Source: Heliocidaris erythrogramma
Lineage: Eukaryota > Echinodermata > Echinoidea > Camarodonta > Echinometridae
Direction of reading: 5' to 3'
Assembly: GCA_025617745.1 (NCBI GenBank)
Contig: CM046866.1
Coordinates: 15,817,725-15,881,724 of the forward strand
DNA: 64,000 nucleotides
The position numbers and the translations under genes are program-made. Positions 1 to 64,000 of the stretch are shown piece by piece. Each line of letters opens with the position of its first letter. Positions within the stretch are counted from its first letter, which is position 1. A model generated the notes under the pieces. It did not search any database and was not told the DNA's origin. It was given only the letters and a program-made list of their open reading frames with translations.

Positions 1-659
1 TATTTGAAAATACTGCAGAACTCATCAGTTCGATTCGGGGTACAGATAATGAGTAAGTGGCTGCATGATAATATTTATGTCGATGGAAAGGGGAACGATC
101 TGAGAACGATTTATGATTCACGCGACAAAAGGTGTTTGTCTGCCTTAAAAATAAAGGGAATCAATATTCAAATTCAAATTCGTATTTATTTTATTTCCAA
201 CAGAAAGAAAAACAATGGTATTATATGTATTATTAAAGAAAACATGAACAAATATACGTATACATTTATTTTTGTCTTGAGAAGTGTACAAGTACACTGT
301 GCATATAAATAAATTATTATAATAAAGTATCAAAAGAAATTCTGAATTTCTGAGGAAATGGGGGGCGGAGTCTATTCAACCTCTTTTGAGAAATTAAATA
401 ATGGTGACATCCTTGTCACTTAAAGTTAAGTAAGATTCCAGAAATAGGTCAAATTTGAAAGGTCCTACCTCACAGTATTTTGTAGATTTCTGATTTATAA
501 TTTAGCCACCTTTCTAGTTTTAACCTATTTTTGGAATCTCAAGTGACAAGGAATGGTCCATTATTTGATTTTCTCAAAACGAAAGGGTTGTACAACTTAT
601 GCTTCGGCGACAATAGCTCCGGGGTCAATATCTTCATGACCCTATATACACTAACCGAA

Positions 660-730
660 ATATGAACTTTAACCCTAGATTAATATCTAAACCTAACCCT
701 AACCCTAACTCTAAAACTCTAACCTAAAAC
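660..730. repeat. Degenerate telomere-like (CCCTAA)n tract
   Basis: Several consecutive or near-consecutive CCTAAC / CCCTAA units interrupted by variants. Similar imperfect GGGTTA tracts occur at 31146-31196 and 39414-39470. They are too degenerate and too internal to be telomeres and look like interstitial simple repeat. Confidence 0.6.
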
Positions 731-1147
731 CCAGTTGCAAACCTAACCCAAATACTATATCTTTGACGAAATAAAGAGCAGCTCTGTTTGGCTTGGGCTA
801 TTTATTGTTCTTTTCTTTATTTGTTTCATGGTACATCCCAGGGCCTACCTACTGGCAATCAGTTTAGGAGGTATGACGACATTGTTACTATGGTTACGCC
901 AGTCTCTCATCTGAGAAATGAATATCTGTTCCGACTGAGATTGGATTCACACGTTGGGCTTGATGGAATATATACGAAACGAATAAGGAAAGAAAAACGA
1001 GCATCTGGAAGAACGAGTCGCGTAAAAGGAGATGATTTATCAGGGTGTCCACCTAAAATATCATTTTAAGCTGCAGCGGAAATACAATTGAGAGTCATGT
1101 GAAGACCTCTGTTATCGCAACAATAATTTTACGCAAGTCATGGTGGT

Positions 1148-1385
1148 GGTGCACTATTATATAGTATATTGGTGAAGGATCTTGACTCTCATGCGAGAGG
1201 TCCCGCGTTCGGGAAAGGAGATTTTCTGCATTTCAGGAACTCTATCGATTTATAGCAAAGTGGACGATTTGAAAAAAGTCGGGGCACACACCGGGCAATG
1301 TGTTTTGCCTATACATTTGTTCCGCTCGACCCAGGTGTATTTAATGGGTCCCTGGTAATAATGGGGTAATAATCATTGCAAGACC
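1148..1385 (+). repeat. tRNA-derived SINE (family with CGACCCAGGTGTA body)
   Basis: A tRNA-like head with an A-box-like TAGTATATTGG is followed by a body containing CGACCCAGGTGTA and AATGGGTCCCTGG. The same body, as CGACCCAGATGTA and AAATGGGTACCTGG, is seen on the minus strand near 9580-9615, and a related piece lies near 35250. The B box is degenerate. Confidence 0.45.
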
Positions 1386-2011
1386 CGCTGGAATAGCAGT
1401 GTTAGTACTGAAACTCCAAGCACAATGTACTTATCTCTGCCCATATACTTAAAGTCATCCCATGGTTTTCCTAATGTGTCTTTTTCGAGAAACAGGCGCC
1501 TCTCAGCATGTAGTCGCGCATTATGCATATTATTGTGTGTGTTTGTGTGTGTGTGTTGATCACACGTACAGGCACACGCAAATCGCATGCTTGTAATAGG
1601 ATTAAAAGACAATTTCTCCAATGTATCGTGATTGGTGGAGATTTTCCACGGAACTTTCACGAGCAATGCACCAGTTGGTTAACTCTTTTCTTTCTTTGCA
1701 CACGTTCTTTCAAAACTCTTTCTATACAAAATGTCTTCGCTCTTCAAAGTCGTTAAGTAGGAAACATTATTCCTGGATGGAAATTAAGATTAAATGATAA
1801 GAATAAGATTCAAAGAAACAAACCATAAATTTGGAAAATTTCCTATATTTTTCTAATGAGAACCGCCACATATCAAAAGACCACAGTGTATTTCATTTTC
1901 TATATCATTGCATTCGCGGGTACGCATTCTCAAACTTCCATGTTTTTAATTAGAATGATGAATATCGATAATTTTCTATAACAACACACAATAACGTGCT
2001 AATATATTGTG

Positions 2012-2052
2012 TACTATACTTCAAGTTTCAAGTTTCAAGTTTCAAGTTTATT
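2012..2052. repeat. CAAGTTT heptamer tandem repeat
   Basis: About five consecutive copies of a TTTCAAG/CAAGTTT heptamer run into an A/T-rich TTTATTTTATTTATT stretch. Such short 3' tandem tails are common at the ends of non-LTR retroelements. No adjoining ORF is recognisable. Confidence 0.6.
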
Positions 2053-2989
2053 TTATTTATTTCCCGATTTTATTCTCTTCTTCCGTTGAGGCAAGGCTTT
2101 TATAGCAGCCGCTCCGTCTTTATATAATGCTCTTCCACTGAAAATACACTCAGCAGAATCTAAATCAAGTCATATATGTTCCCATGATTCATCATATTAA
2201 TATAGTTAAATATTTCTTGAATATACCACCAATGTATTTTTCTCTCTCTCTTCTCTCTCATTCGGTAAATTATTCATTTCACTGTCCCTCTACACCTAAT
2301 AAGTAACTAATCAATGCCCCACTATCAATGTTGTATAGTTGTACCAGGGATCTAACCTTAAATGAGTAGAGCGTATAACTGTAATACTATGCACCCCTCT
2401 TTCTCCGAATTTTAATTTACCTGTTTCTTAAAGAGAAGAAAAAAGGGAGAATAGCTATTAAGGAGATGCGAGCGGGGATAAGAGAATGTATATTACTCAG
2501 GTCTTATACGTCACGCAGTCTGAAATTCACCATTTTGTTTATTACTGCGATCAGTGAGAAATCTTAGATTAAAAAAAAAGATATGCTCGGCCTTACGATT
2601 TTCATAGCAGTGACTAAATAATATGACGCCAGTGTTTTTATGTTTTGTTTTGTTTTTGTAATCATAATAGGTAATTACATTTATGATATGACGTTTCATA
2701 ATCATAACCATCTGATAACCGGCTACGTTCGCCGATCTCTATAAACGGATTTTTTTTAATAGAGGTCAGTGGCTACGTTATATTAATTGCATTAGTTCAA
2801 TGATGAGTTTATGACGTCATAATCTCGCTGCAAGTCAAGATAACAACCTGTAGGACAAAATAACGATGTAAACACAATGTAATTCATCATGCTCAGTAAT
2901 GAAAATTAGATAGGTCTGTGATGATGAAATGCACCGCAGAGCTTTCAATGTATACAGGAGTGGGAATTCCTTTTTTTGGGGGGGGGGGG

Positions 2990-3125
2990 GGCGGGGGGGG
3001 AGTCATGTTAGGGATCACTTCCTATGGAGTGGAATCCACGCTCCAAATAATTAAATTCACTCTTAAAAGGGAGTAATTTAATTTGCACTTTGGAGTGGAT
3101 TCAAGTACAACGGAACATGCATAAA
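2990..3125. repeat. Repeat with GGAGTGGATTC motif (copy 1)
   Basis: Contains AGTCAT...AGGGATC followed by GGAGTGGAATCCACGCTCC and a second GGAGTGGATTC about 80 bp further. The same arrangement is present at 17130-17545, where a SINE has been inserted. It looks like an unclassified interspersed repeat. Confidence 0.5.
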
Positions 3126-3837
3126 TCCTAAAACTATAATGGGTTTCTACTCCTCTGCATATAGAGAGAAAGATAAAAAGATTTTGTAATTTAAAGGTCA
3201 AGTTGAGTACTAGTGTTGCGATATACATACATGAAACTATCTAGAAGATAACTGGGAGAGGTTGATTATGACGTTGTGAGGTGTAGGGATCATCTAAATG
3301 ATATATTTAAATGCATTCAGCCTTGCTGAAAATCACGTACACTTCACACAGGTATGGATATATGGGACTGCATGTGGCATTAAATTTAGTCCACAGAATT
3401 AAGCTATTTCTAGATAAATTTCGAATACCAGGGCATTTCAAGAGGGAATAATAATATTTGTCATCGGTACAATATGCTTTCAAATAGGAATTTTTGAAAA
3501 GGTAGCAAAATATTCACCTTTTCCACAACTCAGCCTTTCATTTAAACATGTTTAATCTTTACCATTTTAAAATTATTTTTTGATTGTCTGCTGAGACTTA
3601 TGTGACGCTTACCCGAAAAGTTCCCGGAGACTAGTAATCAAATAAATCAAATAAGAACTCTAACATCATCCAACGTCCAGATAAGCTGTTTATGACTCCT
3701 ATCTATTTCTTTCCCTTGATTGTCATGTTATTCGGCAAAGTAGCAAGGATACTTTGTAAGGTAAAATTAAAGAGACAATTTCCTGTCCAAAGGAAGCGCG
3801 AAAAGTATAAACAATGATTGCAGTACTCATAAGTACA

Positions 3838-4058
3838 GGCCCGTAGCCAGAGGGGGGTCGGAGGGGTCAGACGACCCCCCCCCCCCCTTCTTGGGCTGAG
3901 GTCCGATTTTTCATGAAAAAAAAAACACACACACACACCTTTAGTCGGACCGCCCCTAGCAAGGACCTGCCTTCGGCAGGTCCGTATTGATTATGACAAA
4001 AAGGTCCACTTTTGCCAAAAACGACCCACCCCTTTAGAAACCCTGGCTACGGGCCTGA
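3838..4058. mobile_element. Short foldback element with CCCGTAGCCAG termini
   Basis: Begins with GGCCCGTAGCCAGAGG and ends with CCCTGGCTACGGGCC, a clear terminal inverted repeat around a poly-C and (AC)n core. It contains an internal hairpin GACCTGCC-TTC-GGCAGGTC. This class of small non-autonomous element with homopolymer cores recurs at 12265-12495, 38170-38410 and 57410-57595. Confidence 0.6.
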
Positions 4059-5914
4059 AGTATGTGCTGTTTCATGGTTCACCTTTATGTTTTATTACTT
4101 TTTCTGGCAGCTGTGAAGGATATTAAAATAAGTGTCAATATATATAATGGTATTCGTTTTTGTTATGCCAACTGTTCATGCAATCATTAAATATTCAGCC
4201 CTACTGCCTTTCATGTGAAATGTACTTTACGTGAATTAAGAATACAAATAAACCATTATTGAATTTGAATATTATTCATAGTGACTAAGAAATATTAAAG
4301 GGAAGCCAGTTAAACCATTAATATTTATTTGTTTCATTTGGAGGCGCTGTGGTGTGAACAATAGATGCATATTATTGACCTATTTGATATATAAACAAAA
4401 TAGCTTTTGCTTCTAAATGAAATGAAACCTTGAAGAAAAGTGCATTGGAAAGGCGAATGAGTATAAGGGAAAAAAGAGATTGACTTCGTCCTTCTCGTCC
4501 GATTTCCCTTTTCATCTTATTTTTGGTGACAATCCAGTGATAGTTGTCCGGATCAGTAAAGGAATAATTATAAGATATACTGTGTTTTATTCGATCTTAA
4601 AAATAAACTATTTCACTTTATTTCATTTCATTTATTCTTCTGAATTTAAGTACGGTGCATGTATATAATGCATAATATTTAGTTTACACAGATGTATGAA
4701 AAACAGAAATATATTCCAAACAGAACTGGAGCTTGCAGATAAGCAAAAGCTTGACGCCTTGCGGTCCCTTAATATATTCAGCATGATATAAAGGGGTTCC
4801 TGGTGACGCAAGAACAGCAAGGAGAGAGTGAAAAGAACAGAGACTGGAGAAAGAGAGAGAGAAAAAGAGAGAGAGAGAGGGGGAGAAATAGAGTTAGATG
4901 TGAGAAGTAGATGCACATTTTAGCACATCCAATTGTTATGAGAAAAAAAGATTATGCATCAATATGCGAAAGTAAGTAAAAGTGTCTTGACAAAATGAGT
5001 CACATAATAAGTAAACCACTGTGTTCGCAAAGTCCGACGCACTCAAAATCTCATAATAATTCGTTCTGTGTAATGCATTTTCGAATATATCAGCGATAAC
5101 AATCTATGGTAACAATCTATGGTAACCGAGAGCGATTAATAATTCATGACTCTGATGGTTAACAAGAGGTGCCCTAGAATTTCATCTGCAATGCACGATG
5201 GCAATAATATTGTAGTGTTCTGAAGTAATTACTGGTACACACATATTTTCCTTTACCTTGATTGGTCAAAAAGTGAAACTATACTTCACGCATTATTGTG
5301 GGTATGTCTATTTGAAACAAGGTAATAAATCTTACTGCAAATAAATTTGACATCCTTCAACTTTACAACATGCAAATTTTAGCCGATACGAGTTTCAACT
5401 TTTGAGTTATTAACAATCGAAAGTAATGTTTTTGACTTGCACCTGTCGTATGTATATACAGCATGGGGACCCATATTAATAAAATTATGAAAATTAGAAC
5501 ATCTTGAAAACCGAAGCCAATCAACAAATTTTAGTATCATTTGTATTTTTAGTGACCCCAAATAACTCAAGTTTGACTGTTTTTGTTCAAGAGGCATTTG
5601 GGCTGTACTAGACAAGGGTTACAGGTACATCAATTTTGCAACGCCATGTATTAATGAGAGGCGATAGTGGGTAAAAGAAACGATTGGTGCTGTGGACAGG
5701 TGTTTTCAGTGTTTATATCGATACACAAAGCAATTTGTCATGCCATTATCGTCTTTTATATGACGATGAGTCGTATAATGTCATCACTGAGATATTTCAA
5801 TTCTAAAATGATGGGACAATATTGAGAATATTGTCGTTATAATATCGAATCTTTTCTTATACCTGCCTTTATAAATTCTGCCGCTACGGCGTTATTGTTG
5901 CAGCATTTTTCGTT

Positions 5915-6135
5915 CCCCTTTCCTCTCACTCTCTTTCTCTTTTTTTCTCTCCCTCTCTCTCTCTTTCTCTCTTTTTCTCTCCCTCTCACTCTCTTTCTCT
6001 CTCTTTCTCTCCCTCTCACTCTCTTTCACTCTCTTTCTATCCCTCTCACTCTCTTTCTCTCTTTTCCTCTCCCTCTCACTCTCTTTCTCTCCCTCTTCCT
6101 CTCTTTCTCTCCTTTTCTCTCCCCCTAACTCTCTT
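5915..6135 (+). repeat. CT-rich microsatellite
   Basis: About 220 bp of almost pure pyrimidine built from CTCTCACTCTCTTT and CTCTTTCTCTCC units. All long ORFs here on both strands are low-complexity translations of this tract and not genes. Confidence 0.85.
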
Positions 6136-6317
6136 TGATCCCTTATCTCCATCATTCTGACCGTATTGTTTAAACCATTCAGACGTACCCACTGCTCAAG
6201 GGGAGCCTTCGCTTCTTCTCTGCATGATTTTAAATCAATATGCTCTTGAATTATATATAACTATACATATTATTTGTATACTCTGTAATGTGGGAAAAAT
6301 GCATGTGCATAACTTAC

Positions 6318-6388
6318 CGTTCGAAATTAGGAGACCACCATCCATTAATACTTTCAAATCAAAACTAAACACACATCTTTTCATTTAA
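6318..6388 (+). mobile_element. 3' end of a non-LTR retrotransposon ORF (fragment)
   Basis: The plus strand encodes LPFEIRRPPSINTFK followed by SKLNTHLF. This matches the typical C-terminal end of CR1/Jockey-type reverse transcriptase ORFs (a NxLP-xxIR-xxxS-xxTFKxxLKTHLF pattern). The fragment stops where the TTAA-flanked MITE begins, so the MITE probably inserted into it. No upstream RT domain is intact. Confidence 0.5.
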
Positions 6389-6982
6389 AGGGCAATCCAA
6401 CCTTGGTAATAAGTTGATTTGTGTGAAAGCAGAAACAATAAGAAAAACAGGATGGTGATAGTTTGAAAGAAATCGGACAAGGAATAAGAAAGTTATGGAT
6501 GTTTGAAAAATGAGATCACTACATCTATACGAATCTCAAATTGGCAATTTGGTGAGTCGATTGTGACATACTTGTGGACAACTCTCCCATTTGTCGTACA
6601 CAAATTTATCATTAATTTGCGGTTTTCTCCGAAGCGCCTTTACCCTCGGGGCAGTATACTCAAAATATATTGGAGATAGCATATTGTTATAGGTCCTCAT
6701 GAAAGAAAGAGAGCCTACTGAGTAATACATTTTGAAACAATGACATTTTAGTCATTTTGTGTGTTGGAGCAAAAGGGAGAGTTTTCCACAACTACATGTA
6801 CATCACAGTGACATTATACCTATTCGGCCAATTTGAAATTCCCATATGGATAGTAATTACAACTTTCAAAAAATCATAACTTGCTTATTGCTTGTCCGAT
6901 TTTGTTCAAACTTTCACCAATCTGCTTCTCTGATTTTTCCTCTTTCTTTCAGAGCAACTTGCCATTAATGTTGGATTTTCCT
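6389..6982. mobile_element. TTAA-flanked non-autonomous DNA transposon, family A copy 1
   Basis: The element starts AGGGCAATCCAACCTT, and its other end, read inverted, is AGGAAAATCCAACAT. TTAA flanks it on both sides (6385-6388 and 6983-6986). Copy 2 of the same family lies in reverse orientation at 51283-51872. No coding capacity. A TTAA duplication points to the piggyBac or Kolobok superfamilies; the autonomous partner is not in the window. Confidence 0.85.
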
Positions 6983-7270
6983 TTAAGTGTTCATAGTAAT
7001 TTTAAGCACATTAGAAGATCTTGCAACGCAGTAGAATATTTTGGATAGTTTCTGCGGTTCATGAATTTATCTCATTATTATTGAAATGATTAGATTTGAA
7101 TTAAATTGAATTAAACTAAATTGAATTTGATGATATAATATTTTTATACTATTTTATTTCGAATCAATTTCGTGCCCCCACTTGATCTTCCCACTATTTA
7201 AGAAGTGTATAACAATAATATTACCCGAACCCCCCCCCCCCGCCCCCTATACACAAATACCTAAACTTAC

Positions 7271-7888
7271 ACCATACAGTAGTCCTGTTGCTACAGCGAA
7301 TCCGATGGCCAGTGCTGATGACCCCTGGACGTCTCTCCTCCGTGGATCAATGGTAGCAAACACCATGAGAACAAGATGAAAAGTGATGACGAACTCGACC
7401 ACGAACCCTTGCCATAACGAAACCCCTTCGTCGTAGTTGATCATGGTCATACCGACATCGTCTCTTTTATCGTCCGGGGTTACGCAAGCGAGAATGGCGG
7501 CTCCACAAGCAGAGCCCACGCATTGAGCGACCACATAGCAAAGTCCCCTGGCGATGCTGATATGTCGGAAGAGCACAAGCGGGACGGTCACGGACGGATT
7601 AAACTGAGCTCCGCTGACATGTGAGAAGCACTGGATCAAAGTGGCGATCCCAAGTCCATTTGCTAAAGCTATGAGGGTGTTTGTCGGGGTATTAGCCCCC
7701 GACCAACCCACGGATGATCCGGGAGCCAGGGGGATGAAGAGAGTGAGAGCTAAGCATTCTGCGATGACTCCCCGCCAAAAATCCGCGCTTCCCAAATCAT
7801 CCTTCTCCCAACGCGTTTTCTGAGTGTCGTCTGCCGACTTCGGAACGCGATACGATACCAAAATGTGCACAACGCTGTTGAAAACCAT
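7271..7888 (-). CDS. Aquaporin (MIP family), 5' exon, partial gene
   Basis: A 206-codon exon encodes a classical aquaporin from the cytosolic N-terminus through about TM5. Aquaporins are tetrameric membrane channels for water or small solutes. Visible motifs are a TM1 region starting FWRGVIAECLAL, the loop-B box SGAQFNPSVT (residues about 93-101), the AQP1/4-like ISIARGLCYVVAQC and the TM5 segment SSALAIGFAVATGLLYG. The exon ends at a consensus donor (GTAAGT, 7265-7270) in phase 0, a place where vertebrate AQP genes also have an intron. The ATG at 7886-7888 gives about 36 residues before the conserved FW. Oddities: NPA is replaced by NPS, and by alignment with AQP4 two pore-filter positions differ (His to Leu203, Phe to about Asn77). 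The exon with the second NPA box and TM6 is not found in the window. An upstream non-coding or coding exon cannot be excluded. Confidence 0.9.
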
Positions 7889-9499
7889 CGTAAATATTAT
7901 GTCTATTAAATGTCTCTTAAATAACTCCTATAAGAATTGCAAAATACTCTAATCAAAATGACATTTGCTGTGTTCTCTGTAACACTCGTCACCCTTCAGT
8001 CAGGTGTCATCAATCGCGAGTTTCAGAGAGACGACATCGTTATCGATAGCAGCAACAGCCTACCCGCTGGCCAATTCGAGCAGGGCACATAAAATGGTGA
8101 TCGTGCATCCATCGAGACCCGAAATATCAGATTGGCCAAAGTACAGTCAGCGATGAACCTTTGTATGCACCGATAGCTGCTCCGGATTTATCGCTTCACG
8201 CGAGTCGATTCAGGGATCGCCTCAGATTCGTATTGCGGCGCCACTGAAGAGGTCGAGTTCATAAAAACTAGCAACAGTTTGCTTTTTGCTAAGAGCCTTT
8301 GCTGTTTCTTTTATTTGGCCCGATGTCATTTACAGGTTTTATACTGTCCTATCTTTGTTGATTGCAGAGCATATTAGGTTTCTCCTGTGAAAAATAAGTT
8401 CGTGTGCTCTACCATAATAATGATTATCTTCGTATATCAAGCAAATCAGAAGATCTTTTCTATCGTCTATACGTCAACGACTCTTTGTTATCGTATTTGG
8501 TCAATAAATTAATTAAACATTATGGGAGTATTTTAATATCACTCACTAAATTTTCACTGAAATATGTGTTTTGATCTTTAGAAAAAAAGTTAAAAGTACT
8601 ATTGAAAATTTTGATATGGCCATGAAAGTATATAGATTTGTTAGTTTGTCTTAGAATGTGAGATAAACTGACAGTTCATTTATTTATTTTTATTTATTTA
8701 TTATTCATTTGGCAACATACATCAAGATGAAACAGAATATTCGTACATAAAAGAAAAATAATTGATTGAAAATATTGGCTACGCCAGATAGGCTGCCTGG
8801 GTATGGAAAGGGCTAACCTAAGTATTGGTATGAGCAAAATTAAACATAAAAGTGTGCATTGAATATACGAATTAATTATATACTGCAAGATTTTGATATT
8901 AACAGTTTAAAAAAATTAAAGAACAATTATCAACTGTTTAATTATATCCGTTGAGAATCACCCTCAGGATATTCTGCCCACAACCTACTGAAAAGACTGC
9001 ACAACATAATTATATGTTACAAGCTGAATATTATCTTTAAGGTGATATAAAATACATTTTGTAGGCTCATGTCCCATCAATACCATTTTGTGTACGGTCT
9101 AGTCAGCCAGAACGATATTTAAAAAAAACCATTTAGGTTTCGTTATGATAAATGTATGAAAATACATGAACATAGTATTTTTCATGTGTATGTATACACA
9201 TTCCTACCTGATATCAGTCCAAAAATAGACTAAACTCATTATATAGAGTTAGCACCATCACATGAATGATGCAGACAAATTCATGATTGAATTTCTCGTA
9301 CGATTAAACAATAACCTTTATGCAGCCGTGCATGGGATGGGGGAGGGGAGAGAAGAGGGTTTTTATAAAGCCTCCGGGGGAAAACATTGACTCATTGAGT
9401 TCGATTGTGAGGTACAGAGCAAGGTGAAAACAGATAAACATCATCACTGATGCAGCCCTCCCTACTTTGCTGTTGGTATAATAATAATAATAATGTGGT

Positions 9500-9737
9500 T
9501 CTATTTACCCAGGGTAGCCACATTAGTATTAAAACTATTTCTATTATTCTATTACTATTTTTATTTCTATTATCCCAGCATTCCAGGTACCCATTTACAT
9601 ACATCTGGGTCGAATGGGACAACATAATGCGGGTAAAACACTTTGTCCAGGGATGAAAGCACCAAGTAAAGATCGAACCCAAAACCTGTCGTAATATGAG
9701 AGCCAAGAGCCTTCACTGATATACCACAGTGCTCCAA
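9500..9737 (-). repeat. tRNA-derived SINE, minus strand
   Basis: Read on the minus strand from 9737, it has a tRNA-like head (TGTGGTATATCAGTGAAGG, then GGGTTCGATCTT as B box). The body contains CGACCCAGATGTA and AAATGGGTACCTGG, ending near an A/T-rich simple repeat. It shares the body with the copy at 1148-1385. Confidence 0.6.
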
Positions 9738-10319
9738 CCTAGGTTAATTATCTTGAAACAGCTTTATTCACTACAATTATTAGCTCGATATAATGCAATA
9801 TGTGGTAGTGTGCAAATTCAGTTTGTTATCTCATGTTGTAATTTTATAACTGTTTTGTTGTTTTCATTCTGTCTCGCATCCCCCAATTTTTTTCGGATGG
9901 GATTTCAAGATGGTTTTATCTTTATTTTAGGCAAGTTTTAAAAAAGAAGTGTTTGACTTTCTTCTACTTTCTCGTCTGTATGTTCCCATATTTTTGTCAT
10001 TACGTCATATATGACGTCGTGCACGGCACCTAGAAATCGAATAAATGTTTAAGATGTTTAAGACGGGAAATATGTAATCAACACAAGATGCGTACTTTCC
10101 TGTTTAAAAAATGCTTGTGTTCTGGCTCGAACGTTCGGCGCCTCTTAAAGGTGAAACCGGCAACGCAACAAATTAAACATGTCGATTTTGGACAGCAGTG
10201 AATTTTCAAAACACAAGGTAGAACATAATAATTCATACCAATGGGGTAATATTGGGACGACCTACCACTGGCGTAGCGCCAGGGGACGGTGCCTCCCTCT
10301 CCCCCATCGAATGCACCCC

Positions 10320-10396
10320 GAGAGAGACAGAGAGAGAGAGAGAGACAGAGAGATGAAGAGAGATTACAAAAAAAAAAAAAAAAAAAAAAAAACGTT
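10320..10396. repeat. (GA)n and poly-A simple repeat
   Basis: GAGAGACAGAGAGAG-type sequence followed by about 25 consecutive A. Nearby, at 10480-10505, is a long poly-C run. The flanking CACTGGCGTAGCGCCAGG (from about 10265) resembles a small foldback terminus. Confidence 0.8.
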
Positions 10397-10754
10397 CTCT
10401 ATCAGGTCTATACACTGCACCCCTCTGATTACCCCGCTCGCTGAAAATGAAAAACAAAATACCTCGTAAGACCAGCCCACCCCCCCCCCCCCCCCCCCCT
10501 CCTCCCCAGTTGTCTGGACCAACGCTACGGTCATATCGCAAAAATCGAACTTAACAGGCTAACCACGTCCTGTTGGTTGATTTTGATTTATACTCATCAA
10601 GTTCAGAAGTCATGCTGACGGGTATTTCAAACAAAATAATGAGGCAGTCTGACGTTTAAATTTCGATTTAAATTTTGATTTTGATTTAAGATCTGACCTC
10701 ATGCATTCTGCTTCGCTTGTAATAGACGAAGGCGATTGATTGATTCATACACTT

Positions 10755-10995
10755 TTTATAATGTGATGGCTCGGTGGTAGCACAGTGGTCTCGTAAACGG
10801 GAGGTTCTGGATGTGAAACCAAGGCGATGCGCTAAATTTGGTGTTTCAATCAGATGATTATTCACGTCATGGGGACCGACCGTTAACGTCAGCATCCAAA
10901 AGACGTGATTCAGTTTCGAACCGAGGTCTGTCAGAGTCTCAGTTTGTAGGCTAAGACAGGGAGCTGACCGCATACCGCTAGACCAACTCACATCT
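10755..10995 (-). repeat. tRNA-derived SINE with TCTTTTGGATG/GACGTTAA body
   Basis: On the minus strand: a tRNA-like A box (TAGCGGTATGC), a B box (GGTTCGAAACTGA), then the body AATCACGTCTTTTGGATG, GACGTTAACGGTCGGTCCC and AATAATCAT. The same body occurs at 42740-42835, but there it follows a different, 7SL-RNA-like head. Confidence 0.65.
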
Positions 10996-11439
10996 CATAT
11001 AGCCAAGCATTAGTCAATACAAAGTCCCTCGAATAGGACGTACACCCGTAGGTCGCAGTGGTTGCAAGCATACACTTGCTTTCTTATATCACTAAGGTTA
11101 TAAAATACAAACATCTATCAGCATCAGCCTCATGAAGTAGCATGCAAGTTCTGAAATTCTAATGAGCAAGGGTCTCTAGATAGATATAAAAAGTGAAATA
11201 AAAAACAAAACGACGAAGAGAAGGGGAAGAAATAACACTGGGCATGGAAGATAATCGATAAATGCAAGCTTCATTCCTTTCCTATCTGTTATGTTCCTAC
11301 GCTGTATTTTGTAGTGTAGGATTGAAGCGATGCCCTGCTCCAACTCAATGATACTCCAAGCTTCAGGGATGCGTGATGTTAGAAAAAGGAAAAGGTGCCC
11401 CCGCTTCCTCTATACATGTCGCTATCTCTCCGATCCTCA

Positions 11440-12035
11440 GTCTCTCCCCCCCCCCCCCCCCCTCGTTCCCTTCTCTGAACCTTTCTCTCTCTCTTTATCT
11501 CTCACTATCGTTCACTATCTTTCCCTCCTCCTCTCTCATTTGTCTTCTTTCCCTCGAATTCCCACTTCTCGTATTCCTTATCTATACCCATTTCGTTTCC
11601 CTTACTATTCTCTTTCTCTACCTTTCAAGTCAACTCTTTCCAGTGACCTGTATGCGTGTAATACGCCAATCTTCCCTTACCTCACTCTCCATTCTCTATT
11701 TCCTTTTCCTTTGATTTCTGTCTCTCCATTTTGCTCTTTCCATTGACCTACATGCATGTGTATGTCTACCCCCTTCTCCCTCTCTCCTTCTATCCCCTCT
11801 TTATATCTCAATTTCTCCTCTATCTGCTCCCCTCTCTCTCTAGTTCTTCCTCTCTCTCTCTCTCTTCATCTCTATTTCTAGCGATTTTATTGTGATAATC
11901 GATTCCTCTCTCTTTCCCCTCTTCTCTTTCTCTCTTTCCATTTCTCTCCTCTTCTCTCTATTTTCATTGACCCGTATGTGAATGTCTGTCCCCCACTCTC
12001 TCTTTCTCTCTCTCTCTCTATTTCTCTCTCATTGA
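11440..12035 (+). repeat. Polypyrimidine (CT-rich) tract
   Basis: About 600 bp of imperfect CT/TCTC/CCCT repeat, interrupted by short spacers carrying repeated GACCTGTATGCGTG-like segments at about 11645, 11745, 11970 and 12030. Its periodic ORFs are low complexity. Confidence 0.8.
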
Positions 12036-12264
12036 TCTGTATGTGCATGTGCATGTCAACCCCTCTTTCCCGCCCCTTACTAACCTCTTCAATTGGGAAT
12101 GCGAGACGTGCCCCGGGTCCCGACAGCGGTGTTACTCGGCCAAGATAGAAACACTAATTGTCTCGGTCGCTGCAAGGGAGACATTTCACCTTCCCTTTTT
12201 TTTCTCTACTAAAAAGCCTGACATGACTGACACAGGCCTTACTCAGATAAACTACTGAATTCCT

Positions 12265-12495
12265 CATTGGCGGACTGGGGGTGGGGGGGGGGGGCAATCG
12301 GCTCGTTCCCCCCCCCCCCCCCCCCATTTCAAACCCGACTGGTATACCTTAAAATACAACCCCAAAACGTGCACCCTTTCAAAAAATTGACCCCAAAGGC
12401 ACCTGAAAATGTGATAACTTTTTCTTTTACTTATCAGATATTTTTCGGAATTGTGACCACCCCACCCCTTAAGAAAAATCCTGGATTCGCCCTTG
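12265..12495. mobile_element. Small foldback element with poly-G/poly-C core
   Basis: Starts near ATTGGCGGACTGGGGG and ends near CCTGGATTCGCCCTTGG, an imperfect terminal inverted repeat around poly-G and poly-C runs. It belongs to the same loose class as 38170-38410. Confidence 0.5.
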
Positions 12496-13670
12496 GTGTA
12501 CTATAGTTATAACCTCAAGTTCTGTTTAAATTGTATTTGGAAGAATGCTGTGATCTTATACGTGTATAACAAAATATACGAGACGTATCATTCATGTTAT
12601 AATTCGTTTAGTGATCCTTTTTTAATCTTGTCACGTTGTATCTTAAAGTAAATTGCTTTTGAGAAGTTTTCTACATTAAAATCTTGAACAGTATCATATC
12701 ATTTAATTGTTATTGACATTACTCTATGGACTTTATTATGTTACTGGTTTCAATGACTGTTCTGATGAATGTATAAGCTTGTGGGGATAGCCAACTAAAC
12801 CGTCTCCTTTATTACCAAGGAAATTTTTTTGAAACTGGCCTGTTGTATCATACAAACGTGTTAATTTTATTTTCCTTGTGGTACAGAATCCAACAATAAT
12901 TTAATGCATCATTCACTACTTCCATAGGACTATAATAATGTGAAATTTACGACATTTTCTGTACAAAAGAATGCAGCTTGGTCGGATTTGGATTACAATA
13001 TTAATTTGCAGGCTTAAGACACATCTTGAGTACAGTATGTGTAGCTCCCTTGTCTCCTATTTGATTGTCTAAATTTGAATATTTTAATTCTTAAAAAAAT
13101 ACTTCTTTAAAGTTATCAGCAAAAAGTGGGAGTCCAATTTTCCGAAAGACCAGCAAGAAAGAAAAAAGAAAAGAAAAGAAAAAAATAGAGGTCCTGACTG
13201 CGTGACCCCATCCCACCCCATCCCCTTCCTCTCCTCTAGTTAAGCAATGTAGAACTTGTACACAACAAACGCATCGCATAAACAGTTATGAAAACGCTGT
13301 TCACAGATGAGTGATATACGACAGATGTTTCTTTTAGTAGGTTAACATCTTCATTAGATAGCATTATTTCTTCGACTTTGCATTGGATTCTAAAAAAATC
13401 ACGTATCACAGTATTCCATTGAGATAATGAATCCAAAATATTCTTTTGGAACACATGTCTGTTTACAAATTATCGTGGTGGATGGTGGTGGTGGAGGGAG
13501 GGGGGGGGGGGGATAATCATCACAAAACGACTAATTCCATACACGACAAATTAATACACACAAATAGCTATATACTTCAAAATGATAGAAAACTAGCCCT
13601 ATATCTGTGTCCCTCTGTTCCTAATTCAGTCCTCTTCTCCCCTCTCCCTGTCTCCCTCTCTTACTCCCAC

Positions 13671-13683
13671 ACACACACACACA

Positions 13684-13716
<33 letters not shown>

Positions 13717-13717
13717 G
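13671..13717 (+). repeat. (AC)n(TC)n microsatellite
   Basis: A compound dinucleotide run, about seven AC followed by about fourteen TC. Confidence 0.85.
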
Positions 13718-13783
13718 CCCTCCCTCGCTATCTCTCCCATGTATGTTTCGTTCCCGTATCTTTATCTTCCTTTTTCTTTCACC

Positions 13784-13921
13784 AGGGAAGCGTTTCATCA
13801 AGTGTTTTGTCAGTGATTTTTACCGACAACTGTTATAAGCTACTGAAATCCTTGCATCTGATTGGCCGAGAGCAAAATTGTCGGTAAATATCACTGACAA
13901 AACACTTGATGAAACGCTCCC
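13784..13921. mobile_element. Foldback MITE with about 45-bp arms
   Basis: The arm GGAAGCGTTTCATCAAGTG...GTCAGTGATTTTTACCGACAA is repeated inverted at the other end (ending CACTTGATGAAACGCTCCCC) with only a few mismatches, leaving a loop of about 50 bp. A diverged copy lies near 60605-60695, sharing GTCAGTGAT, GCCAATCAGA and the ACAAGGATTTCAGTA segment. Confidence 0.75.
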
Positions 13922-14699
13922 CACGTTTCTCTCCCTCTCTCGTATGAGGTCTCATGCCATTAATCCTCTATGCATGAGCATGGTCAGATATTCTTTCTCA
14001 TTTCATTGGTATAGCAATGATGGTATTTTATGTACACGGCTGTCATTTTTTTGGACAAAACAGAGGTCAGTTTCTTTTTTATGCAGAGACTACCCGGGGA
14101 TAGCCTTAATAATAATATAATAAAGAAGAAATATTGGTGAACCATGCTGCCTGAAAGGGAAATAAAAGGTATCGCGTGCTTTATAGTCTAAACCTGTACA
14201 CTCACAGCTACAGCAACAGAAAACACATCGATAAATTGAGAATGGAATCGTTTTCGCAGAGGAAATTGATCTGATTTAGGTATAAAAATCATCATGTAGT
14301 TCGTAAATAAGAGGAGTCCCAGTGCTCAGTATAAAAAGACCTAAACACATACAAGCAATTCGACGTCACAGCCTGATCAATATTCTTCGAAGATTTCATC
14401 CCGCTTATCTATACGGAAACCAAGGCTGTCTCATACGTGGAGTCATAGAGCTGTCGTATATTTATCATACCATACGCCATGACGCTGGAAAACTGCATGC
14501 GCCTCAGTAATAAACAACGTGAAATATTGTCATAACTCTCCTAAGTGGTCATTCCCCCAAAATCAGAGGCTTGCGGTGAATTATTTCCTAGTCCGACTCG
14601 ATTGACAATACATCCGCCCCAGTCTTTCGAAATGAAAATGTCAAATTGAAAAGAGTTTTATCTATAAGCATGCAGCAGTGCGGTGGTGAGGATTCCAAA

Positions 14700-14964
14700 A
14701 ATACACACACTCTCTCTCTCTCTCTCTTTTCCTCTCTCGTTCGTCGTCCTCTGTACCACTGTCATCCATTACCCTAATTGCAAGACGTTTGCGACGATTT
14801 GTTTTCTTTTGATCGTCTCTAGCGTCTTGCCAATTGTGTATTATACATGCTTGCTATGAGGTCTCATCCCCCATCTCTCTCTCTTTCTGTCTCTCCTTCT
14901 CTCCCCGATTTCTTTTTTCTTTCTCTCACTATGTTTCCTATCTCTCTCTCTCCCTCTCTTTCTT

Positions 14965-14996
<32 letters not shown>

Positions 14997-15000
14997 ATTG
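14700..15000 (+). repeat. CT-rich microsatellite cluster
   Basis: (AC)n(TC)n at 14703-14730, then long TCTC/CCCT runs from about 14872 to 15000. No coding sequence supported. Confidence 0.8.
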
Positions 15001-15121
15001 ATTAAATTCAAAACATTTATTTGCTTCTGATTGTGACATAGATGCGATTACAAACAAAATAAAACGAAAACTACAACTGAAAGAGACATGGTCCCTGAAA
15101 AGCATAACAAAGGCTCGCTAT

Positions 15122-15152
<31 letters not shown>

Positions 15153-15207
15153 ACATACACCAGCTAATCTACACTATTTACATGTCTTCCCTGATTGCTT
15201 ATTTCAG

Positions 15208-15342
15208 ATGTTCTTTGGTTTCAGTGTAGAGGCAGCGCCTAGCTTCATTGGTTACTTCCAGACATTCTTTAACGCAACCTCTTTATTCGATCTCGTGTAT
15301 CTCGCACCGGATGAGTATTTCTCTCTGATGACATTTCACCAG
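15208..15342 (+). CDS. Candidate internal exon of an unrecognised protein (1)
   Basis: A 135-bp open segment (45 codons) with a good pyrimidine-rich acceptor (ATTTCAG, ending at 15207) and a weaker donor (CAG|GTTTAT). The translation begins FFGFSVEAAPSFIGYFQ and includes LFDLVYLAPDEYF. It is not low-complexity although CT repeats flank it. It starts and ends in phase 0, as does the next candidate exon at 15962-16150, so the two can be joined in frame. I do not recognise the family. The aromatic and hydrophobic composition suggests a membrane-associated protein. It could also be a chance ORF. Confidence 0.4.
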
Positions 15343-15399
15343 GTTTATATTACATCCAATCTGTCATCCCTCTCATCTTAAAAAATCTATCTTCTCTTT

Positions 15400-15663
15400 C
15401 TCTCTCCAGAAGTCTCTCTCCATCCCCATCTCTTTCCCTCTAGGTATGGAATCGCATCCCCCTCTCTCTCTCTACCTATTTCCCTGTCTTTCTCCATCTC
15501 ACTGCACCGACCTTTTTTTCTTTCTCTTACCCCTTCTCTCCCCTCTCCCCCTCTCTCGATCTCTCCACTCTCACACTCTCTCTCTCCATCTCTTTCCCTC
15601 TCTTTCGCATTCCCTCTGCCTTTCTCTATTTCACTACACCCAGTTCTATCTCCCCTCTCCCCA

Positions 15664-15725
<62 letters not shown>

Positions 15726-15800
15726 CTCTTTATCTCTCTCCCCTCCTATCTCTCTCTCCCTCCCACTCTCTCTCTATCACTTCCTCCCCCTTCTCCCCCC
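15400..15800 (+). repeat. CT-rich and (CA)n microsatellite
   Basis: About 400 bp of CT-rich sequence containing a (CT)n(CA)n compound run at 15666-15723. Long ORFs on both strands are artefacts. Confidence 0.85.
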
Positions 15801-15961
15801 TCTCTCCCCATAAACATGACGACCTAAATCTTTAAAAATGAATATATCACTAGGTGTTTGTTCTCTTTGGACGTTATATCAGCTGTAGACCTAATTACAA
15901 AATCATTTATTGCTAACCACTTGTAAAGATACAAGTTTCTGTATTTTCCCCCTTTTTCTAG

Positions 15962-16150
15962 ATTGCCCCATTAAACAATCATGCAGTGATTACAGATGAA
16001 TCTACAAAGGCCAATATCCGGAGATTTGACGCTTTTTGGATTGATTTATTTGTCATGCCGTCGTTCATTGACATTTCGCTTGTAATAATTGCGATGTTTA
16101 ATGCCTTAAATATCCACAAAACTTATCTCAAACCTTTTTTAAATACACGA
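15962..16150 (+). CDS. Candidate internal exon of an unrecognised protein (2)
   Basis: A 189-bp (63-codon) segment with a strong acceptor (CCCCCTTTTTCTAG) and a good donor (CGA|GTAAGA), in phase 0 at both ends. It encodes a segment starting IAPLNNHAVITDESTK, then a strongly hydrophobic stretch around DLFVMPSFIDISLVIIAMFN that looks like one transmembrane helix, then a basic segment. Together with 15208-15342 it could be part of a multi-pass membrane protein whose other exons I cannot find. Family unknown; no function assigned. Confidence 0.4.
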
Positions 16151-16511
16151 GTAAGACAAAAGAATCTCTTTAAAAAGTCTCATGAGTACCCTACACGCTT
16201 TGCCATTTTCTTAATATGTAGGGAGGGGTTTCGTATTTTATGTTGTATGATGATTCCAGCGAAGCCATGCCTTTTACAAATTACAAATTAAATTTAATGA
16301 TTTTGTTAAAAATAATCAGATTGTTTTGAAGATACATGCTATTCAGACATGAAAATGATAAAAGTGCAATAATATGTTGCAAGATATCATCATGGTAAAT
16401 CAAAATAAACAAAACATAATAGCCTTCGACAAATACCTGTTTGCCAAGTGACTAAGCAGTGTAAAGAAAAAAGAAAGAGTTGAGCACAACAGAAAAGGAG
16501 AATCAACAGAC

Positions 16512-16720
16512 ATGAAGAAGAAGAAGAAGAAGAAAGGGAAAAAGAAAAAAGAAGAAGAAGAAGAAGAAAAAAAAAGGAAAAAGAAAGAAAAAAAAAGAAG
16601 AAGAAGAAGAAAAAGAAAAAGAAGAAAAAGAAAAAGAGAAAGAAGAAGAAGAAAGAGAAGAAGAAGAAGAAGAAAGAGAAGAAGAAGAAGAAGAAGAAGA
16701 AGAAGAAGAAGAAGAAGACC
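16512..16720 (+). repeat. (GAA)n polypurine tract
   Basis: About 210 bp of nearly pure purine dominated by GAA/AAG triplets, ending in about 15 perfect copies. ORFs in all frames (poly-Lys/Glu/Arg or poly-Ser/Leu) are artefacts. Confidence 0.9.
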
Positions 16721-17129
16721 CAATCAAAGCTACCTCAACGACTTCTTTTTATTACAGAAATACCACCCCCTCCATCCGACGCCAAACAACTTGCTTTGCC
16801 AGGATTCTAATATCAATATCGGGTGCACCTCAACACTTGACCTGGTTGAATAAGCAACCGAGAAAAGACGAGACATGCCCCCCCCCCCCCACCCGTCCCT
16901 CCATGCATCTCCCCTCCATTCCGATCTTGCTTTATTAGGATTCTACAATATCATCATAAAAAGTGAGTAGTAACTCTATAGGCCTGGTTGAATAGATTGT
17001 ATCAAATGAAGGACATGTATTATGCATCCCCCTCCCCCTCCTTCCCCAACCCTGTTTTATAAGAGCGCAGTATCTCTAGGCCCGGTCGGATATAATCTCT
17101 AAATTGTACAAGAGTGGACATCCACTTTT

Positions 17130-17545
17130 TGAGGGAGTCATATAAGGGATCGCTTCGTTTGGAGTATATAGAATCCATGCTTAAAGTAGTGGAACCCATT
17201 CTTAAGTCATTGACTACTGAATTATCTCATTCCCATAGGCTTTACACAGGGACCATCAGGTTCCCGTAGGCACTGGGTTAAAAGACTACTTCAACCACTA
17301 CTGCGGAGTGGATTCCACTTTAATAGAGGTGTCGTGTTCTAGTGGATACGTCACCGGACTGTGGATCTCATGGTTCGCGGTTCAAGTCCCACCGCGGCAC
17401 TAATAACACGATAAAAATACTTCGGAGCTTATAAACATTGTATTAAGCAATATATAAATGTTATGTATTATTATTATTTATTATTAATATGGAGTGAATT
17501 CAACTCAAAAGTAAGCGATCCCTAAAACTGGTGGATTTTTACTCC
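17130..17545. repeat. Repeat with GGAGTGGATTC motif (copy 2), split by a SINE
   Basis: Carries GGGATCGCTTCGTTTGGAGT, a central GGAGTGGATTCCACTTT, and at the far side GGAGTGAATTC followed by AAGCGATCCC, an inverted arrangement. The SINE at 17333-17475 sits inside it. Related to 2990-3125. Confidence 0.45.
17333..17475 (+). repeat. tRNA-derived SINE
   Basis: A tRNA-like head with A box TAGTGGATACG and perfect B box GGTTCAAGTCC, about 35 bp apart, ending CACCGCGGCAC. It is followed by an unrelated A/T-rich tail with ATTATTATT. The head is not extended to a full cloverleaf gene, so it is called a SINE rather than a tRNA. Confidence 0.7.
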
Positions 17546-19039
17546 AAGACGAACAGCCATGTTTGCAAGAAAAGACGAAACATACCCCCTCCCTTCTATC
17601 ACAATCATATGAGGATTTTAATATCATCACAAAGAGAGTAAAGCATCTCTAGGCCTCCTGGCTGAACAGATTACATCTGATAAAGGACAACATCCCCCTT
17701 CCTAACCCTACTTTGACTTGGTCGAGTATAGATGAACGGCCGAGAGAAGATGAAACATCCCCCACCTCTAACACAATTTTGCTTCATCAGAGTGCATCAC
17801 AACATTACTCTGGGCCCGCTGGTTAAGTAGATGAACAGCCGAGAAAGGACACCCCTTCCATCCCTAACAATACATTATCAAGATCCCAATATATAGGGCC
17901 TACCATGAGAAATGCATCGCTTCTCTTGGCCTGATTAAGCAGATGAACAGCCGAGCTAGAGGATGCCTGGTATTAGGCTACCAGCCAAGTTTTCATGTGA
18001 TGTTAGTTAATAGAGAAGACAGTCCCGCGCGCTTCAATTTCATCACACTACCCAATATATTCGAGCATGCTTATACCTGTAGATAGCGATAGTGCACTCG
18101 AGGGATGGGGATACAGACGATAAATTTATAGAATTACCGCGCCGCCCGCCCGCTCGCTTCGGGGGAGGATATCATTTACTTTCGGAAGTTCATGTCGCTG
18201 TGAGTCATGGGAAATTTAGACCCAAAAGGCGTAGGCGGTTCCATGATCCGGCAGCCTCATCCCCTTTGAGAAAAGAAAAAGGAATGAACAAAAGAATTGT
18301 AGGTGTAACATTATTATATTCTGAAACCACCCCCCCCCCCCCTTTGAGCCCTCTTTGAGAAAAAGTCAACATATTCTTGGGGAAAATCCTGAATTTATAT
18401 TCCCGGGAAATCTTAAGGTCGGGAGATTTTCACCTCCCTCAAACACTACATTTAGGTCTATTTGAATAGTAATAAATCGGCATTTGATTTTTTTTTAAAG
18501 TTCGCTCAGTCAGAAAATCTTCACAATTACAAATTCCCTACAAAACCGGTGTCAAACACCATTGGGTATATATATGAGATGAGTTTTGTCGCTTTGGCCT
18601 TTTTTTTATTCAGGCGTAGATATCCTCAAATTAGATGCGTTTCAAAACCAATTTTAGATATAATACAAACATCTTGCTCTAACTACAAAAACAATACAAC
18701 TAGGTTTTGCGTATACGTCACGTCCTTCAAGTACGGTACACTGCACTTCGGCATGCGGTTATCGTAACAACTTTCATTCAAGTGATTGAGAAAGGAAATT
18801 GCTTCATTTTCTCAAAAGGTGGTTTGATCCCGGACACCTCGCTATTCGCCAGGAATTTCTTCATGAAATGATTGTGTTTGATTGCAGCCTTGTGCTATTT
18901 TCAACTCGTTAGCGATGTGAAAGCAAGGTGAGAATAATTATGTCGGACTCATGAAAAGGGGGTTGACGTCAATAAATCTGCGATCGTTTCAGATGAGGAT
19001 ATCCCTTGCTTTCAGTAAGATCCGGTTGGTTCTTTCTGC

Positions 19040-19275
19040 TCAAAGAAGGTGATACTGAGCCGATTTGTTTTCGACTATTTATTGAGATATTTTTCAAAGG
19101 CTTGTATATAGATAGCCAATTCTGATATCGAGAAAAATAATCTTTTTAAAGAAAGTGATACTGAGCCGATTTGTTTTTGACTATTTATTGAGCTGCTTTT
19201 TAAAGGTTTCTATTTGTACGTTTTGCCGAGGGTGAGATGAAGGCCAATTCTGGCATCGAGAAAAAGCCACCTGTT
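19040..19275. repeat. Direct tandem duplication of about 110 bp
   Basis: Two copies of a unit containing GTGATACTGAGCCGATTTG, CTATTTATTGAG and GCCAATTCTG, starting near 19049 and 19161, just left of the large transposon. Confidence 0.7.
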
Positions 19276-19294
19276 AAAATGCGCCATTATATTG

Positions 19295-19300
19295 ATTACT
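19295..19300. repeat. Target-site duplication, left (ATTACT)
   Basis: ATTACT directly precedes the element terminus TACAGAAGCG. The identical ATTACT directly follows the other terminus at 33988-33993. Confidence 0.85.
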
Positions 19301-20076
19301 TACAGAAGCGTTAAAGTGCCATTCGACTTGACGACATGTCGAGATATTTTATCTCGACAAGTCGACTTAATATCCATATTTTGTCGACTTGTAAAGATAT
19401 TTATCTAACCATGTCGACTTAATAACTTTTATAAGTCGACATGGCGATATAAATTATCTTGCCAAGTCGACTTAACAAAACAAATTATGTCGTCATGGCG
19501 ACACTATTATCTTGACAAGTCGACTTAACAAAAATGCATGTCGTCATGGCGAGATATATTATCTTGACAAGTGGACTTCCCAAAAATTATAAGTCGACAT
19601 GGCGACATAAATTATCTTACCAAGTCGACTTAACAAAAAAATTATGTCGTCATGGCGAGATATATTATCTTGCCAAGTCGACTTCCCAAAAATTATAAGT
19701 CGACATGGCGACATAAATTATCTTACCAAGTCGACTTTACAAAAAAATTATGTCGTCATGGCGAGATATATTATCTTGCCAAGTCGACTTCCCAAAAATT
19801 ATAAGTCAACATGGCGACATAAATTATCTTACCAAGTCGACTTAACCCAAAAATTATGTCGTCATGGCGAGATATATTATCTTGCCAAGTCGACTTCCCA
19901 AAAATTATAAGTCAACATGGCGACATAAATTATCTTACCAAGTCAACTTAACCCAAAAATTATGTCGTCATGGCGAGATATATTATCTTGCCAAGTCGAC
20001 TTCCCAAAAATTATAAGTCGACATGGCGACATAAATTAACTTACCAAGTCGACTTATAAAAAAAATTATGTCGTGA
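19301..20076 (+). repeat. Left terminal inverted repeat, array of a palindromic unit of about 106 bp
   Basis: After about 170 bp of unique terminal sequence comes a tandem array. AAGTC(G/A)ACATGGCGACAT recurs near 19591, 19697, 19803, 19909 and 20015, an exact 106-bp period. Each unit has two halves of about 41 bp. One is bounded by AAGTCGAC...GTCGACTT; the other starts ATGTCGTCATGGCGAGA and ends CCAAGTCGACTT. A/T-rich spacers separate them. The ORF through the array is a by-product of the repeat. Confidence 0.9.
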
Positions 20077-20096
20077 TCTTTTTTTTTTTTGTCTAC

Positions 20097-20102
20097 CACG
20101 TG
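20097..20102. promoter_or_regulatory. CACGTG E-box between left TIR and RING gene
   Basis: A palindromic CACGTG inside CCACGTGG, 128 bp upstream of the RING gene ATG. A CACGTG also lies between the right repeat and the transposase gene start (33248-33253). The regulatory role is inferred. Confidence 0.35.
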
Positions 20103-20229
20103 GATACATGCATGCACTTAATGTGTAGAAAGAGTGGCAGATGCGACGATCTTGGAAGTTAAAAAGCCTACAAAGCCCACAGTACAGACTCTAACTTTGT
20201 TACAGACTACACCAGTAGATCTACCAATC

Positions 20230-22974
20230 ATGGCGTCTGACATTAGTGACACTGACACTAGTGAACTTGTTGCGGTACTCTTCAAGTACCAGACCCATGC
20301 AAAAAAGAAATTTATATCCAAAGGGGCAACAAAGGCTACACTTGTAGCCAGCTGTGAAGAGGTACGTAATGCCGCAATCTGAGTCATATATCTCGACCTA
20401 GTTAAGTTAGATCTACTTTTAACGTTAGCTGTTAGATAGGGCCTAGCTAAATTTTAGACTTAAAAAAAAATTAAAGTAACATCTAAGTTAGTCTAGGACC
20501 TCTAACATAACGAGTTCGTTAGGTTATAGGGCTGGACTAGACTGATAGGCGATAGGATCTGCCTGCGCCTAGGCCCTAGGCCTAGCCTCGGGGGTAAGCT
20601 TCTCATTTATGATAGACTATTGACATTATATATTAGGGCGCTAACGTATGTGCTTTCGCACCGGTCCAGACTAGACCGAATATTCTCTAACTCTTACTCT
20701 TACTCTTAGGCCTATTTCGCTAGCCTCTTAAATGGCGAGTTTTTTCTTTCAAAAAGGGACAAGAACCATCACAAATTAGTCCAAATGGAATATCATCGCC
20801 ATTATTTACGATTCAGGTGAGGTAAAATGCCTATTTTTAGGGTTAGATTAGCTCGTGAATAATCCTTGCTGCAATTCACTCTCGACTCAGCAGGAATTGG
20901 AGGAGCTCTTCCCCTGCACCAGCGGCCTAGATTAATTACGGGTAATGTGGTGGGTCTATTGCGTGCACACCGCTATCCATATTCATGACGGGATTCTTAA
21001 TTGTGTGTGTGTGTGTTTTTTTTTTCTGCTCTTTTAACTTCATCTTTTTTTTTTCAGTTTGACTGTGGTTGATTGATATGATCAGGGAATTTCTGCAATG
21101 TCATGGAATGAAGATTTATATCTAATTAGGCTGTTAAATGTTTGCTTTAAAGTTTAAGTTTGGCCTTGGCTTTGCTGCTGACTGGGAACGAAGAATTGAT
21201 GTGAACTCATTTTTTTTTTATATTGTGGACACTAAATCAATGTCCAATGATTATTATATTTCTCTCTATAATTTTTATCATGAATATAGCCCCATCTCTC
21301 TTCCTTCCTTCTCTCTCTGCTCTAGACCCTACATCCCTTTGTCACTTGTGTGTTTTCTTCTTGGGGAGCCTAATTAAATGTGATCTAATTAAATAATTGT
21401 CAGTATTAATTACAAAGCACAAATATTCATGATGATCTTGATCTGGATGTGTAGCCTACGATGCAGGGCCCTGCTGGGCATAAACACAGAGAGTGTGTGT
21501 GTGTGTGTGTGGGGGGGGGGGGTGCTTACATACTTAGAAGGCTCTAATGATGGCCTTCTGAAATGTGTTTGTTGACGGTGAGTTTAAGACATCGTCACTC
21601 ATCAAGGGGTTCCACTCGATGGGAAATGGGAAATGGACCTACTAGTATGAGTTCCAGTATAATTGTTCTGTTTGTACTCTGATGGGGCTGTAACAGTTAG
21701 CACTTGCTGTTGTTTATCACTTGTCTAGTCCTTCTCTAGCTATTTTTAATATTAGGCTGTAACTACATGTAAGTGTAACCAAGTTTTGTACTATAAGTGT
21801 TGAAAAATTGAGAGTCAATAGAGGTCGTTAGATCTATGGGCCATGTATGATGGCTTCATGGACTACTCAAAAAGTAACGTTACACCAATGCTAGCTATGG
21901 TCTTAAGAAAATTGAGTGGAAGTAAGGCTTATAATCTCTGCATATTTGTTCGGCAGATTGAATTTTTTTCTGATTTGCAAAATGAGATAAACTTAATAAC
22001 TAATCTTTTCTTTACTCATTTCAGTTATTCCCTGAGGCACAGTCCAGCTACTTCCTCCAAGTCTTCGATGAGGAGTTTGACGAGTGGGTGGATTTGTGTG
22101 ACACGTACACTGTGAGCAAGAAGACAGTCATTCAAGTAATGGATGAAACGAAAGGTAAGAACATTAAAAGATATCCACCCATTCTAATCTGATGGAATGC
22201 ACGTTTACATAATTATGAGGCATTAGAAATATTACTGCACCAGCAGAGAGATCAGCCTGGAGATGAACTGCGTAATACAGTGGGTATACAAGCTCGACAC
22301 CCACGAGTCCTATAGCCCACGAGTTCACATTAGGCAAATAAGGCCCATGAGCTGGACACTGTTAGTTAGGCGGCCCACAAGCTCGACACTAGGCAAATAT
22401 GGCCCATGAGCTCGATGCTACGTCGATTAGGCCCACGTATTTGCCTATTGACGAACTCGTGGGCCTACATGTATTTTATTTAGTGTCTAGCTCTTGGGCT
22501 GTATGACTTGTGGGGCCTTTTGCAATGTCTAGCTCATGGGCCATATGGTGTTGAGCTCGTGGGATGACCTCATGGGTACCTTTCACCAATTTGAAACCGT
22601 TCAGTTGTCATTTTGGAAAAATACTCAGGCTCGGTCTTTTTACTTGCAGTATTCTATCTTGAAGATGCATTTAATTCTTAGATTGAGCAATAAGGTAAAA
22701 GATTTTGTTGTGAACTGAATTGTTGTAATGGTATCAATCCGAATATTCATTATTTCTTCCCCTTCTTCCATCACCATCTCTGCAGGTTCTCTTCAAGTCC
22801 GGGCCTCAGCCTCAAGGAACATGTGGCATATGCTGCGACCGTCCAAAGGAGAGCTTTTTCATTCCGTGCGGGCATACACTGTGCCTTCCTTGCAGTACAT
22901 ACATCGAAGAATCTACGAATAAATGCCCATTTTGCAAACAAGATATCACTGCTGTCCACAGCTTGTTTATCTGA
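20230..22974 (+). CDS. RING-finger (C3HC4) protein carried by the transposon, three exons
   Basis: Exons 20230-20361, 22025-22135 and 22786-22974, all phase 0, give a 143-aa protein. The ATG at 20230 (CCAATCATGG) opens MASDISDTDTSELVAVLFK. Residues about 12-80 alternate strand-like and helical segments (ending YFLQVFDEEFDEWVDL), which I infer to be a ubiquitin-like/PB1-like beta-grasp fold. Residues 94-131 form a complete C3HC4 RING with zinc ligands C94, C97, C109, H111, C114, C117, C128 and C131 (CGIC...PCGHTLCLPC...CPFC), followed by a short tail. RING proteins of this kind usually act as E3 ubiquitin ligases. Splice sites are GAG|GTACGT, CAA|GTAATG (less usual; the GTAAGA 19 bp downstream breaks the RING frame) and a textbook acceptor at 22785. 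The gene sits just inside the left TIR. It may be a transposon accessory gene or a captured host gene. Confidence 0.75.
22265..22565. repeat. Palindromic GGCCCA(C/T)GAGCTCGA minisatellite in RING intron 2
   Basis: Several imperfect copies of a unit with GCCCACGAG(C/T)TC, CGACACTAGGCAAATA and GGCCCATGAGCTCGA run forward up to about 22430. The same words then run inverted (TATTTGCCTA, GAACTCGTGGGCC, CTAGCTCATGGGCC, GAGCTCGTGGG). The whole is an imperfect cruciform-prone repeat. Confidence 0.65.
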
Positions 22975-24033
22975 AACTATGCTGCTTAATAGTTTCCACT
23001 TTTATGTTCTTTTAGTCAAATCAACATTTTGCCTTTTCTCCTCCACAGGGAAGTGAAGATGAAATCATATGTAAAGGCATAATTATAGTTCACAGTTTTT
23101 GTGTCGTTACAATCAGAAAAAAATGACTTAAGTTAATTAAATTAAGATTTAACAAATAACATCCCGGAAAAAATAATATTCTCAACTTTTTTCCATGATT
23201 GAGATTCATAACTATTGTTCTTCCTTCCTGAGGAATTTTACCAATAGGTCAAGTTATTTATCTGTTTGAGGTTGTTTACTGCCATTGACTTATGTTTTTT
23301 TGGCAGTGTATTGGATAGGTACCTAAAAAATGTATCTCTGTGCAGTCCCACAATGATGCTTTAGATTTTAGCTTTCTGTTTAATGGTTCTAGTGAACATT
23401 TATGATCATGATATAGATGCATCTGGCACTTGATCCTGCTCCCAGTGTCAGTAAATGCTGATGTTAGTGGGCAATGGTAATGTAAAGCACATTCGACAGA
23501 CCTTTTTTTTAAGATCTAAGATGGCTGCCATATATTATGGAAATTTGAAAATATCTACAGCAGCATTGAGGTTAATATATTATACATTATGCTCTGTAAA
23601 ACAAAAGTAGTGTTCTTGGAGGCAGAGATTCATTTTGTACTATCGTTTGACTTCGTAGCTGTCATCATGTTAGTAGAAGTTGTGGAACCAACATTAGAAA
23701 AAGATGTTAAAAGTTGTTTTACTTCCACTTGTTTCAACCATGTTTTAAAGTGTTTTAACATTAAAAATGAAGAGTTTATTCCCATTATGTTTGATATGCC
23801 TTCATCCAGCAGATAAGTAATTGGGTAAATCTGAAAATAGCTCTTTAAAAAAAAGCACCCAACTTTTCAAGTTATCCAAGTAAAGTGAGTAAACTTGGTA
23901 TATTTACATAGAACAGATTTGTTTCATATATCAATAGGTAATCCCATTTTTACAATCAGACATTGCAAAATGTATAGTTCTCTCTGTATGAATGCCTCAC
24001 AACTTTGTGATGGCGAAATCAAGGATTTCTTTG

Positions 24034-24040
<7 letters not shown>

Positions 24041-24069
<29 letters not shown>

Positions 24070-24870
24070 ATTGCGACCGCTATTTGTCCGTCGTCCCGTA
24101 AACTTTTTACATTTTCATCTTCTTCTCAAAAACGCATGATCGGATTTTAACCAAACTTGGTGTGAATCATCCTTAGGAGTAGGGGATCCAAAGTTGCTAA
24201 AATGGTACCTGTGGCCCCCAGGGGGAGGGCCCCAAATGGTAAAAACTATGTAAATTTCAAACATCTTCTTCTACAGATCAAGAAGTAGCACAGTCTTGGT
24301 ATTGTGTTTGTATATACCTCTATATATGAAGAATAAAAGTTGTTCATGACATATCTCTGGGTGGCCCCATAGGGGCTCTGTAGGGGATATCGTGCTGGAG
24401 GGGGCACTACCAGGGGAAATATGCATTTTATTGTTATCCTTCAAAAGGCATGATCAGATTTTAATTGTACTTAATCATAAAATACTTAAAATCATCCTTA
24501 GGAGCAGCTAGGCGATCCAAAGTTGCTAAAACGGTACGTGTTGTCCAACGGGGGGCCCAGGGGGAGGGCCCCCAATGGTAAAAATGGTGTAAATTTCAAA
24601 CATCTTCTTTCCAGATCCAGAAGTAGCACAGTCTTTGTATTTTGTTTATAGATTTACCTCTATATATGGAGAATGAAAATTGTCCATGGTACATGTGGTC
24701 CCCAGGGGGGCCCAATGGGAGGGCCTAAAATGGTAAAAACTCTGTAAATTTCAAACATCTTCTGCTACAGATCCAGAAATAGCACAGTCTTGGTATTTTG
24801 TTTGTAGATGCGACAGATCAGAATTGATCGACCTCAGGTGAGCGTCGTGCCCCCGGGGGCTCTTGTTTAC
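24041..24870 (+). mobile_element. Non-autonomous interspersed repeat with TCACCTGAGC...GGTGAGCG ends
   Basis: Begins CTCACCTGAGCCGAAGGCTC and ends with CAGGTGAGCGTCGTGCCCCC followed by GGGGGCTCTTGTTT. This end pair is widespread in marine invertebrate genomes (from memory, in molluscs and echinoderms). The interior holds about three imperfect tandem units carrying GATCCAAAGTTGCTAAAA, GTAAATTTCAAACATCTTCT and AGAAGTAGCACAGTCTT. No coding capacity. Confidence 0.7.
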
Positions 24871-27597
24871 ATTGTGAATCTGAAGCCGAAATTTGGTCCG
24901 ATTTATTATGAAAGTCTAAGATATTTTATTTGCTGTTTTTAAGTTCAAAGTACTTGAACAAGTGAGTTTCATTGTTATGAAGACCGAAAACAAAAAAAAA
25001 ATCGCAAATTTTTTGCTAGTTTAAAATTCTTTCGTGAATCTTTCATGAGACAATTTCAGTAAAGTTCCCAAGTCTAATTTCAAATCTAATCAAAATGTTT
25101 CATTTTTTTATAATCATGAGGTGTGCTGACTTTGCCAAAATGATGTATCTACTAATTCTACTTCAATTTTTTTTTGTCATTTATTCTCTAAGATGTTAAT
25201 TCGGGTACTTGGATTTATTGTATTGTTTGTTATTACTTATTTTCCTGTTGTGAGGTTTTGTTTATTTCTGGGTTTTTGTTGTTGTTTTTGTTATAGTCAA
25301 CACATATGCTGTTCATCTTGCCAACACTCCTGTCATTCATGTCAAATCAGGTTCATGTAGTAAGTTCAAATAGGTGGATGTTAATGTTTCTACAGTGTAA
25401 ATACACTTCCTCCAGTTGTGATCTTATAGGTCCTTATGTCAAACTGTTGTTTCATACGTAGATATCTAATTGTTAAGGAGAATATTACCAACAAACTTGT
25501 TTAATTTTTCAGATAAATGCCTTTTGAGTCTATTTGTCTTATTGTTTGAAATCTAATACACTGTACTAGGGTTGCAGACTTAAAAAGAAAATACTTTACA
25601 CAAGAATGAGAATGAGACCCTGGGGAATAATCAACGTTGAGAGAAGAAAGAAAGAAAAAAAAAAGGAAAGAAAGGGGGAAGACCCCCCACCCCACAGCTC
25701 TCCCGGTCCACCACAACTGATCCCGATGGAAACCCCCCCCCCCCCCCCCCCGAACCACCACCACCAAAGCTGATTCCTCCCCAGGGCCTCATTTCCTCAA
25801 GTGAATCCCAATTAAGTGGTTGAAAGTTAAGGAGAAGAAAGATAGCACAAAAAGAAGGAAATGAGAGAAGGGGTGAGAGAGAAAGAAAGGGAGGAGGAGA
25901 GAAAAGGAGCTCGGGAGAAGGGGAGTAACTTTCAAGCACAATGAAAAAAAACCCCAATACAAATATAAAGTACTCTCAATTAACATAATTGGAACTAAGC
26001 ACACAGTGATAGGATCAAAGAAGGAAGAGGAAAGGGGAAAGAGGGGGAAAATAATACTTTCTGTACAGTGTGAGAGTACACAAAACTAAATAAATTTGCA
26101 TGTATTATTGCAGTGAAACCCAGATACAAGTAATGATAACGTGAAAGGAGTGGAATCTTAAACAAGTTTCAAAGTAGTTTTCATCTCCATTGCCTGTGGT
26201 ATGAAGCAATTTTGTTATCTGGTATGGAGGTATTTGGTATCTGGAAGTACTGTATGTCAAAGTAAAAGCACCTCTCAAATTTTAGTAGTCCTTGTGTAAT
26301 TATCAAAAGCAGTAAAAAATTTTGTAACAGGCACCTATTATTTAAAGGAAAGTAGGGGTGGCAATTAATAAGGGGAACTTCCTCAGGTGAAAAGGGCACA
26401 CTCCTGCCTCTCCCCTCCCCCCCCCCCCAAAAAAAAAAAAACGAAAAATAGCTAGACGTGACTTCACGGAGACGAATACAGTGATCCGCAGCATCCGACA
26501 GCGATCTTATGATGATGATCATCATCTTCTTAATTGGGGAATCCTTGATCATGACTGTATATTTAGAAAATTGCGTGTTGGTATAAAACTCAATCCATGA
26601 CCCGAGCCGTTTGAAAGGAAAATTTCACCTTTAAATTTACATTTAAATTTACATTTAATTTCCCATTACCATAATCAAGATTGGGTTGTATGATTTGATC
26701 GTCTCCTGAATGAAAAAAAAAATGGTTGTCAAATTTGCGAAAGAACAATAATATTAAAAATCATATTCAACTTTGGGAGCAAATTGAGCGAGGACAACCG
26801 AGATACAACCAAAAGAACATTGTCAAGACACAAATTAAAAGGAATTGACCTTCCATAGCCATAACACGTAAAACGAAAATTTCTGAGATGTAGCCTTTAA
26901 TCGTATTTTTTAACTATGATCCCGTCATTTAATTGAAAAAAATGGTTGGCACTCTTACGACAGAAAATCGTCTCAGCTTACAACATACTGAAATTGGGGA
27001 GAAAATCGACCACGAATTACCGAGATAGACTAAAAGAATGTGCAAACAGTGACGTCATAGATGCACGAATGGCGAGTTTCGGTAGGTTTTTCAAATGGAA
27101 AGGGGGATTGTATTTTTCTCGCTTTATGTTACACAAGTCTTTTCCGTGAGGTCGGGAAATGTAATTACTGGGGTTGGCATGAACTCTTTTTGCAATATCA
27201 CGAAATATTATTCATGTTTAGTATCTTTGCATGGCTACTTTAAGGTCCCATGTGTTTTGTTTGTTTGTTTCTAATCCAAACCTGATTAAGTTAAGCTCAA
27301 AGTGGTTCTGATGATGATTGGCCTATTTTCTCAAGGAGAATTATTTTCTTTCCAATGATAAGGCCTAACAAAAGTATCAATTATATAAACCATGTTGCAT
27401 GATGGGCATTATGCTTTTCCGTTTTGTTTTTGTGTTTTTTATACTAATTTTACAAATTTGACCAATAATGCAACGTGTATAAACAAGAAGAATTCAGAAT
27501 TATTAACACTCGAATTGTATATAGGTAGCTAACTCCAGGGAGCTCCCCCGCGAAGCTCCCTTGAGTTAATAGGTAGCTAGATTAGCAAATACCTTAA

Positions 27598-28480
27598 AGG
27601 AGAATTAACCTCAAACAATAAAGACGATAGTGTTGAAAGGTGTTATTTATTCCTACTTGTTAGACTATATGGCTTCGCGTCAAAATATACGAGATCGATA
27701 CGAATCAAGATTTTCTGAGCAAAATTTATCATCTGCTAGCAGCCCCCATTTTCATGGGGGCTGCCATTTTTTTATGTGTACAAGAAGATTTTCTTAATCC
27801 AAATGCCCAATTGCCTTTTTCAAAATTAAAAACCCATTTGAGATTAAAAATATAGAATAGATATGTCAATTTATTTTTAAACTGAAGATTTCCTTATATA
27901 TTTCTGTTGAAAATCGATATTCGCTTAATATAAATCTATTTTCTAGATACTGTGACGCAATGGACGGAGCAAATTAATTCAAATTTTATGGATGCTTCTT
28001 CCCTGAGCATCTATAGCAGCAAACTATGCATTCACCTGCTTTCGGATAATGGGACTTGAAAAGTCAGAATGCATGCTGCATACTGCTCTGTTTGGCAAAC
28101 CCAAGAAAATAGATTTTTGTTAAGCAAAACCAGACAATTTAAAAGTATCATTATAAAGATTTAATTTTTATAAATCATGTAAACACCCACTTTATATTTT
28201 TCGTCACATATGGGATTTTAGGTAATGAAGAAAAGCAATTTAGGTCTTGGATTCAAAATATCTTCCTGACCGGAACATTTCTCAATGGTTCATGTACAAA
28301 TCCAAATCAGCAAGAAAATGGCAACCCCCATGTAAATGAGTAGGAGACGATACCGGGTGTTGGAATATCTTTATTTATACCCTTTTCTGATATCTTATTA
28401 GAAAATGATTTAGGCCAATAAGTAGGAATATATTACACCTTTCAATATAAGTAAATTTGTACTCAGGGGTTAATTCTCCT
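27598..28480. mobile_element. TTAA-flanked MITE, family B copy 1
   Basis: TTAA then AGGAGAATTAACCTC at the left; GGGGTTAATTCTCCT then TTAA at the right. It contains CTGCTAGCAGCCCCCATT and GGGGGCTGCCATT segments shared with copy 2 (28763-29405). Nested inside the large transposon. Confidence 0.8.
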
Positions 28481-28762
28481 TTAAGAAAAACAAAACGGCT
28501 TAATACAAAGGCCTAACGTTTTGAGTGAACACTTGGAAACTAAAAAAAAAAACACTTTTCTCCAGAGGGCAATCATTCGAAAGTTCTTGTATAATTTACG
28601 TATCAATCTTCATTCTGAATGATATAATCTCGTTACATAAAGTGGCAATATCACGGTCATATTGCCACTTTATAACAAAAAGTTTATAACAAATAAAGAA
28701 CAAGCTTACTGTAAAATCAGATGATATTTATTTCGATATAATATTATTATGTTGATATTTAA

Positions 28763-29405
28763 AGGGAAATTAACCTCAGCGTATGAATTAGCTTATTTTG
28801 AATGGTGTAGTATATGCCTCTTATTTGATACATGCAATGTATCAAAACACAGGATATAGATATAAATCACTATTTTCCAGCCAAGTTATCGTCTGCTAGC
28901 AATAATAAGGGGGCTGCCATTACTTTATGTGTACACGAACATATTTTTCATCCCAAGTAAAATTTCCTTCATCGTTAACTTGTAATTGATTTTTAGAGGA
29001 CAAATATATATTAGATAAAGTCACATATTCTGAAATGTAAGTTTAGTTTTATATATTTTTTAAAAGGTCTTAATTTGTTCATAAAAAATATACTTCATAA
29101 AAAATATACGTCAAGGACGGAGAATTGACGTCAAGGACGGAGACAATCCTAACAATACCAAAACAAAGCGAGGAATCTGCTTTACAGGATGGCTATTAGA
29201 ACTCATGGGTCGTCAATTATCTAGGCCCATGGCCAATAACAATCGTAATACAATCAGAACAAAGCGACGTATCTGTTGTAAAGGTAGGCTATTATCAATG
29301 CATATGGTACCTAATGATCCGTGTCATGCACAAAATGGCAGCCTCCATGGAAAGACGTAGCAGACAATAGGTGCATCTAGAATATCACGTGGGGTTACTT
29401 GTCCT
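28763..29405. mobile_element. TTAA-flanked MITE, family B copy 2 (diverged)
   Basis: TTAA plus AGGGAAATTAACCTC at the left and GGGGTTACTTGTCCT plus TTAA at the right. It shares CGTCTGCTAGCAATAATAAG and GGGGGCTGCCATTACTTTAT with copy 1 but is shorter and more diverged. Confidence 0.75.
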
Positions 29406-29622
29406 TTAATCACCCTTCTGGATATGTATGTAATACTCAAAATCAACACAAGTCGACTCGTCCACATTCAGTAAGGTGGAACATCGTAAATTATTGAGGA
29501 ACTAAACATATTGACAGTTTTTCAAAATCAGGCTGAAGTCTCTGATCTCAAGTTCTCAACCATGCCAAATTTCTCTACTATTGTGAATTTAATATACGTT
29601 CTTAATAGAAAGCAACAGCATT

Positions 29623-32600
29623 TTAATCAAAAATGTCGATCAGACAAAGTAGCATTTGTGTGGCTTCTTCGGGGGAATTTGGCATCGCAAAGTGATCCAC
29701 ATTGTTTCCAATGAGTTCCGAAAGTCCACCAGCTAAGGCTGGGGAGCATCCATACTTGGGAGGCTCATCGCAATAGATGCGTTTTACCTCCTCAATATTG
29801 TCATCAGAAAATCGCAACGGAAATTTATAGTCCCTTGATCCGTATACTTCTGGTAGGAAATAGAGTACGTCGGGTTTTCCACTTGGGCATTCAAGGTTTC
29901 TTTGACTGCGAATTCGATGTTGATTCCACATTTCGGCTGCACGAGTGAAGTCTCTCTGAATTAAGTCAGTAAAACAGAATCTAATACATTCAATGTGAAC
30001 GTCGTTAGATGTATCCACTAATCCACTGTCCCGAAGGTCTTTCATATAATTGACCCAAAAGCGAGAACAAAGGTTTTGGAAGTATGACCAAAAGGCCTCA
30101 ATACGCTGATTTGCCACGGATCTGCCATACAAGAAACTTCTTTCGCCGCTCATTTCATCACGGTCGTTGAATCTTAACGCTGTTTGAATGACTCTAAGCA
30201 CAGAGTTCTCTGTTCCCCTATCAGCACGGATGACTCTCGGTACTCCGTTAATTTTCTGCACGTACTCCAAAAAGAATTGCGCTACGTATCTGGGATTTTT
30301 ATTGCTGCGACCCACTTTCATCCACAAAAGTCTTCTGGAGAATCCATCTATTGCAGCATGGACTGATACCCCGTAAGGTTTTAATTTGTCCCATCCGTCG
30401 ACATGAATCAAGTAATTCGGACCTTTATTGGAGTATTGGCGACGTCGAAATGCTCTGACAGATCTCGCATCCACTCTTTCAGGCTCTAAAACTCGAAGAA
30501 TTATTCTCACAGTTTCTTGTGATACGTGTAAGTGGTAACGTGTGGTTAACACCCGCCACATAAAACGGTAACCCATCGAACCACCTGAAGCATTCATAAC
30601 ACGTTGTACAGCATCAACCACATCTTCTAACGGTGACTGCTCCCGACGTCGAAGTCTCAACCGTCTCAAAACACGCCGTAATTGACGAAGACTTATTATT
30701 ATACTATGCCTTAAATACAAAAACCCGATGATTTCTGCTGCAATGTATCCATCCTGGAAATAATGTTCTATTAACTCGTCTCTGGTAAATACAGCGGCAT
30801 GTCGTCCCAGTTCAGCTGCAGTATACAATGCTGGAGCGGATACACATGGAATTGAGATGGTCAAGAACACAAGTACCTAAAAAGTGGGAGAAAGAAAGGC
30901 AGACACTGAGAAAGGGAAAGCGAATAATTATTAGTGTGACATAATTTTTCATTATAATATTCCCCCAAATCCTGAAAAAAGCATGTGTTTTATAATTATA
31001 TTGTAATTAATTGATATATGTCAAGCAAGCAAATAGTCCGCATTGTCCATATATAATAATGCTTTTCAACCATGGGGGCACAGCCGGGGGGGGGGGGGGC
31101 AATATATATTTTTTAGTAGGATGGCGAGGGAATGGCTGCGTGCCATGGAAGGGTTAGGGTTAGGGCTAGGGTTGGGGTTATACTATAGGGTTAGGTAGGG
31201 ATCAAAGTTCCATGTGTGTTGTCTATTTCGAAGTCATCATCCTATACTCGATCTTCCATCCTACTAAAAATAATTCACCGCCGGGGGGGGGGGGGGGTGG
31301 TTATGTCTCAGTGGTGCCTGTACATCATCCGCGTACAATCACTTTCTGAAAAGCACCCTATAAACGGGGATTAAAGTAGGAGTAGTTTTAATACACTGAA
31401 CATAAAAACATGTTACTATCTCTGATTTTCATACCCCTAACAAAAATTTTAGCCAAGGATTGCCTCTGAATTTGATACCCTTACCGAGATACGCGGGTTC
31501 TCTGCCTGGCGCTGAAAAAAAAAATACAATTTTCCCCGTTTTCGTGTACGTGGATCATGTGCAGGCCTCAATGACAATAAGAATGAGACATGTACATGTG
31601 CTTAAAATAACACAAATTCCCACTTTAACGCCTCCCAAAATATACTTCTATGTATACTTTAAAGCATAGAAAGCAACAGGCCTGTTCATAGACCGTCAAC
31701 GCCAAAATATTGAATATTAAAGGACCTATGCAATGCATATGCATATTGACTTGTGTTGATTTATAATAACCTGATCATCACTCTAATGTGGCCAAAAGAA
31801 TATATAAATACGTGCCATATATTTCATAATAATCTTTCTGCCATTTTTCGTCAGAATGCTTGGAAACGCCCATAAAAATCTCCCAAACCAAGATTCTGTC
31901 AGTGACATCATCTGTCAATCACTGCTTACTTACTAATGCAATTGACAAAAGACACTGGAATGCGCCTTCCCCAAAGATGGGCATCCTTCTACAATAGCGT
32001 TGCATGCTTGTACATAACACCAACCCAAATACTTTCGCTAGGAAAGTTCTAATACATGGACAACAATGGAAAGGCACCAAGTGGTCATGGTATGGAAACC
32101 ATGCAAGTTATGTTCAGTTTAGGGGAAGGTGCATTCCAGTACTTTTGCCAATTGCATTGGCAATTAAGCAGTGATGGCAGTGGTTGACAGATGATGTCAC
32201 TGACAGAATCTTGGTTTGGGAGCTTTTTTGTGGGCGTTTCCAAGCATTGTGAAGAAAAATGGCAGAAAACTTATTATAAAATATAAGGCACGTACAGTGG
32301 CGGATCTAGCCGGGTATCATACAATACCATTTCGGGGGCACAATTGTTTGTGCACAATGGTGTGCCCCTCCAATGTATTGTGTCTAATCTGGCTAGATCC
32401 GCCAGTGACGTACATGCATTTAGATATTCTTTTGGCCACATAAGTGATGATCGGGGTATTATGAATCAACACAAGTCAATATGCATAAGCATTGCATAGG
32501 TCCTTTAATTTTTTGAATGACCCAAGACCTATTTTGTACGCTTTGGCCTCAATCTAACCAACGCGGCCACCGTGACGGGTACCTCACTGGCACTGTGCGA

Positions 32601-33210
32601 CCCCTTTCAGATACCCGCCACGGTGGCCGTTGTTCCACTGCAGAATACTTTTACGATTGTCGAATGTTTTCAATCCACATTGCTGTTATTAAAAGACCAA
32701 GGTCCTCAATTTGTGCTGTAACTTTGTGGAGTTGTAAAGGTTTTTTTTTATATAAATAGATGCACCAATAGACAACATTTTACATGCAGTAGGCTACTTT
32801 AATAGCACATACTAAGAAAATAGAAATCGATGACCTCAGTCTATATTTAGCCTTTCGGTGCCCATTGAAATAATGGCAAGCATGCATGTGACCAATTATG
32901 CCAAAGTTTCAACTAATTACTGTATATTACTGTTTACTAATTTCTAACTTTCTAGTGTTCAATGGTAATCGAATAATCCCTAAACCTGTTAGTATCACTA
33001 GAAATTTGATTCTAAAGATGGGTTTATTCTAGACCCACGCGGCCACTTCCAAACAAAATCCGAGTAACCGACAAACCCCCTGCCCCCCGACCCATAAATC
33101 ACAACTTTCTAAAATCACTGTTTCAAAGAGGATATTGTTTTAGCATTAAAAAATGTACAAAATTTTAAATAATTTCTTACCCAGAGAACGAAGACTAAAT
33201 CCATGACCAT
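29623..33210 (-). CDS. DDE integrase-core transposase of the large transposon, two exons
   Basis: Exon 1 is 33210-33181 (10 codons, donor TGG|GTAAGA); exon 2 is 30876-29623 (417 codons plus stop, acceptor CCACTTTTTAG); phase 0; 427 aa. The catalytic core resembles retroviral/IS3-type integrases: IHVDG (D170), VIRADRGTEN (D229) and SVANQRIEAFW (E270), a D-58-D-40-E spacing. AAIDGFSRRLLW after the first Asp is also typical. Residues about 42-90 are predicted helical and very basic (RRVLRRLRLRRR), probably a helix-turn-helix DNA-binding region. This is the integrase-core family found in many copies in fish, cnidarian and echinoderm genomes. The reading frame is intact, so the element could be active. 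Oddity: the spliced N-terminus (MVMDLVFVLW joined to VLVFLTISIPCVSA) looks like a signal peptide, so the true start may lie downstream. The gene begins only about 75 bp inside the right TIR. The 2.3-kb intron contains a MITE. Confidence 0.8.
31080..31300. mobile_element. Small foldback element with poly-G ends and telomere-like core
   Basis: The left arm ends TTTTTAGTAGGATGG (31109-31123) and the right arm has CCATCCTACTAAAAA (31256-31270). Both are bordered by poly-G runs, and GGGTTAGGGTTAGGGCTAGG lies between them. Confidence 0.5.
31721..32504. mobile_element. TTAA-flanked foldback MITE, family C, with long arms
   Basis: TTAA then AGGACCTATGCAATGCATAT at the left; the right end is GCATTGCATAGGTCCT then TTAA. 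The arms pair over several hundred bases: TTGACTTGTGTTGATTT, GGAAACGCCCA, AGATTCTGTCAGTGACATCA and CAATTGACAAAAG all recur inverted on the right. A 113-bp element is inserted in the right arm. Confidence 0.85.
32295..32407. mobile_element. 113-bp MITE nested in family C MITE
   Basis: Termini CAGTGGCGGATCTAGCC and, inverted, CACTGGCGGATCTAGCC, flanked by the direct repeat ACGTA (32290-32294, 32408-32412). The GGCGGATC terminus is shared with the fragment near 38172. Confidence 0.75.
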
Positions 33211-33247
33211 GATGACTGCACTTGACTGTAATTCTTAACGCCGACTC

Positions 33248-33253
33248 CACGTG
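33248..33253. promoter_or_regulatory. CACGTG E-box between right TIR and transposase start
   Basis: CACGTG about 40 bp upstream of the transposase exon 1 ATG. It mirrors the E-box at the left end (20097-20102). Functional meaning is inferred. Confidence 0.35.
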
Positions 33254-33283
33254 ATCGTATTTGTGTAGTCAGTGATATATTTG

Positions 33284-33987
33284 TAGAAGTCGACTTGGCA
33301 AGATAATATATCTCGCCATGACGACTTGTATTTTTGTTAAGTCGACTTGGTAAGATAATTTATGTCGCCATGTCGACTTATAATTTTTGGGAAGGCGACT
33401 TGGCAAGATAATATATCTCGCCATGACGACATAATTGTTTTGTTAAGTCGACTTGGTAAGATAATTTATGTCGCCATGTTGACTTACAATTTTTGGGAAG
33501 TCGACTTGGCAAGATAATATATCTCGCCATGACGACATAGTTTTTTTGTTAAGTCGACTTGCTAAGATAATTTATGTTGCCATGTTGACTTATAATTTTT
33601 GGGAAGTCGACTTGGCAAGATAATATATCTCGCCATGACGACATGTATTTTTGTTAAGTCGACTTGGTAAGATAATTTATGTCGCCATGTCGACTTATAA
33701 TTTTTGGGAAGTCGACTTGGCAAGATAATATATCTCGCCATGACGACATAATTTTTTTGTTAAGTCGACTTAGTAAGATAATTTATGTCGCCATGTCGAC
33801 TTATAATTTTTGGGAAGTTGACTTGGCAAGATAATTTATATCGCCATGTCGACTTATGAAAGTTATTAAGTCGACATGGTTAGATAAATATCTTTACAAG
33901 TCGACAAAATATGGATATTAAGTCGACTTGTCGAGATAAAATATCTCGACAAGTCGTCAAGTCGAATGGCACTTTAACGCTTCCGTA
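33284..33987 (-). repeat. Right terminal inverted repeat, array of a palindromic unit of about 106 bp
   Basis: The reverse complement of the left array. It has the same alternating half units (CAAGATAATATATCTCGCCA and GTAAGATAATTTATGTCGCC) with GTCGAC palindromes, ending in a unique terminal segment whose last bases are CACTTTAACGCTTCCGTA. It has slightly fewer units than the left side. Confidence 0.9.
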
Positions 33988-33993
33988 ATTACT
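33988..33993. repeat. Target-site duplication, right (ATTACT)
   Basis: Identical to 19295-19300 and directly abuts the right terminus of the large transposon. Confidence 0.85.
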
Positions 33994-34544
33994 GTACTGT
34001 CACCGTTTAGTATAGAGCTATACTACCCCAAGGAAATGCAACTAGAAGTGGAAAAGGCGCTATGTAAATGACGATACTATCAAAATAACAGATTAAAGAT
34101 TTATATCCTTACGATGGAGGTGGGTCAACATAATTTCGTTTACAATCATTTTGAAATTTCTCTTGATGACATTGCTCTCGAAACTGATTAAAATTTCCTG
34201 TTAACACTTTATTTTTGCATTTACGTCATGTCACTGTTCTTGGTGTTCATATCTATTTATGTTTCTTTTTATGTCAGATAGATATAACACTTGAATTGAA
34301 TTACATCCGTTTAGGTCCATCCTTAACACTGGGCATTCGGTTATTTTCATCGAATGCATCTTCGGACGTGCATCATCATACTAATTTGCGCAGTAAGAAC
34401 TGTCGAGGGTAAGCTAGATTAAAGCACTTGCTTTTTTGATGTGGAATAATAACCAATACTGTAGAGGAAAAAAAATACTTTTCAGTTTCTCTCTCCCTCT
34501 GTTTCTGTCGGTCTGTCTCTCTTTCTCCCTCTCTTTCCCCCTCT

Positions 34545-34565
34545 GTGTGTGTGTGTGTATGTATG

Positions 34566-34652
<87 letters not shown>

Positions 34653-34830
34653 AATTGTAAGGAAATAACATATACAACAGCTTTGGCAACTCTCGTGGAG
34701 ACATTTTTTCAACCTTTGCAAAAATTTCAAAAAGGGAGGACAGCTCTGGGGAACTTTGATTTAAGTTACGCAACCATTATTCTCTCATTTCCTTTCACAA
34801 AATTATATATATATTTATATATATATATAC

Positions 34831-34873
<43 letters not shown>

Positions 34874-35028
34874 CGACTAATGGGTACATTAGGAGGACAG
34901 TTTTTGTTCTTTTTCTTTGTTCAACTGTCGACCTAATGTACCAACTGTCGACCTAATGTAGGGGTCGCTATTATGACGGAATAAACTGCATTGTTAGGTG
35001 TCGACTTAATGTACCTGTTAGTCAAATA

Positions 35029-35065
<37 letters not shown>
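34545..35065. repeat. (TG)n/(TA)n microsatellite cluster
   Basis: TG and TATG units flank an uninterrupted (TA)n run at 34570-34635. Further (TA)n runs lie at 34805-34870 and 35030-35065. Between them, CAACTGTCGACCTAATGTA is directly repeated near 34925 and 34943. ORFs here are artefacts. Confidence 0.9.
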
Positions 35066-35069
<4 letters not shown>

Positions 35070-35129
35070 CAATCTTCCCCCTCTCTCCCCTAAGCATACT
35101 CTTCTCCCTACTATTTTGTATATAATTGT

Positions 35130-35330
35130 GGAGGTGTCGTATAGTGCTTCATTCACTTGAATCTCAATCCAAAGGTTGAGGGTTCGAATCTCAGCCCGGC
35201 ACTAGTGTCTTTTGGCAAGACATTAATCCACGTTTGCCACTCTCCACCCAGGTATTAAATGGGTATCTACCTGCATGGCAGGATTCCTTGAAATGCACTG
35301 TGCGCTGAATACGGCCACCGGAGCTAATAA
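35130..35330 (+). repeat. tRNA-derived SINE
   Basis: A tRNA-like head (ATAGTGCTTCATTCAC, B box GGTTCGAATCTCAGCC), then a body with CCCAGGTATTAAATGGGTAT related to the body at 1148-1385. Confidence 0.65.
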
Positions 35331-35647
35331 AAGCCATAACGTGATATGCGCTCATCCAAGAATTTGTATGTCTGACTGTTTCGGGGTAAGAAGTTGTGGG
35401 TTATTTTCTGTCCCGCCCTCTTTATTCTTTATTCTGAAAACTATGTTAATTGTCATAACAAATTGAAATTGCGCGCAATAAACACTAATCATTGGTGCTT
35501 GCGCAGATTGTCTCTGTTAACTTTACGCGGGCACAGCCATCCTTGCGCAATCATTAACCAATGACTTATCCTGATTTTGATTTGTTATGACAATTAACAT
35601 CGTTTTTACTAACATAAAAGTTAACATAGTTTTGAGAATACCGCCCC

Positions 35648-35822
35648 TGGGGGTGTTTCATAAAGTTGTTCGTAAAGTTACGTATGACTTTACGAACGAC
35701 TGGAACATGTTCTTAGGTGCTATATTAATCAGATTCCCGATCATTTAGCACAAGAAATATATCACCAGTCGTGCGTAAAGTCATTCGTAACTTACGAACA
35801 GCTTTATGAAACACCACCCTGG
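35648..35822. mobile_element. Foldback MITE with GGGTGTTTCATAAAG arms
   Basis: CTGGGGGTGTTTCATAAAGT at the left pairs with GCTTTATGAAACACCACCCTGG at the right. Internally, GTTCGTAAAGTTACG pairs with CGTAACTTACGAAC and TGACTTTACGAACGACTGG with CCAGTCGTGCGTAAAGTCA. It is a near-complete hairpin. Confidence 0.8.
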
Positions 35823-36359
35823 TTTCTAAATTAATTTTTCTCCTCTACATGTACCACCATTTGCGCACATTTCCTGAGAGATGAGTTACTACGACAACAT
35901 GAAACACAGCTCCCATCCATCTTCCGAATGTGACTCGGTCAACAACACCGAAGTCATAAATCTTATAACTAAACATCTGTGTCTTCCATACGCTAAAAAG
36001 CCTATTAGGAATAGACAAATTATCAGGATATTGATGGATAGATTGCCATATAAAGCGTCTTGTTTATAGTTCATATTAAACGAGGTCACACACTTGCAGT
36101 CTGTCACATTAACGAGCAAGAAGAAAATGAAATATTTGTAAATTGAGATCACATGCTCGCTGCTATTTCGATCAACACAACAAGACACCCATAATTCATT
36201 TGATTTGTTAGCAAGGTAGTATTAACTACTGCTGATTTATTTTCCAAATGTTAAGGACAAATATATATGAACGTTTGAGATCATTATCCCACACAGATTG
36301 AAAATATAACATACAATATGGAAGATCGTGAATGCAACTATTGCACAAATGAACATTAA

Positions 36360-37110
36360 AACTAATACAATTGCATTGATGTGAACAGCATAATGGAAAG
36401 TTCTGCACTGGTGATCAAAAATATTGCACATATTATGACATCAATGGAAAATTAATAATATTTGTTAAAACTAATACTATTGCACTGATGATACCAACAT
36501 ATTAAATGGAAAGTTTTGCACTGATGATAACAATAATTACTGAAAAGGAATGCGCATATTACAATGATATCAATGAAAAAATAATAATATTAGCTATAAT
36601 TTAAATTGGTTAAAACTAATACAACATAAATGGAAAGTTTTGCACCGACTTTAACAATAATTACTGACTGAAGTATTGCACATATTACAATGATATCAAT
36701 GAAAAATAATAATGATAATATCAGTTAAAATTTCAATTAGTTAAAACTAATACAATTGCACTGATGATATCAACATAGATGGAAAGTTTTGCATGAGAAT
36801 AACAATGTTACTGAAAAGTTATATCAATGGAAAATAATAAAATACTTTTGGTTAAAATTGTAACAGTTAAAGGTATCAAAATACCAACATAAATGGAAAG
36901 TTTCACACTGACGAGAACAAATTACAGGAACAAAAATGCAAACATTATAATGACATCAACAGAAAATAATATTAGTTCAAATTTTCATTAGTTAAATCTA
37001 ATACAACTGCATGGATGATACCAACATAAATGGAAAGTTGATGATTGATGATAATATTAATGAAAAGTTTTGCACATATCGCAATGATATTAATAGAAAA
37101 TAATAATAAT
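36360..37110. repeat. Degenerate tandem repeat, unit about 110-150 bp
   Basis: About six copies of a unit with AAATGGAAAGTTTTGCAC, ATTACAATGATATCAATG and GTTAAAACTAATACAA, starting near 36390, 36502, 36628, 36778, 36892 and 37027. Scattered further pieces lie around 37560-37640. Confidence 0.75.
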
Positions 37111-37179
37111 ATTGTCTCACTTACCCAGGGTAGCCTCATTAATATCGACACTGTTCTTCCTGAGGGCCCTGCAATCATA

Positions 37180-37345
37180 TACAGTAAGACCTGTATATAA
37201 AGGCCGCTCAAGGAAGACAAGAAAAGCGGTCTTTATGAGCAGGTGGTCTTGATGTACAGGTTCCTTAAGTACATGTTCCAATGAGAAACAAATTTCAAGG
37301 AAAGAAATATTGTGGTCTTTATGGACAGGTGGTCTTTCTAAACAG
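37180..37345. repeat. Repeat with GGTGGTCTTTATxxACAGG units
   Basis: Contains ACCTGTATATAAAGGCCGCT, GCGGTCTTTATGAGCAGGTGG and GTGGTCTTTATGGACAGGTG. A related copy is at 49215-49410. Confidence 0.55.
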
Positions 37346-38169
37346 GTGGTCAGTAAAACAGGATTGGCTGTACTGTACTTATATTAACATTAAAATTTTC
37401 CCCTGCTCTGGTCAAGTGATGGAACAAACACTGGACTGCGATGGTCAACTTTTGTTACACATATACTTTACATGTTCCATAATACTCCTATCAATATGGC
37501 AGGCTGGGGTTTCGATCCACAGTAAATAAGAAGTTTTCCGCCGGTGATTACAATGTTAATCAAAAATTTTACACAGATTTAATCATGACATCACTGGAAA
37601 ATACTGCACTCATGGTATGAATGTTAATGGAAACTTTTGCACACAAGAATGGCAGGAAGTCCACATAACTAGCTGCTACATGCTACTCAATGCTACTCAA
37701 TTCATTACACATGTACAACCAACAAAAATTTAAATAACATTTTAAACTATAAAGAATTTCAAAAAATTGGCATATTCTGGTGGAAAAATCTTGTGTACCA
37801 AGTCAACAAAATTAACTATTCTCTTATCGCTACCTGAGCCAAAACCCTACACCCATTTCTTTCTTAACCCCATACCATTTACAAAATGCACTGTAACTGA
37901 CCCTCCTAGTTCTTGATGGAGATAAAACACTTAACCTGATGCCCATGGAAACCGGGTGGTGCCTGTATTAAGTCTATGGGAATACAAGAATTCAGCAGTC
38001 AACGGGTTAAAGTTACTTACCCAGAATAAGAATAAGAAAATTGCCATATGGCTAAAACAATGACTCAGCTTTTCCTTTTAATATTGCGAACATCAAAACT
38101 TTCCTTTCACTTTGAATGAGCATTCTTCCAGTAATTATTATTTATCTAAGGTGATATTGTATGAATCAT

Positions 38170-38410
38170 TGGCGGATCCAGGGGGGGCACTTCCAGCCTG
38201 TGCCCCCCACCCCCCTTGGAAGAAAAGTATGCATTTTTACCATAGAGGATCCCCCTTTTGCCGATTGTGCCCCCCTTTTAGAATGAAGACTTTTTTTTTT
38301 TTTTTTTTTTTTGCTTGTCAGAGAATTATGGAGAACTGGACCCCCACTGAGCGAATTTTGGGGGTCTGGCGAAAATTTTTTTTTGTCGACACCCCCGCCC
38401 CCACTGAGCG
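38170..38410. mobile_element. Fragment of GGCGGATCCAG foldback element
   Basis: Starts ATTGGCGGATCCAGGGGG, with poly-C and poly-T core segments. CCCCCACTGAGCGAATTTT/CCCCCACTGAGCGACTTTT is duplicated near 38342 and 38398. The opposite terminus is not clear. Confidence 0.5.
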
Positions 38411-39544
38411 ACTTTTCGGTATGAATACACAATTAGCAATGAAGCAAAAAATGGATATTTAAATAGCAAGAAAAATTGCATTATACTGTATGCTGAACGT
38501 GTGAAGGTAACAATGCTTATTTACTAAATAATATATTCAATTAACAGGGCCCCCATGAAGAATTGTATTTTGTTTACTGATGGGCCACCCTGTTAAATTA
38601 AAACTAAATGAAAAAAAATCAAATATTTTCCATACTGCAACATATATGGACTTCTAAGTTTGGAGTTTCACCCACTCATTGATTTTTGAGTAAATTGTAG
38701 TATTTATAATTAGTCCCTTTTCCTGATGTAAAAATGGATGCTCTTTTCACTGAACATGCTGTAATGGAAACAAACCCTGTCAGAAGTTATTCATGTTAAT
38801 ATCAAAACACCTGATTAACTTCACAGATAGATTGCTGTCCACACAGAATCCCTCTCTCTCCATATTACTTTTTTGTCATTAATAACAACATTCTTTATTG
38901 TAAATGCACAGCTAATTCATTTTATCTTTTGCAAAGTCAATGTGCTTGCTTCATACAAACATTTAACCTGTATTTTATATTTTGCACTTAAAAAAATGAG
39001 GAACAAAGTTGAAGAAATGGTGAAGTGTAGACTGACTGGGGCATCATATTCACACTCACTTCGCTTGAATTCAAAATTATCCACGATCTTCCATGTTGGG
39101 GATAGGACTTTTGCTCTGGGCTTCATTTCGTCAAAGATATAGGGTCAAGTTTAGGGTTGCAATTGGTTTTAACCCTTTCCATGCCACCAGATTTTTGAGC
39201 ATCTGCCAAAATGAACTTTCATGAGTTGAATATTAACGTTCAATGAGTTTTTTTCTTGAGCAAACTGGGCAAAGATTTATTGCATAGGAATAAACATTAT
39301 ATTGGAGGCACAAGTTTCTGTATGAGGAAGAATTTTCAAGCCATTCTGAGCCTAAACAAAATGTTCAACACTCACACTTTTGGGCGGGATTTGCCGCCCA
39401 CGGCGTGGTAGGGGTTAAGGTTAAGTTAGGTAAAGGTTAGAGTTAGGGATAGGGTAAGGGTTAGGTAAAGTGTTTGATCCACGGTCGAAGTTAGGAGAAC
39501 GGTTTAAGTGTAGGATATGCTCGTACAGGTCTCTGTTCCTCCAC

Positions 39545-39885
39545 CTCCCATAAAGTTTATGGAATTACGAACAAAGAGAAGCTGGGGTGACGGAGCATTA
39601 ACTGCTGCTGCACCCCGGCTCTGGAACTCTCTACCCCACTCAATTAGAATATCACCCTCTCAAAAACTGTTTCAAAAGACACTTGAAAACATATCTCATG
39701 TCAGAGTATTTTGGTTGATTTTTATAATTTCACAATGTTACCTATTCAATATTACTTTCTCTGTCCTATGTAATTTTCTTATCTTTCTTGTATAATTATT
39801 ATGTATGGTAATTTGTTAGGCGCCTTGAGAATCCCTTGGGATGGATATGTGCACATTATAAATGATGCTATTATTATTATTATAT
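39545..39885 (+). mobile_element. 3' end of a CR1/Jockey-type LINE
   Basis: The plus strand encodes KRSWGDGALTAAAPRLWNSL followed by PHSIRISPSQKLFQKTL. This matches the conserved C-terminal end of non-LTR retrotransposon RT ORFs (a FxxAAPxLWNxLP-xxIR pattern). It is followed by a 3' UTR with GGCGCCTTGAGAATCCC and an (ATT)n tail at 39870-39883, the usual CR1-like end. No upstream RT domain is present, so this is a 5'-truncated copy. Confidence 0.75.
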
Positions 39886-41118
39886 TGACCACAGATCAAT
39901 TGTCAATGAAGCATGTGTCGCACAACCAACAAGAGACAAGCTTATCAACTGGTTAGAAACGGTTTCATCTTCATAACATTTCAAACTGATATTATACAAA
40001 GTTATCTTTGGCTCAGTATCTAACAGAAAAAAAAACAGATGGAAGACATATGAAGGCAAAGTGAAATAAGCAAAGTGATAAATACAAAGGGAAAATCTAA
40101 AATGGATGATCTTTCCAATAAAGATAACAATAAGCCAAATATTGGCAATATTCACATAAAAATCTTACATTTACGGCAAATTCTAACAAGATGGACCTTG
40201 CTTCATTTCTCATTGGTAATTTCATCATGATACTACATGTACAAACATATGCATAATTATTTATGATAAATCTTGCTGGATCAAAACAGTATTCTGGAAA
40301 AACATAATAATTTACTTCTTTTGAATGATAAATTAACTATTCAAACTAAATTCAGACATTCACTTAAACAGATTAGCACCATCAATCAAATAAATATGTA
40401 TATTTTTCTTAAATAAAGAATAAACAAGCAGGAAATTTACTTATTCAGACTATTTACAACATTCTTGATAGTACTAGTTATGAGTCAATATTGCGCTGAA
40501 TACATACACCTTAAAGTACAGACGAGAGGTCCCAAGTTACTAGACATATTATGTACACACCCAAAAATAAATGAATTCTCATGTATCATGCTAACAAACA
40601 CCAAATCTCTCCACTTATTTCATTTCAGTATGATTTTACATATGTGAAAGGAATATACATGTTGCACAGATTACGGCTTTGTATCACATCTTAGTAATGT
40701 AAATTCTGCATTCCCAATTGTAAATTTAAAACTTAGTATCAAAGCTGGTGACGTATGTCTAGTTCAGCACCAAACAAAGGCACTAGTATAGGCCTACATT
40801 TTAAATGTAAATGTACATGTAGTAATAGATTTACATATTGCTATTGATCTTACAGTTCTTTCTTCTTTAGCAAATATGGAATGAGAAAATGTAAATTCTT
40901 AGCTCGATTGCATTGCTTGAATTACAATTACAAAATGTACATGGACAAAAAACTGGATATGATGAATGCAAAAGTGAAGATGGTCCACAGATAGTCACTG
41001 GTTTTCAAATGAACGACAACATCATCTCAGAGAAATGCATTAAAAATATTGTGCCTGTATGTAGTTTATACATGTATAAACGCAGAAAGATTTCACATGT
41101 ATCATAATTGGACCTTTT

Positions 41119-42025
41119 CTAGTTGGAAACGAAAGAGATCATTGTTTCTTCCTCCTTACTATCATCAAATCCATTCCTTGAGAGAGTGACATAGAGGGAG
41201 TGCTTGCTGGATGGGGATTTACTTCCTGAAGACTTACTGCCGAGTGATTTACTCCTCGGTCTCTTGCTCCCTCTACGGCCCGACTGGTGCCGAAGGAGTG
41301 GAAGTCCATCAAATCTTTCACTGTCAATGCAGCTGAACAGAGACCAGGAATGCTGCCTAGATTCTGAGTATATATTGTCCTCTGTGGCAGCTTTCTTCAA
41401 GAGTTTGGTGAAGGTTCCCCCTGAGGGTAACCTATGCAGGAAGTTGTGTTCTAAGGTAGCAGAGGTCCTAGAGCGCCCTCTATGAATAACCGGTGGAAGA
41501 TCCTCAACAGCCACTACGCAGGAGTCCTGGGATGTGGACGGGCTGCTGGCGTTGGACATGGACGTTGAGGGAGCACTTGAAGTTGAGCTAATCAGCGAGA
41601 TGCGGTTTCTCTCAAGCTCTGAGTCATGTCTTAGCCTGCGAGACCCACTCGGGGCCAGCTCGAAGCTGCAGCGAGAGAAGCTTCGTTTGTTGTTAGATCT
41701 GCGTTTGGATGCACGGAAAATGTGGCCAACGCTGGCTAGGTGGCCAGTGAGGAACTCGTCCTCGTGTACGCGGCTGAATTCACGTCCCATGTGCATTTCC
41801 GTGCTGCTGTTGCTCCTGGTGCTCTGCTTGGGGGCGGGATGCTTGGGACGAACAGGGGAGAGGGGTAGCCCGGTGCTGTGGATCTCCTCAGGAGGCATAC
41901 TGCCCAGAGGAACACCCAGGCACGGTGTGATCAGGTGTGGTCTTTGACAGAGGATATCCGTTACATCTTTGGCTGTGGGTCGATGCTGAGGTTGGATGGC
42001 CCAACATTGCATCATCAGTGCTCCT
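41119..42025 (-). CDS. VKR: VKR last coding exon: kinase C-lobe end and Ser-rich tail
   Basis: After acceptor TTTTACAG the exon opens with [20 protein letters not shown], the conserved kinase subdomain XI (CW-x6-RPT). About 260 residues of non-globular tail follow, rich in Ser, Pro and basic residues (for example [13 protein letters not shown]), ending MISFVSN and a stop at 41119-41121. Possible Tyr phosphosites such as SLYVTL are present. The opposite-strand ORFs here are shadows. Confidence 0.92.
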
Positions 42026-45000
42026 CTGTAAAACAATACAGTGAAAGTGCTTATTACTTAACTGAAAATGAATGGAATAGGACAAAGAAATAACATTAAG
42101 AAGTGAATGTGATTTATAAAGCAAATCAAAGGGAAGTGGATCACAGAGAGGCAAATTAAGATAAGTAGATCACCAAGAAACTGAAAGAACTAAGACTAAT
42201 AAAAGAAAAAAAGAAAAGTGGATCAGGGAAAAGTAAATGAAACACAAGTAGATCAAATAAAAACAGATTTAAGAAAGTAGATCAAATAAAAGCAAATGGA
42301 AGGAAAGTAGAATAAAGAGAAGCAAATAGAAACAAGCAAATGATAAAAAGCCCATACAGAAGAAGAGCACATGAAATAAAGACAAGTAAATCAGAAAGCT
42401 ATGGGTGAAGACAGGCAGATTACACAAAAAAGCAGAAACTAATTAATATTTTCAGTGATGTAAGTTATTTTATACACCTAACTTGCTATATTGCATCTAA
42501 TATTTTGGGGGAAAAAAAGTGTCTTCATTCTAGTAATTTGAAACAAATTCATTACTTGTGAAGATAGATATCGTAGTACACTGCTAACAATATGAACAAT
42601 GAAAGAAGGCACACTATTATAAAAAAATTGGTCTAACAATTGGTCACACGAGATGATCAAATACAAGAAGTTCAAAGAGGACTGGGCGCTGTGGCGTGCG
42701 CCTATAATCCAGCTACCAGTGGAAGTTATAAACTGATTCAGTGGACCCATGCGGTTCGAGACTGAATCACGTCTTTCGGATGGTGACGTTAAAGGTCGGT
42801 CCCAGACGTAAATAATCATATCTGATTGATACACGTCTGTAAAACCCAATTACACAAACACACACAGACGGATGACTAAATCTGAAGACTAAATACTCAC
42901 AAAGCTGGGCTACATCCCTCAGGAGGTTTCAAAGAGTTCCCGTTTCTGATGTAATCCAGGACCTCTGCATTGGATAGCTCTTGGTAAGGGAAGCTCCCAA
43001 AGGTCACGACCTCAAAGATGACCACACCCAGCGACCACACATCACTCATGGTGGTAAAGATGCCCTCCGTCAGAGACTCTGGAGCCATCCAGCGCACTGG
43101 GAGCTTGCCTGCAGAGAGAGGGCGACATTCATTTCAGAGGTGAGAACAAATTGAGTTATAAAACATGTACCATTCTTAAAATGATGCATGTTTTCTGTTA
43201 TATTCATTTTGAATTTGTCATTCTGTCATCCTTTTGATTTGGATTCATTTTTACATAAAACGTAAGAGGGAAAATTGCTTCCACATTCTTCGGGGTGAAG
43301 ATTTGAAATATTTTGTATGTGCTTACTAGGGTATGGAATCCCCCCCCCCCCCTTTTTGGTAAAAGACTGATCACCTGGAAGGTTTATACATCCCAATGAA
43401 AATGTCTAAAATATAGGTATTGTCAGGTTCACTACACATTGTATAAATGATTTCATCTTCAAAAATAATGAAATTGATAAACCAAAAGGGAAAATGTATC
43501 CATTCATAGAAAATAAGTACAAATACTGCAATATTGGATATGGTTAACCCTGACAAGTGACAATATGACTGTGTACAGAAGGAAGTATAGTGAAATTAAA
43601 TTCCAACCAGCACCGATACTTCTAAGATGAACAGTTACTTAAGTCATATCAGTACAAAAATTGAAGGGAAAAAATTATATAAAGGTTGGTTGAAGAAGGA
43701 AATATAATTTCACATGAAGCTGACCATATGAAAACAATTCTTGATATGCAAAGATAAGTAGCCAATGACTTACTTCTCTTGCCAAGCCTATAATAGTCGG
43801 AGTCATAGAGGGCTCTTGTCATACCAAAGTCTCCAATCTTCACTGTATAGGATGCATCAACCAAGCAGTTTCTGCAAGCAAGGTCCCTGCAAAAATGATA
43901 ATAAGTGTAACCAGAGATGAAAGGCATTATCATGAACAAAACTGGTGAAATCCTTCAATGGATAAGAACACTATTTCCTTTGATTATGATTTGTAATTGA
44001 TGATAATCATTATGGTGGTGGTTTATGTTGATTTCAATACCGCTGATGTTCCTTTCATCACCAATGACAAGAAACATTAAAATGTTCAAACTCAAATGTT
44101 GAATTGGAATGATCATTTTAAGTGACAGTGATGATGATGGTGATAGTAGTGATGATGACGATGATAGTAGTGATGATGATGATGACGATGATGATGACGA
44201 TGACGATGACGATGATGATGATGATGAGTCTTTCAAATGATGGTAACCATTGTAACAACATAGCCGAGGCATACAGTTAGTACCGCAGATGTGTACTTGT
44301 CTTACCCTGATCGTCATTGTCAATTCTCCCTTTCCTTAAAACCACTACCTCTCACTCTCCCCTACCATATAATCATTATTCTCCATCATAACCCATCACT
44401 CACCTGTGCACATAGTTGATGCTAGCAAGGTAACTGAGGCCTGAAGCTATGTCTAACACCATGGATGTCAGTTGATCTGGACTCATAACCTGCTCATTTC
44501 TCTCATAAACCCCTCCACCAACCAAGTGACGACGTCCCAGCAGGAAGGTCTTCAGGTCCCCTATAGGAGAAGGGAAAATTAAATTCTTTCTTATTTGGTT
44601 GCTACTGTAAGCAATGCATCCATTCAAGAACATGGATGCAAGAAGTACCGGTAGTCAAATAGACTACCTCATGACTTGATTTCATGTGATTTGATTTGTC
44701 AAGTATAATACATTTAAAACATATTAAGAAATGTACCAGAAGTACAAAGGAATGTAAACGTTGACAGGATAACCCATTAAAGTTACTAACTAGCAATTTA
44801 TGAGTTTCATGAGTATCCTGTCGCGGTATATACATGTATATTCCTTTCATAATTTTCACAGCAAGAGGAATATGGCTTAATACTTTCTCTCTACAATCAC
44901 AGCCACATAGAGCTTGTGATTTTGCTTAATTTGTAAGGAAAAAAGTTGGTCTAAAATTGATTTTCCATGTTCGTATCAGTCAAGAATGTTCATTTTCTGT

Positions 45001-48000
45001 ACCTATTGTTATCGTTTAAAGTTGACAATATAACCTGCAATTTCAAGTTAAAAAATATACTCTCTGTTTGTTTCTCCATACAATTACTAACTCTGCTAAA
45101 GATTGGTTCTTCCAATGGGCTGACAGCTGTATCATTTTCTAGACCCACTTTGAAGTCTACAAACTCTTCAGAAAGTAAATTAAACAATGGCATCGCTTCC
45201 AAAGTTACATACCATAAAGCATGAATTCCATGACTGCATACATAGGTTCCCCTCTGGTGCATACTCCAAGTAGGTTGACAATGTTTCTATGGTTAAACCT
45301 CTTCATCACCTCAGCTTCACTCAGAAAATCAAGCTGTAAAGAGAAGATGAATGTTAACAGTCTTTTCTCATGAATGATTCTTACAACACCTTGTTCCTAC
45401 TTGTGCCTTCTTATATACACGCACATTTGAATATCATGGTCAAATGGCATAACTTTCTTCAAAACAGTCCTTCTAAAAAAAGGTCTCTTCAACTTTCTTC
45501 CATCTTCAAACAATTTGCATTAGGTCTTATACAATACCACTTACTACATTGTATAATGGTCTCGTATCTGATGCACTTTCAGGGTCTAGTTCGACTTTTA
45601 AAAATATGATAATAATAGAGTTACAATTACATGTGAGTTTTCAAAGTATTCCCTGTTGAGGCTTTAAACTCGTTTCTTGCTAAGTTATTCATTTATGATA
45701 ACAGTAAGTTTAGTGATTTTTTCATAGGATTTGGATTTGATTAATAAATAGTTATAAATGGTGTAAAATCATATTCAGATTTCTACATCTCCCTTTCAGC
45801 AGGTCATCCCGTCTCACCTTCTCTTCCACCGATGCCCCAAGCTTCAGCGTCTTGACTGCCACCGCTGCCCACTTATTATCATCCAGCAGTGCCTCGCCAC
45901 CATACACTGTACCAAACGCTCCCTCGCCTAGCTTCCTGTTCAGGACCACATTCTCTCTCGGCATTTCCCATTCGTCTAGAGTGATGAGAGCGCCCTCGCC
46001 TAGCCCCATCAGGGTGAGCTGCTTAATGTGCTGCTCCGTACGCTTCACCTTCCTGTCGTATCTGCAACACAGAAGACAAATGAATAACAAAATTTATATT
46101 AGAGAAAATTTAATATGTTTGTAGATTTTGCAAGTAAACTCGAGTTCTAGTAATGGAACTGAATTAATTTTGAATTGTCTATCCTGTTGTAGATCGATTG
46201 TTTATATCAGATTAATGTAAACAAATAAACAAAAAACTCCTAAAAATCACTTTTCCTGAAACCATATGGTTTAGAGCTCAACACATGCTACGTACAATTT
46301 TCTCTATTAAATCTATTAGCCAGATATCATTCATCTGTTTTCTGGAAAATTCAGTGCAAGTTTTATGTGAATCTGAAATTCTATATTGTATCATTCCCGA
46401 ACTAAAAATTACTTATTAATAATAATTAATAATTTACAATATTTATATAGCGCTTATCACATAAAAATGTCTCTAAGCGCTTTAACACAATGCTTTGAAA
46501 ATCATCTTAGTTTTCAATGTTATTACACATTTCACTGGCTCTGTATTTTTTTTAAATTTAAAATCAATTATTGTTATTATTATGCTTATTACAATAAAAA
46601 AATCCATGATGAAGTTGCACATTCCACTCCGCAGCTGCCAATAAGAAAATTTGTTTCTTGAAAGTTACTTTGATATTTTATTCACAGATTTACTTGCACA
46701 GCAATGGTGAGGAAAAAAAAAAATGTAATAATGGGAATAGTTGTTGAAATTATTTTAAACACTTTGGAAAAGAACAAGAGTGAATGCTGAATTCACCTTC
46801 TTTTAATGAAGACAGCCAAGATGATGGTTGAGACGAGGATGACTAGAAGGAGGATGGTGTTCATGAGAGCGATGGCGGTACGGCAGTCTGATCCAAGGGC
46901 TTGCCTTAATCCCTCTACCATACAGGTGGGCCCTAATACATAAGGGAGATAATTAAGAGGTACTTTCAAATTATCAATCAGTTGAGATGTGATTCAACAT
47001 TTAAAAAAAGGATAAAACAACCACATAAAAAAACAAAGCAAATTATCTATGAGAAAACAGGTGGTCGTAACAGTATATTTAAACAATTACATGTGTAGGC
47101 AACATGCAAAGCTGATTCAAAGTTAGAAGAGAAATAAAATCATATACCTGGTATATGATACGGGGTATCAGCAACTTAGAAACCACAATTATCTTTAAAG
47201 AGCCAGATATAATCCTTGAAATCGAATGTTGCATGCATAAAAATCAAGAGGTTTGTGCAACTCCAAATATGTCTTTAAAAATGTTTATTTATCATGGAAA
47301 ATGATCAAACAAATATCAATGTTGAAAAAGCCAATTGTAAAATTTGTTAATAAAATATTGTTATGATTTTCCTTACAAGTTTCAATGTTGTTGAACCACT
47401 GATGCTTTCAACAAATCATCAACTAAGACAAAGGTACCTAAAACGCTCATTTAAATTTGTTATCAATCATTTTTGCTGAATTTCAAGAAAGATATAAATA
47501 AAAAAATATCATTTAAACAGGACTTCAAGCAAGCAATACTGTTATGGATCGTAAGTATTGATAAATAAAAGTTTTTCTCTTTCTGCCAGACATAGGGGGT
47601 GTTAGGGAGAAAGTTGTAATCAATTGCAAATTGTAAAGCAAATTAGAACAACCATTCCGAATGGTTCAGGGTCTGCCCATTCAAGAAGATGCGCTTGCAA
47701 CAATGATTTTGATTGGTCAGTACCGATCAGTTGCAACTTGCAATCAATCGCAACTTTCTTGCAACACCCCATAAGTTTCTTTGTTATTCACTAAACTGAC
47801 TGACCATTTGCTCCATCTGTTGGCTGGCTCCCTGAAGCCCACACAATGCCTGATGTATTGAGAGACAATGAACCCTGGTCCTTTGTAGCCATGTCCGGGA
47901 TATAGGATCCAATGATCTATTGCACAAGAAGAACAACAAAACAAAGGCATGGTCAGAGTATGGTCTAAACCAGAGCAAAGAAATATAACCTGTCTTGGGT

Positions 48001-48380
48001 TAATACATATATGTCTTTAAACTAACACTGCATGACTGTTTTTTTTTTCAATGAGGACATCGTTTTGCATTAATTAGTACCAAGAATGTTGATTATTTTA
48101 CACTGTTTTTATATTCAATTGAGTCTCAATGTTTGGTAATTGAGATCACAGAGAAAGTCATAACAGTACAAAAAATGAAAGAAAAAAATACGAAAGTGGG
48201 AGAAAGATAGAAGGATACTGGTATGAGATGGACAAAGACATAGGACAAGAGAGAAAGAGGAGAGAAAGAAAGAGAGAGAGAGAGAGAGTGGGGTCAAGAA
48301 AAGAAATAAAGAAATATGAGTGGAGAAAGATAATAAGTGAAGGATAAATATAGGGTGGAAATAGAAGAGGTACATATAGC

Positions 48381-48445
<65 letters not shown>

Positions 48446-51400
48446 AGGTTAGGAGAGGAGAGAATGCACAGAAATACACAGGAAAATGACTTGGCAAAGA
48501 CAAATTCCTTAATATAAATATGGTTTATGAGAAACAAGCATTAGTCCTCATAACGATCTCTGCTACAAAAACTGTTCATGGTCAAATTCAGGAAGAGCCT
48601 GAAATAAGCACACAGGTAATAGAGGAAGACCTAGATGAACAGGGTCTGACTGAGAAATTTCCTGTTGCTCAATGACCACCCACCCCTGACGCTCCCCATT
48701 TTAAACAATCCAAATTCTTTTGAAATCCAATATCCTCTTGTTTCTACGCAGCAAACTAATTGGTCGTGGCAGTCAGCAGGTAACTCAATAGCTGCTGAAA
48801 TTACAACAGGAAAAGACAAGAAAGGAATTTCATCAGATATGGATAACGGAAATGCACATTTTCTTGTTAAAAGATAAATGTAGCATGATGGATGATAAAG
48901 TATATATTCATACCAGGTGTTTAAACGTAGGCTGTTATTCAACTATTAAAGAAAACGGAATGACTCAAAAAAAAAAAGTCAGAAGTTTAATTGACAGCCA
49001 GACAATCCCTAAAAAGTAAAAGATCGAGTGGAAAAAAATTGTGAAAGGATAGATAATTACGATACATTTCACACCACTTTCTCCATCAAACAAGTGAAGG
49101 CAAATGTTTCAAACACACTTAATTACAATAAATTTGCTGGAAACTTTCCAATATATTTTCTTAAAGATACATGCATACTTTAGCCACATGAATAATACCA
49201 TTCTAGTTTCTGTCTTTTTAGACTACTGTCAAACCTGTAATAAAAGGGAAACTGAAAAAGGTGGTCCCAGTAGATCGAAAAGTGGCGTTCCTAGGATTAC
49301 TGTACAAAATAGTGCGAAAGGATGCACTAGGAAGAAATATATTTCTCTCTAGTGGGAGACAAAATAAGTGGTCACTATAGACAGATGGTCTTTATATAGA
49401 GGTGATCATGATTATAGATTTTGTTTTTTTTCCCCCACAGTAGGGCGTTTTATTGAGTAATAAACTTGCAACGTTGTCTACATACATACATGTATGGTAC
49501 ATAAACATCTATTGAGTATTATTATAGATTTGACTGTAAACAGAATAGAAAGGGTTAACCATAGCAGTAGTGTCTCCTTTTATTGACGTTATTGCATTAT
49601 CTATTGATCCAGCATGCTAGGAATTACACAATATATAGACAGAAAGAGTCTATTTTCCAATGTTAAACATTATGCTGTTCACAAATTAGAGCAATTTCAT
49701 TGTAACTAATCATTAGTGTCTCTAAATTGGCAATGCGGTGTAAAATGTATAATCAATACTTTCATGTACAAATTTGTTTGCTAAATTTTGCAATTTTCAT
49801 TCACATTGGTTCAATAAAAAAACATCTTTCTTTTTTCAAGCAATGTAGGAGTTGAAAATGAGAATATTGGTTGCCAATCTAAGGAGGGAAAACTGATTAA
49901 AGGAGTTTGTCCAAGCTTTGCGATTGTTCTGAAATTACGGCGTCTGGGTTTGCGTCCGGGTTCATCGAGTATAATATAGTTGATTTCAAGTAATTTGTTA
50001 TATACCTGCGTGATAACCTGATGAGTGCAGGTCGAAAAGCTTCGTTATCATGTCTCTTTTTCGTGCCATATTGATTAATCTATACCATAACAAAACTTTG
50101 TACCGCTGTGGGTTACCCGGTAAAAAAAAAAAATCATGGAAAATATTAGCAAACTTGACATGTCCTGTTCAAGCTGTATGCATCCTCTTTATTCAATTTC
50201 CTCATGCCAATAAACTTGAGACATCCTATATACATCATTAAAACAAGAAGCATCGGTATGCCAACAACCACAAGACACCACAAGAAGTATCAAGTTTTGG
50301 GTTTTCTTGATACTCTGTCTTGCTGCCTCATCATCAGTATTCACATGAAAAATAATAAAGATCAAGCACATTTTCATGTGAGCTACGTCAGTAAAACGTG
50401 GCAATCCTCAGAGAAAATCTGGTTTTCTGGCATGATAATGGCACGACATTCCACTCGAGGGATTTGTGTATTTGAAACACAACAGATGAGTAACTTTGAC
50501 TCACCTGTCAATCAGAACCCATGTCTCTTGGTTGGATTTTCAGGTAATGGTAACATTGCATGTTCAGGCAAAGCAGCATGAAACCTCAATGAGAGTGAAA
50601 CACGATCGAAAAGACTTTCACAAAATCAACCCGAGGCAATTACAAGAGTCCATCACCTTTTGAAATGTGCGAACATGACAATGACGTATTACATATCTGA
50701 ACATGATTTCTACAGGCTACCAGTATATGGTATAAATATTGCCCCTGAATTGATTTCTGGAAAGTCTTTGTGAGCAAATTGTGAGAATTATGAATATTCC
50801 AGTCAAAGATGGAAACTCTTGCATTTTTTTTATCACAAAAGCTTTTCTGGATGTGATTTCAAAATTCATGAGGCAATAATAATGAACGTCAAGAAACAAT
50901 TCAGTACTTGCTTTCTCATATAAGATATTGAAAGTCCATTTGCTTCATTAAATTAATCATAATATTAACTTAGCGATGACTTCTCATATTTACTACTAGG
51001 CCCTCATGGCACTTGTGTATTACCATGGCTTTATAGATGGGTGTGTTTCCATTGCTCACAGCATGTAAGGAATTCCTTCCAACAAAGAAATACCAGAGAC
51101 AGGTCAAGAGAGACAACTGGGGATAAAACGGCTTGTCCAAAGACATAATTATAGCGCCTAGCAAAGATATGAACTCTTATCCTCTTGATTGAGAGTCAAG
51201 TGAACGAACCACTAATCCACTATACCACGGCATCACAACAAAATATATGCAACTGTGTCTGTATTCCTACCAAGTCTTTTAAAGGGAAATCCAACCTTAA
51301 TAGTAAGTTGCTTTGAAAGAACGAGGAAAAATCAGAGTAGCAGATTGGTGAAAGTTTGAACGAAATCAGACAAGCAATAAGAAAGTTATGAATTTTTGAA

Positions 51401-54400
51401 AGTTGTAATCACTATAATCACAACATATGGGAATTTAAATTGGCCAAATAGGTAATGTCACTGTGATGTAGTTGTGGACAACTCCCCCATTTGCTCCAAC
51501 ACACAAAATGACTAAAATGTTACTTTTTTCAAAATGTATTACTCTGTAAGATCTTTTTCTTTCATGAGGACCTATAACAATATGCTATCTCCAATATATT
51601 TTGAGTACTGCCCCGAGGGTAAAAGCGCCTCAAAGAAAACCGCAAATTAATGATATTTTTGTGTACGACAAACAGGAGAGTTGTCCACAAAAATGTCACA
51701 ATCTACTCACCAAATTGCCAATTTGAGATTCGCTTAGATGTAGTGATCTCATTTTTCAAACATCCATAACTTTCTTAGTCCATGTCCGATTTCTTTCAAA
51801 CTTTTACCATCCTGTTTTTCTTATTTTTCTGCTTTCACACAAATCATCTTATTACCAAGGTTGGATAGCCCTTTAATCGTCCGACAAGGAAGATGGGATC
51901 ATAATGAAACACATAGACCTTGATTAGCGTTCACTCTACATGAATGTGAACCCACCCCGTCAAGCTTGAGTGGTACGCACAGGTTCTTTGAATTATGTTG
52001 TCACTAGCTGCATCCCTATCTTTATTTGGAAGGCACTGGCCCGTAGCTTCCAGCATCCTTCCTTCTTAACCCTCACGAGACCGAGCTTTAGCTGGCAGAG
52101 GGCAAGATCCATGTAGATCTTGGCACGGTTGATGTCAGAAGCGTTAAGCGCCACTTGGATGGCAGGAGGTGATCGCATCAGATAATGTTGGAGTCGATCA
52201 TTTAGAGAAAGCTTGGAGAAGATTATACTTGTTTCTCTTGACCTTCAATGTAGTATCAATTGACGAGCAGGCAGTGTGAAAGGCTTTTTTTGTGCTAATA
52301 AATAATAAATTCTTCTTCATATATGAAAATACTTCTCTTTGATCACCCATCCTTATCAACAAAACTGCCTCAGATGTAGATATATGTGTAGAAATTATAG
52401 AATGGTCAATAACTGAATTCTATTTTATGAATTTTGATGGAATCTACTTAAAATATATCAATTGTTGCTATCTGGGGCAAGTCTCAGACTTGCTTTCTGA
52501 TAGTAAAAAGAAAAAAAAAAACTTTTGTTTACAGAGTATGAATTAAAAAAAAAATACATAGTAATTGGTAGACTGATGCAGATACTTCACACATGTACAA
52601 TTTTGCAAACTCATGAAAGACAATCTCTGTTAAAATCATGCAAAACATTCTTTGATATACCTATCTTTGCGAGAAACGTGTTTACAAATCAACACATGTG
52701 TATAAAATGTATTAGAATCTCTTCATAGATTTTAGATCAATGATTATCCTTTTTTCACATGTCTAGATAGTGAACCATCATAGATTAATGCATTCAAAGA
52801 TTAAAAAAGACATTTCCTACTTTCAGGATTAATCTAATCCCTAACCAACTCCTCAGACCCTAAAGCCAAAATGTAATTGACCTTCATCTGTCCATGGTCA
52901 GGACAGCGTCAAAACTTGTTAAACATGATGCGCTGCCAAAAGGTTAGAAGCTAGAAATGGCTTGGTCAGTCGGCTCTGATTAACACAAGATAATGTTCTC
53001 CTTAATTTCCATTTTCCATCCTGTCTAATAGCTAACATCATAACAAATTATCCTTTATTTCAACATTTCCTACATGTAATCAGGCACAGGGGCATGGCTT
53101 AACGAGTATCTCCTCTATTCTCAAATAAAACAAATTACTGATTGCTTTATTAAAGAGGGACATGCCATCAAATTTTACAAATTTGCAGGTCACTGTGAAA
53201 TTCAGAAGTTTATTTGCCCTGATGGGACAATGTTAGCATCAAGCCCTGCCATGAGGAATAAATTTCTCACTCTGATCTTAGATAATGTTCTCTTTAATTT
53301 CCATTTTTTGCCCCTAGCAGGTAGCTAATATCATTTCACAAATTACCCTGTATTTTAACCTTTCCTACAGGTTAGAAAACACAGGTTAGAAAACACAGGG
53401 GATACGTCTCCTAAACTCTATAAAAATCACTGAAAACTTGAAGTTATACTAATAACCTGTAGCCTAAAAATATCAGGGGTCATTGTGAAAATATGAATGT
53501 TATTTGTCCTTGGATACAACTTGGTGTCAAGAGGAATAAAATTCCTCACTGTGATCTCTGATAATGTTCTTCTTAATTTCCATTCTTCCATCCTGGCAGG
53601 TAGCTAAAATCACAACAAATTATCCTTTATTTCAACCTTTCCTATGGGTTAGTGCACACAGGGGGAAGCTTGACATATATCTCCTGTAATTCATATTCAA
53701 TCTGGTGATCCTTCTTAATCTACATCAACCATTTTGAAGACGTGCTTTCACAGGGACATCTAGAAGTGATTAAATCAAGGAACTTGGCTGAAATTAGTTT
53801 GACTTTTACCTAAAATCATGAAAAATGAAACAAACGGTAGGCTTCTAAAGTTGGTACATCTACGGTGAAACAGAAGAAACCAGTTATTGTTTATTGTAAC
53901 TGTCTATAAAAATTATATTTAATACCTGTTGTATGAAATGCTTCACATGTTTATTGGCAGCCTACTGATAAAAGCAGATACAAGTATATCATGACAAGCT
54001 ATTCTGGGAATCCTTATACACGTTCTCAAGGTTTCTCAGGTTTCTATTCCTTTGCAGTTGTTTAGTCATTGTTCCTGAGTAAAATGATCTTTTTTCCTTC
54101 TTGTTCCAGCCTATTACAGGATGACACTGCACTTTTTAATCAGGCGTCACCACTCTTGATCATGAACAAATGTTTCACCAGGTAACACTGGGTGTTATCT
54201 GCATGAGATATCACAGTTACTGCACTTTGCTTGGGAGCGGTTTGGATCAGGGATACAGCGCCCTGAGGTGAGAACTGTTTCAAACAATCCCGGAGCCACC
54301 GTGGCTGAGGGAATACCCTGCTTGTGGTGGAGAGCGAGAGCGAGGTGTATAGGGTAGGAAGGTTGGGGGATTACCCTCCGCAGCACGCATCGACAACACC

Positions 54401-57400
54401 TGATACGCGTGGATTATTGCACACACCCTCACCTGCCCACAGTTGTTTCAAAGCAAACTTCCCGCCGCGTCTGCGAACATTCTCCAAATCGATCCTGACA
54501 TGTATCGCATCCAATTATGACAAATCAGTTTCCTCGAACATTGACGCGGGGTGACATGGAATCTAAAGGGGCACAATGGAACCCTCACAGAGGATTGTTT
54601 CCCCTCCTCTGGTGGCTGGGTGAGGGAGTTGTAATTAATGCCAGTCGAAACCCCCCCAACAACATGGGGTTGGTTGCACATGGAACAGTTCAAGTTGAGA
54701 AAGTGTCAGACAACATATCACATTCATCATGATAACTATAAACACTTTTTTCAGCAAGGATGATTTCTTGAGAAAACAGACATGGTTGGCTCTTTTGAAA
54801 TTGTTAGGTATATCAATATCAGATATCAAACTTAGATTAATAAAGTAAAGAACTAATATTGCATATTCATCTATTTCCCAAGGGGCATCCAGGAAATTCA
54901 CCTTCTGACAGATCTAGCCCTTACCTGTCTCTCTAACCTTCATCCGTCAATAAAAGCCACCACTATTTTACTTCAGAAGACGATACTGTCCTACAAGTAG
55001 TACTTGGTCTTTTTAAACTGCTAAATTTTTTTCCTACATCATCATAAATGGGCAAGAACAAAGGGATAGAAACATTTCTTCTGTCTCTTCTTTGCATTCT
55101 TCTTTAAAAGTACACTGTAGATGTTGCAAAGGGTGCACAGGGACTTTTGATTGCCAAGTTCCTTTTCCCATTTTCCATTCCCTATCTGCTTGCGAGCTTA
55201 ATATGTCCACTTAGCTAACAGACAATAGAAAAATGAAGCAACTTTACGAGGATCAGGTTTCACCGACTGTTTAGTTGTCTGACCCTCTTGGGATAAGGTT
55301 TGATTCTAGTCGATATAAACTGTCTTTGTTAGTTTCAGTGATACTCAGCCAATAAAACCATTAAAAAAACAGTTTAAAGTGAATTCTTGAACAAAAGATT
55401 ATTTTTATGTGGTTGACTGTTTATATTCTTTTACAGTTGTAGAACTCCTTCCAAATGGTCAGGCATAATATTTCATTCATCAAATTAGAAATGTTTTGAT
55501 ATTATGCATACATCTCCTTTACAGGGTTTAACATTTATCTTGATAAAAGTGAACAAGATGACAGTAAATCACTTTATCTATTAAAGCTCCACCAGAATGA
55601 AGGCCTACAAGCCAGAAGTATCACAAGATCAAAATTCAATGTTCATTTTTCATTGTGTTTCAGTGTCTTGAAGCTTTGGACTAGGTGTCTGAAAGTCTTC
55701 AAGAAAAGACCTTCAGCCTGAAGAACCACAGAACTCTAGAAGTTGTATGAGACTGAATTATTTGGTTGTGTGGGCACTTGGTCATCTGGGATAAATAGCG
55801 GTAGATATTTAGTTCAGTCACTGCCAGTCATGGAAATAAAATAGATTGTATACCACCCTTGTTTATTGTTTATTTAGAACTGGTGTGTCATATCAAGGCC
55901 CTCAAAATTAAGCAAATTCTTCTTTTTTTTTGTTAGTGAAATTGTAACTGTCTGTTCAGAGCACATATTCAGTAAAAGAATTATTATTCTTTGAAGTCTT
56001 TAAAAAATATGATCGATCCAATATTCATGTAGCATTTTTTCACTTTTATTAATTACATTTTGTGCATCATGAAACCATTATGATCTATTGTAAAATCTGC
56101 TATTTCGAAGTGCAAAAGATGGCCTACTGTCCAAACGATTTGACCACCTACACATAAAACAATAACCACATTCAATTTCTTTTGTGTTTTTCAAGACATA
56201 TAAGCCTGCATCAACTGGCTAAATGTAGTTCACTGACACATTTCCTTCAGTTCAAATGAAAATGAATGAAAAAAAATAGGACGGTGTAAGTTTGCCAGAC
56301 TGCAGGGGTCCGGGCCTCTTTGGTAATGTTTGTGTTTCATGTCCCCTTGTCGATTGCTCACACAATGAGAGCCAAATCAGAAACATAAACAGAACTTTTG
56401 GTTTCCTCTCTAGCTTCATGGGAATAAGAATTCAACTTTGAAAGATCTGTCTCCAAATGACAATTGAAAGTGATATGGTAAAGGTGGATATAGGGACACA
56501 TCAGGATTGTTACTGAGAAAGGAAGTTTTCAAATCCTTAGTTAAGTACCATGCATTAAGTTTCTGACAGTTTGTTTAATCACTTTCTGTCTGTCTGTATT
56601 TCTCTTTCCCATAATCTCACTATTGTTTGCTATTTCTTTGCTGCTTTATCTCTCTTTTCTCATCGCCTCTCTTCTCTCCATATCTATCTGCCTCCTGTTT
56701 CTTTCTTCCTTCATTCTCTGCTCAATCTCTCTCTCTCTTTCTCTCATTTGCCCAATTTCTCTGTCCCTGTTCCCTGATATCATCCTCCCACTCACATTTC
56801 GAGATGCTTTTACCTTTCAAACAAAAAAAACCAACCTTTTCCCCCCCTTGTCGTTCACATCAATGTATCAGATTGTGAATGCCTGTTTGCCCTCCAACTT
56901 AATTTAATAGCCAAGTCAGATCTTTCGGTTGTAACAAGAGGGGTATGGTGTACAAAATTTCTGCACCTGCTGAATTTCCTACTACCTACGTTAGATTTTT
57001 ATTATATCAAACGATAGATTGGCAAGCTGTAAACAACAACCAAAACCTTTCCAATTTTATTCTCTCTTCCTATTTCAAGAACAATAATAAACACTCATTG
57101 GTATATTTATTTGAATCTCTCTCTCTCTCTCTCTTCTCCTTTCTCTTAACTTAAACTTTGGGGAGTCAGGAGACATTTTATAGAAGATAGCAACATTGCC
57201 TGAACTTCACTACACCTTTAAACTGACATTGATCCGAACATGAACCTATCAAAACCAGGCAGGGTTTCCATGCATCAAACTGCTCTATGGGCCGAGAGTC
57301 TCTGTCAGTCCATAATCCCCCCACATTCACAGGGGACATCACCACTTTGAAGATTAGAGCTTTTGCACGAAGCACCCTGATCATTCTCACATGCTGCCCA

Positions 57401-60400
57401 GCTCAAGGGGAGATCCAGGATTTTTTTTTTTTTTTTAAAGGGGGGTTCACTTCCCAAAAAGAAAAAAAAAAGAAGGGAAAAAAATCAGCCAAAATGGGGG
57501 GTCCAATCAGACAAAAAAGGGGGTCCTATACACAAAAAACCCGAGCCAAAAAGGAGGGTACAGACCTCATGACCCCCCTGGATCCACCCTTGATACTAGC
57601 CACATCTTTGATGTGTCCTGACCGTGAACCGAATCTGACCAAGACATGGATCCCATCCATTAGGTTTAGCTTCTTGGAAGGTGACTCAGCGATTGTCATC
57701 ACCCTCCCACCCTTTTTTTCTTGATGATCTCAATCCATGCTGGCCAGTTTTTCATTTGTCTGCCTTGCCTTATTATGACATGAAAAGAAGGAGACCTTAT
57801 TGTGCTTTTCTTGCAGCATAGAGGGCTTCCTTGAAGTAGGAGATCCGCAAAAACGTTTCCTCATCTTCTTGTTTTCACGCAATCACTTTTTAGCATCTAT
57901 ACACCCGCATACGGGCCGTTTCATTTGCTTGGCTTGCAGTTTTGACAGGATGGAGTTTATTGCCCAAGACTGTCTTCCTCACAACATAGAGGTCTCTCTT
58001 CAAAAGAAGATAGTGCACATGACCATTCATGTCAATAAATTTTCCAATAGGAACAAGGCTTTACAAATCTGAACAATCCTGTTTGAAGAGCAAAATATTC
58101 CTGTGTAGCGTGGAACAAGCATCCATTTCTAATTTCCTACATCCACTAGCAATTCTCTGTAACATCTTATCCGGACTGACCTTTCAAATGACAAGGTTTA
58201 TAAAATTATGTACGTTAAGCTCTACAAACTTTTCCACCACAGACCATTGTGTAAAACTGCATTTGACTGACAAACTTTTCAATCCATAGTTTCTGATATT
58301 CCTCTATGAATCCTTGTATCCCACCGCTGCCACTGATAATCTGTTAATCCCTTAGAGATGGATTCACCCTCATTGAATATCCATTCCAAATGGGTTTGAA
58401 GCAGAGTCTTCAAAATGGTAAATATGGGTAACAAAATAAATGAATCATTTCTCTCTTTCCTCTCGACACTACAATTTCGCTTAACATCTTTACTATCAAT
58501 AATTCAGTCTTACTATATCTATATATGATATACTTTTACAGCTGTATGTAAAATGTATTGCAATATCACATCATTAACTGGAAAGGGGAACAGATCAGTT
58601 AATACACAGATTGAAGAGCTCTACTGATACCTCCACCCAACATTTTCACCACCAACAAGAAATATATATACATAAGGACTTGTCCTATGAAGAAGAGAAT
58701 GATGTTTTATGCATTGCAAAAGGTCAAAAGGCTACTGGAAGGAGAATATAAACACATTAACATAATATCGTCTGTTTGGAGCCATAATGGTGTTAACTCT
58801 GTACGAATAATGGGACTTAATGGCCTTCTGGGTCCAAACAGACAATATGTTAATACCCTTCTGCCAGGCACATGACAATTTGTAGTGTAAGAAATGAGAT
58901 CTTACCGTGGTGTTAGGAGGGTGATGTTGATGAATGCTGACTGGACCTCTACGATCTTGGTCCATGAATTTGACCTTTCCAGTGACCCCACTAAATGATG
59001 TGTTACTCAGATGTCTCAGGTATGTTCTGTGATAGAAAGAAATGATAGTAACATCACTTACAAAATATAGTACACAATGCTTCATTCATACTGATAGACA
59101 ACAACAACAAAAATAAGTGATAAAGTGGGTTGCTTAACCCTTTTCATGCAAAGCCAGAGTTATCCTGGGATTCAAACTGAGAATGGGGATAAAACCATTA
59201 CAAAAGCATGATTACTGAAAATGTAAATGTCTACAACTTGTTAAGATCAAACACCTCTAGACTTACCTCTTTAATAAAATAGTAGATGAAATAACTCTTT
59301 CCAACAGGTCTACAAAGATTCACACAGCATCTCATCAAGGAAAGAAAATATATCATTTCAGTTCCACTCTGCTATCATATAACTGTACACAAGCTACGAA
59401 GAAGGGCCGATGACTTGCTGATTGAATACAGCAGCACTTTTCATACAACTACAGCTTTTATAAACACAGGAAACCCAAGTGAATGCTCGGAACAAGACGC
59501 TGTTGACTGAATCAAGCACAAATCATACAAATCAGAGCGTGGAAACTTTCCCCTTGAGCGTGATCCTTACAACAACCTCCTATCAATCTGCATCGTCAAG
59601 ACGTATCATGCAGAAAAACCTCAAAGACCTTGGGATAATTCACAAGAAGGGAATTCAGGGGAGCCATTCTTTACCTATCACCCGGCATACAGAGGGTTGT
59701 CCATAGCGACCAATCTCCCAGAGAGGAGGGATCAGAATTAATTGCTCAGAGCTCACCTGACTTCAGGCTCAATGAAATTTCAAATCAAAACCCTTAATCA
59801 TGCATCTATTAGAGAAAGTATAATAATCTATTCCGTCACCTGCACCTCTTGAAGTTATACCTGCTATCTGGTGCGATCAATATCAAATTTTCACTCTCTA
59901 GAAAGAACATTTGCAGAAACCTCCACCGATTTTCTCAAAAGATCACTTATAATGTACTTATTCCAACAGTAATTTAGTGCAATTTAACAAATTTGATATT
60001 TTGTTCGCCGAGAACCAGGAAGGGCACTAAATCTATGTAAAAAATATTTGAGTTATCAGCCTTCTGGGTCTCAGCAGACAATTTTGTGTTCCTAAATATC
60101 CAATATTATGCAATTAACTGCCCAAAAGCTTTCGCTCCTTCCTGCCTAATTTGCATAAAATAAACAATTTGTTTACGTAAAACCGCTACAGAAGAGTCTC
60201 AGCTAAATTGTGAAATCTCGCCCTAGAAACAACCAAATGAAATTAACTAAACTTCAAATTCCAGAATAAGAGTTGCTCTAACCCATAATTAGTATCACTC
60301 GTAGTCAAATTATTTTTTAATTTGTGAAAACTTGGAGAAATGAGGAGCCATATATTTTTTTTTAAGAGTCTGAAAATGTAGCATTATTTTCCACATTTGC

Positions 60401-63400
60401 TGTCACTGCACAAGATCAAAACTTTCACATTTGAAAAATCAAAGTATATTGAGGGGATCCTTGAAATATCTTTTCATAATCATCCGTCGAACGGTTATGT
60501 AGGAAAAAATCGAAGGCAATACATTCCATGAACCCTCTACCATTCTTCGTGTGTAGTCCCACGTATAACGGTGCATGCAGGATGGTTTCAACTCAAGTGT
60601 ACGCTAAACAGGGGGCGTGTCTTGTCAGTGATCGTTACTGACAAATTTGCTCTCAGCCAATCAGAATACAAGGATTTCAGTATTTTTCACGTTAAGTCTT
60701 CGATTTTTGATGGCAGTTTTACACAAAACTACTAACTGCGCAAACTTCACTGCCCAGGGAGTGAGACTGGAGTTTAAAGTTTAGCAATATGTTATTTGTT
60801 TGCATATTCATTTCGTACCAGACTTGTGTCGGGAAAAAAACAAAACCTCTTTTCTTGGCCCTCTGAAACAGAAAAATACTCATATCTCAAAATATACTCA
60901 ACCATTTTCAGTGAAAATTAATATGAAGCATAATATCATCATTTCCTATCTACTCTGGAATTTTCATGATATTTAAGGCCCGAATGAGGGAGATACGAGA
61001 ATGTGAATTTTCGAGGATTTCTGCTCCTAGCTCATCGGAGGGCTTTGATAGCCGTTAGGAATTCAAAAGCTTTGACAACTTTACAAAGAAGTTAATTGGG
61101 GTGCAGAGCTGCGCCTGATATTATTTTCATTATTTACCTCTACTTTAAATCCTTATCCCGACTATGGCTCATGATCAGTGAAAATAGTATTTTACATGAG
61201 GAAACAGAGGTCTCAAAACCAATTATACATATACATGTAAGTGCTCTTGAGTTTGGTATCAATCCTCAATAACACCTAGTCCCTCAGATAGGACTTAAGG
61301 CCATACAAGTCCCTTGTACCTCACCTACAATAATACATTTTTCTTTCATAGCACTCTAGTAAACCAGATCTATATCCTAGTTATTCATTAATCTATACTA
61401 ATTATAAGAACCCAAATTTTTCTGACCAATCTCTCTTACAAATGCAAAAATTCGAAACCACAAGATGATCTGGATCACCCCTTATTACGCAATGCCATCA
61501 TGCTTTTCTTAATCATATACCTTCCTGGACATCTATTGACCACAGAATTAATCCAACTGGCATAGGGCAAGGTCATCTCTCTACTAACCATGGCAACACA
61601 CAACAATGGCATGTCCGAGGAACTCTCTGTGGATGGATATAGCATCATGATTCACATTTCCAGATCACCCTACATGCATACTGAGCTTATTTGGGATTTA
61701 TTCATCTCTTCCTCTCTCATTTGAGGTATGTATTTACCTGTAGTAAATTACCAAAGAAGTTTTTAGGGGATGCCAGTCACTGTAGCAAAATGGCATTGCA
61801 AAAAAAAAAAAAAAAAATTTAAATCAGCCTAAAGAGAAGGTTGAGTTCTGGGAAAGGTGAAATATAATTTGTGAGCTTTCTCATTCCTTTTATGTCGATT
61901 TGGAAGAACATGTTACAAATATCCCAGAAAAGGATTGCTCTTCAAGTGCCCTCATAATCAAAATATGACCAGAAGTAGCTGATGTGTTTGGGCCGAATGT
62001 TCATGCCACATGTGTGTGCAGTCCCATGCACCCATATCTGTGTGCTGTGCAAGTGCTTTTCAGCGAGACTGGGTCAGTTTCCTGTGCGAATACACCAATT
62101 CTTATGTAGACATGATCATCCTTTCCCAATGGCTTTGAGACAGATTCTTTCACAATGAAATCGTGTGACCAAAACTGAACTTTATCTTTAGCCTACATAT
62201 ATATAAAAGTAAATCATGTGCAGTGTGCATTCCAAATTAATGGACTTAGCCTCAATGGAAGGGCTGATACACCTACCATACTTTGTTTCTTTCCATGTAA
62301 AAATATGTACCCAAGGAACAATAAATGAATACATAATTTTCTCTGTCTCTGAGTCAGCCCTCTTAAATTGGAGTTCATCAATGTCACCAAATACACCTTG
62401 AAAATCATTTGAACTTCTTTGTTCTTACTTTGCAATAGTCTAGAGGCAAGTGGGAGATAATTGGCCTGCTTGCCTCATAGTAGTTCTGAAGCAAAGAAAA
62501 GATAATTGGAGTGTGCCTTCTGATACATCACGATGAAAGAGACATGGCGACATCACTCACACCCCCCTGGGACCCCCTGGGGGAGGGGATGATAGACACA
62601 GCAAAGGGGAGGGGGTGAGTTTCGGCTACAGAACCAAACTTGGAGATAGATGGCATAGTCTAGTTTGGTTTAAGATCATGCGATACAGGCCAAGGAGTCA
62701 AGGTCGAACCATGTCTTCATCCTCCATCAGATAAAACAGAAAAATGGGTTAAACACATCCAGCGGGGGAAGTTTCATATTACATAATAGATCCTTTCCTC
62801 TTGGTAGGCAGCAGTGAAAGATGTGATCAGACATTGGTTTCGTTGCAAGAGGTCTGAGAAGTGTGAGACAAGAGCAATCAACCTCGTGTTCCGAGATCGT
62901 CACCAACCCTAGATAAAATACGCCCACACGTTAATACAACAGAGACCAAGAACATCAATACGTTCAAGCCCAAAATGTCTGGAAGTAATGCACATTATTA
63001 ATGTTAACCCTCCAACTCTTGAGTGTATTCCAATCAAACAAGGGCACACCCGTTGATAACTATGAGACAAATACAAGGTGTATGATATATATTCATATAC
63101 ACACCATTTGATTTCCAACGTCCTCGGGGCTGATATTATGGCTTAGGGTTGAGCAGTGGTCTAAGAACCAGAAGGTTTAAGGTTCAAGACCGAAATTGTG
63201 CACTAGTGCCCTTGGGGTAAGGCAGCAAACCTCAGTTATCCAGCCTCTTGGACAGGACTAAAAAAAATGAAGTCCCTGAATTGTGGCCATGGGAATATCA
63301 TTGAAGTGGGATGAATTTAGCTCTGTTGAGGCCAGAGGCGGAAAATGTTTCAAAACTTTCCATTTATACAAGTAAGTAGCAAAAAAGTGAGCATGATGCA

Positions 63401-63585
63401 ACAACAATGACACAAATATATAGATTAAAAAAAGATGAACCTACAAAGCATAATTACCTGATGGTTTGCTGAGAAGAGAGTTTATCAAGTGCTGCTACAT
63501 CATTGAGTAGGAGTTTATCAAGGGCATAAGCATATGTCCAAACGGTATCATAGGCATAGGCTGCATAGGCAGATGATATCTTACC
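41119..63585 (-). CDS. VKR: Venus kinase receptor (VKR), receptor tyrosine kinase, 3' part of gene
   Basis: Ten exons on the minus strand: 63585-63458, 59026-58906, 47916-47805, 46932-46797, 46061-45818, 45333-45213, 44560-44404, 43886-43774, 43108-42901 and 42025-41119. Their joined length of 2247 nt is 749 codons with the stop, and every junction agrees in phase. In order the product holds the end of a venus-flytrap ligand-binding domain ([48 protein letters not shown]), a Cys-flanked juxtamembrane, one transmembrane helix, a tyrosine kinase and a Ser-rich tail. The kinase has [20 protein letters not shown], the alpha-C Glu in [22 protein letters not shown] and an insulin-receptor-like activation loop (YDSDYYR). 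The combination of flytrap and InsR-like kinase defines VKRs, invertebrate receptors reported to respond to amino acids or peptides with roles in reproduction. The 5' exons lie beyond position 64000. Introns 47917-58905 and 59027-63457 are long and full of repeats. Confidence 0.93.
42026..42900. other. VKR intron with AAGTAGATCA-type repeat and SINE
   Basis: The 42125-42420 stretch is a purine-rich degenerate repeat of about 30 bp built on AAGTAGATCAAATAAAA. A SINE occupies 42675-42845. No exon. Confidence 0.7.
42675..42845 (+). repeat. SINE with 7SL RNA-like head
   Basis: The head CTGGGCGCTGTGGCGTGCGC CTATAATCC AGCTACC closely resembles the 5' domain of 7SL/SRP RNA and Alu. A B box GGTTCGAGACTGA and a body (AATCACGTCTTTCGGATGG, GACGTTAAAGGTCGGTCCC, AATAATCAT) follow. 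The body is shared with the tRNA-headed SINE at 10755-10995. Confidence 0.65.
42901..43108 (-). CDS. VKR: VKR exon: kinase APE to subdomain X
   Basis: Begins after CTGCAG with [19 protein letters not shown] (P+1 loop and APE equivalent), then [20 protein letters not shown] and CSPAL at the donor [17 protein letters not shown] is characteristic of the insulin receptor/ROS/VKR branch. Confidence 0.93.
43109..43773. other. VKR intron
   Basis: 665 bp with a poly-C run near 43340. Nothing else recognised. Confidence 0.6.
43774..43886 (-). CDS. VKR: VKR exon: catalytic and activation loops
   Basis: Opens with DLACRNCLV (completing HRD across the junction), then [20 protein letters not shown]. All catalytic residues (Asp of HRD, Asn, Asp of DFG) are present. 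Two adjacent Tyr (DYYR) plus an upstream Tyr match the autophosphorylation triplet of the insulin receptor. Confidence 0.93.
43887..44403. other. VKR intron with (GAT)n microsatellite
   Basis: 517 bp. 44128-44228 is an imperfect GAT/GAC triplet run (GATGATGACGATGATAGTAG and similar). No exon. Confidence 0.8.
44404..44560 (-). CDS. VKR: VKR exon: hinge, alpha-D/E, up to HR
   Basis: Encodes [15 protein letters not shown], a kinase-insert-like [14 protein letters not shown] segment, then [20 protein letters not shown] with the first two bases of the HRD Arg. Splice sites are CCTATAG and CACAG|GTGAGT. The GDLKT-x4-RRHLV hinge is, from memory, typical of VKRs. Confidence 0.93.
44561..45212. other. 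VKR intron
   Basis: 652 bp, A/T-rich. No repeat or exon recognised. Confidence 0.6.
45213..45333 (-). CDS. VKR: VKR exon: alpha-C helix and N-lobe strands
   Basis: Encodes [20 protein letters not shown], then [20 protein letters not shown]. The alpha-C Glu that pairs with the VAVK Lys is present. Splice sites are TCTTTACAG and TTATG|GTATGT. Confidence 0.93.
45334..45817. other. VKR intron
   Basis: 484 bp. Nothing recognised beyond splice signals. Confidence 0.6.
45818..46061 (-). CDS. VKR: VKR exon: juxtamembrane and kinase N-lobe (Gly loop, VAVK)
   Basis: Starts [15 protein letters not shown] after GTTGCAG, continues with the kinase start [40 protein letters not shown] and [11 protein letters not shown], and ends at donor GTGAGA. 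The Gly-rich loop (GEGAFG) and the ATP-binding Lys (AVAVK) are intact. Confidence 0.93.
46062..46796. other. VKR intron with LINE-tail-like segment
   Basis: 735 bp. 46410-46490 reads TTAATAATTTACAATATTTA TATAGCGCTTATC and CTAAGCGCTTTAACACAATG. This resembles the 3' end of CR1-like retroelements or their SINEs in reverse. No exon. Confidence 0.5.
46797..46932 (-). CDS. VKR: VKR exon: transmembrane segment
   Basis: Encodes [20 protein letters not shown], then a single hydrophobic helix [20 protein letters not shown] followed by the stop-transfer FIKRR. It joins the flytrap end (DGAN, phase 1) to the kinase juxtamembrane (phase 2). Two Cys just outside the membrane could bridge. Confidence 0.92.
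46933..47804. other. VKR intron with foldback MITE
   Basis: 872 bp. The only recognised object is the foldback element at 47595-47770. Confidence 0.6.
47595..47770. mobile_element. Foldback MITE with GGGTGTT...AACACCC ends
   Basis: GGGGGTGTTAGGGAGAAAGT at the left; GCAACTTTCTTGCAACACCCC at the right. Arms with (T/C)AATCAATTGCA/TGCAATCAATCGCA pair over about 40 bp. ATA borders both ends (possible 3-bp duplication). Confidence 0.7.
47805..47916 (-). CDS. VKR: VKR exon: C-terminal part of venus-flytrap domain
   Basis: The 37 codons [20 protein letters not shown] / [17 protein letters not shown] plus one base. IGSY and IVW-x-G-x-x-P-x-D are hallmarks of the ANF-receptor/type-1 periplasmic binding fold end. 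It has a strong pyrimidine-rich acceptor (TTCTTCTTGTGCAATAG) and donor G|GTCAGT. Other frames of this exon contain longer ORFs, which are wrong. Confidence 0.88.
48255..48445. repeat. (GA)n microsatellite
   Basis: Purine-rich GA repeats, with an uninterrupted (GA)n of about 55 bp at 48386-48442. Confidence 0.9.
49215..49410. repeat. Repeat with GGTGGTC units (related to 37180-37345)
   Basis: CAAACCTGTAATAAAAGGGA, AAAAAGGTGGTCCCAGTAGA and AGTGGTCACTATAGACAGATGG, TCTTTATATAGAGG. It shares the word order of the 37.2 kb copy. Confidence 0.5.
50985..51238 (-). repeat. Degenerate tRNA-derived SINE, minus strand
   Basis: From 51238 on the minus strand: TGATGCCGTGGTATAGTGGA, TTAGTGGTTCGTTCACTTGA, then GAGTTCATATCTTTGC. 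This is a tRNA-like head with a decayed B box, followed by a body reaching about 50985. Confidence 0.5.
51283..51872. mobile_element. TTAA-flanked non-autonomous DNA transposon, family A copy 2
   Basis: TTAA (51279-51282) then AGGGAAATCCAACCTTAATA; ends CCAAGGTTGGATAGCCCT then TTAA (51873-51876). It is the reverse-oriented homologue of 6389-6982 along its whole length, sharing for example CAATATGCTATCTCCAATATA and ACTGCCCCGAGGGTAAA. Confidence 0.87.
52989..53720. repeat. Tandem triplication, unit about 280-290 bp
   Basis: The units begin GATAATGTTCT(C/T)(C/T)TTAATTTCCAT at 52989, 53281 and 53560. All contain TAGCTAA(C/T/A)AT(C), ACAAATTA(T/C)CCT and TTTCAAC(A/C)TTTCCTA. The third copy is truncated. 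Confidence 0.8.
56571..56770 (+). repeat. CT-rich tract
   Basis: Degenerate CTCTTTCTCTC sequence. A further (CT)n lies at 57117-57135. ORFs here are low complexity. Confidence 0.75.
57410..57595. mobile_element. Foldback fragment with GATCCAGGA...CTGGATCCACCC ends
   Basis: GGGGAGATCCAGGATTTTTT at the left and CCCCCTGGATCCACCC at the right surround a poly-T, GGGG and poly-A rich core. Same loose class as 38170-38410. Confidence 0.55.
58906..59026 (-). CDS. VKR: VKR exon: venus-flytrap domain, middle part
   Basis: Encodes (R)[20 protein letters not shown] and [20 protein letters not shown] between TATCACAG and ACG|GTAAGA. L-x-x-x-x-F-x-GVTG-x-V-x-F is the classic signature of ANF-receptor/GPCR class C ligand-binding domains. 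Phase 2 in, phase 0 out. Confidence 0.92.
60605..60695. mobile_element. Diverged copy of foldback MITE of 13784-13921
   Basis: GTCAGTGATCGTTACTGACAA, GCTCTCAGCCAATCAGAATA and CAAGGATTTCAGTA correspond to segments of the 13.8-kb element. The outer arms are largely lost. Confidence 0.5.
63139..63345 (+). repeat. tRNA-derived SINE
   Basis: A tRNA-like head (TTGAGCAGTGG A box, GGTTCAAGACC B box), then a roughly 150-bp body ending in GTTGAGGCC. Confidence 0.55.
63458..63585 (-). CDS. VKR: VKR exon: venus-flytrap domain, most 5' exon visible
   Basis: Encodes [20 protein letters not shown] and [20 protein letters not shown], then TI plus two bases. The AYD-x-VW-x-x-A-x-ALDK pattern is the conserved helix of the ANF-receptor domain that follows the hinge. 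Acceptor CCTTGTAG, donor CAG|GTAATT. The preceding exons are beyond the right edge (above 63586 nothing clear is seen). Confidence 0.92.
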
Positions 63586-64000
63586 CTACAAGGAGGAAAC
63601 AGTACCAAAGATAGAGGAGAAGAGACAAGTTAGAATGTGTTTACCCAGACAATGAGGTAGATTACACCCCTCCCATACCGTGGCCAGCAAATCCCGCTCA
63701 AGTTCTTGACTGTTAAAGAATGTGTTACGACAAGTAAAGGAAGTCTACATTTATCTTCCAGAAATACAAAAATTTACCACTATCGTTAAGTTCATATCCA
63801 CGGAAGATATTATATGCCCAATTTTTCAAAGAAACAAAGCAAATCTTAGAACAAATATTTCCCCCATGAAAGTCCATTTACGACATCTGTCGAAAAACCT
63901 GTAGACCAGAAGGGGTTAAGGCATTTTCGTGAATTAAATTTCACCCTAGTTTTTGAATAAATAATGAGTTCATATCTTCTTCTGTTAAGATAACATACTA
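63586..64000. other. VKR intron, right edge
   Basis: 415 bp without a recognised exon or repeat. Expected to be intron leading to the missing 5' exons of the receptor. Confidence 0.5.

Follow-up and report, generated by a model that had tools for sequence, protein, structure and literature searches.

The closest described systems are the IS3EU/GingerRoot DNA transposons. As given in the available text of Kojima and Bao 2023 (PMC10045372), they have TA..TA termini, make 6-bp target duplications and encode an integrase-type transposase which is related to those of IS3 and IS481 and lacks the HHCC motif. In Zymoseptoria fungi, about 52% of the copies of the element Styx are 7927 bp long, with four ORFs (PMC10853768, sections available). 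Rust-fungus IS3EU families carry alpha-kinase and TET/JBP genes, and the transposase and alpha-kinase genes are oppositely oriented (PMC12730594, sections available). The IS481EU elements of parabasalids make duplications of about 4, about 15 or about 25 bp (PMC10045372).

It was found that positions 19301-33987 of the window (the whole stretch analysed, 64,000 nucleotides from the sea urchin Heliocidaris erythrogramma) form one 14.7-kb element with TAC...GTA termini. It is very probably a copy of a young cut-and-paste family of the IS3EU/GingerRoot kind whose parent is about 23.5 kb long. The left terminus, TACAGAAGCGTTAAAGTGCC, starts at 19301 and its inverted partner, with one mismatch in 20 positions, stops at 33987. 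No further match to this terminus was found elsewhere in the window with up to five mismatches allowed. The features are as follows.

19295..19300, no strand: target duplication, left copy, ATTACT, 6 bp (sequence reading and pattern search)
19301..20077, plus strand: left terminal inverted repeat, a 20-bp end followed by tandem 53-bp units (106-bp higher order)
20230..20361, plus strand: RING gene exon 1, with start codon and N-terminal region (gene model)
22025..22154, plus strand: RING gene exon 2 (gene model)
22701..22716, no strand: 16-bp scar GATTTTGTTGTGAACT, site of the missing 5.4-8.2 kb with RING-gene exons 3 and 4
22786..22974, plus strand: RING gene, final exon, encoding the C3HC4 RING (the ORF containing it matches PF13920, E 6.6e-13)
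27071..27072, no strand: scar GG, about 2.25 kb missing, retained in 6 of the other 10 copies
27597..28481, no strand: nested stretch of about 0.9 kb with TTAA at both boundaries; one copy (C3) lacks it
28763..29404, no strand: 642-bp insert with TTTAA duplicated at its ends, at that place in 1 of 11 copies, the window copy
29626..30876, minus strand: transposase main exon, 417 codons (open frame with a splice-acceptor sequence upstream; PF24764, E 1.1e-31)
31713..32512, no strand: nested inverted-repeat (foldback) stretch within the element (sequence search)
33286..33987, minus strand: right terminal inverted repeat, same 53-bp unit array as the left end
33988..33993, no strand: target duplication, right copy, ATTACT, 6 bp (sequence reading and pattern search)

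The inverted ends, about 700-780 bp long, are composed of 53-bp palindromic units, each of which is an imperfect palindrome of about 41 bp. In the window copy the ends can be aligned over about 704 bp with 93.9% identity, and 147 of the outer 150 positions are identical; a preliminary description made from the sequence had called the outer repeats nearly identical. Such end-to-end similarity within one copy is a poor clock for age. The palindromic arrays probably offer multiple sites at which the transposase or a host factor would bind.

Is this one element, or a piece of ordinary host DNA that happens to lie between two small, independent foldback elements, the 14.7-kb unit being accidental? 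A search of the whole 1.06-Gb genome gave 192 occurrences of the 20-bp end (88 + 104) and 0 of its reversed control pattern. Many facing pairs are short derivatives (0.3-4 kb) with the same ends, which align to the end arrays, and these speak for two small elements. However, the search with the termini also revealed another ten large copies, each read from end to end, which share the interior with 0.1-0.5% divergence, and six of the ten are each flanked by a different exact 6-bp duplication. Two separate elements are therefore extremely improbable and were rejected on the common interior. The single DNA transposon delimited by its termini and ATTACT, as first described, stands; ends that never share an interior, named in advance as the sign against it, are contradicted by the ten copies.

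An exact 6-bp duplication was found in 26 of the 39 facing end pairs examined, in agreement with the 6-bp length claimed earlier from the exact ATTACT on both sides of the window copy. Among pairs longer than 10 kb the fraction is 11/15 (the four without it are C3:17602713, C4, C7a and C10). When the flanks were reshuffled as a control, a duplication of at least 5 bp arose in 0.026% of draws. Ten of the 39 pairs have no duplication of at least 5 bp, some of these being abutting ends that are possibly mispaired; one pair has a 13-bp duplication. At the left end of one 24.5-kb copy, the outermost TAC is missing.

Near-identical copies are spread over many contigs, and the mean divergence between copies is 0.26% (range 0.11-0.49%; 55 pairs of 11 large copies). 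Since the large copies differ by only 0.1-0.5%, the transposon family is very young. The proposal of a recent, possibly active element thus gained support, its apparent youth being read from the divergence between copies. Copy C11:12049206, with a transposase match of 79%, was covered over 300 bp at the left end only, and C12, C13 and a second C19 copy were covered at their ends or by search matches only.

Five sister copies of 23.5-28 kb hold an extra 5.4-8.2 kb at the 22701-22716 scar site. Thus, the window copy, which lacks this stretch, is not full length. In the long copies, near-identical direct repeats of 16 bp stand on both sides of the stretch, as a target duplication would if the 14.7-kb form were original and the piece had been inserted later with duplication of 16 bp; C3, which lacks one nested TTAA repeat, also lacks the piece. 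In contrast, the piece has RING exons in the order in which relatives in other animals join them, and the two 16-bp repeats differ at one base in four of the five long copies (C19 has T in both), the short copies having either base. On these two grounds the 14.7-kb form was rejected as ancestral, and a later insertion is very unlikely. The parent is the long form of about 23.5 kb, which nested inserts extend to as much as 28 kb; in it the RING gene reads inward from the left end and the transposase gene reads inward from the right end. The 5.4-8.2 kb stretch was apparently lost on two or more occasions at one 16-bp repeat, but exchange between copies could give the same picture as separate losses. 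The window copy is derived: it has lost two inner stretches (scars 22701-22716 and 27071-27072) and gained the 642-bp insert, and the earlier word "complete" has to be withdrawn. The length of the element is owed in part to nested repeats, and an ORF scan found a reverse transcriptase domain in a nested insert.

The RING gene of the window lacks its two middle exons (3 and 4), which long copies carry. It is truncated, and the transposase is the sole open gene of the window copy. Of the two genes described as intact, only the transposase, with its open frame of 417 codons, is so. No relative was found for a RING model joining exon 2 straight to the last exon; five were found for the model with the middle exons, whose order is supported by homologues in other animals. 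A further exon is implied between exons 3 and 4; it was looked for and not located. Judged from relatives only, the N-terminal region may be of the ubiquitin-like/CIDE-N type. The predicted structure of one relative, P0123, had a mean pLDDT of 44.5, which was too poor to use.

The RING gene could be a host gene caught by chance and useless to the element. As this would predict, copies whose RING gene is truncated have increased in number, and four other RING-exon matches of 44-48%, plus weaker ones, exist elsewhere in the genome. Against it, exons 1, 2 and the last exon are present in 11 of 11 large copies read. Moreover, the diverged relative C16:17700691 has the same first exon (63% match) beside the same kind of end array, which indicates that the association between the RING gene and the element is old. 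A chance capture is thus possible but somewhat unlikely. The RING protein is probably a ubiquitin ligase for host or element proteins. An intact RING gene appears dispensable in cis, because copies without its middle exons have spread. In the open PMC literature, no paper joining IS3EU with a RING finger was found, and the sole match for CIDE-N, transposon and RING concerns a synaptic protein.

The transposase has the invariant residues D160, D219 and E260, and a structure comparison of its core revealed a retroviral-integrase fold. A Pfam scan of the 417-residue exon gave PF24764 at E 1.1e-31 and placed HTH_21 at residues 86-129; it detected no zinc domain (HHCC type). The IS481 (8.4e-8) and IS3 (1.1e-6) profiles also matched, both below the curated cut-off. 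The integrase-type DDE enzyme of the preliminary description was thereby confirmed. So was its choice of IS3EU as the nearest group, given PF24764, the TA..TA termini and the 6-bp duplications; by this domain, its integrase fold and its three invariant residues, the transposase places the element with IS3EU/GingerRoot. A sequence search of the PDB gave no match up to E 1, a first (upstream) exon was looked for and not located, and viral contigs gave one pattern stretch and no confirmed relative. Eight intact frames showed six replacement differences and one silent difference, so that purifying selection among the present copies is not demonstrable.

Mavericks/Polintons also make 6-bp duplications and encode an integrase, and the retroviral-integrase fold, the 14-28 kb size and the 6-bp duplications would suit a Maverick/Polinton-like or virus-derived giant. 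They are defined by family B polymerase, capsid, ATPase and protease genes. However, the ORFs scanned gave integrase, HTH, RING and the reverse transcriptase of the nested insert. No polymerase, capsid, ATPase or protease domain was found among the transposase and RING pieces, six window ORFs and two insert ORFs (minimum ORF length 70 aa in the window copy and 50 or 120 aa in the inserts). For this lack among the ORFs scanned, a relative of polinton-like viruses was rejected as highly improbable.

A signal-peptide-like leader, called by my own crude rule, is present in 58 of 62 testable transposase homologues; it is an unexpected feature that is easily tested. A speculative and rather doubtful idea is that the leader is a genuine secretory signal peptide throughout this lineage. 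A nuclear transposase would then first enter the endoplasmic reticulum/nuclear-envelope membrane or be tethered to it, perhaps so that its release at envelope breakdown controls timing or dosage. If true, the leader, the ubiquitin-like/RING partner and the palindromic arrays would make up a regulated giant transposon system, and I know of no DDE transposon of such design. A search of the open PMC literature joining IS3EU with signal peptides gave fungal-genome papers alone; PMC8614816, from a search on secreted or signal-peptide integrase-core transposases, was not relevant in its available part.

For an IS3EU/GingerRoot-kind family, the transposase would pair both ends, excise the element and insert it into the target across a 6-bp stagger. 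The excision gap may be repaired from the sister chromatid or homologue, and copy number would rise by this repair. Repair interrupted at short direct repeats may produce internal deletions, and the transposase may work in trans on deleted copies and on the short 0.3-4 kb copies.

How does the element compare with known systems? Like IS3EU/GingerRoot, it has TAC...GTA (TA..TA) at both ends, a prevailing 6-bp duplication, and an integrase-fold DDE transposase without a zinc domain in the 417-residue exon. In contrast, it has a parent of about 23.5 kb (up to 28 kb), palindromic satellite-like ends and a RING gene, none of which is mentioned for IS3EU/GingerRoot in the available text of PMC10045372. 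Styx likewise has an IS3EU-type coding sequence, 6-bp duplications, extra gene content and length variants, but its terminal repeats are 36 bp and its genes are GATA/CCHC/DUF3577, not RING (PMC10853768, sections available). The rust TET/JBP IS3EU elements share 6-bp duplications, extra genes and an opposite orientation of transposase and companion (alpha-kinase) gene, with TAYGG..CCRTA termini, but the extra genes there encode a dioxygenase and a kinase; "tandem repeat" and "RING" occur 0 times in the available text (PMC12730594). IS481EU, of a related transposase group, makes discrete longer duplications (PMC10045372), comparable to the 13 bp of one copy here; the prevailing length here, 6 bp, is not among its three classes. 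The Tetris foldback of Drosophila virilis shares long inverted ends, internal tandem repeats and rearranged forms, but is apparently non-autonomous, with units of about 220 bp (PMC4079207, sections available). The units of the present element are 53-bp palindromes, and its parent carries a transposase. Among foldback elements, some (Galileo) rely on a P-type transposase.

No paper on IS3EU in sea urchins, nor, in one combined search, on giant transposons with passenger genes, was found in the open PMC literature. The preliminary view that the combination resembles no described element holds for what is new here, namely the size, the palindromic satellite-like ends and the RING companion gene, but not for multiple genes, which have IS3EU precedents in fungi. 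An IS3EU-type element is linked here to a ubiquitin-ligase type gene and to palindromic, satellite-like arrays from which satellite DNA might arise. In this young family, the 14-28 kb size, deletions, nested inserts and short derivatives can be read from near-identical copies, and the movement and decay of large cut-and-paste elements becomes testable.

The two ends of the element (window positions 19301 and 33987) are inverted copies of each other at 19 of 20 bases, and ATTACT directly adjoins it on both sides. The window holds no further match to the end with up to 5 mismatches. In the 1.064-Gb genome, of which the window is C14:15817725-15881724, the exact end occurs 88 + 104 times and its 35-base extension 56 + 62 times, while a reversed control of the end sequence gave no match. 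Among the matches listed, 39 facing pairs were analyzed, 26 via the exact end and 13 of 15 new ones via the extension; the pairs at C18:14691747 and C19:3136755 were left out. An exact 6-bp duplication flanks 26 of the 39 pairs, duplications of 7, 9, 13, and 2 bp flank one each, and nine have none. With reshuffled flanks, 0.026% of draws reach a duplication of at least 5 bp. The exact 6-bp duplication is found in 11 of the 15 pairs above 10 kb and the 13-bp one in the C10 copy (genome G000, C10:44010195-44025289), while C4, C7a, and C3:17602713 have none of 5 bp or more. The search for further copies with 6-bp duplications, proposed in the preliminary description, was thus positive, and the 11 large copies have a common interior. 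Paralogous empty sites with a single copy of the duplication were found for three insertions. The C19 copy from about 25924071 has a left end lacking the outer TAC and flanks of about 27-32 bp that are imperfectly alike; these flanks and the 13-bp duplication of C10 recall the longer duplications of IS481EU. In addition, eight exact family ends are clustered within 23 kb at C3:17599157-17622215, which suggests nested or local insertion.

The inverted similarity between the ends extends over about 704 bp at 93.9%, and both ends contain 53- and 106-bp units (TRF). The left-end units are imperfect palindromes of about 41 bp, with 15-17 of 20 positions paired in the 13 best windows, or 14 just below (50 base shuffles: maximum 14, mean 12.6). 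When folded as single-stranded DNA, two left-end windows gave z of -6.7 and -5.4, one right-end window -2.7, and two interior control windows -0.8 and -1.0. In each of the 12 short pairs read whole (315-1690 bp), part or most of the sequence aligns to the end arrays. A 2.57-kb copy has about 807 bp of the right-end type at both sides.

Eleven large copies, W (the copy in the window) and ten others named by contig, were read through.

W, C1, C2, C3, C7b, C10: shorter large copies, 13.7-16.4 kb
C4, C7a, C9, C11a, C19: long copies, 23.5-28.0 kb

Deletions and inserts aside, the interior is common to all 11. Substitution divergence averages 0.26% (0.11-0.49%, 55 pairs) on four shared segments of about 10 kb; a fifth, where C3 aligns badly, was excluded. 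All five long copies have an extra 5.4-8.2 kb at window position 22716. A stretch of about 2.25 kb at 27072 is kept in C1, C3, C4, C7a, C9, and C19, reduced to 113 bp in C11a, and missing from W, C2, C7b, and C10. W, previously described as complete, therefore lacks both what the five long copies carry and the 2.25 kb of six copies.

The consequence is seen in the RING gene of W.

20230-20361: exon 1
22025-22154: exon 2
22786-22974: last exon

Exons 3 and 4 are absent, and exon 2, with the better donor site, ends in phase 1, against a phase-0 start of the last exon. Both genes had appeared intact; the 417-codon frame of the transposase is open, but the RING gene is truncated. Of the five long copies, C9 and C19 have exon 3 with an open frame, while C11a, C4, and C7a carry it frame-shifted; exon 4 is present in C11a, C4, C7a, and C19 and was not found in C9. 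The phases and the relative P0121 imply an additional small exon between exons 3 and 4, which a search did not locate. A protein model including the middle exons found five relatives.

P0121: Diadema antillarum, 47% over 79%
P0122: Argopecten irradians
P0123: Ruditapes philippinarum, CIDE-N and RING
P0124: CIDE-N and partial RING
P0125: Fundulus heteroclitus, middle domain only

CIDE-N is matched (Pfam) in P0123 and P0124; the element's own first RING exons gave no CIDE-N match. RING-gene exon 1 also lies next to a similar end array in a diverged relative (C16:17700691), so the RING gene seems to be an old companion of the element.

The extra stretch of the long copies contains two RING-gene exons, and AGTPTV reads across the exon 4/RING junction in P0122, P0123, and P0124. 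Thus, the long form is taken as older than the short form. At the 16-bp site where the short copies lack this stretch (22701-22716), variant T occurs in W, C2, C7b, and C10, all of them without the 2.25 kb as well, and variant G in C1 and C3, which retain it. The simplest reading is that loss between 16-bp repeats happened at least twice, although exchange between copies could mimic the look of repeated loss. Recurrent loss between the repeats is what occasional interruption of a presumed post-excision gap repair would produce.

The element also holds inserts and nested stretches.

28763-29404: 642-bp insert, TTTAA duplicated, at that place in W only
27597-28481: TTAA-bounded stretch of about 0.9 kb, missing from C3
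31713-32512: nested foldback, inverted arms of about 95 and 178 bp

C7a has a 637-bp insert at a TTAA site, 95% similar to the 642-bp insert; both are a short TTAA-targeting element. The 0.9-kb stretch is either a nested TTAA-type insertion or a precise loss in C3. C4 and C11a have in common eight substitutions and, within the foldback (about 32027-32030), an insert of 6.1 kb that encodes a reverse transcriptase (RVT_1, 1.7e-21). The insert is called DIRS-like by the look of its ORFs; its recombinase ORF had no Pfam match. C4 has no target duplication. Since C11a (27,953 bp) is flanked by exact CTTATG, the 28-kb unit is apparently able to move. Outside the element, a 600-bp repeat in two inverted copies (6385-6986 and 51279-51876, 90% identity) is another repeat family.

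For the transposase gene, one exon and a hydrophobic stretch within it were mapped.

29626-30876, minus strand: transposase exon, 417 codons, preceded by a splice-acceptor sequence
30835-30876, minus strand: hydrophobic stretch VLVFLTISIPCVSA, starting immediately after the splice acceptor

The profile search that had been proposed matched PF24764 (1.1e-31) and HTH_21 (6.5e-7) in Pfam, and IS481 (8.4e-8) and IS3 (1.1e-6) in NCBIfam, the latter two far under their cut-offs. D160, D219, and E260, probably the catalytic triad judging from motif and predicted fold, are invariant in 41 aligned sequences, as are 25 other positions. The AlphaFold model (pLDDT 86.3) finds its best structural matches, at residues of about 145-364, among TnsB-type and IstA transposases and among retroviral integrases. 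Among the 100 of 249 candidates scored, at least 17 genomic loci match at 79% or more, at least 10 of them with the 417-codon frame open, and further matches lie at 28-49%.

The stretch VLVFLTISIPCVSA has low confidence in the predicted structure. Of 503 transposase relatives, 120 (P0001-P0120) were listed, and 114 have the anchor motif for measuring the N-terminus; 52 of these are predicted too short for a leader. A self-made, crude signal-peptide rule, not a trained predictor, was passed by 58 of the 62 testable relatives (33 of 36 with near-duplicates removed) and by 54 of 6000 internal stretches (0.9%). By a simpler hydropathy measure, 23 of 26 have a leader, and 15 of 41 are too short. 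The leader ends in small-x-small, often followed by VLP. In many relatives, including P0105 and P0110 from named sources, Met directly precedes it in an unbroken frame. On the other hand, some passes (e.g., P0008, P0015, P0058) rest on upstream stretches, possibly intron, and no leader is seen in certain annotated proteins (P0021, P0070, P0112). These sequences suggest that transposases of this group often start with a signal-peptide-like hydrophobic leader. Such a leader is unexpected for an enzyme of the nucleus.

The element has the features of IS3EU as given in the consulted part of PMC10045372: TA..TA ends, 6-bp duplications, and no HHCC motif. IS3EU elements with several genes are known from fungi (PMC10853768, PMC12730594), foldback elements have inverted ends built of repeats (PMC4079207), and the IS3EU label has been given to some satellite repeats of oysters (PMC8268682). 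No report combining IS3EU-type features with a RING gene, or with a signal-peptide-like leader, was found in the open-access papers searched. Thus, the element is a variant within a known kind: its IS3EU ends, multi-gene form, and repeat-built ends have precedents, and the joining of IS3EU-type features with a RING gene or a leader had none in those papers.
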